Shown here: in pieces, positions 1-64,000 of the stretch | How the letters are laid out: each line of letters opens with the position of its first letter | How positions within the stretch are numbered: the stretch's first letter is position 1 | Translations under genes and position numbers: made by a program | Notes under the pieces: model-generated | The model's database searches: none | What the model was told of the DNA's origin: nothing | Seen by the model: only the letters and a program-made list of their open reading frames with translations | Origin: Alternaria dauci | Lineage: Eukaryota > Ascomycota > Dothideomycetes > Pleosporales > Pleosporaceae | Assembly (NCBI RefSeq): GCF_042100115.1 | Contig: NC_091274.1 | Coordinates: 1,550,001 to 1,614,000, forward strand | DNA length: 64,000 nucleotides | Direction of reading: 5' to 3'

Positions 1-221
1 ACTGTGTTTGATATCTTTCAACTCTTTTTGAAGCTGCTAGACGACCACAATGCACATCACTGTAATGCAGTCTCGTTTCCAGGATCATCTGAGAAACAAG
101 CCAAGCCAATACAGCGTAAACTCATGGTGAATATGTCGTCCTTTGCATTTGAGATTCATCACGCTCTGGTTGTCTTTCTCATTCCCGTTTGGGTCATTAT
201 TCAGATTATGCATGTTTCTAA

Positions 222-2316
222 CTACTGATACCAAAGTCCGAATGTATCCAAATTCGAGAAGTCTTTGTTGGTGGTATCCTCCACATTATTTCCAAAGCCA
301 ACTCCAGTGTCGTTCTCATCAGGGAATGCTGAATCGTGACGCTCAGCAGAAACGGGGTCTTGTTCGTACGTGCTTGAAGTATTCGTAACATCGAAGTTGA
401 AGTCAAAGTAACCATCACCTGCTCCCAGCATGAAGTCGTCAAAAACCAGTTCTGGTAACAGACACAGATTCGGACCGGACATATCCATAGGTGCTGGAGT
501 GGCGTCGAAAGTGTCGGTCGTCTGCCCAAGTGACTCGCAGTGATGCTGTTGGTGTAGTGACCGACCAGTAAGTGTCCGAGCCAACTTTGAGAGCATATTA
601 GGTCGCCCTTCACTTGACGTCGGTCTCTTTTTGCTTGCCTTAGCTTCAGGATCCTGTCGTGTGTACCCTTTCCAGTTCGCCATTGTCAAACCGTCCTTGA
701 AGTGGCCAGCAATATGCGTCTCTCGAACTTCCCATGTCTTTAACACTTTTTCACAGAAACCGCAAACCCAGTTCTCCACAGCATTGTTGCCTGGTCCTTC
801 TTGTCTCCAAAGATCGCGGATAGTGTCATGGAGTTTTGCTTTGTGGAAGTTTTTCACGTGCTGACGTAGGTGGTCCGGTCGCAAGAATGTTCTTTCCTCT
901 TCGCCTTTGCTCGTGCATTCAGTTATGCGGTGGTATTGTGCAAAGTGCACGTCGCTAGGGCTTGATACCATACAGAATACGCAGAACGTGGCACTATCCG
1001 ATTGTGAGGGAAGTGTGACACTTGGTCCAGAAAGCAAGCATGTCCACTTTCGTTTGGGGCGATGTTGTGTTTCCTCATGGCGCCGCCAGGACTTGCGTGC
1101 GATATGTTGGTAACAAAACGTGCATTGCCACGTCTGCTTTTCGCTATCACCATCCATTTTGGATGCGAATAGCGATGCAGATGGAAACAGTGAGCCTTGG
1201 TGAGCTGCGAATCTAATGCTGCTAGACTGACCATAGTCTTTTTTCTTGCCTCGTCTAGAGGTGACAGTGCCTGCCCAGTTGGAACATTCCGTTGGGTGAG
1301 AGGATGTAATGGAACCATGATGTTCAAATGATCCTCCATCCGAAATCGTGGCCGATGTTATACTCGCAAGTTTGGTCTCCCGCGGACCCTCATCTTCCGA
1401 GGCCGGATTTGACAAGCTCGTATCGAATAGCCTTCTTCGCGCTCTCGCGTTAGTAAACCAAGTGCTAACCTGTTTCTCGGTAATTCCGCATTTTTCAGCC
1501 AGTAACCTTTTGGTATCATTGTCCGGATATGGATTGTTTCGATTCTCCTTCAACCACCGATGTAGATATCGCGTAGCATGTGACTCGAGCTTGGTAGGTG
1601 GTCGTCGAGCGCACGAACGTTTAATTTCGGAAGGCTTGCTTGTTGAAGATTGAACTGATAGTCCTTTAGCCTGTATGCACGAAGTACAATTGGTAGAACG
1701 GCCTGGATGGAGAAATGCAGCTATTTCACACGCAGAGCATCGCGCGGTGCCCTCAGACCGTGAGATGGTTCGCGATGGAGGCTCCCCAATGACATCTAGT
1801 CGAGGTGCTTCAGGCGTAGTTCTTGGATCTTCAGCGACCCAGATGGTAGTCGCGCATGCTGCAAAAGCCTTACTAACACAGTCTTCGCATCTAAGATTCT
1901 CTCCGGGATTTGTTATGTTCCAGAGCTGACATCGAAGGCAATCTTGATCGTCCTCTTGTGACGCAAACAAAGATGCGTTGCTAGAGCAAACCTTCGCTGT
2001 AAATACGTCGAGTCTGGTGTCCCGAGGCTCGGTCGAACTGGTAGTTGCTCTCGAGCGAGTCCTGTCTTCTCCATCAAGGTTGAAAGAGTCGCCAACATCT
2101 AGATGGAAAGGCCCTTGTGTGAGCGGAGAGATCGCTCCGTAGGCCGAAGAGCTTCCTGGTTGGTTGAACTGAGCAGAATTAGCGGCTGCGTGTTACGGAG
2201 GACTATGGATAAGGTAGTACAGGGACTCCTTCGGCATCTCCCAAAGTGGCAGAGCCATAGCCCGAGTCAAGAGACCATATGCTGGCGGCTTTGCTTTTTG
2301 GTGTTCGGGATGACAT
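222..2316 (-). CDS. TALE-type homeobox + C2H2 zinc finger transcription factor
   Basis: Probable nuclear DNA-binding regulator of about 680 aa. Two exons are proposed, 2316-2221 and 2168-222. The intron starts GTACTA (or GTCCCT six bases earlier), has a GCTAAT branch-like site and ends CTCAG. The start at 2316 is inferred, because the long frame itself begins with TTG and stays open upstream with coding-like sequence until this acceptor. Two CxxC...CxxC pairs resembling small zinc knuckles lie near residues 109-130 and 176-197. A homeodomain of the KN/TALE class follows at about 224-278 (NPYPDND...WFTNARARRR, with the W-F-x-N-A-R recognition helix). Beyond it lie three C2H2-like fingers (CTFC...H...H, CVFC...H...H, CGFC...H...H). 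The combination of homeobox and C2H2 fingers occurs in filamentous fungi. The target genes cannot be told from the sequence. The family call is firm and the 5' exon is moderately sure. Confidence 0.8.
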
Positions 2317-3128
2317 TGTGACGAAGCGCCAACGGTATCTTCCAGGTGTATAGAATCAGCGTATAGACGGTCAGTTAGCAGTTTGATAGCTCTAACGGTA
2401 CGTAGATGACGGACCGCGAGTACAAATAACGAGACACGTCTCGCGACGACGCGCGAACACATGCGTTCAATCTATTCTGAGATACAGGGTGTTTGTGGCT
2501 GTCCTGGACGCCTAATATGCGGCACAACTGTGGCGCCGCCTCGCCATTGGCTTGGAGACTATTTCTTGTGCTACAAGGGGGCCATGCTGGATATCTCAGC
2601 CACGCCCGAGGCTGAGGTGCATTAACTGAGCGTGTGGTGCTAGCACAGAATGGCGGTGCGCGTTGGAAAACATCCTAACAGGCGGTGTGCGTTATTTGTA
2701 ACCGATTCAAGGAACTACAAAACTGCTGTTTACGCAGGAAGACGCAAATAAGAATAAGACTCGTTCTAGTTGACAGTCAGCAATACCATACATCATTCCG
2801 GCAGAGCGACCAACCTCCCCAAAGTATGCGCGCCACGGCATTAAGTTGCTTAGGCTCAAGCTAGCGCCCACCACGATGTTGATATTCAAAGTACCATTAC
2901 AAAACAAAAAAAAAATGTGTATTCATTTTTTTCCATCCCGCCCTACCAAACAATGCCGTAATGCATATAGCGCAGTTGTGTGAACAATGTGTGTAGATTG
3001 AGAGAAAGGAGAAGCACTCCTTGAAAGCACGCCAATCCTATTCTGGCCTGCCCCACTCCTTCCTGTTCCAATCGTATGCAAATGATCGTAAAGTCGTTCT
3101 ACATGTTCTTCCCTCATCGTCTCCAGCC
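2317..3128. other. Spacer between homeobox gene and PAS kinase
   Basis: About 0.8 kb upstream of the homeobox gene and downstream of the PAS kinase. No convincing coding frame is seen. An A-rich tract near 2906-2916 and scattered short ORFs show no family signature. It presumably holds the promoter of the homeobox gene and the kinase 3' UTR. Confidence 0.5.
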
Positions 3129-6100
3129 TTAGACAGTTTCCCCAATAGCCCCACTGCCAGCACCAGCACCCTTGCACCAAGGATGCTCAAGCACCATACT
3201 GATAGTAATCCTCTTTTCCACATCTCGATCGAGCATCAGTCGCACAAGATCGATGCTCTCTTCCGACATCACCCATGGAACGCGTAAATCGTGATCCATG
3301 ATTTCGTCAATGGAGTAGAACGGGTTTTCTTTGTAGATGATGGTGTAGAGGAGGATGCCGAGCGCCCAAACGTCTTGTTCTTTACCGCGATAGGCTTTTC
3401 CAGCTAGGACTTCGGGGGCGGCGTAGTCTAGAGAGTGTTAGTATGATTATCGCAAGTGGAGAAGCGGGAGAGAAACATACCAATAGTGCCGACAAAGACA
3501 TCAAACGGCCCACTTTTGATATATGCTGCACTTCCGAAGTCAATGAGCTTAATGTTGCCTTCGCCATCGAGGACGACATTCTCATCTTTGATGTCCCGAT
3601 GTACGACCTTTGCTTTGGTATGCAGATGATGGACTGCTTCTGCTACTTGCACAAAGATCTTACGGCATTCCTTCTCTTCCATGTTGACTCGCAGCTCAAT
3701 ATAGTCGAAAAGATCCATACCCGGTAGACCGTGTGGTATCATCTCAATGTAATAGTTGATGTCGTCTTCAAAGAAATCGGCCATCTCTACGATATTGGGG
3801 TGTTTGAAGCCGTCACGACGGAGATAGTCTAGCACATGAATCTCGAGTGGCACAGTTCCTAGCCTTCGGTCTCGTGTCCACGTGTCGACTAAAATGCGAC
3901 GCTTCGTAACGTACTTGATCACGACCTTCTTGCTACTGACCTTTTTGTACCGACAGAGCTTAACTTGCCCATAAGCGCCTTGGCCCATGTCCTCTAAGAC
4001 CACAAAGTCGTTGATGGTCTTCTTCTTGGGTGGCTCTTCCTGTGCAGAAACCGGTGGCGGTGCCATTGCCTTTGTTCGAATTTGTTGCGGGGTATTGGGT
4101 CGCATAGCTTCCTGAATTTGCTGAGTGAGGAGTGACACTGCAGGTGGAGTTCCTTGCGATTGGTGTGATTCGGGCTCTTGCGGCACTGAAAAATTTGACT
4201 GCCCTGGTTCAGGTTGGTGCGGCGAAGGTGGTCGCGACATAAGCGGAGTCACAGGACCAACACCGTGGTTTGCAGCATGCAGCTGCCTGGAGTATGTTAT
4301 CCACAAAGCGTAGACGAGCTCTGGACCCTTGGTAGGTTTGAATGAGCCATCCTCTTCTTCAATGACATTTTCATCGAATCGAGGAGACTTTTCACTCTTC
4401 ACCACTCGCATTTGCACATCGACCATGATTTCCGAGCCGTCACGATGCAGAGCTGGCAGTCCACTTGGTCGCAGGAATATGGCTGCCGCATCTGCGCTAC
4501 CCTCCCGCATTGCAAGCAGAGCACGGGCGCGACGGAAGCTGTGTTCGGGGATGACTATTCCGTCGACCAACTCAATCTTATCTTCATCGGTCATGACGTG
4601 CAATATCTTGTCGAATGCGGGTATGAGCTTGCTCACGTGGAGACCTTCGGGCCGTGGCTGTCCAAACAGAGCTGATGAAAAGACGGAATTGGAGCTTGTG
4701 ATTTTGAGATCGTCGGATGATAAAACAATGATGCCCGCGATGTGTGGGAAACTAGAAATGCGAAAAGTGGGTTCGCCCGGCATCGCCTCCACGGTCACTG
4801 GTATATTGATGCTGTTTGAAGTCCGCGCGGTGTAACTGCGAAATTCGTCGATCGAATCGTAGTCTAGCGCCCCAGTGTTTGTTCCCCGGAGTCGTGGTAT
4901 GCCTGGTATGAGTCGCTTAAGATCCATTCCCCTCCGTAACCGATCGCTCCCGAAGACAGCTTCGGTTGCGCCCCAGCCCTTGGATACGCAGCCTACATCG
5001 TCAACCGTAATATATACGACATCTTCCGCAATCTCTTCAAGCACCCAAATGAGACTACCTCGCTTCTCTTTGACCCACAAGCTGGCAGAACCAGTCGAGC
5101 CGTTGCGTTTCTGTATCGGAATGACATCTCCACAAAGTAGAACGCCTCGTGAGCCCTTGTGTTCATGGTTCAGCTTGCCTGTCTTCTTCGCATTGTAGTA
5201 TGAGGATCCACTGCCATCGTCTGTCTGTGCTTTCCTCGCGGCCGTCACTCGTGACGGGGCCTTGCTCAGTAACCGTGCAGTAACGCCACTGCCGACTTTG
5301 AGGTTGTTGATTGTAGAAGACGCCCCAGACAGGGCGTTCTTCGATCCAACCTCGGGATCCCTGAGCTTGCTTTCGAGCCACTTTCTACGGTCCTCTCGCA
5401 CGACTTCCAGTATCCCCAGCTTGCGAACCTCAGCTCTCGTTACACCGAATACAAGGCATGCCAAGTCGTTTGCGGATGTAATGGTCCATGGCGTATCTGT
5501 TTCGGTGGTGAAGATGGCTTGTGCTGCTGGAGCGTGTCGGCTTCCGTGTCCGTGTGGTGCTGAACCCGCAGAGTGAGGTCCTGGTGCATTGCTGAAACTT
5601 GGCGGTAGAGTTGGTATAATGGTAGGTGATACAAGGTCGCTGATCTTTTCTTGGTCTCCTACCCGGTATGGCTGCGCCAATGCATCGTGGAGTTGGCTCT
5701 GAATTGTAAGCGGCGCAACGTCGGTTAGGGTTCGTTTCAGCGCAGCTCTTTGGGGGCGTGCGGGTTGCGTAGATGGTGGAGGCGGAGAAGCTGCCGCTGT
5801 TCGTGTGCTCGACGCGTCGGAGGCGAGTTGGGTAGTCGACAAGTCTTTCCATTTACGAGAATCTGGTGCACTGCTGGTATCGGCAACATGGGCCGTAGCC
5901 ACTTTGTGTACTGGTGGTCTCGCAACCTCCAGCATGCTCTCGGGGCTCGCAGATCGACCAACTGTAAAACCCTTGTCGAATGGGTTCTCCCCAGACATGT
6001 CCGCCGGCCCTGTTACAGGACCTAGCGCTCCCAGTCCATGAGCTCCCGTGCCGTCTTGGCCTATGAGGTTTGCCCGTGTAAGCAGCTCCATCATACTCTG

Positions 6101-6799
6101 GACCTCCTGGTCGCCGCTGAGTTTTGCCTGGGCGTTTGCTATTCCAGGATTTGTCGCGGCCCAGCCCAGCCTGTCGCGCATAAACTCGATGGACCGCTTC
6201 AACACATTCTGGCGGTTGTGGATGAATTCCTCTGATTGTGTCGCAAAAGAGAACGAGTGTAGGGATTCGGAGGGAAAGCGAGTGAGATCCTCACCAAACG
6301 CAAAGGTCGGGGATGCGGGGGCTGTGGGCGCAGATTCGGAAGGATGTCTCGAGACTGGTGGTGTGGCAATGTTCAGCGAAGCGGCTCGTTGCGTCGACTG
6401 CAACTGTCTCGGCCCTGGCTGCTGGCGGATGCGACGGAGGCCGGAGGATCCCAGACCGTGTTCATGCTCGGGCACAATGGGCGACCTGGTGCAATGGGTG
6501 TCAGCCATGGTCCACAATGCGAAGAATGCTCCTCCCTGCCCAGGCTCCTTCCACGCCCACCTGTGTCCACGTTGCACTCACCTTGCCATGCGGTCCAGCT
6601 GCCCGGCATCGATGCTCAGACGCTTGGCCGTGTCGATGGGTGGCGGCTGCCCCGTTCGCCAGTTCAGCAGGCTCGAGGTGCTTTTCGTCTTGACCAGCGG
6701 GGCATATTCGGAGAGGTGCTGTGGCTGTGCGAAGGAGTTGAAGGGTGCTTCTTCTGGTAGAGAGCCTGGCGGGGTGAGGACGTCAGCTAACAAATCCAT
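3129..6799 (-). CDS. PAS domain-containing serine/threonine protein kinase (PAS kinase)
   Basis: Nutrient/metabolic sensor kinase of the PAS kinase (PSK/PASK) family, 1173 aa, cytosolic by inference. Exons are 6799-6582, 6485-3481 and 3427-3129. Introns are GTGAGT...CACCAG (96 nt) and GTATGT...ACTAAC...CTCTAG (53 nt), and both junctions restore frame exactly. A PAS region begins at about residue 397 (PWTITSANDLACLVFGV), with further PAS-like segments at about 555-605 and 660-720. A kinase domain starts at about 897 (GQGAYGQV glycine loop, VVIK lysine, HRDIKDEN catalytic loop near 1037, DFG near 1055). It is completed by the last exon, which supplies the activation-segment end (GTIDYAAPEV) and the C-lobe (DVWALGILLY, HPW). 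The long N-terminal region is low complexity and Pro/Ser/Ala rich. The ATG at 6799 is used because the frame further upstream opens only with TTG. Confidence 0.93.
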
Positions 6800-8103
6800 G
6801 TCGAGCACGAGTATGCAATGGCAAGTGGCGAGTGAGGTGCTGGTGGTAGCGGTACAGAGCAAAGTGCAGGTATTGGGGCCGGGTGTCTATCGTATACTGC
6901 AGTCTAGATGAGTGCAGTGGCTCGGCCCAGCTTCTCTCGCAGAGCATACATGTCTTGCAGTGTTGTGGGCGGTCAAGCTTACCAAGCCTGCCATGGGCCC
7001 TCGATTACACAAGCCGTCGAGGCAGTCGTGGGCGTCACGACGTAGGGCGGAGGGTCATTTGACGTACCATGATCATTTGGCCTGCTCATTCCCTGACGCG
7101 TACGAGCGCCTGTTCCCAGGCTTGGGCAATTGTCTCGGCTCGGTAAAGAATCAGACGCAGCGGATAACGACGAGATGACTAGCTCTTGATCTACAGGTAC
7201 ACAGATTGACGTCTACTGACCCGTGTGTTGCGATGGGGGGCAAATATGTCGCTTCCGGGGTACGGCTGGAATGATGCGCGGGCAGGTGGTGCAAAGGCTT
7301 TGGTGGGGGCTGCAGGGTTGCTGAGGGCTGGAGGCGGATATCACCTGCAACGGAAACGGCTGTTCAGTAAGAGATTCGATGCGTGGGGTAGACCAGAGGC
7401 GAGAGATGGGTAGTAGGTGTGCACAGTGAATGGCATGTAGTTACGTCGCGGGCACCATGCGACGTGAGACGCCAGCAGCGGCGTTATTTGCATTGCGCCC
7501 AAGCTGGCCCCGCGACGTGCACAGACGATCCACCCGCCGTCGACGCTATCAGATCTGATCTGCCAGACCGCCTGGGCCGGGACACCACCAGAAGACTACA
7601 TCATGGCACGCTAAACAGCGAGGTTGCACAATAGACCATAGGTGCGTACCACGCCTGGGGCAAACAATGCTTTTGGCTGAGCATCCACTACTTGTGCCGC
7701 ACCAGCTTCCGCAGCCGGACCTGGCTTCATCCGTCCGACAAGCCTCCGCTAGGCTTTGCTCTGACATGTGCTGCTCTGCCGCGCCATCCACCACCTAGCG
7801 AACAGGGTGAACGTCCCGCCAATCCGACCGAGATCCCATGTCGTCATAGTATGTCCGTACGGACCTGGTATACCGCTGCTTCTCCAACATCACTATGTAC
7901 TGTAAGTATGGAGGTAACAGATGTCAGATGCTCAATGGAGGCCTTTGAATTCTCTGCTCGTCATGCAGGAAATTGTGCATGTTGCGGCCACTGTGATTAG
8001 CTCCGCATACCCCGGATAATGCCATTGGTTCAACATGGCTCCTGTGCATGCCGTGCGCCGACCCATGCACCCTAATCTGGCCATCTGACGAGGCTTCGAG
8101 CCA
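6800..8103. other. Long spacer upstream of the PAS kinase
   Basis: About 1.3 kb between the PAS kinase start and the 3' end of the next minus-strand gene. Open frames here are short, have no recognisable domain and lack coding bias. I see no RNA gene or repeat. It likely carries the kinase promoter and leader. Confidence 0.5.
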
Positions 8104-9744
8104 TCAGTGTTGTCGGAGAGTGTCTTTGTGCTGGTTCCAGAAATTCCTGCAGCCTAGTCCTACGGTCAGCAATCGTCTTCGCCATGGCATCCTCATAAGC
8201 ACACCTCGATGCATGTTGACCTGGTCTATCCACCACTCGCCAAAGCTGTCGTCTGTGGCCATGTCGGCTGCCGTCACTCTTTCCTCCCGTTTGAGTCCAC
8301 ATAGCATACAAGGTTGGCGCGCTGGTATGCCGCCTTCAGACTGCTTCAATGTCTTTACCGGCATCGTCTCTTGCAGGTCTGGCCCACGGTCCAAAGTACC
8401 AGCTTTGATCTGATTTGCTCCAGACACGACATGTCGCAGTCGCCCGACCTGCTCTTTCCAACTTCTTACCACATCTGCAACCTCTCGCTCTTCTTTCATG
8501 TTCTCGCCCTTGTCAATGCCTGTCAACTTCATCCCGGAACTTGCTCGTGACGACGCAGGGCCTATTCGCATGCCCTGCGACAAGTGTTGGTCTCGCTTCC
8601 AGCGCAATTTGCGACCAGCTATAATGTGGGCTGCAACATTTCCCAGCATGATGTAGCCTTGAAGGTATGCGATTGTCGTGGGCTCGGCCAGCAACTTATT
8701 CCTCATGGGTAAGGGTTGCGCTGCCATGGGCTTGAACAACTTCTCTTGTGCTTCCGCAAATAGAGAAGGGAAAAGCGATAGCAACATACCAGGCGGGGGC
8801 ACGTTCGTAGGGGGTAATTCACCGGGCTGTGGATCTGGTGCTACAGGGGAAAGTACCGGAGCTGGCGCAGTGGGCGATTCAGCATTCTTAATCGACTGCA
8901 TGATCCCGGGTTTACTTGATGCTTTTGTAGGAATAGAAGGCTCCCAATCGTCGAATTCATCCCACCCATTGTCTTCTTTCTGTGCTGGTGATGCGGGTGT
9001 CAGGATTGGCCGTTCTGGTTTAGTGGTAGCACCAAATCCGGACTTGGGTTCCTTGCTCGTGGCCGTTTGGTCCTTGAAAACTTGACTTGCGCCGAAAGTA
9101 TTCACCCCCCTCGAGACAGGTGGTTGAGGCTGTGATATACTCATATCCCCTAATAAGTCTACGAGTGCTGAAGATGGTGCAAGAGGTGCTGCAGAGGGCG
9201 CTTTTCTTTCCTCTTCGCCCTCGAAATCGCCAAATTCGTCGTCATCATCAAAATCATCCTCTGCATCGAACAAAACGCTTGGGTCGACAGACTTCTTGGC
9301 CTTCACAATGGGTGCTCGCTGCCATGTTTGCTCTACCGGCTGAGGTGATAATCGTGGTTTGAAAACGGAGACTGCATCTGTAGTCGAGCTGATGTTCCAA
9401 GCGTTCGATGGTGGTTGGGAGACTGGAGGCGATGTAAATGTGAACAGATCTTGCTTGGCAGGAATAGCGGGTTCAGTAGACGTGCCGCCCTCGAATTCGC
9501 CCCAGTCGTCGTTGTCTTCACTTGTAGATGCTTGAGCGGAGCTGGAAACAAAGCTCTGATTGTTGTCTGCGTGTGAAGGTTGCTGCGATGGTGATGCTGA
9601 GATTGGAGTGTTGGTCAGGCCTTTGAAGAAGCTGAATTCTGATGGCGCAGGTGGACCGGCAGTCGTCCGCGTGTTGACGGGTTGCGACTGCTGCTGATGC
9701 GAAGGAGAGTCGGCCCCGAATTCTGCAAAAAGATCCGCGGACAT
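8104..9744 (-). CDS. Acidic-motif protein with repeated DxF/W-type peptides and a conserved C-terminal cysteine motif
   Basis: Uncharacterised fungal protein of 546 aa in a single exon, starting at a clear ATG (MSADLFAEFG). The N-terminal two thirds is disordered and contains repeated acidic aromatic peptides (DDWGEFEG, DDEFGDFEG, GWDEFDDW). In animal and fungal trafficking proteins such peptides often serve as clathrin-adaptor ear-binding sites. The C-terminal third looks folded: a helical segment (LLSLFPSLFAEAQEKLF...) followed by a conserved-looking CMLCGLKREERV motif and a basic WW/WNQH tail. No kinase, transmembrane or signal sequence is visible. A role in membrane traffic is inference from the short motifs alone. 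Confidence 0.75.
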   Translation of the reverse strand: MSADLFAEFGADSPSHQQQSQPVNTRTTAGPPAPSEFSFFKGLTNTPISASPSQQPSHADNNQSFVSSSAQASTSEDNDDWGEFEGGTSTEPAIPAKQDLFTFTSPPVSQPPSNAWNISSTTDAVSVFKPRLSPQPVEQTWQRAPIVKAKKSVDPSVLFDAEDDFDDDDEFGDFEGEEERKAPSAAPLAPSSALVDLLGDMSISQPQPPVSRGVNTFGASQVFKDQTATSKEPKSGFGATTKPERPILTPASPAQKEDNGWDEFDDWEPSIPTKASSKPGIMQSIKNAESPTAPAPVLSPVAPDPQPGELPPTNVPPPGMLLSLFPSLFAEAQEKLFKPMAAQPLPMRNKLLAEPTTIAYLQGYIMLGNVAAHIIAGRKLRWKRDQHLSQGMRIGPASSRASSGMKLTGIDKGENMKEEREVADVVRSWKEQVGRLRHVVSGANQIKAGTLDRGPDLQETMPVKTLKQSEGGIPARQPCMLCGLKREERVTAADMATDDSFGEWWIDQVNMHRGVLMRMPWRRRLLTVGLGCRNFWNQHKDTLRQH

Positions 9745-9906
9745 TGCTCGTACAGAGAGCTAGAACATCTAACGTTGTAGAGCGACGCTGGTGCACGTGC
9801 ATGTGGTTGATGAGTACACGCCAGCGCTAAAGTCGAAAGAGTGGGCCGGCAGCACAATGTATACAGCTAGCCGCCTTCACGCCACACAAGGGAAAATACC
9901 GAACCT

Positions 9907-9990
9907 TGCCCCCGTAGTTGTCTGGGTGGAGTATCGCCGTACAAGGGAGATTGATTGCTCTCCCTGTAGTTGCTTGGTAGAGTATTTGAT
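9907..9990. repeat. Pair of short hairpin-forming repeats (copies C and D)
   Basis: Two imperfect direct copies of a roughly 30-bp unit (CCCCGTAGTTGTCTGGGTGG and CCCTGTAGTTGCTTGGTAG) sit about 50 bp apart. Between them the inverted pair AGGGAGA...TCTCCCT can form a stem. Two further copies, also about 50 bp apart and next to an inverted repeat, lie in intron 3 of the EF-1alpha gene (13284-13372). Confidence 0.55.
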
Positions 9991-10373
9991 TTGGACCCAG
10001 GTATACCAAGGGCGGCAGACATCACATGAGCGCGACGCATGGTCAGACATTTGTCGCCATCTTCAGCCAGGGCGTAGATGACTAAACCGATACCGGTGAT
10101 GGGCACGGCATACGCAACAATGTGGAAGACAAGCGTGAGGTAGAGACATCAACAACAACAAGTCACATACGTTAGAGATTAGGTTTTGTTCATATCCCAC
10201 CCATGTTTTCATTCATATCATTATGGAAACTATGGAAGGACGACGCCAGGACCCCAGACCGTTATGCATGACACGTTTCAAAAGTCATCACAGCTTTTCC
10301 GAAGCAACCACATCCCCAGAACCAGGTATCTAGAGACGAAAGAAGAGAAACAAGCAACCCAGAGAGAGAGCGC

Positions 10374-13300
10374 TTATTTCTTGGAAGCCTTCTGGGCGGC
10401 CTTGGTGACCTTGCCGGCCTTGTCGGCCTTGGCGACGGACTTGATGACACCGACGGCAACGGTCTGACGCATGTCACGGACAGCGAAACGACCGAGAGGA
10501 GGGTAGTCAGTGAAGGCCTCAACGCACATGGGCTTGGAGGGAACCATCTTGACGATGGCAGCGTCACCGGACTTGATGAACTTGGGAGAGTTCTCAACAG
10601 ACTTTCCGGTACGGCGGTCAATCTTCTCGAGGAGCTCAGAGAACTTGCAAGCAATGTGGGCGGTGTGGCAGTCGAGGACTGGGGCGTAACCAGCACCAAC
10701 CTGACCAGGGTGGTTGAGGACGATGACCTGGGCGTTGAAGGACTCGGCACCCTTGGGGGGGTCGTTCTTGGAGTCACCGGCAACGTTACCACGACGGATC
10801 TCCTTGACGGAGACGTTCTTGACGTTGAAGCCGACGTTGTCACCGGGGACACCCTCGACAAGCTGCTCGTGGTGCATCTCGACGGACTTGACCTCAGTGG
10901 TGACACCAGCGGGGGCGAAGGTGACGACCATACCAGCCTTGATGATACCGGTCTCGACACGACCGACGGGCACCGTGCCAATACCACCAATCTTGTAGAC
11001 ATCCTGGAGGGGAAGACGGAGGGGCTTGTCGGTGGGACGGCTGGGGGGGTCGATGGCGTCAATGGCCTCGAGGAGGGTCTTACCAGTGGCCTTGGCCTTG
11101 GTCTCCTTCTCCCAACCCTTGTACCAGGGGCAGTTGCTGGAGGCCTCAATCATGTTGTCGCCGTTGAAACCGGAGATGGGGACGAAGGGAACGTGCTTGG
11201 GGTTGTAGCCGACCTTCTTGATGAAGTTGGAGGTCTCCTTGATGATCTCCTGGTAACGCTCCTCAGACCACTTGGTGGTGTCCATCTTGTTGATGGCAAC
11301 GATGAGCTGCTTTACACCGAGGGTGTAGGCGAGGAGAGCGTGCTCACGAGTCTGACCATCCTTGGAGATACCAGCCTCGAACTCACCAGTACCGGCGGCA
11401 ATGATGAGAATAGCGCAGTCAGCCTGGGAGGTACCAGTGATCATGTTCTTGATGAAATCACGGTGACCGGGGGCGTCGACTAGATGGTGTCAGCAGGTGG
11501 ACCGCGTCCAAATCTCACTGTCGAAAAGAAAAAAAGAATTCATGTCGCTTGTCATGTCGATGCTGCGGCTTTGTGCTTGTCACTGCGCCTGTGTCTCGTG
11601 AGGGCAGTGCTGCTCGAGAAGTACTTGTTGCATGGCGCGCAGAAGTAGGTGCCATTCTCAAGAGCTGATGCACGCGATGCTCTCCGTTCCAGAGCAGCAG
11701 CTGAAAGAGGCTTGACGACCTTGAAGCCCCTTCCCTCAGCCTCAAGATGAGCGTCACTTCGCCGATGATCATCGAGAGCATACTGCGAGGCTGCATTGTG
11801 ATCACAGACCTCGCATCGGAAGCGCGCCAGCTCTTTCGCCTTGTTCCGGACACCAGCAGCGATCTCATTCACGCGCCCAGGATTGCGTTCGCTCCAAGAC
11901 GTGTGCTGCTTGAGGTTGTTCCTCAGGAAGACCTCCTCATTCTCGTCGCGCTTCCTCTTGCGGCAGCGCTGGGTCTTGAGTGCATCGCGCTGGCGGCGGA
12001 GTTCCCTGGCATGGACAAGCTCTTCCTCAGTGAGGGTGAGGTCTGCTCGAACGCTCTCTGATAGTGAGAGGTGGGTGCATCCAGGCTCCCAAGCCACCTT
12101 CTCGCGAGGCCAAAGGAAGAAGTCCGGAATGAAGACGTCATCCATGATCATCTTGACGCACGCGCAGAACACCACAGTATAGACAGCCTCCAATGCAAGG
12201 AAGCGGGCTCGTAGGCGAGGAACTTGCTGTGGAGAAGGCATGTTGGTCCAGCACAACATACCAAAAGTTAAGGAATAGCCCTGATTTAGGGCGCGCTGAA
12301 CAAGTTTAGGTATGACACCTTTACCTGTCCTGTAGGTGGTCTGGCGCCCTTGAACCCCATCCTTTGCATGAGTCCCAGACCCAATGTAGAGCATAGGTTG
12401 TAGCTGAAGATGCTCGAGGATGAGGGCATACACAGCCCATAGCTTGGAGGCGGTTGGCTTGGGGAGGCCTCGGAAGAAGTCGATGCTGGGTGGCTCTGGT
12501 GACGAGAGCACTGCATCCAAACCTGGGGCGACCTGGAGAGGTGTGTCGCTGACCACGGAATCCCATTTCTCACGCGATGAGAAGGCAGACTTGATGTTCG
12601 TGTTGATATACCAGTCGGGAAGATCGAGGTTGACGAGCCGAAAGCCAGCAGCATCAAGGTGTGACTCGATGGAACCAACCTCAGGGTCGAAGAAGTTCTC
12701 CATGATGGATGTCTTGAAGTGGATGAAAGACAGTGTGTGTGGAGGATGCAGGCTGGATGCAGATGATGCGGATGCGGTGCTGAGGTGTGATCCTGAGGAA
12801 TGAAGGCAAAGGACAGGAGGAGGCAGATAAAAGGCTCCTCAGGTCCTGAGGCAGCAGCATCATGATGGAAGGAACATGCTGCATCCGATGGCAGGAGCAT
12901 CGGGAAGTGGCAGCATGAGCGAGCGCAGCAACAGCAAGGGCGAGCTGAGCAGCGACAGGAGCGAGCGACATGACGGAAGGGGATACATGAAGAAGGTGCA
13001 TACACGATGAAAGGGGATACAAGAGGAAGGTGCAAACATACTGCATCGTGTTAGCATAGTGAAGAGCTGAGGAAGGGAGGATGCACGAACCTAACGGTGA
13101 CATAGTACTTGGGAGTTTCGAACTTCCAGAGCGCGATATCAATGGTGATACCACGCTCACGCTCAGCCTTCAACTTGTCGAGGACCCATGCGTACTTGAA
13201 GGAACCCTTACCGAGTTCGGCGGCTTCCTATGAGGCTGTTAGCCTACTGTAACCAGGGTTGAGAAGTTAGATGTGCATCATCACGCCCCCATGTAATCGC

Positions 13301-13858
13301 CAGGGTATGATATCGCCAACAAGAGGAAGACGAACGCTCCCCATGTAGTCGCCTGGGTAGGGTGTTCGATTTTCCTCTTGCATGGCGTGTGATGATGTCG
13401 GCTGCAAGCGGGCTAGCGCTAGCGCGTAAAAGTCCGCACAACCCCACCACCAAAAATGCCCCTCATCGCGATAAGCCAGAGTTTGGCAGAGCGCTCAGAG
13501 GAAGCACCAGGTGGATGCAGCAGTGCGTGTGAAAGGAAAAGTGATGCCATACCTTCTCGAACTTCTCGATGGTACGCTTGTCAATACCACCGCACTTGTA
13601 GATCAAGTCTGCATCCCAATGTAAGTTGTTTGACCCCGCAATCGTTCGGAGAGGGAGGGCTTACGGCCGGTGGTGGTGGACTTTCCGGAGTCGACGTGGC
13701 CGATAACGACCACGTTGATGTGCATCTTCTCCTTACTGCAACCATTGTTAGTAAGGTGTACCAGGCATAGGTGTGGCGGCCTTGAGCTACCCCAGTGGGC
13801 AAATGTCGAGAGACTCCACTGGTTGCAGGCGGAAGGCAGGCAGAGTGACTTACCCCAT
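10374..13858 (-). CDS. tef1: Translation elongation factor 1-alpha
   Basis: GTPase that delivers aminoacyl-tRNA to the ribosomal A site in the cytosol; 457 aa. Exons are 13858-13854 (only ATGGG), 13735-13665, 13608-13553, 13227-13092 and 11479-10374. They sum to 1374 nt, exactly in frame, giving [12 protein letters not shown]...[14 protein letters not shown], then [12 protein letters not shown] and the long last exon ending [12 protein letters not shown]. The P-loop (GHVDSGKS) and G3 motif (DAPGH) are intact. Introns 1-3 are 118, 56 and 325 nt. Intron 4 (13091-11480) interrupts the Ile codon of VTVIDAPGH. It cannot be spliced in frame as one GT-AG intron, but works as a [D1,2] twin intron (see separate entries). 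It contains a nested GIY-YIG/zinc-finger ORF. Base composition of the exons is strongly codon-biased, as expected for a highly expressed gene. Confidence 0.97.
11552..12703 (-). CDS. Putative GIY-YIG endonuclease with two U1-type C2H2 zinc fingers, nested in the EF-1alpha intron
   Basis: Intronless 383-aa ORF in the same orientation as EF-1alpha, wholly inside the external part of intron 4 and in a different frame from the host exons. Residues about 88-180 match the GIY-YIG nuclease layout: VYA (91-93), YIG followed by SGT (106-111), a helix Arg (R120 in VQGRQTTY) and the catalytic-type Glu (E172 in FLALEAVY). A basic, probably coiled stretch follows at about 230-295. Two zinc fingers of the U1/matrin spacing CxxC-x12-H-x5-H come next (C297, C300, H313, H319; C355, C358, H371, H377). 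A nuclease plus DNA- or RNA-binding fingers inside an intron is the layout of a homing endonuclease, which would spread the intron into empty alleles. That function is inference. It could instead be a domesticated nuclease or an inactive relic, although the frame is intact. A nested independent gene with its own promoter is also possible. Confidence 0.85.
   Translation of the reverse strand: MENFFDPEVGSIESHLDAAGFRLVNLDLPDWYINTNIKSAFSSREKWDSVVSDTPLQVAPGLDAVLSSPEPPSIDFFRGLPKPTASKLWAVYALILEHLQLQPMLYIGSGTHAKDGVQGRQTTYRTGKGVIPKLVQRALNQGYSLTFGMLCWTNMPSPQQVPRLRARFLALEAVYTVVFCACVKMIMDDVFIPDFFLWPREKVAWEPGCTHLSLSESVRADLTLTEEELVHARELRRQRDALKTQRCRKRKRDENEEVFLRNNLKQHTSWSERNPGRVNEIAAGVRNKAKELARFRCEVCDHNAASQYALDDHRRSDAHLEAEGRGFKVVKPLSAAALERRASRASALENGTYFCAPCNKYFSSSTALTRHRRSDKHKAAAST
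12969..13033. repeat. 33-bp tandem duplication in the leader of the nested ORF
   Basis: Two adjacent copies of a purine-rich unit (on the + strand, ...GGAAGGGGATACATGAAG... and ...GAAAGGGGATACAAGAGG...), with period 33 bp. They sit between the internal-intron acceptor and the nested ORF. Read on the gene strand they are pyrimidine-rich (GCACCTTC...TGTATCCCCTT). Confidence 0.65.
13041..13090 (-). other. Internal intron of the EF-1alpha stwintron
   Basis: A 50-nt canonical fungal intron: GTTCGT donor, GCTAAC branch site 9 nt before the acceptor, and a CAG acceptor. It lies between the first and second bases of the external donor. Its excision is needed to make the external GTATGT donor. Confidence 0.83.
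13284..13372. repeat. Pair of short hairpin-forming repeats (copies A and B) in EF-1alpha intron 3
   Basis: Two related units (CCCCATGTAATCGCCAGGGT and CCCCATGTAGTCGCCTGGGT) lie about 50 bp apart within the unusually long (325 nt) intron 3. An imperfect inverted repeat (AAGAGGAAGACGAAC against GTTCGATTTTCCTCTT) flanks copy B. They resemble copies C and D beyond the 3' end of the gene. Confidence 0.55.
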
Positions 13859-15767
13859 GTTGGCGGTGTTGTCTTGTTTAAGTTTGTGTGGTGGTGAGGG
13901 GAAGTTGTTTGATACTCAGATTTACAGCGCGCGGTGTAAGGTATGAGTTGGACGGAGAAGAAAAGTTGAGCGATGGAGGGGTCGGGTGCTAATATACCTG
14001 GAGGGCTGTGGGTCTGTGCTAGTTTTAGGCGCTAGTCCCCCGTTGGGCTACGAAAACTCCTTCACTTGCAATGAGTTCAAAGGCGAGAGAGGCAAAATGG
14101 GTCCTCTTAATTGGCCCATATACCATAGAGCCCTTCCACCCGCCTTGACCGCCTGCTACGGGCTTGCCACAGCCGCAGTTGCCTCACGCGAGTCTTTGGG
14201 ACTATCGTCATTGCGTGTCCATCAGCCCTTTTTTGGTACCCGCGTCACCTACGCGCTACAGCTTTTGCTTTTGCACAATTTTCGACTACTACCATCACGC
14301 CGAATGGACTTCTTCTGGATACTGGCCCAGTATGCAGTCATCGCGCTGAAACAGGCTCGGTGTCACCTTTGCCGCACTGCAAACTTTTGGCGGGGTACTG
14401 AGATTGCCATCATAATCTGTACCTAGCCCCACTACAAGCGGAGTCCATAGTGGCCTTGTCCACGGTACTATCTAGATCATGCACAACACCGTGTCCATTT
14501 CTTCCATTCCGCTGCTAGCCACTGCCTTCATCACCTTCACCGTCACATTGGGCATTGCTGCTGTATGCAGCCATAAATGGGCCCTCGTTGCCTCACTAAG
14601 CGCTGTCATAGACACCCATTATTCCTCCACCCAACTATCATGGGACAGCCTTTCGAATCGTTCATACGCCGCCCTTTACCGACGTGGAATCTGTCGCGGC
14701 ATCCTACGCTGACCCTTGCTTTACTAGGCATTTCTGCTGAAAGAAAGTTTGTTTCAGGATTGAGACCTACTCGCTCGAAACCCACCCGGTACCGTCATTG
14801 CAATGCAACATAAGCTTTCCACGTTCACTCCGGGAAACAATGGGCTTGCAGAGCTTCGTCAAGCTTTCACCACCATGGCGATATCGTTTCGCCCGCCTAC
14901 AGGCTATTTGTACCACGAGAAGCGGAAATTATGAGGCAAAGTCCACGTTCGAGCTTGCCTTCTACCATCCGTTGCCCTACCTGACCCACCGCAGTCCGAA
15001 CTGCTAACTACCCAATTACTAGTGCAGGTATACAGTTTGTCCTGTTTTAAACCAAGGCTCCGGAGGCATCGAAGAACTGATACTGCGATATTCTTTAGGC
15101 ATAGGATAGTTCAGCAAACCCCAAACCGCCATCCTCCGTCACGCATGCGATCTACGTACCACGAACGAATCAATCCGGTCCTATAACCAACCCCTTCGCT
15201 GGCCACACGTTGTTCAGGGTCATACAGAGGTTGTGACAGAATCGCTTTTTGGTGCGAGTGAATGAAGAAGCTTGCGGAAACGCCAGATAATGCTCGCCGG
15301 GGTACCAGAAAGATGAAGGCTGGCGCCTGGGATTAGTACCTCACTGCAAAGACCGTCATACTTGGCTCCTCATCACACCGCTTCATGAGCTGCTTCCCTT
15401 TATGAGAATTCAGAGGAAACAGGATGACGGTCATAACGTATATTCGATAAAGGTATATCCGCTTTGGAGGAGAAGCAATGGTGCTGAGATGCTCACCTCA
15501 CATGTCTATTCGCTCCAACGTTCCTCTAGAATGAACACAGTTAACGACGTGTTCTCTCCTGACGAACTTTTGATAAGAACAATCAAGTAACGACTGCGTC
15601 TTTCGGCTACGGAGAACATGAGCATAGCGTTAGATTGTCATAAAGACTTCATTCTCGATCGGATCATATCTCTCGCGTTCGAAGAAGCACGCTTTTGAGC
15701 CATGATGGACGAAGCACATTATCGCATCAGAGTGCAGCATCCTAAAGACATTCTCGAGCCACAACAA
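13859..15767. other. Spacer with EF-1alpha promoter
   Basis: About 1.9 kb without a supported gene. The first 60 bp read on the minus strand form an A/C-rich leader (CCACCACACAAACTTAAACAAG) typical of highly expressed fungal genes. A TATA-like GGTATATTAGC lies near 13988-13998, roughly 130-140 bp upstream of the ATG. The remainder contains only short ORFs without domains. Confidence 0.5.
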
Positions 15768-17157
15768 CTAGTCTTCCCATACATCATTCAACAGCCATTT
15801 CTGGCCTTCCCATTGCTCCTTCACAACTGGCCAGATCTGATCGGGTGGTAGCACGAACCCACCACCGGCCTGGTCCTGAGGACTCAGCTCCATCGTCCAC
15901 GAGTGATTTGCGCCGTGCACAGCATAGTGGTGATCTCTCGAGTTACCCGTAGAGAAGTAAAGGATCTGACAACCAGGGCCAAATTCGTAAGTACTGTTCT
16001 TTGTGCTAGCAGCCATGATAGCATTTGCTGTGCCACCAGCAACCTCGAGCATGCGAGGAAGGGTTTCTGGTAGCGGGTCGCACGAGAATCCATAGGGAGT
16101 TAGAATGAGCTGACTGTACGAGTGGAAGTCGATAAAAGAACGAATTCCAGCACCTTTTTGTGAAAGTTTAGCTGAAAGACCATCCATGGCTTCATTCTCG
16201 GGCGTGTCGCCTGGTGCTTCTCCACGGTACGTCTGGCCACAAGGATCTGGTGTAGACCCACCCTCTGGCGGCTCCGCGTCCCACTCAAATTTCCAATTGC
16301 GGTTGCCGTCAGTTCCAATGCAGGTGGTGTTGATATTCGGACGCGGCTGACGGTTCTTTCGCCAGAGTCGATCATTTGTTTGTGTGTACAGGAAGCCATC
16401 AGGATTGTGGAAGGGCACGAGGTAGAAATCGTAGTAGTCCAAGAAGGCGGTCACATTGGTATCGCCTTTCTTGTAACCGTCAATCAGTTGATATGCCAAG
16501 TACTCGATTACTGTGACAGTTAGTTGTTGTTATGTCCCAGTTGGCATGTACATTCTTACCCATGGTGGATATCCATTCTCTTGCGTGGACTGTGGCATGC
16601 CAGAGAATGACTGGCTTCTCTGCTTTGTGCTTTCTGTGACCGTCCTTTTCGTCTCCATAGAGGTTGAAAGCATAGATCGTTCGATTCTCGGAGCTCTTTC
16701 CAATGGGAAACTTCTTCGAGTTCTTGGGAAATGCCTTGACAAGATCATCCCAGTACTGAAGATGGTCGGCGTATGGATGATAGGTGTCGAACCAGGAGAG
16801 ATCTGGTAGCTCGCCACGCCCGTGCAAGCCTCGCTTGTATACTGGTTTCTTTTCCGTAGCGCGTATATAGTTGCCAAGATCGGAGTTCACGAGGCGTGCT
16901 TTGAGACCTAAGGCATTGAAAGAGCTTACTTCTTCAGGCGGAACGGCGATGGAAAGGGTTTCGCGAATGGGATGAGTGTGGTACTTGGAGAAAAGTATAC
17001 TAATCTCACGAGCCTCCTCAGCAGAAGACGGTGTAACCGAATAAACGTGATAGCCATTATACGTGACTTCCGCGTTGTGAGTTGCAGAGCTGTCTCGAGA
17101 CTGGAAGGGAGATGCTGCTGCTAACTGAGTGGCTAGCAATATGTTGGTCCACTTCAT
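15768..17157 (-). CDS. Secreted M14A metallocarboxypeptidase
   Basis: Zinc carboxypeptidase that removes C-terminal residues from peptides outside the cell; 446 aa. Exons are 17157-16560 and 16510-15768. The 49-nt intron (GTAAGA...CAACTAACTG...CACAG) restores STMVIEYLAYQL. A signal peptide is visible (MKWTNILLATQLAAAS), followed by an activation propeptide to about residue 110 and then the catalytic domain. Zinc ligands are in HAREW (His, Glu) and in the later FHSYSQL (His). The catalytic Glu is in WTMELSPQ. NPDG and GNRNW are the usual M14 substrate-pocket segments. Several N-x-S/T sites fit secretion. The length is normal for a procarboxypeptidase A-type fungal enzyme. Neighbours give no pathway hint. 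Confidence 0.94.
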
Positions 17158-18390
17158 GGTGAATATCGATTGACCGTTCGTTGTATGGCGTACTCGGTAC
17201 TATGCACGATCTGTCTTGAGACATTATATACTGCCTGAACCTTGTCATAACCTTATCAGGCATTGGGAGCCAAGTGAATGATGATGCAACGATGCGATTT
17301 CATTTTACTGCCTCCAATGGGGATATCGCAGTGGTTTTACCGCTTAGTACATAACAAGTATGTGGAGTGTCGTTCAACGGCCAACCGAGGACATGCCCAG
17401 ACTTCGAGATATCTTGGACATCACCAGCTTCCTAATCAGGTCTCGCCGCCAAGAAGCACGACATGGTAGACATGCATATTCCCCTCAACTAAGGGTAAAC
17501 TGACAGAATCGCAAATGCTGCATGGGATGAATAGCGACACTACTGCCATGATGTACGCTGAGTCGCAGTTAGGGTCCCGTAGGCTGTGCTCTTCGGATCT
17601 CCACTGTCGATAAGCTGCGTTTGAAATGATGGGGGAAGGCACAACCGATACCTAACTTTGAGCCAATTCTACCTAGGTAGAGGGTTCTGACGTGCTGTCC
17701 TCTCATTTGTTTTTTTTTTCCCGAAAAAAACGTTCGTTGCGGTAAGGCTGTGACAAGCAAAGTAGAAAAAAAAATAGGCTCAGCGTCTATGGCTCCCTTG
17801 TGCAGCCCGCACAAGAACGTATAAAGCCCCCAAAAAAGAGTTACATTCATTCATTCATTCATCCATCCATGGATGAAGAAGTGCCAAAAAGAACTGATGT
17901 GACCTAACCAGGGGTCGCTGTGACGATGTTAGTAAAGGCATTCGAACACGATGCGTATAAGTTGGTACTTACAACCTGGAATCTCTTGATATCGAACGAA
18001 TCGTAGTCAAGCGCCTTGCCATTGGGCCATTAGGCCGGTTGCATTTCGATGACAAGCGAAAGGATTAATTGCATAATATCCTACATTTTGTGGCGGAAAA
18101 AGGTGGCAATTGCGCTAGCACTGCGGGGTTGCCTGCTGTGCAGTTGAGCCAAACGTCACTCGCCCCACCATACCTCGTCTTCTATTCGACACACGTTTTC
18201 CAAGCACCAGCAATCGCAGCCTCAATGATGCCCGTCACAGAGCGAAGAGTCCACTTGTTGACTCACAATATAAGTGCTGTCACCGGAAGACCGCTCATCG
18301 AGCAGAGGCTTCATAAACCTCAAGTGCGGCCTGTTGCCATAAAAACCAGGCACTTATAGGCCTGCACCAGCAGAATCAACAAATCCAACG
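17158..18390. other. Divergent intergenic region, carboxypeptidase / Nudix
   Basis: About 1.2 kb between two divergently transcribed genes, so it should contain both promoters. A short TTCA/ATCC microsatellite lies at about 17844-17870, and T- and A-rich tracts at 17708-17780. No coding frame is supported. Confidence 0.5.
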
Positions 18391-19153
18391 ATGCCAACAA
18401 GCAACAATGAAATCTATACAGCACACTTCGACAGTAGTCAATTCGTAGTTGGCGGTGGTGTCGCAATATTTCATCTTGCCACAAGTCGCGTTGTGATATG
18501 CAGCTGTGTGTATCGCGGACAAAAGTTCTACTTCCTCCCCAAAGGACGGCGCGACGCTGGCGAAGAGAGCGGCACAGGTGCCGAGAGAGAAGGTTATGAA
18601 GAAGTATGCCACATCTACTTTCTCTTCTGGCAGACAAACATACTAACGCTGTGAACAGTCTGGCTACCGCAACCGTCTTCTGCCTCTACCTACTGTCCAC
18701 CGTCAGCCGCAAGCGCACCCACGCATACATGCTCCTCCACAGACTGCCGAGCCGGTATACATGCAACTCCTTCCTCTTGGTTCCCAGCAATATATAATTT
18801 ATTGGTACATTGCCGAGACACTTCCTCCTATTCTAGAAACCCTGCTTGAGACGGAAGCAGGCGCGGCGTATAAACCACCACCACCATATCCGCAGAACCT
18901 CTCTTTACGGGAGAGAATCAAAGAAGAGCCTGAAGGGTATGAGCCAAGACACCACGAGAATACAGGGGTAGATGAGCTCGAAGTGACTTATAAAAGTGAG
19001 TTGGTGAGCGTGGAGAAGGCGGTGGAAAAGCTGGAACACGAAGGTAGTATGGGTAGGATTATGGCGGATGTGGTCAAGAAAGGATGGGAGGGGATTCAGC
19101 GGAGGCTCGAGATGGAGGATGCTGCTACGCACGAGAGTCCTGAGACAGTTTGA
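18391..19153 (+). CDS. Nudix hydrolase
   Basis: Hydrolase of a nucleoside diphosphate linked to another moiety; 235 aa. Exons are 18391-18603 and 18659-19153. The 55-nt intron (GTATGC...CTAAC...AACAG) falls within the Nudix box. Only the spliced form gives the perfect signature G-x5-E-x7-R-E-x2-E-E-x-G (GRRDAGEESGTGAEREGYEE then SGY). The box lies at about residues 52-74, the usual position after a short N-terminal strand region (VVGGGVAIFHL). The C-terminal part (ELEVTYKSEL, EKAVEKLEHEG) is probably helical. The substrate cannot be predicted. No signal or organelle target is evident. Confidence 0.9.
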
Positions 19154-21700
19154 TGGCACATGACTAGAGATGCCAGGCACCAGGCGTGAATCGTCTTTGA
19201 GAGGCTTATCTCCATTCACCAGCCTCTCAAATCGGTAGAGCCATAAGTGCAGTATAGTATCTCTTCGCAATTCAATAAGAGCATAACAATATGGTCGTCC
19301 ACTTATTCATAGCCTGTTGACATGGTGTTCCATGTCAGATAAGATGTTCAACGTCATGAGCCACGCAAACAAAAACGACCCTTGAACGTGAGGTCACTCC
19401 CCATTTGCTACTTATACCACGCCCGGCGGCTACACAAACCGCGTGTCTTCGTTACCAACATACATATTCTCCTAACCAGCCTAGTATCATTCGTCTAAGC
19501 ACAGCAATATAAGTCATCCCACGTGCTTCTGCACTCTTATCAGGAGGAGATGAAGCAGCCCCATCAGAGACACATGACAGGCCGTTTACGAAAATGTGGT
19601 AGCGAGGCAGCAGCTAAGCATTTCCGAGTCGGCTATTATGCATTGCATTCCCCAACCGTGCGTTAGTAGAGGATGACTGACCTGTCGCGTTTAATGCGTG
19701 ATGGAGAGAATGGGGGTTGTTTGTTTGCCGTATGTCGCTCACAGGTGAAGGCTTTCCAGACGCGATAAAGGATGGCGATGGTGAGCATTTTATGCGATGC
19801 AAGTGTGCAAAGCTTATAGGCTACGACCAAGCCGGTGTTGCGGGTAATTTGGTTCAAGCACAAAACAGCTACATCCGAGCTCGATTCTTCGTCCTTGTAG
19901 TTGACGCGTCAACACTAGTCCAATGTTGTAACAAGGTCACCTTGGTAGTGGTCACGGGTACAGTGTGACCGGCGCGATGGGTAAATTTGGTTCTCCAATC
20001 AAATCACACCACCTCTTGCATGTATCAGTTGATCCGATGTTCACCTTGAGTCGAGCATGCGATTCATCAAGAGTCTGGCCCCATGTGGACACCACGTTTA
20101 CGGCAGGAAAGAAACGCTCCCTGAAGCCAGAGATATGTCAGGCGCATCGCCCGCACCATAAAGATGTTATTCATGGTAGACTCTTTGTAGAGGTGTTGCG
20201 CAATGTCTGTGCAGCGAATGCGAGATGGCGGCAGGCGATCGTGGAAAAGTATAACGAGGCAAAACACTGCTCCGGATCTATCATCAAAACCTAGAGACAA
20301 ACGCTTGTCCAGTGGCGTAGTAGGTCATGGCGGAAGAACTCAACCGAGGGGTTGGGTTTGTCAGGCGGAGGCCGGTGCAGTCAAGACGGTCCAGACTTGA
20401 GATCTGTCACGCTTGCGACATGCCCGATGGGTTGACTTTTCCTTTGATGGATCGAGGAACATATACCCCAGATGTAAATATCTGACTGGGATCGAGTTGG
20501 TGTAGTTGCCTTTGCCAATAGGTTTACGCGTCGGGAATCATACATACTCCATTTTCACAATGCACATTTACAAGCATTGCGCTGCGAAAGCCCTGTACAA
20601 ACACCGGGAGGGATCTTCATACCCTTACATCCAGCTGCAAGCCTTCCGTTCAAACCATGCATCAACTTCAGCTGCCACATGGTGTTCGCGCGCCTTCGGA
20701 TCTCCTCACATGGTCCGAACCTCAAAACAGCAGCGGTTATTGGGCGCCTGGCATACGCCGCACGAGTACGCCGTGAACCACAGATGTTGGCAAATCGCAA
20801 CCAGTTGTTGAGCGATAATGGGGCGCTTTGAAACAACCGCACCATTGTCCACCTCAACGTCGTGGCACGTGGAGGCGCGCACCAGAGACGTAGAATGGAC
20901 GGTACGTAACCGTCAGGTGCCTAAAGTCCATTGTTGTATCGAGTGGTAGCATCGATATCAAAGACTTTGAAACAAGTGGTCTTGATAGGCAGATTCGCCG
21001 GTTCGGCAGCCGCGCGTCCCAAGACTTTTACAGTAGTGTCAGTCAGCTCTGGTGGGTACGGGTTTTTACTGGCGGATATCGCCCAATCTCTTAAGGGTAT
21101 CGGTGTTTTTGCCGTCTCGCCGCCGTTCAAAGCGTGTGCTTTATGTAGCAGCTTTGTCAATCGCGGCAGTGTGCATAGAACGATGTCGCGCTAGTCACAG
21201 GGCTAGTCTGGCTCGAAGAAGCAGCATACCGGTCGCAACATTGACAAGGCGCATGCTAGGAAAATCGAGGTAGAGTAAAGTGCTGTTTATGTCAACCATG
21301 ATTTCTGGAGTAGCGGATGCTGATATGTACACACGTGAACAAAGTAGACTTTTTGATCGCCAGATGAACATCGCCGTGCTCGTGAAGAGACCGTTGTGGT
21401 GACATGATAACATTGACAGTTAGCCATACGCCGTTCCTGGCTGGGCGTGCTCGACCACATGAATATTTTGTCTTCGTGCCTGTTCCACAGGATAAGATAC
21501 AAGGAGTGTATAAGGAGACCGAATCATGAGATGATGCGGTAGAGAAACGAAATTTAATGTGTACAGCGAAATAGATGCATGTCCTCATGAGATCTGACGG
21601 TGGTCCCTTCCGAACATGATAGATTGCAAGACTAAAGATCAACGGACGAGAGGATATACCGATACGACGAGAACGACGATGAAACAGGGCAGAGACACGT
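19154..21700. other. Gene-poor spacer
   Basis: About 2.5 kb between the Nudix gene and the convergent ferric reductase 3' end. Open frames are short and on both strands, with no recognised domain, splice pattern or repeat. I see nothing that supports a gene. Confidence 0.45.
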
Positions 21701-23614
21701 TTACCACGAGAAAGACTCCTCGCGGAAGTCGACATTCCACTGGGACTCGCGATTGCGGACAGAGCGACGAAGCTCATCCGCCAACCCGCCAGTGCCGCAA
21801 GTGCTGACACAAGCAGCACCGATGCCCTCTTGCATCTCCTGGTCGACCAAGGCTTGGACATTGGGGCGCCCCGGGAACATTTGAACACTGGAGGATGGCG
21901 AGTGAATCTCCTTGGTGCTGCGAGGACGAGTGACAAACAGCAGGATTTTCAAAATCTCGCGACGGCGCGGCATGGACAGAATCTGTGTCATCCATGTACG
22001 GATCCATTCCAAATGTTCGGGCGATTGGATGATCCAAACAAGGGTGAGACGACGAGTGGCGACGGTTCCGTTTGCATAGCCAGCAACAATATCACGAACG
22101 TGGGGAACCTGGTGAGTGATACCGATACCAGCAGCCCACAGCATAACTGTGCCATAAGAGCTGAGGTCTTCACCGCCTGCAGTGTGACGTTAGCATGGGT
22201 CGTTTAAATTGAAACAATATCCGCGATATTGCAGAATCTGGGGAAAACCAGTTTGGGTACTTACCATATGGGCCCTCAACATATGCCGAAGTGGAGAATT
22301 TGCCGGCAGCGGTTAGATCTGCCTTCCTGAATAGCTTGTCGGTGAAACCGGTTCGTCGTCGAATGATGAAAGACATGCTTGTCCTGTGGTGCTCAAGAAT
22401 GTCTTGGCGGTTCATGGGAAGACCCTTCTCATCGACGATGGAGGAGCCAATGGTGAGGTCTTCTTCCTCCTCGCTCCAAGCGACAGAAAATGGGTGGTTG
22501 GTCCAGAGTCCAACGGAAGGAATGTACAGATATGCGTGCTGGCCAGGGCGGAACCTCCAAGGACGAGCCATACGGACCGTCACGCGGAGGGCGTCTCCGG
22601 GAAGCGTTTCAACATCGCATGCGGTACCACCATTTCCGACGTTGCGCATGACGAGGCGGACAAAGCGCCATGTGCGCTCCATGACCCAGAGAGCAAGTAC
22701 GCCATAGAGCATAAATTGTTGTGGTCGCTCCTTTAGGTGCACCCATACAGCGCCAAGCGCAATGGCGGCACCAACGATATGGCCGTGCAAGAATACCTCG
22801 TAGAAGGAGTGACGCACTGGCGATGGGGACTGAATCAGGAGGAATACGAATGCAACGGTTCCAATGAAACCCGTCATGATGAACTCGCTTCCAGTGATGG
22901 ACGCTTGCACAGCACCCCAGCCCTCTATGAGTTTGTCAGTGATGCGTTTCTGTGATACCGAAAGCAATTAAACTCACTCGTGTGCACCTTGTTTGCTATC
23001 CAGCATACAGTGTGGGCGATGGCCTCGAGGATAACAATTCGTCCAAACCAGCGGTGGATGAGGTTCATAGTGTCGAAAGAGATACCGGTGAGCTTGATGA
23101 TGGGGTTGTTGCGACCAGCAAGTAGGAACAACGGAATCATGTTGATGACAGCCATGATACCCGAACGGCTGAGGAGTTCACCGGCGCCCGAGGAGAAGGT
23201 GCTGTAGTCGATCCTCCAGACACAGAAGCCAATGTTGACCGCAAGATAGCCAACGAGGAAGAAACTCTGCAGACGGCTGGGCAGGGTTCCAACACCAATG
23301 GCGGAGGAGAGCTTGAACTCGCGGTGGTGACGGGTGCGGAACAGGGGCGCATCGAGGCAGTGCTTCTTGAAAGCTGCGTAAGTCCGGTTGGGGATTGCAA
23401 AGTATCGTTGGGTTTCGTTGTTCAGGCATGTTACGGTGCGAATGTAACGGACGAAGTAGAGGATGACTTGGTACAGGAAAAAGACGACGACGATGATCCA
23501 CCAGATGTATCCGAGGTAGTGCTGAACGTCGACATTCTCCAGGCCAGCAGTTGGGTCTTCCTCACCACCACCTGCACGCTTTGAAAGGCCACTCATGACT
23601 TGGGAGAGAGACAT
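21701..23614 (-). CDS. Ferric/cupric reductase transmembrane component (FRE family)
   Basis: Plasma-membrane flavocytochrome that reduces Fe(III) or Cu(II) outside the cell using NADPH, upstream of metal uptake; 590 aa. Exons are 23614-22978, 22924-22265 and 22176-21701. Introns are GTGAGT...CATAG (53 nt) and GTAAGT...GCTAAC...TGCAG (88 nt), and both joins are in frame. Membrane helices hold the paired heme histidines: H-x13-H in HRWFGRIVILEAIAH and again from HGHIVGAAIAL to WVH. Cytosolic parts are the FAD site (HPFSVAW), the NADPH-binding segment GPYG with AAGIGITH, and the C-terminal cysteine motif (CGTGGLADELR). The tail VDFREESFSW is typical of the family. The ATG at 23614 is chosen because the frame upstream opens with TTG only. 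Whether it is iron-regulated cannot be told from the sequence. Confidence 0.93.
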
Positions 23615-26600
23615 TGTCGTGATGGATAGAAAGATGACGAGGAGTCCAAGGGGAGAGGGTATACCAGGCGGGGATGGAGATATGTAGAGAGTGGAGTCTG
23701 TCTTGGCCAGCAAACGACAGACGGGGATGGGTGGGTGGGAAGAAGCACAACGGCACTTGCTCCGGATCGGTGATGAGAGAGCAGCCTAGACGTTGTCTTG
23801 GATCGTGGCGATGAGGTGGTCGTGCGTCGTGACAGGCTTCACTATGGTAGATTGGGATGAACTGGGTTCAGCGCAGGAGCCCAGGGTTGTCGGCAGGCGC
23901 AATGCAGGCCCAGCAGACGTTGCAGGAGGTGTTGACGAAATGCGGATTGGGCGAGTTAATCAAGCAGGGATAAAGCAAACACCCAGCTGATGGTGAGTAG
24001 CCGTTATGCAGGAGGAATTGGCTGCTGTGATAGGGCCTCGAGGGAAAATCGCCAACCAGGGGATTATATTGCAAAGAGCCGGCGGGGAAGCGAGGACTAG
24101 CACGCGGGAGCGACGAAGAGAAGGTGAATACCAAGGCGAACCGAGGCGCAAAGGAGTGGCTGTGGGCTGAACGAGTGTGAGGGTGAAGAGAAGAAGAAGG
24201 CTACGCAGCAGCGGGCATGTGGGTAGAAGGGGAGCAATGCGCGGGTTTGATTATCGCAGCCTCTGGTGCAGGATTGGAGGGAGTGCCTGGCGCTGGTGAC
24301 CGGGGTGACGCCTGCAATGGCCCCGCTCGGCCGCTGTAGCGCAGCCTGCTATTCGGGCATCGCGCGATGAAACGGGGAAGGTACGCCACACGCGAGCCAC
24401 TACGAGTCCAGCTCGTTTCATCGCTCCGAACAAATCCACTGACTCTCGCACCACGCCTTGCGTCATCGAGGCTGCAACGCCTCAAAACAACACATGCTGC
24501 GCCGGGCGGAGCTGGCGGTTTGCTGAACGGCGCGCGGCATGTAAAACAAGGATCCGTCGCCCACTCTTCCTGCAACGCGGGATTGCTTATCGACGACGGT
24601 GCCTGGACAACCACTCCATCCACCCCCGCCATGCCTGCAACGGCCCTTGGTCATCTCTCCGCAACTACTTCACCGTCTCCGCAGCGCCTCGTCTTGGCTT
24701 GGGATTGTCGTACGGCGCGCCTCCCCGCTTACAGTACTTCGATCGAGTGCTATCACTTGGTGTCGGCTTTCGCTGGGCACTCTTACTCCTCAGCGGCCTC
24801 CATCTTAACCAAGATATGCGACACTCAGCCAGCGTCGTAGAAGCGGCCACTGACTGTCGTTGGCAATGAGCTACGCCGGCGCCTGTGCGAACATCATCTC
24901 AAACGCATCCATGTCTGCTGGCATCATGCTGTGGCTCCCCACGTATTGCATGACTGACTGTTCCAATTGTTCCGTCTTGTGGAGACTTGAACCGCGGATT
25001 CTCACCCCAGCCCGGTAACCCAGTCCTTGGTCGCTGTCAATCCACTTTGGTCTGGCTGTCTCAGGAACCCTACACACAGTTAATAAGCATACGGCCAGAA
25101 TCCGCGGCAGTTCGCCATGAGCCCTGAGTTCGAGGATACAATCGGTTATCCATGTCCTTCATTGGCAGCTCCAGGGCCCAGCTACAACCTTCATCCTGTG
25201 CGACGTGGCTCTTGGCACTGATTGCACATGTCCTCATGTAGTACCTGCTGTGACACCTACCATATCACTTGTTATCGCAGGTTAGTGTTGACGAATACTA
25301 CAAATTACGCATGGTCAGCGCCACGCATCTTAGAGCGCGCGATATGATCCACGGCAAATTCAACGGCGACGCCACAACACATTCAACACGCACGGTTGTG
25401 ACTTACGGCTGCTCAACTTGACATTTTAGCCTGGATCCATCCTGCATCCTACTGTCGCGCGCAAGATCGGAAAAGCACACTACGTCCGAGTCTAATGGCT
25501 TTGAGGATGACGTACTCCGGAACATTCCACAATACAGCCGCTGCAAAATACGAGTCGAAGGTTAAGTCCTTATCCCCTCTTTGCACGAGTTCCCGACAGA
25601 GAGACGTCGGACAGCTCCATGTTCACTCTCGCCGCATTCAGCGCCAGGCAGACCCGGGCGTTTCACTGCGACCGCTGAAGAAGTGTCTGATTACCGTTGT
25701 TTCAAACAGATGACGAAGTCCGTCTAGGCCCCACGATCTCGAAACGTAGTCAACGATCCCCAGTACTGGGTCTCAAAGAGGGTTGCCTGTTCTCTTCCTT
25801 CACTAGAATGCAAACGCTTCTCACCGTTACGATTTCTCCGCGACTCCTGACATGCGACACGCCTACATAAGCGCTGTGGTGGACCTAGCTCAAGCGTTCG
25901 CAGCTATCGATAGTCACGCGATTCGGAGCAGGCGCTCCATGTCTGGACTGCCGCACACCTCTCGTCGCGATCCTTCAGCCTTGGTCAATGAGCACAGTCC
26001 GGCGCCCTGCGTTGCCCGTTATATCCTGCCACTGCTAAATCAATGTTGAACGGAGATTTGGCCGCTTCTGAGATTCGATGCGCAGTTGTCAATTTCCTGG
26101 CTTCGTTTTGCTCGCCGCTCACTATTTCGCTTACCGGCCAGTAGGATGATGTGCCCTAACATGCACGAAATCCTTCCGATGCGGATCGGTTCCTAGATCG
26201 ACAAAAACGCGAATCTGACAGGAGCCGCCGCATCTTTGCATACAAAAGCAGACCTCGTTCCAGAACAGTTGTAGTGACGTCTGTTGACAGCTGTGGCTTC
26301 AGGAAGCATGTGCCGTGGTGTTCGGAGAAAGAGAAGCACATGCGATGCTGCTAGGGTAAGCCTGTTGCGTCGGGCGTCAGCTGTCGCAAAACACGAGTCT
26401 TACTGCTTACTTGTTCCCGGCGCGTAACAAAATCTCGCTCTCCGTCTCGATCTCCGGCGACATGGTAGGATGATGAGAGGACAAAAGTAGCATCTAACAA
26501 CCTTCGATTAGCATGCAGTTAAAGGATTCAGTTTGAATCTCCCATGTACAAATGAAGGCAATCTATATGTGGCAGACATGTCTTGGACAGGACCCTGGAC

Positions 26601-27126
26601 GAAACATTGAGGCCAAGCGCCAATTGCTGGGTAGCTTCGTTAATGCAGTGTCGTACTGACAATCGCCTCTACCCACCATAATAACATACCACCTATAGAC
26701 GCGTACGTTCTGTGTAGTTGGCAAGGACCGAAATGAGTCGCTACGGACTACCAGAGTGCAATGACTGCGTCGTCTTTCAAGACTTGGGGCGCACACCAGC
26801 AGGAAACAGATAATACACGCCAAGGTCCGATGGCCCATGGTACAAGTAACCCTGTCTGAGATTCGAGACTGAAGTCGTGCAGCGGCGTTGCAGGAGAATG
26901 TCATCGGGACGTTGAAGATGTTGCCATGTTAGTTTTGCCCGAGTGAAAACACCCTGTGGAGGCGGAGAAAACAACGCGTGTTGGCCCTTAACGCCGACCG
27001 CCGATGGTGGTGAAACAAACAAACATCAACACGACAACATGCACACATAGCATTAACGTACCACATTACAGCCAAGTCTACCCGCGTGTATTGCTTCCAC
27101 ATGCATTAGACGATATACTTATCCCG
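23615..27126. other. 3.5-kb gene-poor region
   Basis: The longest stretch without a supported gene, between the divergently transcribed ferric reductase and the 957-aa protein gene. All ORFs are short and most look like chance frames. One minus-strand frame at 24871-25077 ends in a protein-like segment (SHSMMPADMDAFEMMFAQAP) that could be the last exon of an unrecognised gene or a relic. No transposon hallmark was seen. Confidence 0.45.
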
Positions 27127-30000
27127 ATGTCGACCGACGACACGCTGCCATGGACGACCTCCAGGTGCAATCGCCTGTTGCGACCGCTTTCATCCAAACT
27201 CACAAAGCTACGCAAAGAGCTTGAGCGACCGCGCCCCGCCAGCGCTGAGCCACGCAATCCTTCCTCTGCCTTTGCGATTAAAGGGTCGCCTCAAAAGACG
27301 ACCAACTTCACCCGACCAGCGAACAAGCCACGGGGCTTCGAGAAGGCTAGAGATCCGGACTGGCGACCAGGCGCGAAGCCAGGTATAGGCAAGAAGACAA
27401 CATACGGAGGCCGAGGTCGTGGAAGGGCTCCAGTCTTGCAGAAGAGCGGCCTCCACACTGGCAATGCCGATACTTCGCGGCCAGGCGAGATCGCCTTCAC
27501 ACCTTTGATCTCAAGGATGGGGGCGCAGCTGCATAGTAGCCCGCAAATACCAGTTTCGCCATTGCGCAGATACTCAAAGGTCAAGGGCCCTCTTCTGGCT
27601 CCCATCAATCCACCTGCGACGCATGTGCCGGGCGAGATCCGCAAACTCATACAGGGACTGTCCGAAGCCTACGCGAACATCCTACAATCAACTACAACGG
27701 GTGGTGAAGCCAGGTGGAAGGGCACAAGGCCGCTCCTGGGTGCCTGCTTGAGGAAGCTCCCAGCGTACATTGAGCTTGAGGAGCACTTTGCGACGCTAGA
27801 TCAGCTCGAGGAAGACGGGAAAGAGCAAGACCGGGACATTGTCAACGAAATATATGAGCATCTGGAAACCCAGTTTGAACAAGACCATGGTCAAGGTTGG
27901 CGTCCTTTCAAGTGCGTTGTTCGAGCGCATGCCACGACGTTGATATGTGACGCCATTACGGATAGGGTCTTCAGCCTGGATAACGTGTCGGTCCTTGTAA
28001 CGCATTGTTTAAACTCCTCTTCGTGGGATGAGGCTGAGAGGTTGTTACTAGCCTATGCTCCCCTTGTGGAGCCGGTGCCGATACCTGCCAACACGCGAGC
28101 AGACTTATTTGATCTCCAGAGATCGCCCTATCTTCATTCGGTGAGGAACTTTGTTCATCACACAGGACGTTATCGCTTGCTCTATGATCTCCTGGAACAC
28201 ATGATTACCCTCGAACTTCTGCCTCTCGAGTGGCTTGCGACCGACTCTATGCGCCCGGTGTGGGACCGACTTGTTCAAACGATATCAGAGAACGATCATC
28301 GGACGCTCCGAAGTGCTCACCAATTCTTCGAGACAGTTACAATCGCAAGCATGGGGCTACCTGATGCGCGACTGTTAGAGGACGAAGTGTCTGGCTCCGT
28401 ATCACGGCGATTTGTACCATCGTCTCGAATGGAGCTCCGACAGGCGCTTGAAACCACCTTCTCAAGTCTGCTCACTGTGCTGTGTAGCATTGCCTTGGTT
28501 AACAGCAATCGCGATGACCCTGCAGGGCTTGAAATAGCCCGGCGAATCGTATGGGCGCTAGACGCAGTTGTCATCACTATATCTACCCGTGAAAATATCC
28601 AAGATGAGCTCATGCTCCTTGGCGCAGACGGAGACGATGTCCAGATCATGGCGCAGCGAGCTGTCTGGATACATTTCGCATCGTTTTTAGTCCACCTGGA
28701 AGGTTGTATATACTCGGAGACGTCACCCCTCGATTGCTCCACAACTATTGAATTGGTCAACTGGGTAGTCGCCCAGTATTCACCAAGCAACATCAATCTT
28801 GCATCGATATTTTCAACTCTCCCATCTTTACTCTCTTCGATCGCACGCGGCACAGGACGTATCTGGAAAGATGATGGCTTTGATCAGCTACAACGACTCG
28901 TCACAGCCCTGGTGACTAGCTCTGGTTGGAGACTACCCCATAAACTTTGGACGCTGAAGCGACTGGCTCTAGAGTCAGCGAGGGAATTCGCCCAAGGCAC
29001 AGGTGATGGTGAGCATATGACCTACGTACGCGATATCGAGAAGACAATGCAGACACAAGGTCGCCTTGTGATTATGCAATCTCCACAGAAGAATGAGTCG
29101 CCCGCTACCAGTGGTGGCTTTAGGTGGGAGGAGGGCATCGGTGAGTGGGTTACTTGCACACCTTTTGTCAGGCAGAACATAAGTCGCTCTGCAAGAAAGC
29201 CGATCCGCGCATTGGAACTTTTACCCACTCCTATGCAATCGGAAGACGATATGACGGAAGTGTCTGATGCTGAAGGTCATTTTCCAGGTGACATACCTGA
29301 TACGCCAATTTTCGAGAGCACGTCTTTGGAATACTACGACAACCAAGTCCTACAGTCATCGCCTATCAAGATAAGACCGCGGGCTTCTGCATCTTCGCTC
29401 GGGAAACGAATGCGCGCACCATCACCAAAGGTCGTCATACCTATGAAGCGGACAAACGTAACACCCCCAGATACACCCCCATTCAAGTACTACTCCGAGC
29501 TCCCCGGTGAGGAACAAGACGGTCCGAGACGATCTCCGCGCCCACGACAGGAGCTAAAGGCACTACCTTCTCGAAGACATACAGAGCGTCTTAGGACCTC
29601 ACTCGAGAGCGGACTACGCAATCTGAAGAGACCCATCTACGTAGAGCCGGCGCTTGAAGTTAGTGATAGCGATGCTGAGGTCCAGAGCGCCTCGCAGGAC
29701 TCGAACCATTCACCAGTGTCGGTCGAGGAGGTTCGCCTTGAGGTCATTCAGGGTGAAGCTCTCCCATCGCAGTACCCTCGTACACGTGGCTCCCACATCG
29801 TCACCTCTACTGACGACAATGACGATGGTATTTCCGAAAGGGACGAGCTTGGTAGAACGCCAGCTCGCACTCGCTCTCAATTGCGGAAACGACCGACCGC
29901 CCGACCGAGTATCCGACCACGCAGGCAGATGCGGAAGGCAGGCCAAGGAGCAGTGGCTGATATGGATGACAGCAGTGAAGACGAGTTGAGTTTCTGTTAG
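27127..30000 (+). CDS. Unrecognised fungal protein, 957 aa
   Basis: Single long exon from ATG 27127 (MSTDDTLPWTTSRCNRLLRP). The frame also opens at an earlier ATG (27004), but that segment looks like leader sequence. A basic, conserved-looking N-terminus (SRCNRLLRPLSSKLTKLRKE) leads into a disordered Arg/Gly-rich part (GGRGRGRAP). A folded, helix-rich region follows at about residues 160-680, without any domain I can name. The C-terminal 270 residues are disordered, with several SP/TP sites (candidate CDK/MAPK targets), basic clusters (RTRSQLRKRPTARPSIRPRR) and an acidic end (DDSSEDELSFC). This composition suggests a nuclear protein, but that is inference. No signal peptide or membrane segment is seen. 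Confidence 0.85.
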   Translation: MSTDDTLPWTTSRCNRLLRPLSSKLTKLRKELERPRPASAEPRNPSSAFAIKGSPQKTTNFTRPANKPRGFEKARDPDWRPGAKPGIGKKTTYGGRGRGRAPVLQKSGLHTGNADTSRPGEIAFTPLISRMGAQLHSSPQIPVSPLRRYSKVKGPLLAPINPPATHVPGEIRKLIQGLSEAYANILQSTTTGGEARWKGTRPLLGACLRKLPAYIELEEHFATLDQLEEDGKEQDRDIVNEIYEHLETQFEQDHGQGWRPFKCVVRAHATTLICDAITDRVFSLDNVSVLVTHCLNSSSWDEAERLLLAYAPLVEPVPIPANTRADLFDLQRSPYLHSVRNFVHHTGRYRLLYDLLEHMITLELLPLEWLATDSMRPVWDRLVQTISENDHRTLRSAHQFFETVTIASMGLPDARLLEDEVSGSVSRRFVPSSRMELRQALETTFSSLLTVLCSIALVNSNRDDPAGLEIARRIVWALDAVVITISTRENIQDELMLLGADGDDVQIMAQRAVWIHFASFLVHLEGCIYSETSPLDCSTTIELVNWVVAQYSPSNINLASIFSTLPSLLSSIARGTGRIWKDDGFDQLQRLVTALVTSSGWRLPHKLWTLKRLALESAREFAQGTGDGEHMTYVRDIEKTMQTQGRLVIMQSPQKNESPATSGGFRWEEGIGEWVTCTPFVRQNISRSARKPIRALELLPTPMQSEDDMTEVSDAEGHFPGDIPDTPIFESTSLEYYDNQVLQSSPIKIRPRASASSLGKRMRAPSPKVVIPMKRTNVTPPDTPPFKYYSELPGEEQDGPRRSPRPRQELKALPSRRHTERLRTSLESGLRNLKRPIYVEPALEVSDSDAEVQSASQDSNHSPVSVEEVRLEVIQGEALPSQYPRTRGSHIVTSTDDNDDGISERDELGRTPARTRSQLRKRPTARPSIRPRRQMRKAGQGAVADMDDSSEDELSFC

Positions 30001-30885
30001 GTATGGAATTCTCTTTTACCTAATGCTGTCGACGCATGCGTGCGCTCAGATGGCGTGCTCTAAGATTTGTTGTGTTTGGCCAGTCTTGGATCACCTTGTG
30101 TTTTGTATTGATACCCCCATACCTTTACGATTTGTTATTTGGACAGGTTGAATAATATATATGCCCTTCATCTTTTCTTCATGCACCTGTTGTTGAGGCG
30201 GCTTACCAGCCGAACTGGCTCAGCTGGTGCACTTACTCAGTAGTCCTTATAGGACTACTAGAGATTGTGTTTGGCACTGTAGGGGAACCTATCAGCTCCC
30301 TTGCTTCCACTTGGTCTCACCACACTGCTTTGTTCACCCACGCGCTCGAAGCTGGCTGGAAATGTGGGGCGCATATCTCTTGCATAACCTTCTCAAACCT
30401 TCTCCTCTTGGCAAGTTATGTGATTCGCATGTAATGGAGGAAATGTCAGAACAAACGCCACATGACGCGATGATGACCAGGTTGTGTGGGGATTGTTGAG
30501 TGCACTTGGAGCAAAGACGTACAACTGAGATCAATAGTGAGGAAGAAGTTTGGAAAGCGAATAATCTTGCACAAGGTGAAGTTGCGTTTATGCTTGTGAT
30601 GTTGTTGCCACTGTGTTAGTATTACTACTTGTCACGTAGGCATCACGGTTCGCGTACGCGCGTATATGCTGGATGAATTCTGCCGAAGCCATGTATTTTC
30701 ATTGTTTACTCAAGTCTGCATCCTATGACCCAGATTGTGCCTTGTCCTTCAATGATAGTGTGATATTCGATGCCGTTACGGTTGCTTGTGTCGTGCTCCA
30801 TGGTGAAATTGTCAGACGTTAAGGACAGGCGTCAGATCGAAAGCCGTCGTGGCGCGTGGCGAGAACAGTTGTCCAGAGGATAAAT
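30001..30885. other. Convergent intergenic region
   Basis: About 0.9 kb holding the 3' ends of the 957-aa protein gene and the metallothionein gene. It has an AT-rich stretch (TTGAATAATATATATGCC near 30147-30165). No gene is supported. A tRNA A-box-like string at about 30217 has no matching B box or foldable arms. Confidence 0.5.
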
Positions 30886-31044
30886 TTCTGTACAGTATTT
30901 GTTAGTAAGAAACTTGATGTGGGACATGCGCCACGAAAGCTGTCCAGAAGAAAGGTAAAGCAGCGTACAGTTGCAGTTACAAGCTCCCGGTGCGCAGCCG
31001 CAGTCGGCGCAAGTGCATCCAGTGTTTCCGCAGCCGCCCTTCAT
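30886..31044 (-). CDS. Metallothionein (25 aa, 7 cysteines)
   Basis: Very small cysteine-rich metal-binding peptide. The proposed CDS is 31044-30969 joined to 30887-30886, giving 25 residues with Cys at 5, 10, 12, 15, 17, 22 and 24 (spacing C-x4-C-x-C-x2-C-x-C-x4-C-x-C). Seven cysteines in about 25 residues without aromatics or histidine matches the copper metallothionein class of ascomycetes. The intron (30968-30888, 81 nt: GTACGC, TTACTAACA branch site, TACAG) splits the stop codon as T/AA. If it is not removed, the frame runs on for 44 more residues, which look non-coding. A TATA box (TATAAAA, gene strand) lies about 125 bp upstream. Metal induction is expected for the family but not shown here. 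Confidence 0.8.
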
Positions 31045-31704
31045 CTTGATGTGTATGTTGGAAGAGGTCGAAAGTTTGGTTTGGTAGTTGAAGGAGTGGT
31101 GTCGTTCTGTTGCTTTGATCGTTTGCTTAGAGAGAATCGGTCGGAGGGGCAGAAGCGGGGCAAGCCTTTTATATCTCAGGGCTCGGTGACATATCCCTTC
31201 CGGAACAAAAGATGCGACACCGGTAGCCGCACTTACCAATAGGTCATACGCTATGACACGGGTTCTTTTCCAAGTTTGCTATTAGGCGGGTTATCCGCGA
31301 ATCATGGGCAGGAACGCGATGTGTGTAGTGGCTGTGGTGGCGATTCGAGCGGCTGCATGAGGTATCGGCGCAAGCATGTAACCTGATTTGAGCAAGTTAC
31401 GTGGGAGCTAGTATATAAGCTTGTCGGGTGGGGCGTCGACGGCGCATGTGCCACCGGGATGTAGAGAACGCTGTAGCTACCCTGGAATATGCGAATGCGA
31501 CGTCATTGAGTTATCGTGTTTTGCGTATTTTGTCTTGTTTCCCCGCGAGGTTGCTGAGTTCTGGCTTCACACATGGCGAGGATACTAGCCGTCTTGTGAA
31601 CACCCAATATGAACGGCCAGACATGCTAAAAACCCGAATCTCTTGCGCAGCCCTTAGGGCCGCTCATGCGCCTGCAGCACTCAGATTCGATATGTGGGTA
31701 ACGT
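31045..31704. other. Metallothionein upstream region
   Basis: About 0.66 kb between the metallothionein start and the 3' end of the RabGAP gene. It contains the TATA box noted separately and GC-rich CCCCT/CCCGC-type motifs near 31143-31160 (gene strand), which could be stress-response elements. No gene is supported. Confidence 0.45.
31167..31173 (-). promoter_or_regulatory. TATA box of the metallothionein gene
   Basis: TATAAAA on the minus strand, inside GATATAAAAGG, about 123-129 bp upstream of the ATG. Distance and sequence fit a core promoter of a strongly inducible small gene. Confidence 0.55.
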
Positions 31705-34174
31705 TCAGATCACGCCTCTTTTCCCCATGTTGGCAAGATCAATCACCTCCTCTTCCACCTCGTTATCTACCGTGTGCTTCCCTTTGGCATTTTTGCCGCC
31801 TTTAACTCCACCCTTGTTGTTGACATTCCCTCTCTTTCCATCCTTGATACTACCCTCATCATCATCGTCATCTCCAAATAAGAAACCTTTGCCCTTCATC
31901 CGTCTCTTCTCATCAGACGAGAAGGTTGAGTGAGCAGCACCGGAGGCGAAGTTTGAGGATGCTGAGTCTTCACCAAGCATCCAAGAGAAATTTGAAGATG
32001 TGAGATGCGGACGTGACGGGGGAGAAAGAGTCGAGGCGAACTTCGATGGGGGTGACAATGTGCGAACCGGCGGTGACGTGGGACGAGAGCTCAGAGGGGT
32101 AGGGTTTTTGGAGTTGGCTCTCAATGGAGTGGTTGACTGAGATGTTGTACCCAAGGAGAGAGGTGGAACACTGGAGGCTTGCCCCGACGACATCGGAGAT
32201 TGTGGAGTTGGGGAAGCCAAGCTGATCGCGGCTTGTGCAGTTGAAGCTTGTTCCGTTGCTTCATCGACGGGAAGTGGTAAGGAAGAGTCATCGAGATACA
32301 CTTGAACAAACTGCACTTTCGCGATCGCAAGGCTGAGAGCTTCCATTGCCTCTCTCCCCTTTCCATCATTCTCTTTTGCTTTTTGTGCCTCATCACGCTC
32401 CCTGTGATATTCCCACAAATCGCCGACAGCAACTTCTAACATTTTGGCTAGGCTCTTGTTCCTGCGATCAAGCTCTTCCATCTTCTTCAAAGTGTTGGCT
32501 GAATGCACCCTTTCGAGAGTTGGTCGCCCGCTAGCAGCGGCTGTACTCAGTTGACCAGGCTTCCGGAACTCTCTCCCTCCAGAGCGCGGTGTCGACTGCC
32601 CGGAGTTTGTCGTTGACTGATAGGCTTCCACGTTCTTCCTCACTTCGCCTACTGCATCCCGTAGGGCCTTTCCTACACCCCATTGCGAACCACGATCTAG
32701 CACGTTTTTGGCAGCTCCTTGTATCAGGGCCTCAATGCCAGCGCCCTGTTGGGTCACAAAACTCCTTGGAGATCCTATGCTTTGACGCGTTCGACTGGAG
32801 ACGAAGGAAGGCGACGGCGACGGCTCGCGGGCGTTCAACTTTGACTCAGGCTCCATAAGAGGTGCTTGCTTGCCATATCGCGTGATGATTTCTGCGCCAC
32901 CGGGCGGAGTAAGGTGATCGCGAAGGTACAACGCGTCCTTGATGAACGTATACGGAGGTGTAGCTGGTTCGGGATATCTCAGTAGTAGTGCAAATGCTTC
33001 ATTTGTGTCAGCTGCCATCAGCTCCCACCGTATGCGCAACAGCATAGCTATTGAAATCATGTCAACGAGCTCTAGCGTAGAGTCTATCGCGAAGAGGGCG
33101 TCCCACATGTCGAAGACAGCGTCGAGTGAGAACTCCCGTCCGAACAGAAGGCGTATCCAACGTCTAGTTGCATGTTAGAGGAGCCGAGTACAGACGCATG
33201 TGGTGGCTTACAGTAGGAATATCTGAGGCACGATCTCCAGCTTTACGAGGTGGGTATGCAGCTCTGGGTCCACCTTTGGCAAGCTTCCTTCAAATATCCT
33301 AGAGCTCCGTGCAAGCATTGGTGTATCGTTGGTTGTAGATCCCGTCTCAGCCGGCGCGTAGAAGGATTTTGCCGTTTGCATGATGATGGAGAAGAGCATG
33401 TGCGTGTCGTGCTCAATGTACTCTGAGTCCAGCATCTCGGCTAGGGTGTGGTCCATTGCGGCAGTGTTCCCGTCGACCGTGTCTACCGCATCTCTTTCCA
33501 CAACCCACAGCAAAGGCGCGAGTATCTCGTGCATGCCCTGGCGGTATCCTATATCAGGATGCATCTTGCACCAAACAAACAGTATGTCCAGCATCATGTT
33601 TTGAGTGGCAGGCTGGCGGAAGTATACATTGTCTGGCATGCATCGTTCGATATCTTGGAATATCTCGGCACGAAGTTCTTCGTCGGCGCGGAGAGCTACC
33701 CATGGTGACTTTTAACACTTAGTACTTGTCAATAAGTGATATGTCTGATGGCGGTGCCGGCCGGTCGCAGGTGTACACACCTCTGATAGCTCGCTCAATG
33801 GGTCGACCGAGGACTCGAATTCATCTGGGTTTTGTATGGCACGGAGGTAGTGTGATCGCAGAGAGTCGTATGTCTTGCGCGCATGGCTGAGGTGGGTAGG
33901 CCACGACGAGCGATCGAGCGTCTTGAAGACGAGAAAGATCTAATCTTGCCGTGAGCGATGGGAGGGGAAGAGGGGCGCAGCGGAAGGTACCTTCCAGCAG
34001 ACGGACCGGAGTCCTGCGGTGATTTGGGGTTCCTTGTGCGCAGAGACGTGGATCTTGAGGTCGGTCAGGGAGTGGAAGTCGTCGAGCTGCCGCCAGTGCT
34101 TCCTGTGCCAGGTTAGAACTGAAATCACGTACACGTGCAATGATCGCTCACTCAGCTTCGGATACGGAGCGCAT
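31705..34174 (-). CDS. TBC domain Rab GTPase-activating protein (TBC1D5-like)
   Basis: GAP for a Rab GTPase in endosomal traffic by family; 749 aa. Five exons: 34174-34152, 34102-33991, 33939-33781, 33708-33212 and 33163-31705. The introns are 48-72 nt with GTGAGC, GTACCT, GTGTGT and GTAAGC donors, and the total is exactly in frame. The TBC domain spans roughly residues 30-350: GLRSVCWKIFL at the start, the dual-finger segments DIER (Arg finger) and IGYRQGMHE (Gln finger), and RWIRLLFGREF across the last intron. The stretch between DIER and YRQ and the WIRLLFGREF motif point to the TBC1D5 subgroup. The C-terminal 300 residues are disordered and Ser/Pro-rich, with a short coiled-coil-like segment (LEVAVGDLWEYHREREDEA region) and an acidic patch (GDDDDDEG). 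Confidence 0.9.
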
Positions 34175-34887
34175 AGTGGAATATTGCAGAGAGCAGTGTG
34201 AGTACTGTGTCGGCAACGTCCAAGCGCCCTGTTGGCAGTAGCTCTGCGCCGTGATGCAATAGCACGCTGCGGGGCAATTCGAGCCGACCCAGGCGTCACG
34301 TGGTACTCGGGACGCTCGAGCTCACTTTAGGTACCATGGGAGCGCTTAGAAAATAGGCATCGTAGTGCGTCCGACGTGTCAGCTAGGATGCAGCTTGCAG
34401 ACGCGTTGTTGGTTCAGGGTCAGGGTCCGTTGTCTGTGTTGCATCTGGTTGCTAGAGGGAACGATAATAGATCACGACGTCATGAAACTGCATGACACGA
34501 ATACGATAAAGGCACAGTACCGTGTAGCTTGGGACAACGGTGTCTAGCATATCTGATAGCCTAGTGGGCAGTAACTTTCTAATTCCATATCCACACTACG
34601 TTCGCTAGGGACGGGAATAGAAGAATTAACATCACGATGCAGGATCCTAGGCCGAACGCCAATGGCGACCCGCGCACAGTCGCATGCGCATGCGGGTGTG
34701 AGTGATGGAACGAGCTCGAGTCTATTGAACCAAACTTGCCGCGTGCTCCTCGGCTGCCCGCATGTCGGACTGAAGATGACGAAGTTGAGGGAAACGTTAT
34801 TATCCAGTGACGCAGCTAGCCCACCGTGATCGACGATGGCTTAGCTGTACCAAGACCCGTGCGAGCAAGCTGCGTTGGAGATGGGTG
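34175..34887. other. Spacer RabGAP / MED31
   Basis: About 0.7 kb between the RabGAP start and the MED31 stop, both on the minus strand. No coding signal or repeat was noticed. It presumably holds the RabGAP promoter. Confidence 0.45.
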
Positions 34888-35341
34888 TTAATCTTTGTTC
34901 GCTGGGACTGCGTTGCGCTGGCCCTCTATGACGAGCCTGTCCATGAGACCCGGGGCTAGAATGTCCTGCCGGAAGCGCTCCTGCTGCAGCCATTCTAGCG
35001 CACGCAGCGTGGGGCCAGGGTGACTGAAGCGATGCGATCAGTAAGCAGGCGGTGAGAGGGGCGGTGGACGTACTGAAGGAATTTGATGTACTTTGGGTCT
35101 TTGAAGTACTGCAGGTAGCCAAGGTAGGCGACGAATTCAGGCTTGTCAAGCGTCTTCTGCTGGGCCAGGTAGTTGAGATAGACGGGATTGGCAAGGCACT
35201 GGACAAACTAGGAGCGTGTTAATGAAGGTCAAACAGGGGCTAATGACGAGGCAGTATAGGGGAATTGCGGACCTCGAGCTCGAGCTCAAAGCGCGAGTAG
35301 CCTCCCACGCCCGGAACATCTTGGGTCGTCTCGTGAGCCAT
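34888..35341 (-). CDS. MED31: Mediator complex subunit 31
   Basis: Small core subunit of the Mediator middle module that links activators to RNA polymerase II; 112 aa, nuclear. Three exons: 35341-35273, 35207-35074 and 35023-34888. Introns are 65 nt (GTCCGC...CTAG) and 50 nt (GTACGT...TTCAG), and both junctions keep frame. The highly conserved family core is intact: [29 protein letters not shown] and the [15 protein letters not shown] helix, where most homologues have YPGP. The end, [13 protein letters not shown], is short, as in other ascomycetes. No single long ORF displays this gene, because all three exons lie in different frames. Confidence 0.95.
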
Positions 35342-36484
35342 GGCCGGCGAGTTTGACAGCTGACGATGGATAGTCGGTATGGGAGCGGCGCTTGCAGGTC
35401 ACACTGAGGCTGAGGAAAAGCAGTTCAGGGTCTTCCCCGCAATTTCCAGGTTGCGCAGAGTCGGCAGCTAATCCAGTTGGGTATGTGAGGCGGGCTAAGG
35501 ATCGCGCACTTGCACAAACGGGTGCAAGGACAGCAGGGCTGGGGAGCTTGTGTAGAGGAGTCGAAGCAAGTGTGCAGTCAAGGCAGAGGACAGGTTGTGT
35601 TTCGGGAGTGGCTACGAGGGTTTCAATGAGCTCGCGCGCGCGCCGTAGCTAGATAAAACACTGGACGCGATCAAACGGCGTGGATTCAGCCAAACAGCAA
35701 GTGCATATCCAGAGGTTTATTGTCCCATGCGTTGCCCATGCAGTGCATCGAGTGCAGCTCGGGCCCCGACCCCACAGGCACAGCGGATTAGCACCCTGAC
35801 TTACCGTCTAGACAGTCTTTTCCGGCCAAGGTGGCTGCGGTTTAGGAAGCTCGTGATCGGGCGCTCGAATCACAGCCGGACAGTGCCACGGAACCACGCA
35901 CCCACGGTCAGTCTCTTGCGGTAAACACGAGGCCCAGCTAAGCTTTGCCTCTACTCCCGCCTCTAAAAGCCCCAACTAGGCCGCTCTTGCTCTCGACGGT
36001 CTATAGCTCAGGCACTCCCTCTACTGCCTCCTGCCTCCTGCCTCCTCTGCCTCTGCCTCTGCCGTCTGCACACCACCTGCTTTTTGCTTTCCTTCTCTCT
36101 CACCACCTCAACATCGCCGCCAACACCACCACCGCTCCCACTTCCCGCACATTGCTGTCTTGTATTCACTAGGCGTTGCATAGACTACTAACGGGCCTCA
36201 AACACGAGCCATCAAACACGCGCCCCGCCAGTCTGTCGTCGGCCTGCCAAAACAGGGCCCGTCTATCCTCAGCACGAAACACAGCAGAGCATCGGTACCA
36301 CCGCCAGTCTTAGCAAAACCCGCTGCCGCCCCTTTTGCTACTTCTGCTCGACGCGAGGTGCGCCGGAGCAGGATTGTCCCCAGTGCGTCACCAGCCAACA
36401 GTTGCACAAAGCACGCCTGTCGTCTCCCGCGACGCCAGTGTTTGATTGGGCCGCCCAGCAGGGTTGTGAGTAGCGGACGGCATC
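35342..36484. other. Divergent promoter region MED31 / PAL1
   Basis: About 1.1 kb between divergently transcribed MED31 and PAL1. The last 550 bp on the PAL1 side are pyrimidine-rich, with CTCC/CTCTGC microsatellite-like runs at 36026-36066, as in leaders and promoters of many filamentous fungi. No coding frame is supported. Confidence 0.5.
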
Positions 36485-38240
36485 ATGTTTGCAGAGCCGT
36501 CAATGCCAGGTAAGGCTCCTGAAATGGCCTGTTTCACCGAAACCGCTGCCTGTGACGAAATCGGACGCGCCGCTGATCATATTGCTTATCTACAGAGAGG
36601 CGACCCTCGCCAGGCCTGCAGCTCAACCTCTCCTCTAACAACCCCTTCCGCAGAGCTGCCTCACCCGCCTTCCCCTCGCCCGCCAGCGCCAACCGCTCGA
36701 GCTCGGGCAGCAGACCAATGTCGCGCAATCCTTTTATATCTACCTTCGAGGCCGAATTTAACAAGGAGGCATCCCGAGACCTCGTTGACATGTCGGCCAC
36801 CATGAAGGACTCTCCCAAGAAATCAACTTTTGGCTTTGCCGCCGAAGAGCTCTTTGTACGTTCGCTCCCTCTTGCACCCCAATGACCTGTGACGCGACGG
36901 GTACCCGCGTCGTCACGTCGTACACGCCACATAGTTCCTGCGCTGTATTAAATACGGTACAATCCCTAGCCGTCGTCACTGAGCCGTCAAACATGGACCG
37001 GTTCAGGCGTTTTGTGATGCAGTTTGCTGACTATCCTGCCCTCTCCCAGGCCAACCTCACCATCGATGACAGCGACAAGAAGCGAGCTCCCCCACCACGG
37101 CCAGCTCCTGCCCGAAGCGGCACAGATCCCCGTTCAGGCCACCGCCCGTCTCGCTCCGAAGAGGAGAGGCGCGCTGAGCGCATGCGTGAAGCTTCCCGCG
37201 GTGGCTCTCGGCCACGCGGTCCTCCCAGTTCTTCGCGTCCTCCCCATCTGAGCAGTCCCGAACGCCGTGAGAACCGCCGTCCTCGACGCAACTCTGAATC
37301 CTCTATCATCGACAGAGGCTCGTTGGATCCGCGCGAGGAGCGCAGGCGCAGGGAGCGTCGCGAAGAGCGTGCCAAAGACGGCAAAGATAAGAACGGAAAG
37401 CGTGTGCGCAAGCCACAAGGTCTAGACCTCATCGACAAACTCGATGTGACTGGTATCTACGGACCTAGCATGATCCACCATGATGGACCGTACGACGCTG
37501 TGCAGCCCCACCGGAACCGTAAGAAGGACCAGCGCGCACCTATGCACGCCTTCCCCGTCGGTTCGGCCAACAACACTTTGGGTGGTTCCGGACCGCTAAA
37601 CAACAAGATTGATCTAGACAGGATCCATGGAAGAGGTGCCGAGGGCTTCACCGACTTTGCCGGTGCCGAGTCTGAGTGGAAGAAGCCTGCTCCAGTGGCT
37701 GCAGAGTTCAGTGCAAAGGGCCGGGAGGACATTGTGCATGGCGAGCAGACCCACGGTCTTGGAACTTCGACTTTCCTAGAGGGTGCCCCAGCATCCCGCA
37801 AAGCGATCCAGGAGGAGTCTGACGCTCAGCGGCAGAAGCAGTTGGCCGAAGGTGGTTTGGGCCGCAAAAAGTCTATTGCCCAGCGGTTCCGTGGCATTTC
37901 TCAGCCCCGACGTTATGGTGACGGCCCTCGCATCACCTCGCCCGAGGCACGCTACGGATCTGCTACCAGTCCAACTGGCCCTTACAGCGCTGGAGCTATC
38001 TCACAAACCAAGGCAACAGAGCAGAACCCGTTCTTCAGCGACGACTACGACAAGGCCTATGACGCCAAGGGCGCAGCTATCAAGACCAACGAGAGCGGAT
38101 CTTCACCGCCTCGAGGCGCTGCTCTGCAGCGATCCATTACCACCGATAGTGTAGGATCTCCCACCGGCGAGGGAAAGCCCAGCGGTGGATTCCTCAACCG
38201 GGTCAAGTCTCTGAAGGGTGGACGCCGACGTCCTGCTTGA
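36485..38240 (+). CDS. PAL1: Pal1-family cell morphology protein
   Basis: Cortical, membrane-associated protein needed for cylindrical cell shape and endocytic patches in yeasts; 491 aa. Exons are 36485-36509, 36596-36855 and 37050-38240. Introns are GTAAGG...CTACAG (86 nt) and GTACGT...CTGACT...CCCAG (194 nt). The spliced N-terminus is MFAEPSMPERRPSPGLQLNL. The conserved Pal1 core reads LDLIDKLDVTGIYGPSMIHH, DGPYDAVQPHRNRK and APMHAFP. NNPF and ENPFF-like NPF tripeptides (SNNPF, EQNPF) are typical EH-domain ligands and fit an endocytic role. Basic and Ser-rich disordered stretches surround the core. The long pyrimidine-rich upstream region likely contains its promoter. Confidence 0.92.
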
Positions 38241-39399
38241 GAATGCATAGGCAGGATTGGATCGACTCGACCACTCTCTCCATCAACTCCGAACATCCCA
38301 GGATTACCTCGAGAACCAAAAAGACACGACGTGCCTAGCGCCATTGCGAATGGCTGCTGACAGCGCCTATTTCTCCTATTGTCAAACACATCCTTTCGGG
38401 ATATACACTTTCCTTTCGTCTGGCGCTGGGGTAGTTTGGACTTGAAAGCACGAGGTCTGGATACCACTCATGTGTAACAGAGATCATGGCGCTCCAAAAT
38501 ACTCAATAAAGGGTTTTTCTCCAATTACCAATTTCCAATTTCCAATTTTCAATCGAGTCACTTTTTTTAATGCGCAGAAATTGGGCTACTTTGTTATAGC
38601 TACTCCAAACAAGTTTGCGACACTTTTGGGGATGCTAGGCGTGAAAATCTGTAGCTTGAATCAAAATTTACAAAGACCAAACTGTTGCACCCTACCGTAT
38701 CTGCTATGCAAGCTGACGTTGCATCAGAAGCAAATCAGATATTCACGTGTGAGGCCGTTGATTTGCCCCCTTTGATCCCGATCTAGACCTGCTCGATGTT
38801 CAGGGGCAAGAGCTGCCCCGCTAGGATCGACCTTGACGCGTTGCTGTCGCCCAAACCCCCCACTCAACCCACTGCCCAATCTTCGTTGCGCGGACCTGGA
38901 TGCCGTTGCTGCCCCTGGCACATGACTTACATCGCCGACATGCTTCTCAGCCGCACCCGATCAGCCCTAGGATCAGCAGCGGACTTTTGAGATCGCAAGC
39001 CACCGTCGTATCGCCCCAGGTTGATCTTCGGCGCCACGACTCTGAGGCATGTGTTCAGTGTCGGCTAGGGCGTTAGTTGTTCGTTGGGATAGATAAGGAG
39101 CTAGTCGATGCCTTGATATTGGCTTCAGAAAATAATGCATATGATGTGGGCTCGGTAATTTGTACCATGGGGATTTGAGCGAGCGAGATTACTGGGTTGC
39201 AAGACTTGGATGCACTCACGTAATGTCTCCCGTGGATTGTGCACCTGTCAGGCATAATCGTAGTGTACGAAGTTCAAGGATAACCAACAAGAGTTGCGTA
39301 AATGCGCCTTCTCCTTCCATCTCGCGCTAGTACGTTCCTTTCCGAGCCTGGTTCCGATTGGCCTCTGAACCAACTTACAAACATGCGGGTGGTAGCAAC
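38241..39399. other. Spacer PAL1 / Rad51-paralogue gene
   Basis: About 1.2 kb. The first part is the PAL1 3' UTR. An AT-rich block at 38510-38570 contains short CAATTTCCAATTT direct repeats. The rest has no coding signal. It ends with the promoter of the downstream RecA-fold gene. Confidence 0.45.
38505..38510 (+). terminator. Candidate PAL1 polyadenylation signal
   Basis: AATAAA about 265 bp after the PAL1 stop codon, followed by a T-rich stretch and AATTTCC repeats. Fungal polyadenylation sites are loose, so this is only a plausible signal. Confidence 0.4.
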
Positions 39400-40849
39400 A
39401 TGGCTGCGGTCAGCATCACCTCGAATAGGCTCAATGAGACCGCAAGACCTGCAGAGCCACGACTCGCATCTCACTTGATCGACGATGAAGAGCTCGATGA
39501 ACTGCTAGAGAGCCTGTGCGACGTCGGTACTGAGAGGAAAGCAGAGTATGAGAAGAAACGACTGCGGACTGGAGTCAAGAGCTTGGATGATGCACTGGAC
39601 GGCGGAATAGAGAGTGGATGGATTGTTGGAGTCAGCGGAGAAGCCGGAGTGGGTGCGAGCGAGGTGAGTAACCTGAGCGTTACTGCAGGTGTCATCGAGA
39701 ACTACGTCCCAGAACAAAACATCCATGTTCTAACATTTCCAGATTTGCTGTGCCCTACTCGTCGACTCGCTTCTTCAATATGAGAACTCGACGGCTGTTG
39801 TTATTGATACGACGGGCAACTTCGATGTGGTACGATTTTACACAATGATTCTTGCACAACTGTCTCGACGGCCAAGCATTACAGCTTCACTGCACTCTGC
39901 AATCAACATGGAACCTGGAGCTTCAATCGAGGACCTGTCAGCAAAGATCTTGGACCGCGTTAAGATCATGCGGGTTTTCGATCATGTGGGTATGAGCGAG
40001 GCGATCGAGGAGCTTAAGGGTGATATTGCAGGGCAGAGTGTTGCGGAACCCACCCCAGTAACTGAAAACGCGCTACCAGTTGAGAAGGTGAAGATGAAGC
40101 GGACATATGTCGCGGACAGCGAGGACGAGGAAGACGACGACGACGAGGAGATGTTGTTCGAATCAGAGTCCACCATTATCGCAGCAGCACAGCCAGTAAA
40201 CAACCCAGAAAGAGCGAAGGCACGACATCTCGAGCCGGTGGAAACGGCAGAGACTACGCACACGGAAGCAGAACGTGGTCAAATCAAATTCATGCTAGTC
40301 GACAATTTTGCCCACATCTTCAACCCTCTATTGAAGAAAGATTACATCCGAGGTATCTTTGGTCACAACCCCATCCCCATTGAGAACAGATATCCTGACT
40401 CGCATCTAGCAAACAGTATGGCAGCCATTTTCTTCACAACCATCACGGACTTGACAAAGTCCCATTCACTCCACACCCTCCTCATAAACTCGGCTCATGC
40501 TCCCCGCGCGTCCTCACCGAAACGCGTTGCACCACAGAATCAATCAGGCCCTCTGCCCCAGCAACAACGTTGGACACCGCCTATCCCACCGTCCATATTC
40601 GCGAGCAACGACGTTGTCCCTAGTTTGATGCATTTACTAGGAAGGTACACAGATATGGAGATATTAGTGAGTCGGATACCAAGACGAAAAATGGATGCGA
40701 GAGTTTACTACAGAGATGCCGAGAGATCTGGACAAAAGAGAGGCGTTGAGACGGTGGGAGTGTTGGAGATAGTGAGCGACCGGTGGAAAGGGAGGAGTGG
40801 AGCGTGGGGTACGTTTCGCGAGGGAAAAGATGGGATTAGAGATGCTTGA
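39400..40849 (+). CDS. RecA/Rad51-paralogue-like DNA repair protein with degenerate Walker A
   Basis: Probable recombination-repair ATPase relative, nuclear, 456 aa. Exons are 39400-39663 and 39743-40849 (79-nt intron, GTGAGT...TTTCCAG with a CTAAC branch site). The start is the ATG at 39400 (MAAVSITSN). The frame upstream opens only with TTG. A Rad51-type entry (TGVKSLDDALDGGIESG) leads to a Walker A position that reads GEAGVGAS, with Ala where the catalytic Lys should be. A Walker B-like strand (FMLVDNFAHIF) is present in the second half. Between them is a strongly acidic insert (EDEEDDDDEE, about residues 204-222). These features fit a diverged Rad51 paralogue rather than Rad51 itself. The exact orthologue cannot be named from sequence alone. 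Confidence 0.75.
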
Positions 40850-40877
40850 GGTGAACCTGGTACACAAGAACACCACT

Positions 40878-42400
40878 CTATGATGTTGACGGCGAAGGTT
40901 CGACGGAGAAGTCGTCGTCCCCGGTGTTTCTTACCCAGCCCCTCAAGGCTGTGCGTATGCCTTCTTTGGCCCTGATCCTCTCAATGAGCTCATCAGATCC
41001 TTTCATGTCCGCATACTTCCTCTTGCGCAGTGCCCCGCTCGTCACCACTGTTCCGCCTAGTACACCCGCTAGATGCAAGCCTTGAATCCACAATCCCCTT
41101 CGGCATATCTTGCTTGCTCCTCGAGGGTCTAATTGCTTCCGGCCCTGCATTACGCCGCCGATCAGAGTCTCCTGCCAACTTGGTGTCCATACCGCAGATA
41201 TGTTACTAGGTACCGCTTTTTCGGTAGCGGATAGCGCGCGACGCGACCAAGTGAACTCTCGATCCGTGGGAAGGATGGTGAAGGGCTGGAAGCAATAGCC
41301 GCCTTTCCACTCGCTCGAGTCAAGATTGCTGAGGCGACCAGATGCAGAGAAGGCGCGTTCGCATGCTTGTGGTACGTACTGGGAGTCTGGCAGCACCAAG
41401 GTCTCCAGGTAAGCGTTCTGAGGACTAATAAACAGAGACGTGGTGGATGAGAGTAAGGACGTGGCTTGTTTTACTGCAAGTTTGTCTGTGCAGGATTTGC
41501 TCAGCGTAGGCGGCGCATCAGGTCGTGAAGGTTTTGCGCGGACGACGCCCAAAAGAGAGAAGTTGGATCGCCCTCGGAGTGCCGAAGCCTCTCCTTGATC
41601 AACTGAAAGCGATGTGGAGGAGAGAGTTGGCGGCGCACTGGTCCACGGTGTTGCGTCTTCTTGCGCAGCCATGGTGAGCTCCATGCTTGCGTCTCCACAG
41701 GGAGCTTCAGAGCAGTACATGTGTAGGGATACATCTTCTTGGATCGTGAAAGGCTGCTGTACATGTTTGGTTTGTTCGTCAGGTGATAGCTTTCGAAGGA
41801 TGTCGGACGTTGGATATGGTGACGTTGAGATGAGAGTGCATTCGTCCAGGAGGTAGCGGTTGAAGGCTCGAATGGCGATGACTTCGGCGTGCCAGTCGTG
41901 GAGGATGTTGCCGTGAGCGAGGGGTAGTTTGCTGACAGGGAGACATTTCATGCCAGTGCTGGGAAAGGTTCAGTGCATGTCCGTAGTCGTCAGTCTCGCC
42001 AAAGAGCGAATTCTATGCGATAGCCAGCGTGTTCAGGCTGGATTGAATTGTGTCAACACCGTGCGCCCTGTGTGGTCTGTATGGCTGATACTTCACCTAG
42101 TGAAGTACTGGGCTACACTACACGATGCCCGTTTTTGAGAAGCACCCTCCAAGGTCGGGTGATGGGAGTGGCTCACCCTAGAGATACACATGACAGGCTT
42201 TGGCCTTCACCAAGTCATGAGCATAAACAGGTAAAGCTCGTTCCGGATGCAAGTGAGCGATTACCTTTAGATAAGACGATTCCGGCAAGGGGCACCCATT
42301 CCCTCGCGCCATCGTGGCGGGGTCTCGGCTTCCTCTTTTCAGGTAGCTGAGCAAAGGCGCGTAGCACGCAGTCCGCGATGGCATTTGCATCTGCGGGCAT
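40878..42400 (-). CDS. TAD1: tRNA-specific adenosine deaminase (A37 of tRNA-Ala)
   Basis: Editing deaminase of the ADAR/Tad1 type that converts A37 to inosine in tRNA-Ala. The large 3' exon (about 41956-40878) carries the zinc/catalytic motif HAEV (His ligand, catalytic Glu), PCGDAS (Cys ligand), a later SCTDKL (Cys ligand) and the family's GGYCFQPF-like C-terminal part. The first exon starts at ATG 42400 (MPADANAIADCVLRAFAQLP) and runs through REWVPLAGIVLSK toward SFTC near 42240. The link between these exons (about 42265-41957) is unresolved. Donors GTAATC or GTTTAT and the CCCAG acceptor are off by one base, so an additional tiny exon or compound intron is needed. Its stop codon is 28 bp from that of the upstream convergent gene. 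Confidence 0.87.
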
Positions 42401-42638
42401 GGCAGTGAATTGCAGGTGGTGGGTGCAGAGAGCAAGGGCGGAGTTGGGGCTCAGATGATCCGGGGCGCCAGCCAGTGCGTGCCAGGGCCCGTTGTTGTTA
42501 CCTTCGCGGTCACAGAGGCATCGCTCCTGCTACTTCAATCACAAAGAACCCTGTCACTGTCACACGCTCAGTACGAGCGAGACCCGGGCTGCCATTATCT
42601 CGACGCACCGCCTCTGTCCCTGGTCTTCTCTCCTCAAC

Positions 42639-43883
42639 ATGCAAGCGTTTGGTGAGCAATGGCCATGCGCCGCACCGTCGCATTTGCGACTCAAACACTC
42701 ACGATTGCAGTGCCCAAGAATCGACGTGTAAGACAGAGCCAGTACACGGAAGCTTGCATGGGCTGACATCTGCAACAGCCCAAGTTTGACCTGCACCTAA
42801 GAGTGAGCGGCCCCGGCCAAGGCGCAGGATGATGTATTGACGACAACCAGATAATCGACCTGAACAACGTCCCCCTCGTTTCCGGCACGTCGTTTGTCAA
42901 ATGGCACCTCTCGCATTCGACAGCCGCCGAGCATCGCGGCCGCACGTCCAACTGCCAAGTCAAGGACCACAAAGTCGCCTACAACTACGACGTCACACTG
43001 CCGGTCCGCCTCACCGTTGACAAGAATGGCATGCTGCAGGAGTGTTGCGTCGAGTTCGAGGTCGTGCAGGAATACGGCAGAGGCTCGGGTAGAGGCGAAC
43101 GCATCACCCTGGGAACCATCAAGCTCAACCTCGCCGAGTACGTCGAGCAGAGCGAGATGGCGACCATGGCAGGCGAGGAGCCAGGCGTCACGAGGAGGTA
43201 CCTCATGCAGGACAGCAAGATCAACAGCACCCTCAAGCTCGGCATATACATGAAGCAGACGGAAGGTGACAAGAACTTCATTGCGCCAGCCCTGAAGACG
43301 GCGCAGGTGTTCAGTGGCATCGCCGGTATCATGGCAGGAGAGCAGGCCGAGCTTGAGGACCACGGAGGTAAGACGTATCCGACCAAACCACAAACTCGTA
43401 CTCATGTCTGCAGTTGCGCCCTCATTGACGAGTAAATCACGCGAAGCCGGCGAACTCCAAGACATGTACCGACGTACGCTCGCCGCATACTGGTCCGCAC
43501 AACCTGGCGAGCTCAAGGCAGACGAATGCATCGAAGACATCTTTGCAGGAGGAGACGGATGGGGCGACCGCGAGAAGCCATACTCGCAGCAGCCGCGAGC
43601 CCAGCCCTTGCGCTTCGCAGCGGGTGACAGCAGCAGCTCCGTGAGCGAGAGCGAGCCCAGACACATGCGCGGCAGCAGCAGCTCTCATCGCAAGTCGCAT
43701 GAGACGTTGCGCCCTGGAGATGCAAACTCAAGTCACTCGCCCAACGTACGGGGCAGAGGAAGCCTGGAGCAGCAGGCATCGCAGATGAAGGCCGAGGCTG
43801 CGCGGAAACGACACCGTCCACACCACGAGGTGGATGAGTTTGATTTGCGAGAAGACCTGGTCAGCTGGCATCGTCCAGCCTGA
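42639..43883 (+). CDS. NT-C2 (EEIG1/EHBP1-type) domain protein
   Basis: Predicted membrane-associating protein of 346 aa with an N-terminal C2-like domain. Five exons: 42639-42651, 42711-42727, 42779-42802, 42851-43367 and 43414-43883. The first three are only 13, 17 and 24 nt. All introns have standard GT-AG ends and the total is in frame. The spliced N-terminus is MQAFVPKNRRPKFDLHLR then IIDLNNVPLVSG. The NT-C2 domain spans about residues 8-165 (FVKWHLSHST, FEVVQEYGRG, LGTIKLNLAEYVE, SKINSTLKLGI). The C-terminal part is disordered and Ser-rich, with a conserved-looking MYRRTLAAYW helix and an IEDIFAGGDGW segment. Fungal relatives act at the cell cortex, but the function is not established. 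Confidence 0.88.
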
Positions 43884-44083
43884 AGTCTCAAACGTAGCAT
43901 TGTAGATACAAATGCCAGTACCTAATGTCCAACTTCTGGGGTGACGCCACGCATCATGACGTGCCTCGCACGTGAAAGCGCGACGGCAGAATTGGGCGGT
44001 CACAAAAGTTGATGCACGCATTGCACTTTCCAAACCCGTCACAGCCCTCACCATTGCACGTCCGCCCCACGTCCACCTCCTCC

Positions 44084-46877
44084 ATGCTTGCGCCCCGTAC
44101 CTCCAGCGCATTTGTGTGCCTCCGATGTGAAGCGCAAATTGCCCAACGGCGACTCCCTGCATTTGCTCGCCCGCAATCCCACGCCAAGTTTTCCGCATCT
44201 GCTCGTCGCCACGATGATGCTGAAGAGCTGGCAGTGCCGTCGCAGGCGCAACAACCGCGGCTGAGGATTATAAGAGAAGTGACGCCCTTGAACCGAATAA
44301 AAAGGAAGACGGGCAAGCTCATACGAGAAACTTCAGCAAACCTGGGTGTGAAGCGATTGGGCAACGATGCCGACATTTTGGTTCTGAAAGAAGTCTCAGA
44401 GCCAAGACGGAACAAAGCTATCGAAAAGCCCAACGAGTCCGAAGAGCCCGAAGAGCCCGAAATCATCGTACCCTCTGAACCTGCCGAAATCCCAGACATT
44501 GTTGCCTCGCTCCAGGAGGAAGGGAAGGCTGTCACGCCGGAAGAGATATATGAGCAGGTTGAATCCTTGCGGCCGAAAAATGATGGCGGCCTCGATGAGC
44601 CGCATTATGTCAAGCAGAAGACCTTTGTCAAACTTAGGAAAACACTCATGACTGGGTTTACACAACAGCAGTTGACAGTGTTCTATTCGGTCGCTAAGAA
44701 CATACGTCAAGAGAAAGTGAACCAGGGAGTCATAAACAGCATAAAAAAAAAGAAGGGACCAGGAGACCAAGAGCACTCAGTAGAGCGCTCTGACTGGCAG
44801 CCGGGTACTACAGCCATCACCCAGCGCTTGCCTGGCGTCGATCGTCATGTCAAAATCACGCGCTCTCGTAAGAATGTTAGCAAACAGCTGCTCGTTGATC
44901 GCATACTGAGGGACGTTTGGGATCTCGTGCTCTTGGAAGAGATAGAGTCGCCTGGAGAGCTTGAACTTTCCCTGCAACCATGGCAGTTAGCGCTCCTAAA
45001 GGCTGGTGGTACGTATTCTAGCACACCTCTTTGTGGAATTTGCTGACCTGGCTGTAGAACCGGAAATGCTGTTAGACGAGATTCGGCGGACCCGGCGAGT
45101 AAGACTCGATGTATACAGACAGCACGACATCCTTCGCATCACAGCAGACAAAACCACAGCAGAGTACGCCGCCGATGATGTCGAAGAAGCCATTCAACGC
45201 ACGGAGATGAAGCGGATGAACATGAACAGTTATATGCGTCAGATCGCCAAAAAGGATGTCAAAGTGAATCCCAAATCAGACTTGGTCTCGTTGCTTTATA
45301 CGCAGAAAGACTTTGATATTGTCTCGATGCTGACTCGCACGAGTATCGAGGCCGTCGGCAAGAACATGGTATGCACAAACTCTGTAGCGTGTTCCGAATG
45401 TAGCTGATTCCTGCAGTTGACGATCAGAGGCTTCGACAAGATCTCTATAGACGAAGCGAAACGAGCACTGATCCGCTTCCTACCTTTCAAGGAGGCAGTC
45501 GCACGAACTTTTGATACCCAGAAACTGGGAGATGCCAAAAAGACAGCCTTCTTATTACCGGTGCTCCCAGAAGACAATTCTTTGGAGTACATGTACCGCA
45601 AACGGGATTTGGGACGTCTATCGATGCCCATCGCACGCCTCACGGAGACTGAAAATGTCGATTCCGGGGCTGAGAAACTTGCGAAAGCCCCGAAGACAGC
45701 ATTGGGCGGTCTGGTGGACCGTACTACAGCGGCCGTACTACGATCTGCCCCTGATGTGTCATTGCCTACGCACGAGCTTGGCCATTGGATTCCGGAACCG
45801 ACATACAAGCTCACTGCCGAATTTGGTCAGGTATTGTTTCCCTTGAAAGACACAGACCCCGAACAAGCAGTAGAAGCAGCACTCCGCCAGCCGTCTCAGT
45901 CGCCTTTTCTACCAACTGTCCCCGGGCTGAATAGCCTCCTCAATTCACCTAATCTGACAGCTACTACGCGCTCGAAAACCCCATCTTTACACTACCAATT
46001 CAGACCTGATCCCTCGCACGTGCGTGACCAACTGTTCCCCAGTCTCACCGTACAGATGCGAACCGGCCGCAGTGGTGCCAGAGCAACTCTCCACAAACTG
46101 GCATTGAGCTTCCAGCAATGCGCCCACGATGTTCTGCTCCCCGACAAGGCATCTGATGTACGATTCTATCGCCGTGGAAATCTGTACTTCGACGTTAAGG
46201 AACACAACGACGAGGACGTACAGACATGGGTCAATACTGTGGTAGAGAACATTGAGAGTGGTGGCCGGCTTACGGCTCCCCCCCTCCGCATCAAGATCCC
46301 AAAGTGGACTATACCCGGATCTCCGAGCGAGGAAGAGGGGCTGCAAAGTGTCACATACCACTTCTCTGGGATCCAGTTTCGACAATCTGTGGCTGGAAAC
46401 TTGTTCGGTGAAGATATCTCCTATAGCACAGTGCAGTCTGACAAGTTTGGCGCAAAGGGCGGTGCATTCAAGGCACACTACGACGGCCATGGCGATACAG
46501 AACTACGCGACGAAAGCACCGTCAAAACTTTCGTGGAAAGGTGTTTCGATATGGTAGATCTGATTACCGATGCAAGTATGCAGACACTGCCCGTGTCTAG
46601 ACAGCTTCGCCCACGGGATGAGAATAGTGAACGCAAGACGAGGAGGAAGGAGATGTACGCCAGTGAAGCTCAAGCTGCTGACGACAACGTTGAGTTGGCA
46701 AACGATCTTCTTGAGCGTGTTGGACAGGATCCCCACCATGAGGATGATGCCACGGCGGAAGAGAATATGGAGGCTGATGAAAAGATGGTAGAGGGGCAGC
46801 CTGCAGATGTGACAGAGGAGTCACGATCCGACGACCCACTTGCCGAAAGACAAGACGACAATACCCACACTCCGTAG
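44084..46877 (+). CDS. SLS1: Mitochondrial SLS1-like protein
   Basis: Mitochondrial inner-membrane-associated protein of the yeast Sls1 family, which couples mitochondrial transcription and translation; 898 aa. Exons are 44084-45008, 45058-45368 and 45417-46877, with 49- and 48-nt introns (GTACGT...CTGTAG, GTATGC...CTGCAG), all in frame. The N-terminus (MLAPRTSSAFVCLRCEAQIAQRRLPAFARP) is Arg/Ser-rich without acids, a good mitochondrial presequence. An ATG at 44012 is an alternative start. The SLS1 N-terminal region follows (LRKTLMTGFTQQQL, SKQLLVDRILRDVWDL), then KH-like segments (LTIRGFDKISIDEAKRALI). An acidic, low-complexity tail ends the protein. The second intron begins right after the Met codon of GKNM. 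Confidence 0.88.
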
Positions 46878-47113
46878 TCAAATCAAACTCACCTCCTCAA
46901 ATCAACTTGTTATGACGCTCTTGGCCATGACTTGGTTGCCCAACACCCATGGTACGCGGCCTGGTATCAAGTAATTGGCGTTTAAACAATAACATCGTAA
47001 TCACATGAACCACGGTTTCGGAAGGAGTGAATACGTTGTGTGGTCTGGCAATTTCAATAGTTGCTAATACAACAACGGGAACGAATATGCGTTGATGCTG
47101 GTACTTGAGATAT

Positions 47114-48394
47114 CTACCGCGAGTCTTGCATGAGCTGGAGCAGGCCTTCCGCCGCATCACCTTTTACACCGCCGACACTGCGAGCCAAGCGGTACTGTTG
47201 TTGCTTAAGTCTCTGGAGTCTATAATGCGTGTCCTCTTCCCGCAGGTTGATGCACTCCGCATCGCGTTCACCCATTCGTATCCTAGACTCAGAGGGCAGC
47301 TGGTAGTAATTCCTGGCTCGTATGGGTGAGGAGAGCTGATCAGGGGCTACAGAGTTGGGCAGTTGAGGCCCGGGTGGCGAGGAAGAAAGGACATAGCCGG
47401 GTACCATACGCGATGATGCTGGCACATTGCCTTGGGGGATTGCGAACTGAACTGGTGCGGGGCCAAGTTTACTGATAGGACGGAAGGCATCTAGGTTTGC
47501 CTGCACAAAGACAGGTCCTTGGTCGCGTCGCGGAGAGGACACAGTAATGTTTGGTACGCGGTAAGCGCCCAGAGACTCGCCGGAAGACATGGCTGTTGAT
47601 CTCGACGCGTTGAGCGCGTCTGACGAGTAAGAGGCACGCGCCTCGTAAGGCGCGATGATATCTGCATCACGCTTGGTGACCTGGTTCGTTTTGATCTTAT
47701 ACAAGCCGAACTTGAGGCGCGTTCGCAATTGTTCGGCACGCGATTTCCTCTTTTCTTCTGCGACTGTTGGCGCTGGGGCAGCCGCCGGCATGGCTACACG
47801 TTCTCCATGTTCACTCTTCTGGCTGGCACACAAGTCGTAGTTGAGAAGGTCAGAGAATGACTGATTGCTTTTCTGGGAAGCATGCATCTGCTCTGGTTCG
47901 GGCGATGGTGTTGGTGTGGCGCGTTCGGTGGGTGATCCTGGGTCTGCGAGGCCGATAGGGTTGTTCTCCTTGCAGTCGTTAGTGGCGTGAGGAGGCATAG
48001 GACACGATGTATCATCTACCGTGTGTTTCTGCACAGCGTCGGCGGTTAGGCGCGTGCTGGTGCTGGAAAGACTCTCGTCGTGGGCCCGAGCAAGCATCTT
48101 TACACTCTCGACAGATTCAACCCCGTCAACCTCTTCTATTCCCCTCTTCTTGCTATTCGAATTCGTCTGGGGAGTCATGAGGTTCTCTTTGCCGACAGGG
48201 TTCGTTGGAGTTTGTGTTGTGACTTGCTTTAGCGGGCTGTGGGCTCGAGCGACTTCAGCAAGTTCGTGGGCCTTTGGAGTCGAGGGTGTATTTATGGCTT
48301 TAGAGGTGAGGTCGCCAAACACGCGTCGCGAGGGTGTCTTGGAGGGAGTATGCTGAGAGGCCATGTTTGGTCTCTGCGGTGTTGTGGCGCTCAT
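47114..48394 (-). CDS. Whi5/Nrm1-type transcriptional repressor
   Basis: Probable G1/S cell-cycle repressor acting on MBF/SBF-type factors in the nucleus; 426 aa, single exon with a clear ATG at 48394. The signature is the short Whi5-family helix RAEQLRTRLKFGLYKIKTNQ (about residues 240-260), which matches the family's L-R-x-R-L-x-x-A/G-x-Y-K-x-x-T-N-Q pattern. The rest is disordered and rich in TP/SP sites (SKTPSRR, STPKAH, SPTERATPTPSPEPE), expected for CDK-controlled repressors. KENL and KENN are possible APC/C KEN boxes, as in Nrm1. The long first half has no other domain. I cannot separate the Whi5 from the Nrm1 role by eye. Confidence 0.82.
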   Translation of the reverse strand: MSATTPQRPNMASQHTPSKTPSRRVFGDLTSKAINTPSTPKAHELAEVARAHSPLKQVTTQTPTNPVGKENLMTPQTNSNSKKRGIEEVDGVESVESVKMLARAHDESLSSTSTRLTADAVQKHTVDDTSCPMPPHATNDCKENNPIGLADPGSPTERATPTPSPEPEQMHASQKSNQSFSDLLNYDLCASQKSEHGERVAMPAAAPAPTVAEEKRKSRAEQLRTRLKFGLYKIKTNQVTKRDADIIAPYEARASYSSDALNASRSTAMSSGESLGAYRVPNITVSSPRRDQGPVFVQANLDAFRPISKLGPAPVQFAIPQGNVPASSRMVPGYVLSSSPPGPQLPNSVAPDQLSSPIRARNYYQLPSESRIRMGERDAECINLREEDTHYRLQRLKQQQYRLARSVGGVKGDAAEGLLQLMQDSR

Positions 48395-49382
48395 ATCGTC
48401 TTTGCGGCTTGTCGGCTGATGCGACGCGTTAAGACGGTGACGGTTGACGCGCAGGTATGCGCTGCTGCGATAGGGATGGGGGTCTAGTTATGGAATTGAA
48501 GTGAGTCTTTCTAGCTCCTTTGTAGTTCCAAGAGAGGTAGGTAGAGACAGAATTGGAATTGTGGAAGATGGTGTGGGAGTAGTCGCGTCGTGGTTGGGGA
48601 AGTCGCATCACAGGCGCCAGCCGACGCGATTGAGTGGCATGTCAGGGTCCAGCTTGGCGAATGGCGGGATGGCGCCTCGACTCGACTAACAGAGCGCAAC
48701 GTCAGGACGGCCTGCAGGTATTGCAGCTCGACTCCCTGTCTAGTTCTATGCATCTTCTTCTACCCTCATTCTGCTCTGCATCGGCAGTAAACACGTCGGG
48801 CCTTACGAGAGATACACGGTGGCTGTCTGTCATGGCACACTGCACAGTTGCCGGCAAAGCTCTCGCACCCCAGTATGGAAGCCGCAACCAACACATCCGA
48901 CCAGTGTCCGGATTAGGCATTTACGCGTTAGTTGACCGACACTCTCTCCCGCTCTATTTCGTCTCATGATGGATGATATGACATGACTGTAGAGGACGCG
49001 TCCTAAGCGCGAGCACACACAATCTGGCCCAGTTACCGAGGCAGGCTGGATATTTGGCCCACAGATAAGATAACACGATAAGATGCAGCCACAAGTCGTG
49101 TACGCACGCACCGGCTCTCCAGTTCCTTGCTTTACGTCATCACAAAGAAGGAAATGCGTGGACATGCGGCTCCACCACGGCTCCACCACGGCTGAGGCAC
49201 ACCCACTAGCCTGCACTTGACATGCGGCTTGCAACCATCACGACAACGGATACATTCAGACCCAAGACCCAACACGTAACTTGGATCTTACTACGTCAGT
49301 CGATCCTTCCAACATCAGTCGGTATGTTCTTCGGTCAATGCATACCCTCACCAGCACACTAAACCAGACCAGCCTATTCACG
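48395..49382. other. Divergent promoter region repressor / GH5
   Basis: About 1 kb between two divergently transcribed genes. A duplicated 11-bp GGCTCCACCAC lies at 49170-49192. No coding frame is supported. Confidence 0.45.
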
Positions 49383-51035
49383 ATGAAGGGATTCCTTCAA
49401 AAGGCCAAGGCGGAGCTCAAAGGCTTCACTCAACGTGACGAGTCTGATAACTCGAATTGTGGTGGAAACCCACAAGCACAACATCAAGAGCACTTTCCCT
49501 CGGCTCATCAGCAAGGTGGCTTTGGTCACGATCACGGCCATGGTCAACAACATGGCCTCAGTGACCCGACAACACTAGATATTCTTCGCTATCGTTATCA
49601 CCATGGCACCAACCTTGGATCTATCTACGTCATCGAACGATGGCTTCAGGGTTCTCGATTTCCTGACGGTGCTGAAGGATCAAGCGAGCTTGCTGCAGTG
49701 CAGGCTTGGGTGGACAGGGTTGGTGTCGCTGAGACGAAGCAGAAATTTGAGGAGCACTGGGCTAATATTGTACATGACAACGCCATCGGATGGCTTGCTA
49801 ATGTGGCTAAATGTACAACCGTCCGCCTGCCTATAGGCTACTACGACCTCCCAGGCGCCGTCTTCACCCAGGGAACACCTTTCGAGCCATATGCCGAAAT
49901 CTACACGGGAGCATGGGAAAGTATTCGCACCCTGATTCGACGTCTACGCGCACGCTCAATCGGTGTTCTGATCGATCTGCATGCACTACCAGGGGGCGGA
50001 AACGCGCAGGAACACTCAGGCACTAATAGTGGGCGCGCCGAACTATGGACCAGTCCCAACAATCGTGCGCTAGGCGTTCGCTGCTGCCGGTTCATTGCAG
50101 AAGACACCAGAGCTGGAGCTGAGATTGCTGGTCTCCAGCTCGTCAACGAGGCTGAGTGGGAATCAGAGCGCATGTACGAGTGGTACGACGAGTGTATAGC
50201 CGCCGTATCCTCTGTCGATTCTGGAATTCCCATCATAATATCTGATGGCTGGAACCTAGGCAAGGCGGTCGATTGGTCTTTGCAGAAGAACTCCATACAC
50301 TCGCACTCGCAATGCCCAGTGGTGGTTGACACACACTATTATTGGGCTTTTACAGACCAAGATAAAGCGAAGACACCACAGCAGATCATCGAGGAAGCTA
50401 GCACGAAGCTAGGTCAATTGGACGGCAAAGAAGGCTCTGTGCATGATCGTGGTGCAGTACAGGTCATTGTTGGCGAATACTCATGTGTCATGACTGAAGA
50501 CTCTTGGGCCAAGGGCGGCGGAGTTCCCAAGGAGGAGCTCGTACGACAGTTCGGTCAAGCGCAGAGCAGAAGGTACCAACAAAAAGCTGGAGGCAGTTTC
50601 TTTTGGACTTGGAAAATGGATTGGATGCCTGGCGGCGAGTGGGGATTCAAAGCTAAAACAGAAGACGGGAGCATTGTGCCACCTCAGTACACAAAAATGT
50701 CCGCTGGTGATAGGCATCGGATGATCGAAAAAGCTAGACACGAGAAGGACGGGCGTATGCAGGAGGCAATTCAACAGCATGTGTCTTATTGGCGCGGCGT
50801 GGACCCCAATGGTCACTATGAGCACGAAAAGTACGCACACGGCTGGCAGGTTGGTTATCATGATGCTCTCGGCTTCTTCGAAGGTAGAGGAACACAGGGT
50901 GACAAGATTGGTATGTTCGAGATATGGATCCTCAAGCGAATCAGAGAAAGTGGGTACAGGGGAGGCTTCACTTGGCTGTTCGAGCAAGGTCTGAGAAAAG
51001 GTGCACAAGACTGCTACTCTGTAGTGGGTATCTAG
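49383..51035 (+). CDS. Glycoside hydrolase family 5 protein, cytosolic type
   Basis: Beta-glucosidase/exo-glucanase-like (beta/alpha)8 enzyme; 550 aa, single exon. The ATG at 49383 (MKGFLQKAKAELKGF) is taken as start, with an in-frame ATG at 49338 as an alternative. There is no signal peptide, unlike secreted exo-1,3-glucanases. A His/Gln-rich linker (residues about 34-60: HGHGQQHG) precedes the catalytic domain (LDILRYRYHHGTNLGSIYVIE). Conserved elements are TVRLPIGYYDL, IDLHALPGG, the acid/base Glu in LVNEAEW and the nucleophile Glu in VGEYS. WTWKM and GHYEHEKYAHGW occur toward the end. This layout resembles the intracellular GH5 proteins related to yeast YBR056W. The substrate is unknown. 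Confidence 0.9.
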   Translation: MKGFLQKAKAELKGFTQRDESDNSNCGGNPQAQHQEHFPSAHQQGGFGHDHGHGQQHGLSDPTTLDILRYRYHHGTNLGSIYVIERWLQGSRFPDGAEGSSELAAVQAWVDRVGVAETKQKFEEHWANIVHDNAIGWLANVAKCTTVRLPIGYYDLPGAVFTQGTPFEPYAEIYTGAWESIRTLIRRLRARSIGVLIDLHALPGGGNAQEHSGTNSGRAELWTSPNNRALGVRCCRFIAEDTRAGAEIAGLQLVNEAEWESERMYEWYDECIAAVSSVDSGIPIIISDGWNLGKAVDWSLQKNSIHSHSQCPVVVDTHYYWAFTDQDKAKTPQQIIEEASTKLGQLDGKEGSVHDRGAVQVIVGEYSCVMTEDSWAKGGGVPKEELVRQFGQAQSRRYQQKAGGSFFWTWKMDWMPGGEWGFKAKTEDGSIVPPQYTKMSAGDRHRMIEKARHEKDGRMQEAIQQHVSYWRGVDPNGHYEHEKYAHGWQVGYHDALGFFEGRGTQGDKIGMFEIWILKRIRESGYRGGFTWLFEQGLRKGAQDCYSVVGI

Positions 51036-51330
51036 GTTCCGTGCACGGACTATGTGACCCTCCTTCACTGCCGTTTTTTCGTATTGTTTCGATCACAAGG
51101 TACGTGCTTGGTGCGATGACGATATAGCCAACAACAGGAATTCCGACCTTTTGTGGAACATCTAGAGGGACGATGCGCTCTAGCAACAAACAGTCTAAGG
51201 TTGTCTTTAAGCGTACAGTATCACTTCTTCTTAATGACTCTACGGCTGATACCTCCTTCACCCTCAAAATTGACTTTGCGCAATTATTCAAACTCTGCGA
51301 ACCCCCAGATTGACCGACAACAGCCATCTC

Positions 51331-52767
51331 ATGCTCTCTTATTTACCTGGAAATGCGTCCAGCGAGGCGTTGTTCTCTATTTACGATACACCGTCCAGGC
51401 GGCCATATCAGGCCTACTGCGTGACGGAAGCTACTTCACGTTCTCCAAGTCCAGACCCTCTTGTTCCAGAACCCGTTCGCGCATCTATTCCAACATTCTG
51501 CCAGGCCGTTGAAAAAGCAGAAATTGCGGACACCGAAAAATTCGAGAAAAACAATTCCTGCATCCAAGCTGCGGCAAGTAGTCCTGAACAGCATGTCGAA
51601 TCTGTTACATTATGCAAGGTGGGACAGGATAACAAAAGACAAACATCTCCGTCCAATGGAAAGTTTTCGCGGGAGCGTACAGGATCGGGAAAGCATTCAA
51701 ATCACATTACACGAGCTGTCAGTCCACGCGGCAGCCACTCGTTAGCTTCCTCCGAAGTGATCGCGTACGACCGGCCACCATCACATAGACGGCTGCGACA
51801 ATTGGAATTCTCCACCAGAACAGACATTAGATCGGTTTCAAGCAAACCAATGGAGCATGGAAGTCTCATGGTACCATATCAGCGCCCGTTGCCACCGCTC
51901 CCACTAGAGACGGACTTGTTGGGACCCGAACTTAATCAAGAAAATGACACATGGAGCAAGGGAGCATATGAAGAAGAGTATGAGAAGTCACGTGCGCAGA
52001 ACCCCTTACCTCTCACGAAGCTCAGCAGCTCCAACACCGAAACCTTACCGCGATGGAAGTCAGTTGAGTATATTATACCACGTCAACCGCTACCGGACCC
52101 ACCTGTATTAGGCCTATGGAGTCGAGGCACTGTATTGGAAAAAATGGTCACACCTCTGAGCTCAATTGGGCATCTGTATAATGCCACCGTGTGCGAGCCG
52201 AGCCGAAGTCTGTGGAAACGCGATGTTTCCAGCGATTGCACCCAAAATCTCCCCATTGTCGAGCTGCATGTGCCTTGCGGCCACTGGGAAGATACCGATG
52301 ATGATATGCGAGCAATAAACGAAACTCAAGACAAATATGCAAGCTTGAGATATCAATTCGGGCAGCCACCTTCACGAAAATCGGCCTTGCCGCCTCTGAT
52401 CTCCCAACATCGCGATAGCTGCCCCCAACCAGTCCATTTCCTCGTAAGTTCTACGCCGTCGTTCCACACGTCAAGCGACATTCAGAATGGTCCTCGACCG
52501 CCGCCATGGGGCTCCTACGAAGACCTTGAGATCCAACGCCGGCAACGTGGGGGTGCAAGGGAGTGCGCAAACGTTCATCTAACCCGTTTGACAGTGGACA
52601 GCACGTCGACATACCAGAAGTCAATATCTTCAGAGAGCGTTGGCAAGAGTCCTTCAAGGGAGGTGGAAGAGTACAGGGAACAGATACTCGGTGTGTATCC
52701 CGACATGAAGTTCAATAGAGACGATGGCTTGGGTGATCCGCGGTGGTTTTGCTGTGTTATGATGTGA
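51331..52767 (+). CDS. Unrecognised disordered protein ending in a possible CaaX box
   Basis: Single exon of 478 aa from ATG 51331 (MLSYLPGNASSEAL). The frame upstream opens only at TTG. No known domain is seen. The protein is hydrophilic and rich in Ser, Pro and charged residues throughout. It ends RWFCCVMM, where CVMM would be a farnesylation-type CaaX box and the preceding Cys a possible palmitoylation site. This suggests tethering to a membrane. A second protein nearby (54481-55674) ends GCNMM. The prenylation idea is inference from four residues. Confidence 0.72.
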   Translation: MLSYLPGNASSEALFSIYDTPSRRPYQAYCVTEATSRSPSPDPLVPEPVRASIPTFCQAVEKAEIADTEKFEKNNSCIQAAASSPEQHVESVTLCKVGQDNKRQTSPSNGKFSRERTGSGKHSNHITRAVSPRGSHSLASSEVIAYDRPPSHRRLRQLEFSTRTDIRSVSSKPMEHGSLMVPYQRPLPPLPLETDLLGPELNQENDTWSKGAYEEEYEKSRAQNPLPLTKLSSSNTETLPRWKSVEYIIPRQPLPDPPVLGLWSRGTVLEKMVTPLSSIGHLYNATVCEPSRSLWKRDVSSDCTQNLPIVELHVPCGHWEDTDDDMRAINETQDKYASLRYQFGQPPSRKSALPPLISQHRDSCPQPVHFLVSSTPSFHTSSDIQNGPRPPPWGSYEDLEIQRRQRGGARECANVHLTRLTVDSTSTYQKSISSESVGKSPSREVEEYREQILGVYPDMKFNRDDGLGDPRWFCCVMM

Positions 52768-53107
52768 CCAGTACCAGATCCATGATCAACGTTCACGACT
52801 ATCAATGAGACTTGCAAATGGGGTTCTTCACTGAGAGACTCTGTCATCTACATACTGGAAGCCAGGAAGTCCATGCGACAGGATATCACAGCCTAGCCAT
52901 TTCAATGGCATCACCAATCGGTGCTACAAACATAGCGCATTTCTATCCTATACGACCACATATAAAGCCAACGATGCAGCCACCTCGTATACGCCGCTAA
53001 ATTCAACCACCGCAATCACTACCACGATACTTCACTAGCTAAGCTCGGCGCTTGTAGAACAAGCCTTGTCAAATTTATCAAAATCTGCTCGTGCGGTCTC
53101 ATAAACA
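52768..53107. other. Short spacer
   Basis: 340 bp between two plus-strand genes. A TATATAAA-like string (CACATATAAAGC) near 52959-52970, about 140 bp before the next ATG, may be a TATA box. Nothing else is noticed. Confidence 0.4.
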
Positions 53108-53864
53108 ATGCATCTTCTACCACAGAGACTCAAGCTGCGCTCCGATTTGGCCTCCGCACTTCACCACTCCGCCGCTTCTTTGGTTTCCAAGACCTCAGAA
53201 GATTCAGCTCCAGCAAAGACTCATAGCAGTCTCAACATCAAGGACAAGCGCAACATTAAAATTGGAATCGTCGCACTTCGTACTGTCAGCAAATGGACCG
53301 ATAAAGCTGCATTGACGCTGGAGAAACTCGAGGGTCAAGACACGTCGAAGCACTACCAGGAGTACCATGTGAGCTTGAACGCAGATTACAGGGATAGTGC
53401 GAGTGGCAGAGGAATGCAAGAAACTGGGGCATGGAGGGAGACTGTGGTGTATCCTGTACCTATCCAAGTTGGTATTTCCAGAGCAGTGGAAGTACGCGAC
53501 GAGTCAATAGTGTACGAGGAACTCCTGACATCAAGTGAGGAGGAAGCTCAGAGTGCCATCCAAGGAAGCAATGCTTCAAAGCACGAGACTCATCATTCGC
53601 ACGCCTTGGCTACCGTTGTCGAGTATTACAGTGAGAGTAGCGATGATGAAGACGGAGGGAAAATCTTACAAGAGGATTGGTATTGGAGGTGATGCTAATG
53701 TCCATACGGATGTAGATCAACGTTCCTTGGATATCTCGAGCGATGAAGAGGGGGAAGACAGCGACGACGAGGATTCAAGTCCTGAAGATAGCAATGACGA
53801 GACCGATAGTGAGAAGGAGAATGATCCAGATGATGCCGATGGTTCAGAGAAAGTAATTGGCTAA
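53108..53864 (+). CDS. Unrecognised small protein with probable acidic tail
   Basis: The first frame (53108-53692, 194 aa, ATG in good context) encodes MHLLPQRLKLRSDLASALHH and ends EDWYWR. Immediately after, another frame encodes a strongly acidic, coding-like stretch (SSDEEGEDSDDEDSSPED, to a stop at 53864). The two are probably joined by an intron. Options are a GTAGCG donor near 53637 with the GATGTAG acceptor at 53714, or a GTATTG donor with a later acceptor. Both have weak sites, so the exact model is unsettled, and a one-base assembly error would also explain it. No known domain, signal peptide or membrane segment is seen. Confidence 0.55.
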
Positions 53865-54480
53865 CTTACATGCCAAGAAATGATAGACTGCCCAGGTGGA
53901 GTGGCGGAAGCAGAAGAGGTCGCTGCAGTATACGGAAAGATGGTTTGATTGAGCGATCTAATCTTGGACAGCATATGAGTATTAGGTTAAGATAATTGTA
54001 TTTAATGAGCCATGGTATTATCCTATGTGAAATTTTCGGCATAGTGATTGGGTCGTCATGCTGTAGCACTTCGGCGTGTGTACACAAAGTTCGCACAGTG
54101 ACGTACCTGTACAACTGGCTTATTGCAAAAATCTTCTTATCGATCTACGTTTGCGAGTTTCGTAGTGAGTGTCCTGGACTTACTAATGTAAAGCTTGTGG
54201 TAGTACCATGGTACGGGTCGGTAAGTGAGGTCGGTCTGATATCGCAGAGTGCGAGTAGCTCACCTTTACGCCAGTGAACAGCGTTTTGCAAACACTCTTA
54301 GCGCGTCACTTGTTCACCATCACTTGCGCGTCTCCGGTAAACCGCATCTGGCTTTCTATCCTACGTGGCAACGAATTCGGAGAGCCCCGTTGATCGGCTT
54401 TGCCCTGCATGGTCCCACCCGCATCCTCACAGCAACCACCCGTATCTTCGTAAACAACACCACAACTGTTGATTGCGACA
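53865..54480. other. Spacer
   Basis: About 0.6 kb between two plus-strand genes, AT-richer than its neighbours. No gene is supported. Confidence 0.4.
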
Positions 54481-55674
54481 ATGTCAACGCATTTTCGCCC
54501 ACGTCCGCCTACTTCAGGACCTCCAAGTCCCACGCGTCCATCAACCGCACGCTCTACGATCCGCGCAATCTCCCCATCGCCACCGCCGAGTCTGAGTGAC
54601 GCACTGCGACTGGATCTCGCGAGCACTGGCACGCCAAAGCTTGATTCGCAGTGTACACCGGGAAGCGCAAGAGTGCGGCCCAAGAGTGATGTTTTTCACC
54701 AAACACACATGGATGGTCTCGGCGAGGAAGAGTTAGAGTTTGCAAACCATGTCGCAACCGCGGAGAACGGTAAATTCCATAGCTCTCCCGCTGATCTCAC
54801 TGCAAACGTGACTATCAAAAGAGGCTGCGGCGCGATGGGAAGGCGACCGCCAGTGAAGCACAATTCGAGGCCGAATAGTCCCAAGAAGCGTCCGTATAGC
54901 ACACCAACGGAGCTATCCTTTCACCACCTGTCTCCGTCACGTGGCCACGATCTAGAACAGACTGCGAGTCTGCATGAAAAGCAGGTTCAAGTTGAGAGCG
55001 ACAGCGACGCAAATTACGATTGCCCAGATACACCAACACCTATGACAAACTCGCAGAAACGCTCGGCGTATCTCCCGCTCGGCACCCCAACAGCTTTCCC
55101 CAACTCCAAGCGCTCTTCCAAGTCAAAGTCAAGGTCAGCTCCTCGCATCCCCATTTCTACTACTACGCCAACATCTCCGACACCGAAGCTCGAGTTCTTC
55201 GAATCGTTTGACGAGCAATCAGCCTATAATTCCAGAGATGTCGACGCTGTCCATCGGCAGACGTATCCGAGAGAAGGAGAGCACGACATTCACCCACGAA
55301 TGCACCTAGCACCGCCACAGCACACTGTGGACACACCGTTGCGGAAGGCTGTGACAGGGGCGACGTCCAACGTGCAGCGACAAGTCTCTGTATCCGAGGT
55401 CTCTCATTTCTCTGGGGGCACAGTATCCAGCAAGCAATCCGTGTTCAGTACGCCTGGTAGAGATGAAATGGAGAGAAAGAAGACGCTTGTCGAGAATGAC
55501 GAAGGTCCGTTTGCTAAAGCGGTGAGCATGGCCGATCTGGACGAGCGACGCAGGGTAGTTAGTGAGCAGCGCGCGGGAGACGATCGAAGGGCTGCGATCT
55601 TGGAGACAGAGGGTAGTCAAAAGCGAAGGAAAGATAGGGCTTGCGGGTGGAAAGTGGGATGCAATATGATGTAA
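54481..55674 (+). CDS. Unrecognised Ser/Pro-rich protein ending in CNMM
   Basis: Single exon of 397 aa from ATG 54481 (MSTHFRPRPPTSGPP). The frame upstream opens at TTG. The protein is almost wholly disordered and rich in Ser, Pro and basic residues, with many SP/TP sites (SPSPPPSLSD, STPTELSF, PDTPTPMTN). A short charged, possibly helical segment (GRDEMERKKTLVEND and MADLDERRRVVSEQR) lies in the last quarter. The C-terminus WKVGCNMM could be a CaaX-type prenylation signal. No enzyme or DNA-binding domain is visible. It may be a cell-cortex or signalling adaptor, but this is a guess. Confidence 0.72.
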   Translation: MSTHFRPRPPTSGPPSPTRPSTARSTIRAISPSPPPSLSDALRLDLASTGTPKLDSQCTPGSARVRPKSDVFHQTHMDGLGEEELEFANHVATAENGKFHSSPADLTANVTIKRGCGAMGRRPPVKHNSRPNSPKKRPYSTPTELSFHHLSPSRGHDLEQTASLHEKQVQVESDSDANYDCPDTPTPMTNSQKRSAYLPLGTPTAFPNSKRSSKSKSRSAPRIPISTTTPTSPTPKLEFFESFDEQSAYNSRDVDAVHRQTYPREGEHDIHPRMHLAPPQHTVDTPLRKAVTGATSNVQRQVSVSEVSHFSGGTVSSKQSVFSTPGRDEMERKKTLVENDEGPFAKAVSMADLDERRRVVSEQRAGDDRRAAILETEGSQKRRKDRACGWKVGCNMM

Positions 55675-56030
55675 GGGCTTGCGGACCGTTTGAAGACGTT
55701 GGTGTTGACGTCTTGACCCCGTGTCAATGCGAGGCAGCGCTTGAAGCTTTCTGAACGCAGAACCCAAGTAATGAAAATGAGCAATGAAGTGGTTACTAGT
55801 TCGATGCATCAAGTGATCTAAGGTCCATAGTATCGCAGTGACAATCGCTTGGCAACATGTTGAATGCTTGTGAGAGCGAACGTGTCACAATCAAACAGTG
55901 AATGCGACTTCCGGCCAGCGGGTCCGTGATACACCCTTGTACACCTAGATCACACTCAATCCTGTACTGAACTGACACACCCCTTGAGGCTGCCCATCGC
56001 ATCCGAAGCAGACCAGCAGACCAGCACACC
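55675..56030. other. Short spacer
   Basis: 356 bp between two plus-strand genes. No feature is recognised. Confidence 0.4.
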
Positions 56031-56429
56031 ATGGATACAGCGCCAATAACAGTACAGACACCCTACATGCTTGACCATCTGACCGTCGATGCGCAGCGGA
56101 TATCGGCAAGCCTACCACCGGACGACTGGGACTCGGAAGTAGGCGTTCTGGATTTGCAGAGTGATTCCAATGGACTAGTAGTGCTGGTGAGTGGCATCAC
56201 ATCATTGACTGCATAGTCAACTGACCCTAGCTCCTATAAAGCCGCCATCACCCGTACAGGACGATGATCAGGCCACTAGGGTCTCGCACGGCAGTCTCTT
56301 GCAACGACTGAAACGACTAATTCGCACAGCTGTTCGACGCCTTCGCAGGAGCCGGAAGGACGCAAAATCGTCTTGACAGAAGATTTGGTGTTTGTTGGAA
56401 GTTGGCACCAAAGTTTGAAGCATTGGTGA
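56031..56429 (+). CDS. Small hypothetical protein (about 90-101 aa)
   Basis: The first exon from ATG 56031 encodes MDTAPITVQTPYMLDHLTVD...LVVL and ends at a good GTGAGT donor (56187). Two continuations are possible. Acceptor CACTAG (exon from 56280) gives a 101-aa protein ending GSWHQSLKHW. Acceptor TACAG (exon from 56260) gives a basic helical tail (LLQRLKRLIRTAVRRLRRS) that ends earlier. Neither is a family I know. The gene is convergent with the EXPERA gene. The plus-strand frame beyond 56470 is an antisense shadow of that gene's exons. Confidence 0.5.
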
Positions 56430-56456
56430 GTGTGAACAGCGTCTTTAGAACACAAG

Positions 56457-57418
56457 CTAATACCGCTTTTTAGGCGAAGATTCAGCTGCAATGTCAAGTG
56501 CCTGGAGGATATCGGTGCCGAAGACGACAGTCATGTATGCTGGGAAAACCACCCAAAGACCACTGCAGAGCGAATTAGCTTTCCGGCCGCCTCAGACGCT
56601 GAGCGCCAGTGGACAAGTGGTTTGACTTACTTCATGATACCGTAGAAGAAGAGCAGGGTAGCCCAGTCATTATGGCGGACATTTGCGAAGCCAGAGAAAT
56701 ACTCATTGAAGTCTGCACTCGTTAGCTTGTCTGCTGGCTGTGTGTCGCGTGAATACATACAGTATAGTACTGTCTTGCTGAGAGTCATGACGGCAGCAGC
56801 GAAGCCGATGATGAGGGCGCGATTCCCGTTCTTTCCGCGTACCTTCCTGCCGCCGGCGAGGAACTTGCTCACGCCCTCGCTGAGTTGCAGACCAGTTCCT
56901 CCGGTCGTGGGTACGCCATGGTTATAGAGGATCATGGCATAAAGCCCGTACAGCACGAGTTCAATAGCGTTTAGAAAGCCTTGGGCGCCACCGAATCCAT
57001 CGTTGTTTTCCCACCCGGGCCATCCGTATACGTGATCGATCGAGGCGTAGATTTCGTACGGCTTCCAGATTGGCCACTGAAGTGCACCGCCAGCCATGGT
57101 GTGGGGGCGCAAGAGAATGTACAGCGAGTCCCATAGCACGAGCGGCATGGAGACGGCGAGCCAGACTATGGTGAGATTTGAGGCAGTATGACACCACGCC
57201 GGCTCATTGATCTCGGATGGAGAGGGAGGGCTGATTTCGGCTTTGGCATTGGACACGGCGCGTCGGGCAAGCGACTTTGCAGATGGTGGAGAGTCGAGGT
57301 CCGGCGAGGAGATGGGTGCAGGGGAGGCGGTTGAGGTTCGTGACCGTGGCGCCTTCTTGACGGGCGAAGGCTCGGTGGCGGGGAAGTCGCCTTGGGGATG
57401 TGAGCGCGTAGAGACCAT
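56457..57418 (-). CDS. EXPERA/emopamil-binding-like multi-pass membrane protein
   Basis: Predicted ER-type integral membrane protein of 281 aa. Exons are 57418-56761, 56712-56631 and 56562-56457. Introns are GTATGT...GCTAAC...GTGCAG (48 nt) and GTAAGT...CTGCAG (68 nt). Splicing gives VLYYFNEYFSG and YGIMNGLWVVFPAYM. The N-terminal 75 residues are disordered, Ser/Pro-rich and basic. Membrane helices follow (LTIVWLAVSMPLVLWDSLYIL, a segment around FLNAIELVLYGLYAMIL, ALIIGFAAAVMTLSKTVLYY, WATLLFFYGIMNGLWVVFP). The arrangement and the HTM...W.IW...Y..ID..YG region resemble EXPERA-domain proteins related to sterol isomerase and sigma-2 receptor. The tail SSPKKRY is a lysine-rich ER-retention-like end. 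Start ATG 57418 is chosen over an upstream TTG. Confidence 0.82.
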
Positions 57419-58164
57419 GATGGCAGTGGAGCACAAAGGGCGCGTGGAGAGTGTGGGAGTGTTGCGATGATGCAGACGATACTCAGGAACGATGCAAGTG
57501 GAGAGCGGGTCCAGCTTTAGCCGGCGGGGCTGTACCTCAGACGGAAGGAGCTCTGCCTGTCAACCAATCACGTGTCCGCGCAATTACTGTACAAGTAATC
57601 CATCTCATCCTCGTTCAATTCTTGAAAATACATGCGGCTATCACTCGTCAGCCGTACCAGCCCAGCCCCCCCTGTTAATCTGGATCAAAGAAGCCACGTG
57701 TCCAGTAGCTGCTGAGAGTACGTCGGCCTTACGGGAAGCACATCTACCAGAGAAACAAACATTGTTCACGACGATACCGGACAGCAAACCCGCGAGGAAG
57801 GACATGATATCTGTTTTGATAATGATGAGGCTAGCTCGCATGGACAGACCGAGTGCGGGAGACATGTTGAGAGATGGGTGAGCCTACGTCAACAGAGCAT
57901 ATAGGCCATGTGCGCGATATGTAGCGATTAGGCCATGGGATACTTCTCTCGTTCGTTCTAAACGATTCTTTAGTTGCTTCGCTCTACGCTCTTCTCCTGG
58001 GCTGCTTGTTGGCTCCTTCCACGCAATCATCGCTATCAAAGTCAGCGCAATCAATCACCAACCTCATAGATAACTCCATTCCCCATGCAACCCACTCTCT
58101 CCTTGCCATAGTTTCCATCCATCTCCGCAAGAGGCTAGAAAGAAATCCAAATACAGAGAGCGCA
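57419..58164. other. Divergent intergenic region
   Basis: About 0.75 kb between the EXPERA gene and a divergently transcribed small gene. The last 200 bp on the right are C/A-rich leader-like sequence. No gene is supported. Confidence 0.45.
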
Positions 58165-58563
58165 ATGTCTTACCCTCCGAACAGTGCCGCCGTCATCCGC
58201 CGTAGTCCGCAACACGGTATTCGCATCGCAGGTCATCCTACCGCCAAACCTCACTCACCGAGCTCATCATCATCTCCACTATTGCCTTTCCCCCAATCGT
58301 CCGGTTCGTGGTCATCCATTCCAACTAACGCTCGCACAATCATTTGCGCAGAGGCCCACTGCAACAACAGGATCGACGTTGTGCCACATGGCTTTGATGC
58401 TGGACTGGTTAGCCTAGACAGCACCGTGTACATCAAAGCCAGGTGCAAGGAGTGCGAGCCACCTGTTACAGTGCCCATCGGCTGGGAGGGACATGCCAAG
58501 GCCGAGCAGGAAGAACAGCAGTGGGACGAGGCGAGCAGTGATGATTGGGTGGACAACTCATGA
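58165..58563 (+). CDS. Small hypothetical protein with two cysteine pairs
   Basis: Single exon of 132 aa from ATG 58165 (context GCGCAATG; the frame upstream opens only at TTG). The N-terminal half is disordered and Ser/Pro-rich (PHSPSSSSSPLLPFPQ). The C-terminal half has C-x4-C (CAEAHC) and, about 40 residues later, C-x2-C (CKEC), possibly a small zinc-binding unit. An acidic tail (EEQQWDEASSDDWVDNS) ends the protein. No family is recognised. Confidence 0.6.
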   Translation: MSYPPNSAAVIRRSPQHGIRIAGHPTAKPHSPSSSSSPLLPFPQSSGSWSSIPTNARTIICAEAHCNNRIDVVPHGFDAGLVSLDSTVYIKARCKECEPPVTVPIGWEGHAKAEQEEQQWDEASSDDWVDNS

Positions 58564-58868
58564 GAGGCAAGGCAAGAGGGTGAGTCAGAAGATAGGAGAG
58601 GTTTTATTCATGAGTCGTTCATACCAACGCTTGAGTTTGAACATCAAAAAAAGCGATACAGGTTTGAGAGTTGGATTTAATCAATGCTTATACTCAATCG
58701 TCATGTATGATCATGTCTCTGTATCTTGACTCTTACATGGGCAGTGGCATCTGCTCTGAGGAACGTTGAGCAAGAAATTTACTCAAGGCCAGATTCGTTG
58801 CGCATGCCTATACTCATCGTTCTCGCTGTTCTTTCGCAGACCAAAGCATGGTTACGTGCAGCGGTCTT
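58564..58868. other. Convergent 3' region
   Basis: 305 bp between convergent stop codons. No feature is recognised beyond likely 3' UTRs. Confidence 0.4.
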
Positions 58869-60045
58869 CTAACGGGTGCGAGTGCGCCCTCGTAGCACCT
58901 CTGCCTCATCCGCCGTGACAGACATGAGTCCAGAGCCTTTCTCGTCCAACTTCTTCTTCAACGACTCAGCAGCAAGCTGTTCCTTTGCAATGCGCTCACG
59001 CTTCTCGGCCTGGTTCTGCTCCCAGCGCTGGCGGCGCTCCTTCTCCAAGTTCTCGGCCCGCTTCTTCGCGTGTCCAGCGAAGAATTTGTCAGCAGACTCC
59101 ATAGCCTTCTTTACACGGGTGTGCTCTTCTAGAAACGCCTCAAAGTATTCAACATCGGGTATGAGACCTTTGTAGCGATCATGACAGAGGTGGTTGATCA
59201 TCGCAGTCCAGAGCGGGTCTCTATCAGAGGTGGCGTTCTGTTCGATAGCAATAATCTCCTCGTAACTTGGGAGCTGCGTCTTGAGGTAGTCAATGTAGCT
59301 GGTGAGGATATGACTGCAGTAACGCTCCATGCCTAACAAGCGAGCGGCGCGCAAAACAGCAACGTCTTCGCCAAACGTCTTCTGAGCTGGGACGGCATAG
59401 GCTTCAAACTCATTGCACGTCTCCCGCATCCAGCCAATGAGCAACAAACGGACTGCGCCTGGATGAATCTGGCCACGCGAGAAACGGTATTCCATCGACT
59501 CAGGATTGGCAGTGAAGTGCTTGTGGAGGACAGAAGAAGCAGCCATTGCAGCGCGCTTGGAGATATCGGTGACTGACGTATCACCTACGTGAATGGTGAT
59601 GCGAGGGCCCTGGAGGAGACCTTGACGCTGAGGCCGTATCATCTCCAGCAAGTTGTCGAGTGCCTGATCCACGATAGGAGAAGGCGGTAGTTGACCTGGA
59701 TTCTTAGGAGAAGAATGAGATGCGGAAACATCAGTGCTAGCGGTGCCAGTAATCTTCGCAGTCGAACCGGTGTTTTGCTCCGTCATGGCGTCGTTGATGG
59801 TACTGGCGGGTTCGGTCGGAATGGTCTGATCTGGAGAGGAAGTTTTATAGCTGAGGTCCTTGGAAAGTGCCTTCTTCCTGGCAGCCCTGTTACGGCGGAT
59901 GCGCGCAGCTTTGGATATGCCTTGATTGTGGAGTGCGGATGGCTCACTGTACTTGTAGTTAGTCGCCTGTGCAAGATTTTATAGCGAGAGACTCTTACGA
60001 CGATTCACTGGTTGGGAAGCTTGTCGCAATTTGGGCTGATGCCAT
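58869..60045 (-). CDS. BTB/POZ-like protein with charged coiled-coil tail
   Basis: 374 aa in exons 60045-59999 and 59946-58869. The 52-nt intron (GTAAGA...ACTAACTAC...TACAG) gives the spliced N-terminus MASAQIATSFPTSESSEPSA. A basic patch (KAARIRRNRAARKKALSK) precedes a BTB-like fold at about residues 135-260 (ITIHVGDTSVTDISKRAAM, SSVLHKHFTANP, AVLRAARLLGMERYC), as found in many fungal BTB proteins that lack other domains. The last 90 residues are highly charged (ENLEKERRQRWEQNQAEKRE) and probably form a long helix or coiled coil. A role in ubiquitin ligase or structural complexes is only a family-level guess. Confidence 0.78.
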
Positions 60046-60897
60046 TGTGAATCCAATGGTGACTAGGGTGCTAATCTAACGATTTGAGTTATTCTTTTTC
60101 TTCTTGGATCAAGATTAGATAGCGGCTCTGGATGAGAAGGTCTTCGAATGATTCAAGTGGGTTGCAGTCTTTTCTGGGGAGCTCGACACGCGGGGTTGTT
60201 TACATGCAAACGGCCGCCGGTACAATCACGTGACTCATTAGCAACTACCCGTAAAGCGGTCGAATGGCGGATTAGACCGCAAAGTCAAAAGTGAGTGGGG
60301 AATGAATCATCTGAGCTTGCGCACATGAATGAGTGAAGGGAAGAATATCGACATGGCTCACAAGTAGGCTGCCTGTTCCCGATCCATGTTACTCTCCTTC
60401 CAGGACCTGCCTCTTTCTCGTTTCCGTTCCCGCAAGATGTTTCTGCAACTTTTCCTGGTAGATTACTGGGATGCAACTTTCACTATCGCTATAGCTCTTT
60501 CTGGGTTGGATCAGGTCAAAGTTGCATGGAACTTTTGCTTGGCGGAGGGTAGTTGGAAATGACTTGTCGTGCGCGCGTCACGTGTGCACTCGCGGTCGTG
60601 AGCGGCGCCGGCCAATCTCCCACGATATGACGCGAACCTCGAGCCCTGAGCAGTACTCCTCTTTCTGCGCCACCATCGGGACACATGACAGCCGCAACGA
60701 GACTGTATCAATCTAGTCGCACTTACAAGGCATATTGTTTTGATTCCAAGTCCTGCCTATGGTTACACACATTGCTGACAATATCTCCGATGTAGCAAAT
60801 GTCCGAACGTCCTGCAGTCGAACCATTACAACAAGGAGGAACAAAGCGTAAATCGTCGAGTTAACGCGAACGTTGTCAATGCGTCGACCTTATACGC
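60046..60897. other. Spacer BTB-like / SDR
   Basis: About 0.85 kb between two minus-strand genes. No coding signal, RNA gene or repeat is noticed. It should include the promoter of the BTB-like gene. Confidence 0.45.
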
Positions 60898-61737
60898 CTA
60901 CTCAGGGTAGACCATCTTTCTTCCAACGCCGCCATCTACAACAACCTCTTGACCAGTGACAAACTCATTTCCAATGAGGTACTCTACCGCTTTTGCGATA
61001 TCCTCTACTTTACCCACTCGTCCGGAGGGGTGCCACGCAGTGTCTTCCTTGCTCAAGCCTTCCTCCCATTTGACATTACCATCGTCTGCAGCTTTGTTCT
61101 CGTTGGCTACGTGAATCCATCCTGGGATAATTGCATTGACCCTGATCTTGTGACGATGGCCCAGAGATACTGACATTGACTGTGTCAATCCTAGCAGTCC
61201 AGCTTTAACAGACGAGTAGGCTTCATGGTCGGGTTCGGATTGGTAGGCGCGCGTTGATGACATGTTGATAATGGTACCGGGTGAGTTTGGAGTAGAGTGT
61301 CCGGCAGCTAGAAGTGGTATGCACAAGCGGCTGAGTATGTATGGCGCAGTGAGACCGATGGCAACCTTCAAATCCCACTCTTTTTCCATGTCTTCCCCTT
61401 CGGCTTCCATATTGCGATCTTCTGAAATCGAGAGATCTGTAGGGAAAGCGTTATTAATCAAAACATCGAGCCTGCCACCAAACTTTCTTTTAACTTCTTC
61501 AACTGCAGTCTTCAATTCCGTCCGCTTGCTGAGGTCGCATTCAAGCGCGGACCAGCTCTCCTTTCGCCCGTTCGACCATTCTTGAGCTCGAGTTCTGACA
61601 TGCTCCAACTCTTCTTTGTTGGAGTCTAAAATTATGACATCGTGTCCAGATGTCAGGAGTTGTCTGAACAGTCCGCGCCCGATTCCCCGGGCACCACCGG
61701 TTAGCAGGACTTTTAGCTGTTGAGGGGCGGCGTTCAT
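60898..61737 (-). CDS. Short-chain dehydrogenase/reductase
   Basis: NAD(P)-dependent oxidoreductase of the classical SDR fold; 279 aa, single exon with ATG 61737. The cofactor motif TGGARGIG lies at about residues 14-21. NNA is at about 97, catalytic Ser in NMSSTRAYQ, and the YSSVK (Y-x3-K) catalytic pair near 170. The C-terminal VTGQEVVVDGG is typical of the family. Asp at the end of the second strand (VIILDSN) favours NAD over NADP, by family rule. The substrate cannot be deduced. Its neighbour is a laccase-like oxidase, but there is no sign of co-regulation. Confidence 0.93.
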   Translation of the reverse strand: MNAAPQQLKVLLTGGARGIGRGLFRQLLTSGHDVIILDSNKEELEHVRTRAQEWSNGRKESWSALECDLSKRTELKTAVEEVKRKFGGRLDVLINNAFPTDLSISEDRNMEAEGEDMEKEWDLKVAIGLTAPYILSRLCIPLLAAGHSTPNSPGTIINMSSTRAYQSEPDHEAYSSVKAGLLGLTQSMSVSLGHRHKIRVNAIIPGWIHVANENKAADDGNVKWEEGLSKEDTAWHPSGRVGKVEDIAKAVEYLIGNEFVTGQEVVVDGGVGRKMVYPE

Positions 61738-62283
61738 TGTTATTGGGCCCTCGATAGCAGACGATCACGGAGCAACTGGAGTTGTCGTGGGCACGAGTTG
61801 AATGCACGCGAATGGCTACAATGATTTATGTCCACCCGCTAGTAGGAAGTAGCAAAGTTCGCGTGAGTTATGACGTCATGGTCATGACGATTCCCCGCGT
61901 GTACCCTACCACAGCGATGCGCAGTTGATATAGTAAGTCTACAGCTGGCGAGGGGACTCAAGGGTAAAAGATCATGTTCACTCCCGATTCAAACTCGAAA
62001 ACTGTTGGAACTGCGATGTTTGTAAAGACCCAACGCAACGTCAACGCAACTTCATCGCACACTGTGACTTTGGTCACGATCAAATCACGAGCTGCCTGGG
62101 TAGAGATTTCTGAACGCGTAAAACAGAAATTGGAGTAAATGGATCATTCTATGTACAGGGAAGAAAAATCTAGTAATGTGGTAGAAGTAAAAGGCGGTTG
62201 GGGCATTGGGGGGCGAATCACGTGATATGGTTTGCCAGTAGTATCCGTAGACTCCACTGCCATCTCATGACTGCTGCACTCAA
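61738..62283. other. Spacer SDR / multicopper oxidase
   Basis: About 0.55 kb between two minus-strand genes. A short AT-rich palindromic run (GTTATGACGTCATGGTCATGAC near 61866-61887) includes TGACGTCA, a CRE/ATF-type bZIP site, about 130-145 bp upstream of the SDR start. No gene is supported. Confidence 0.5.
61869..61877. promoter_or_regulatory. CRE/ATF-type bZIP site upstream of the SDR gene
   Basis: TGACGTCA palindrome about 135 bp upstream of the SDR ATG, followed by a half site. In fungi this sequence binds ATF/CREB-family bZIP factors. The link to this gene is positional only. Confidence 0.45.
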
Positions 62284-64000
62284 CTACAAGCCCGAATCGA
62301 TCTGGTTCAAGATAACTTGAGCTGAGTAAGCATCCCAAGTATCGCAGAGCTCGAATGGCTCCTCTCCAAACGCCTGCTTCTGGATGTCCTCCGGCCTCTC
62401 CATAATTTGCATGAAAAGCCCACCACTGACGTGCCAGGCTAGGTGGCAATGGAAACTCCACAGGCCCGGATTGTCTTGAGTGAACTGCAGAACTAGGTAT
62501 GAGGGCTCCACTGTTCCGGTAAGGTTACGCGCATTTTGCATCTGATGAACGTCGCGACGTAGCGTATTCTCCGGGTTTGTAACAACACCATCCCATTCGC
62601 CAAAGCCTTCAGCAAGAATGTGATAGTCATGGCCATGGAGATGCATAGGGTGGCCACCGATAAGACCGTGATTGACAAGATGAATCCTAACGTTCTTCGC
62701 ACCGGGAAACTGGTATACGTTCCATTCGGGATTGAAGTCCAACTCATTACGCTTCGCTTTCAGAAGCGTGGGTTCATTGTAGTTCCCATGATATGTGCTG
62801 TTGTTAAGGTACCAGATGAAGTTTGTGCCATTGGAGCGGAAGTCGAAGTCTACACGCTCGACATGATCAGGCTCCTCCAAAGGAATCTTGCAGAGCGGAA
62901 TGGCGGATGTGATAGGATCATTTTTGCACTGTTCAAGCTGTTCCTTGGTGACGTCAGAGCTGGATTGGGGAATGGCGTTCGTATCGGCATCCTCGTAGTA
63001 AACTGCGGCTAGGGCGTTTGGCGAGATGCCGTCAGTGAGCGTGCAGCGGAATCCTTGCGCGAGCTGAGAGCGCATCCAGAAGGTATCGCTGGGCTTGCCG
63101 ATAGCTTCCACGACAACATCAGTACGCTGACCAACGGCGAGAGTGACGACATTCGTCATGTACGGTTCCACCGGAATGTAGTCGACGGCAATGACCTTCA
63201 GTTGATGTCCATCAATGCTGAATTTCTGGTTGCCCTCTGCACCCATGTTGATAAGACGTAGTAGATGCTTTTTCCCAGACTCGAACTTGAACTTGGAGAC
63301 ACCCGCATTGGGCGTGCAAGGTAGTGTTGTGTTTGCACACGGATAGTTCATTCTCCCATTGATCAAGTTGTTGTTCGAAGGCGGAAACAGACCATTCATA
63401 GTGCCCTCAACAAGAGAGTAGTAGTCGGCATGGAACCAATCCTCAAGCATGATAGGGCCTACGTCGATGTCGTACTCTTCGTATTTTGGTCCATGTATGA
63501 TCATAGGGCCGTGAGCACCACCAGAATATTGAGCACTATAGTGACCTAAGGCACTCAGCTTGGCATGTAGTAAGTCTGATTTGGATGAACTTACTGTGAT
63601 ACCATGATGTGCCATAACGATCGGCCCGGAAAAGCATCTCGTAGTACCCGCCGTTAGGCGAGATAGGACACTGCGTGATAGCAGGAACGCCATCATACCA
63701 GGAAGTTTCAGTTTGGAAGAGACCGTGGGCGTGAAGCGTAGTACCTTCATCGGTCAGATCATTCGTGACCCTCCACAAGATCCAATCGCCCCTAATTTAC
63801 GGTCAGTTAAAGTCTCGTAGCGTAATTTGCTACCCCGTACCAGTTGGCCTCGATAAGAGGTCCAGGAAATTGTCCATTCACAGTCAACCCATTCCTGGTA
63901 ACACCGTCCGGAGCAATCGTCTGGTAAGCCACGTGGAGATCGTAGGTCCTTGTTACGCCAGTGTTCGGCATGGTAGGACAAAGGGGGTCTGCCGTCGGTG
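62284..64000 (-). CDS. Laccase-like multicopper oxidase (5' end outside the window)
   Basis: Copper enzyme that oxidises phenols or metals with reduction of O2 to water. Three exons are visible: >64000-63841, 63791-63595 and 63545-62284. Introns are GTACGG...AATTAG and GTAAGT...CCTTAG (49 nt each), and the joins restore [12 protein letters not shown] and GTSWYHSHYSAQ. All four copper motifs are present: HAHG (L1), WYHSH (L2), [15 protein letters not shown] (L3) and [15 protein letters not shown] (L4). Leu at the axial position ten residues after the L4 Cys suggests a medium-to-high-potential type 1 site. NST/NLT glycosylation sites fit secretion, but the N-terminus and any signal peptide lie past position 64000. 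The C-terminal tail is short (NQIDSGL). It may belong to pigment or lignin-related oxidases. Confidence 0.93.

Follow-up and report, generated by a model that had tools for sequence, protein, structure and literature searches.

The window, by which we mean the whole 64,000-nt stretch of Alternaria dauci DNA that was analysed, carries an EF-1alpha (TEF1) gene in which one intron (intron 4, numbered from our reading of the exons by hand) contains a long open reading frame (ORF). The features assigned to this locus are the following.

10374..13858, minus strand: EF-1alpha host gene, with its start codon at 13858-13856 and its stop at 10374, from alignment with yeast eEF1A
13093..13122, minus strand: upstream exon flank of 10 unusually non-optimal codons, rank 13 of 403 windows
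11480..13091, minus strand: intron 4 (1,612 nt), carrying the element, between VTV and I of the DAPGH block, phase 1
13041..13090, minus strand: putative inner intron (50 nt), GTTCGT..GCTAAC..CAG, splitting the outer donor between G and T in a [D1,2]-type stwintron arrangement, from sequence
12704..13040, minus strand: leader from the inner intron to the ORF, start context ATCATGG
11552..12703, minus strand: ORF of a predicted GIY-YIG nuclease with C-terminal C2H2 fingers, 383 aa, ATG start, stop included
12065..12445, minus strand: predicted GIY-YIG catalytic domain, residues 87-213, with Y92, Y106, G108, R120 and E172
11741..11821, minus strand: first C2H2 finger, residues 295-321, C297-C300-H313-H319
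11570..11647, minus strand: second C2H2 finger, residues 353-378, C355-C358-H371-H377, PF12171
11480..11496, minus strand: branch point CTGAC and acceptor TAG of the outer intron, from sequence

Removal of intron 4 joins the exons as ...KYYVTV^IDAPGHRDF, and the alignment with yeast eEF1A (1f60) shows no gap at this junction. A simple GT/GC-AG intron that restores the ..VTVIDAPGH.. junction exactly was not found; the in-frame options were limited to two GC-AG introns, both of which alter the protein. Because simple in-frame introns change the protein, we prefer to read the EF-1alpha intron as a stwintron, with a 50-nt inner intron (GTTCGT..TGCTAACACGATGCAG) inside the donor G^TATGT of an outer intron whose 3' end is ..CTGCTGACACCATCTAG. 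By sequence, the inner intron lies between nucleotides 1 and 2 of the outer donor, as in the published [D1,2] stwintrons (PMC12403724), and it does so in EF-1alpha only. Unlike those stwintrons, the A. dauci outer intron bears an endonuclease ORF; the main text of that paper does not contain the words 'endonuclease' or 'homing'. The leader is pyrimidine-rich, with 67% C+T across its last 150 nt, and lacks a TATA[AT]A motif. The genome yielded no further copy of EF-1alpha, the remaining matches being 34-50% identical.

An earlier note, made from the letters alone, had described an uninterrupted 383-codon ORF inside intron 4, sense to EF-1alpha, and this description holds: the ORF occupies 11552-12703 within 11480-13091 and is sense to the host gene since both lie on the minus strand. 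The plus strand has 13 stops over the same interval. When the intron was resampled 5,000 times with a Markov model, the longest sense ORF reached 355 codons (mean 112), and the 383-codon ORF is thus more than chance. The two C2H2 fingers that the note had seen were likewise borne out, PF12171 matching two stretches of the protein. For the GIY-YIG layout the result was divided. Predicted models have an I-TevI-like GIY-YIG fold, and Y92, Y106, G108, R120 and E172, whose roles we take to be those of the catalytic Tyr, Tyr, Gly, Arg and Glu of I-TevI, are kept in 41 of 43 rows of the family alignment, in which the Asn of I-TevI was not placed. The Pfam GIY-YIG family (PF01541) was absent from the 15 families listed for the EF-1alpha-intron protein and from the best 25 of 53 families for 16 family members (E<=5 in both cases), and none of the family's eight loci was among 19 PF01541-type matches in the genome. 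Comparison by hhalign with GIY-YIG domains of the same assembly gave 6.4% probability (P 0.0058), and Foldseek with the whole protein model returned no match at E<=0.001. The GIY-YIG assignment is therefore supported by the modelled fold and not by a Pfam match, and given that fold we read the missing match as divergence. By its modelled fold and its catalytic residues, the protein is a probable DNA-cutting enzyme of the homing type.

Each of five protein queries led to the same eight loci in the 34.9-Mb genome, one of them adding two weak matches over the fingers (E 0.003 and 0.008). Six of the eight loci lie in 1.6-1.9 kb spliceosomal introns of six different conserved genes, the element-bearing introns being the following.

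EF-1alpha: 1,612 nt
V-ATPase A (VMA1): 1,642 nt
F1-ATPase beta (ATP2): 1,781 nt
F1-ATPase alpha (ATP1): 1,875 nt
Carbamoyl-phosphate synthase large chain (CPA2): 1,642 nt
SSB Hsp70: 1,714 nt, GC-AG

The exon-intron structures were read by eye from three-frame translations, and the six hosts were confirmed by PDB searches, with alignments that are gapless at each junction. In every one of the six introns the ORF is preceded by a leader of 295-485 nt and followed by a trailer of 72-250 nt, which holds the branch point and the acceptor; a spliceosomal donor, branch point and acceptor (GT-AG or GC-AG) together with a restored host frame could be read from the sequence in all of them. A search for shared cis motifs found 7-mers such as CTTCCTC in five of the six introns, a level of at least five that shuffles reached in 31 of 200 runs. 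Two 8-mers, CCTTCCTC and TCTCTCAC, are likewise present in five of the six introns, a level matched by the shuffles in only 1 of 200 runs; we make no claim for these, because they are pyrimidine-rich words in pyrimidine-rich leaders and the shuffle does not keep them local.

The two remaining loci are not in introns. One (L015, 3984-5147, minus strand) is a free-standing relative located 3' of the alpha-tubulin stop codon. It belongs to a clade of its own with annotated relatives from Alternaria, Paraphoma and Plenodomus, in one of which the catalytic Glu is replaced by Lys, and it could be a domesticated or a free-standing homing gene. The other (L014, about 4262-4740) is a relic, a shortened GIY-YIG domain that lies upstream of an Hsp70 gene of the SSA type. 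That gene is itself uninterrupted at the site where SSB carries its element.

The classical partners of homing endonucleases are self-splicing introns and inteins, and genes of the GIY-YIG type are mostly found in group I introns. A group I or II intron that splices itself and carries an ordinary homing gene would be in keeping with this background. Rfam gave no match at the gathering threshold in the eight loci, which leaves group I and II signatures without support; the single match in the EF-1alpha intron was to a snoRNA at E 0.69. This null result, combined with the GT/GC..AG ends and branch points of all six introns, led us to reject a self-splicing intron, and we give that explanation practically no weight. 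The A. dauci introns thereby differ from those that host I-TevI and other group I intron GIY-YIG homing endonucleases in that they are spliceosomal. The proteins also differ from the I-TevI type, in that no Pfam GIY-YIG match was seen and they have C2H2 fingers and other flanking domains.

The positions of the insertions look target-like. VMA1, ATP2 and ATP1 are paralogues that predate eukaryotes. Their insertions split a glycine codon at one and the same alignment column and in identical phase, the junctions being SIYTG^VVISEYFRD (VMA1), ALTG^LTVAEYFRD (ATP2) and PFSG^CSMGEWFRD (ATP1). If insertion were random over about 500 codons and 3 phases, the chance of two further insertions at one such place would be, by simple arithmetic, ∼4e-7. 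In the three-way alignment, the 12-column window that starts at the split glycine is tied for most conserved (11 of 639 windows are at the maximum); centring the window on that glycine gives rank 108 of 639 only.

Multiple dispersed copies could also result from a GIY-YIG transposon, Penelope-like or of the cut-and-paste type, that happened to land in introns. The endonuclease of Penelope-like elements is of the GIY-YIG type. Endonuclease-containing elements of this group are known (PMC3846280). Such an origin is nevertheless very unlikely here, in view of the same codon hit in paralogues and of the like sites used across species. Moreover, no reverse transcriptase was found among 14 Pfam families of the EF-1alpha-intron protein or among the best 25 of 53 for 16 members. 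Inverted repeats of at least 14 nt were absent at the ends of the six intron regions, which have two internal pairs only, and a transposon with inverted repeats was rejected on this ground.

Relatives at or near the EF-1alpha, ATP2 and SSB sites were found in annotated proteins of other Dothideomycetes, where the earlier note had proposed to look. The annotated EF-1alpha of Septoria linicola runs through the host up to YYVTV, continues into the ORF and then into IDAPGHRDF, which is the same junction. In a further EF-1alpha protein, P0030, the ORF runs into VDAPGHRDF at this junction, and the EF-1alpha fusion of Cryoendolithus antarcticus joins at VTVIDAPGH, so that its site is perhaps a few codons upstream. 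For Elasticomyces elasticus ATP2 the ORF is followed by EYFRDEEGQ, and for Alternaria alternata SSB by FTTVADNQ. These like junctions in other species make a misassembly, which the note had named as a possible refutation, unlikely. In a tree of 43 rows, the EF-1alpha-host proteins (A. dauci, P0028, P0030 and P0031) fall in one clade with 100/100 support that has 21 rows, the host being observed directly for 4 of these and taken from the tree for the others. The two SSB proteins are sisters (100/99). The VMA1 copy is placed within the ATP2-type proteins, a position expected from retargeting, with some nodes there at only 80-87% support. Specificity for target genes is thus indicated by identical or similar sites in other species, by clades that follow the insertion site, and by the ATPase codon that three paralogues share. 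The protein searches each scored only the 8,000 candidates sharing most words, and the numbers of relatives are lower bounds. Matches of the EF-1alpha type from Alternaria were absent; gene predictions may miss such ORFs, and this absence was not used as evidence. A scan of IMG/VR with the EF-1alpha-intron protein found no viral relatives, which is a weak test as it used exact short patterns.

In three pairs the ORFs diverge far faster than the host exons: 74% against 99.5% identity for SSB and Alternaria alternata (182 residues of exons), 47% against 94% for EF-1alpha and Septoria, and 48% against 93% for ATP2 and Elasticomyces. This bears on the idea that we are dealing with vertically inherited nested genes, that is, a GIY-YIG/C2H2 family with a cellular role (e.g. 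in DNA repair or regulation) that happens to reside in introns and has lost its mobility or never possessed any. The intact active sites would suit such a family, as would the lineage that stands free beside alpha-tubulin with annotated relatives in Alternaria, Paraphoma and Plenodomus. The EF-1alpha-site clade moreover looks old, since it includes Septoria (Mycosphaerellales), Cryoendolithus (Cladosporiales) and Parastagonospora, a genus of Pleosporales, and long vertical inheritance at this one site is possible. Yet a cellular role does not predict target-like placement. Six different conserved hosts, an identical codon in three ATPase paralogues, the fast divergence of the ORFs next to host exons that are 93-99% identical, and the altered codon usage around the insertions described below all speak against nested genes, and we consider this explanation improbable.

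Unlike a settled family of cellular genes, recently dead or dying homing elements, once mobile and now kept as remnants, would be compatible with spliceosomal homing introns. Signs of decay do exist. The ATP2 ORF (L010, reverse strand) has an in-frame TAG ahead of the end of the second finger, and this copy looks recently decayed as the frame beyond the TAG still resembles a finger. There is the relic near SSA, and the SSB ORF is short (331 aa) and lacks the second finger in the alignment. On the other side, ATP2 is the only one of the six intron copies with a stop within the stretch matched by the EF-1alpha-intron protein, and the five catalytic residues are intact in all seven long copies of the A. 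dauci genome, in line with their retention across the family alignment. General decay of the elements is a possibility that we entertain with some doubt.

Odd codons at the VMA1 insertion prompted an analysis of codon usage around all six sites. By our reading, the automatic gene models contained exon errors in each of the six genes, and these were put right by hand ahead of the codon tests; the coding sequences of VMA1, ATP2, ATP1 and CPA2 were partial, and one ATP2 glutamine codon was set by hand. A first test, confined to the downstream flank, did not reach significance (P 0.064), and the centred form of the window was chosen after this result. When 20-codon windows were centred on the insertions, their mean rank within their own genes was 0.049 (4.9%), i.e. 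towards less optimal codons (EF-1alpha 0.043, VMA1 0.028, ATP2 0.114, ATP1 0.061, CPA2 0.035 and SSB 0.012), with a P-value printed as 0.00000 in 100,000 draws. No dip was observed at 22 ordinary introns of the same genes (mean rank 0.457, or 45.7%; Mann-Whitney p 1.2e-4); these controls lie >90 nt from an insertion and far enough from the sequence ends, nearer ones having been dropped. The footprint was robust to half-widths of 4-30 codons (P 0.0006 or less) and to the omission of VMA1 and SSB (P 0.0002), and was weaker for GC3 alone (mean rank 0.251, P 0.016).

Mobile introns of fungal mitochondria, studied by Repar and Warnecke, offer a parallel. Altered exon sequence beside the insertion is described there too, as raised diversity for which exon coconversion from outside donors or error-prone repair is discussed (PMC5378118). 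The A. dauci case differs from the one presented there in being nuclear, and its footprint is one of codon usage in one genome and not of population SNPs. Either coconversion from outside donors or error-prone repair would fit the codon footprint, with splicing-related constraint as a third option; signals for splicing next to long introns, or the presence of very short exons, could account for part of the dips.

Taken together, these data suggest that the six introns are probably spliceosomal homing introns in a fungal nuclear genome. The case is circumstantial and, as such, well supported by the I-TevI-like modelled fold, the six conserved hosts, the ATPase codon, the recurrence and the codon footprint. 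The protein would be made from the intron or from a transcript of its own, and would bind the DNA of its host gene at a site within an exon block that evolves slowly. The nuclease would then cut an intron-free allele, and repair from the intron-bearing allele would copy the intron in along with some flanking exon; for such spread to intron-free alleles the codon footprint may give indirect support. The spliceosome would take the intron out of the mRNA, and because of this removal insertion into an essential gene would be cheap. Occasionally, the nuclease may shift its target to a similar site elsewhere, in a different gene, for example between V-ATPase A and F1-ATPase beta. The core of the interpretation in the earlier note, a homing element that uses the spliceosome, is thus well supported on circumstantial grounds.

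The further claim of a new kind of selfish intron needs to be narrowed, since spliceosomal homing introns of mirusviruses were reported in November 2025 under the name of shintrons (Nat Microbiol; PMC12768974), with 132 GIY-YIG genes among 334 intron endonuclease genes. Shintrons resemble the A. dauci introns in having endonuclease genes, GIY-YIG among them, within introns with spliceosomal donor and acceptor, no group I or II signature and clear target-gene specificity. They differ in residing in viral genomes and mostly in virion genes, whereas ours are in housekeeping genes of a cellular nuclear genome; the C2H2 fingers, codon footprint and stwintron are further features of the A. dauci side, and the two systems are likened by architecture and not by sequence kinship. 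In the literature searched (titles and abstract openings, with most subscription papers outside its reach) no report of shintrons from a cellular genome was found, and presence in a cellular nuclear genome, in housekeeping genes, appears to be new. The A. dauci introns also behave like the first group distinguished by Swithers et al. (PMC2814812).

A further comparison is that with introner-like elements. These elements of fungi, reportedly described by van der Burgt in 2012, are spliceosomal introns that multiply in Dothideomycetes; to our knowledge, they are without a protein gene and their insertion is not directed to conserved sites. The A. dauci introns are alike in being spliceosomal and multiplying in this class, and unlike in having a protein gene.

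If our interpretation is correct, a selfish element outsources its removal to the host spliceosome, and every nuclear gene, even those for EF-1alpha and the ATP synthases, becomes a haven. The long-debated gain and horizontal movement of spliceosomal introns would thereby obtain a concrete, testable route at the DNA level with six defined target sites. Such mobility was proposed from viral genomes by the authors of the mirusvirus report (PMC12768974), and fungi could supply a cellular system for it. The GIY-YIG and C2H2 nucleases, in turn, may be a new set of natural site-specific enzymes. A bolder and rather unlikely extension would place a guild of spliceosomal homing introns in the nuclear genomes of fungi. 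Its members would jump from one conserved site to the next in essential genes, switch targets among paralogues, and leave altered exon codons and perhaps also new ordinary introns in their wake; endonuclease homing would then be a source of spliceosomal introns in cells. Hints for new ordinary introns are that such introns lie <=28 nt from four of the six insertions and that the inner intron of the stwintron is found at a fifth.

Short ordinary introns crowd the SSB insertion at -14, +20 and +28 nt of coding sequence (L013, around 3484 and 5197), and others are located near the insertions in CPA2 (-28; L012), ATP1 (-20; L011) and ATP2 (+17; L010). The exons left between are 8-28 nt long, and VMA1 has no such intron within 777 nt. 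The crowding introns may be scars of homing or shields connected with it; when their clustering near the insertions was roughly combined by hand, the result was not significant without counting the inner intron of the stwintron. The short intron 20 nt upstream of the ATP1 insertion (L011, reverse strand) has GT..TG (TACTAACCAACCTATTG before GTACCTC) instead of GT..AG ends. Its removal is needed to restore PLQYLAPFSG, and the ends represent either a rare splice site or a base error.

Outside the window, the same contig (C3) contains a cluster of GIY-YIG genes at 3,333,235-3,436,590, several of which have in-frame TGA codons. Two genes near the two ends of this cluster have identical scores, and the cluster seems to be either a mitochondrial genome joined to the contig end or a very large nuclear copy.
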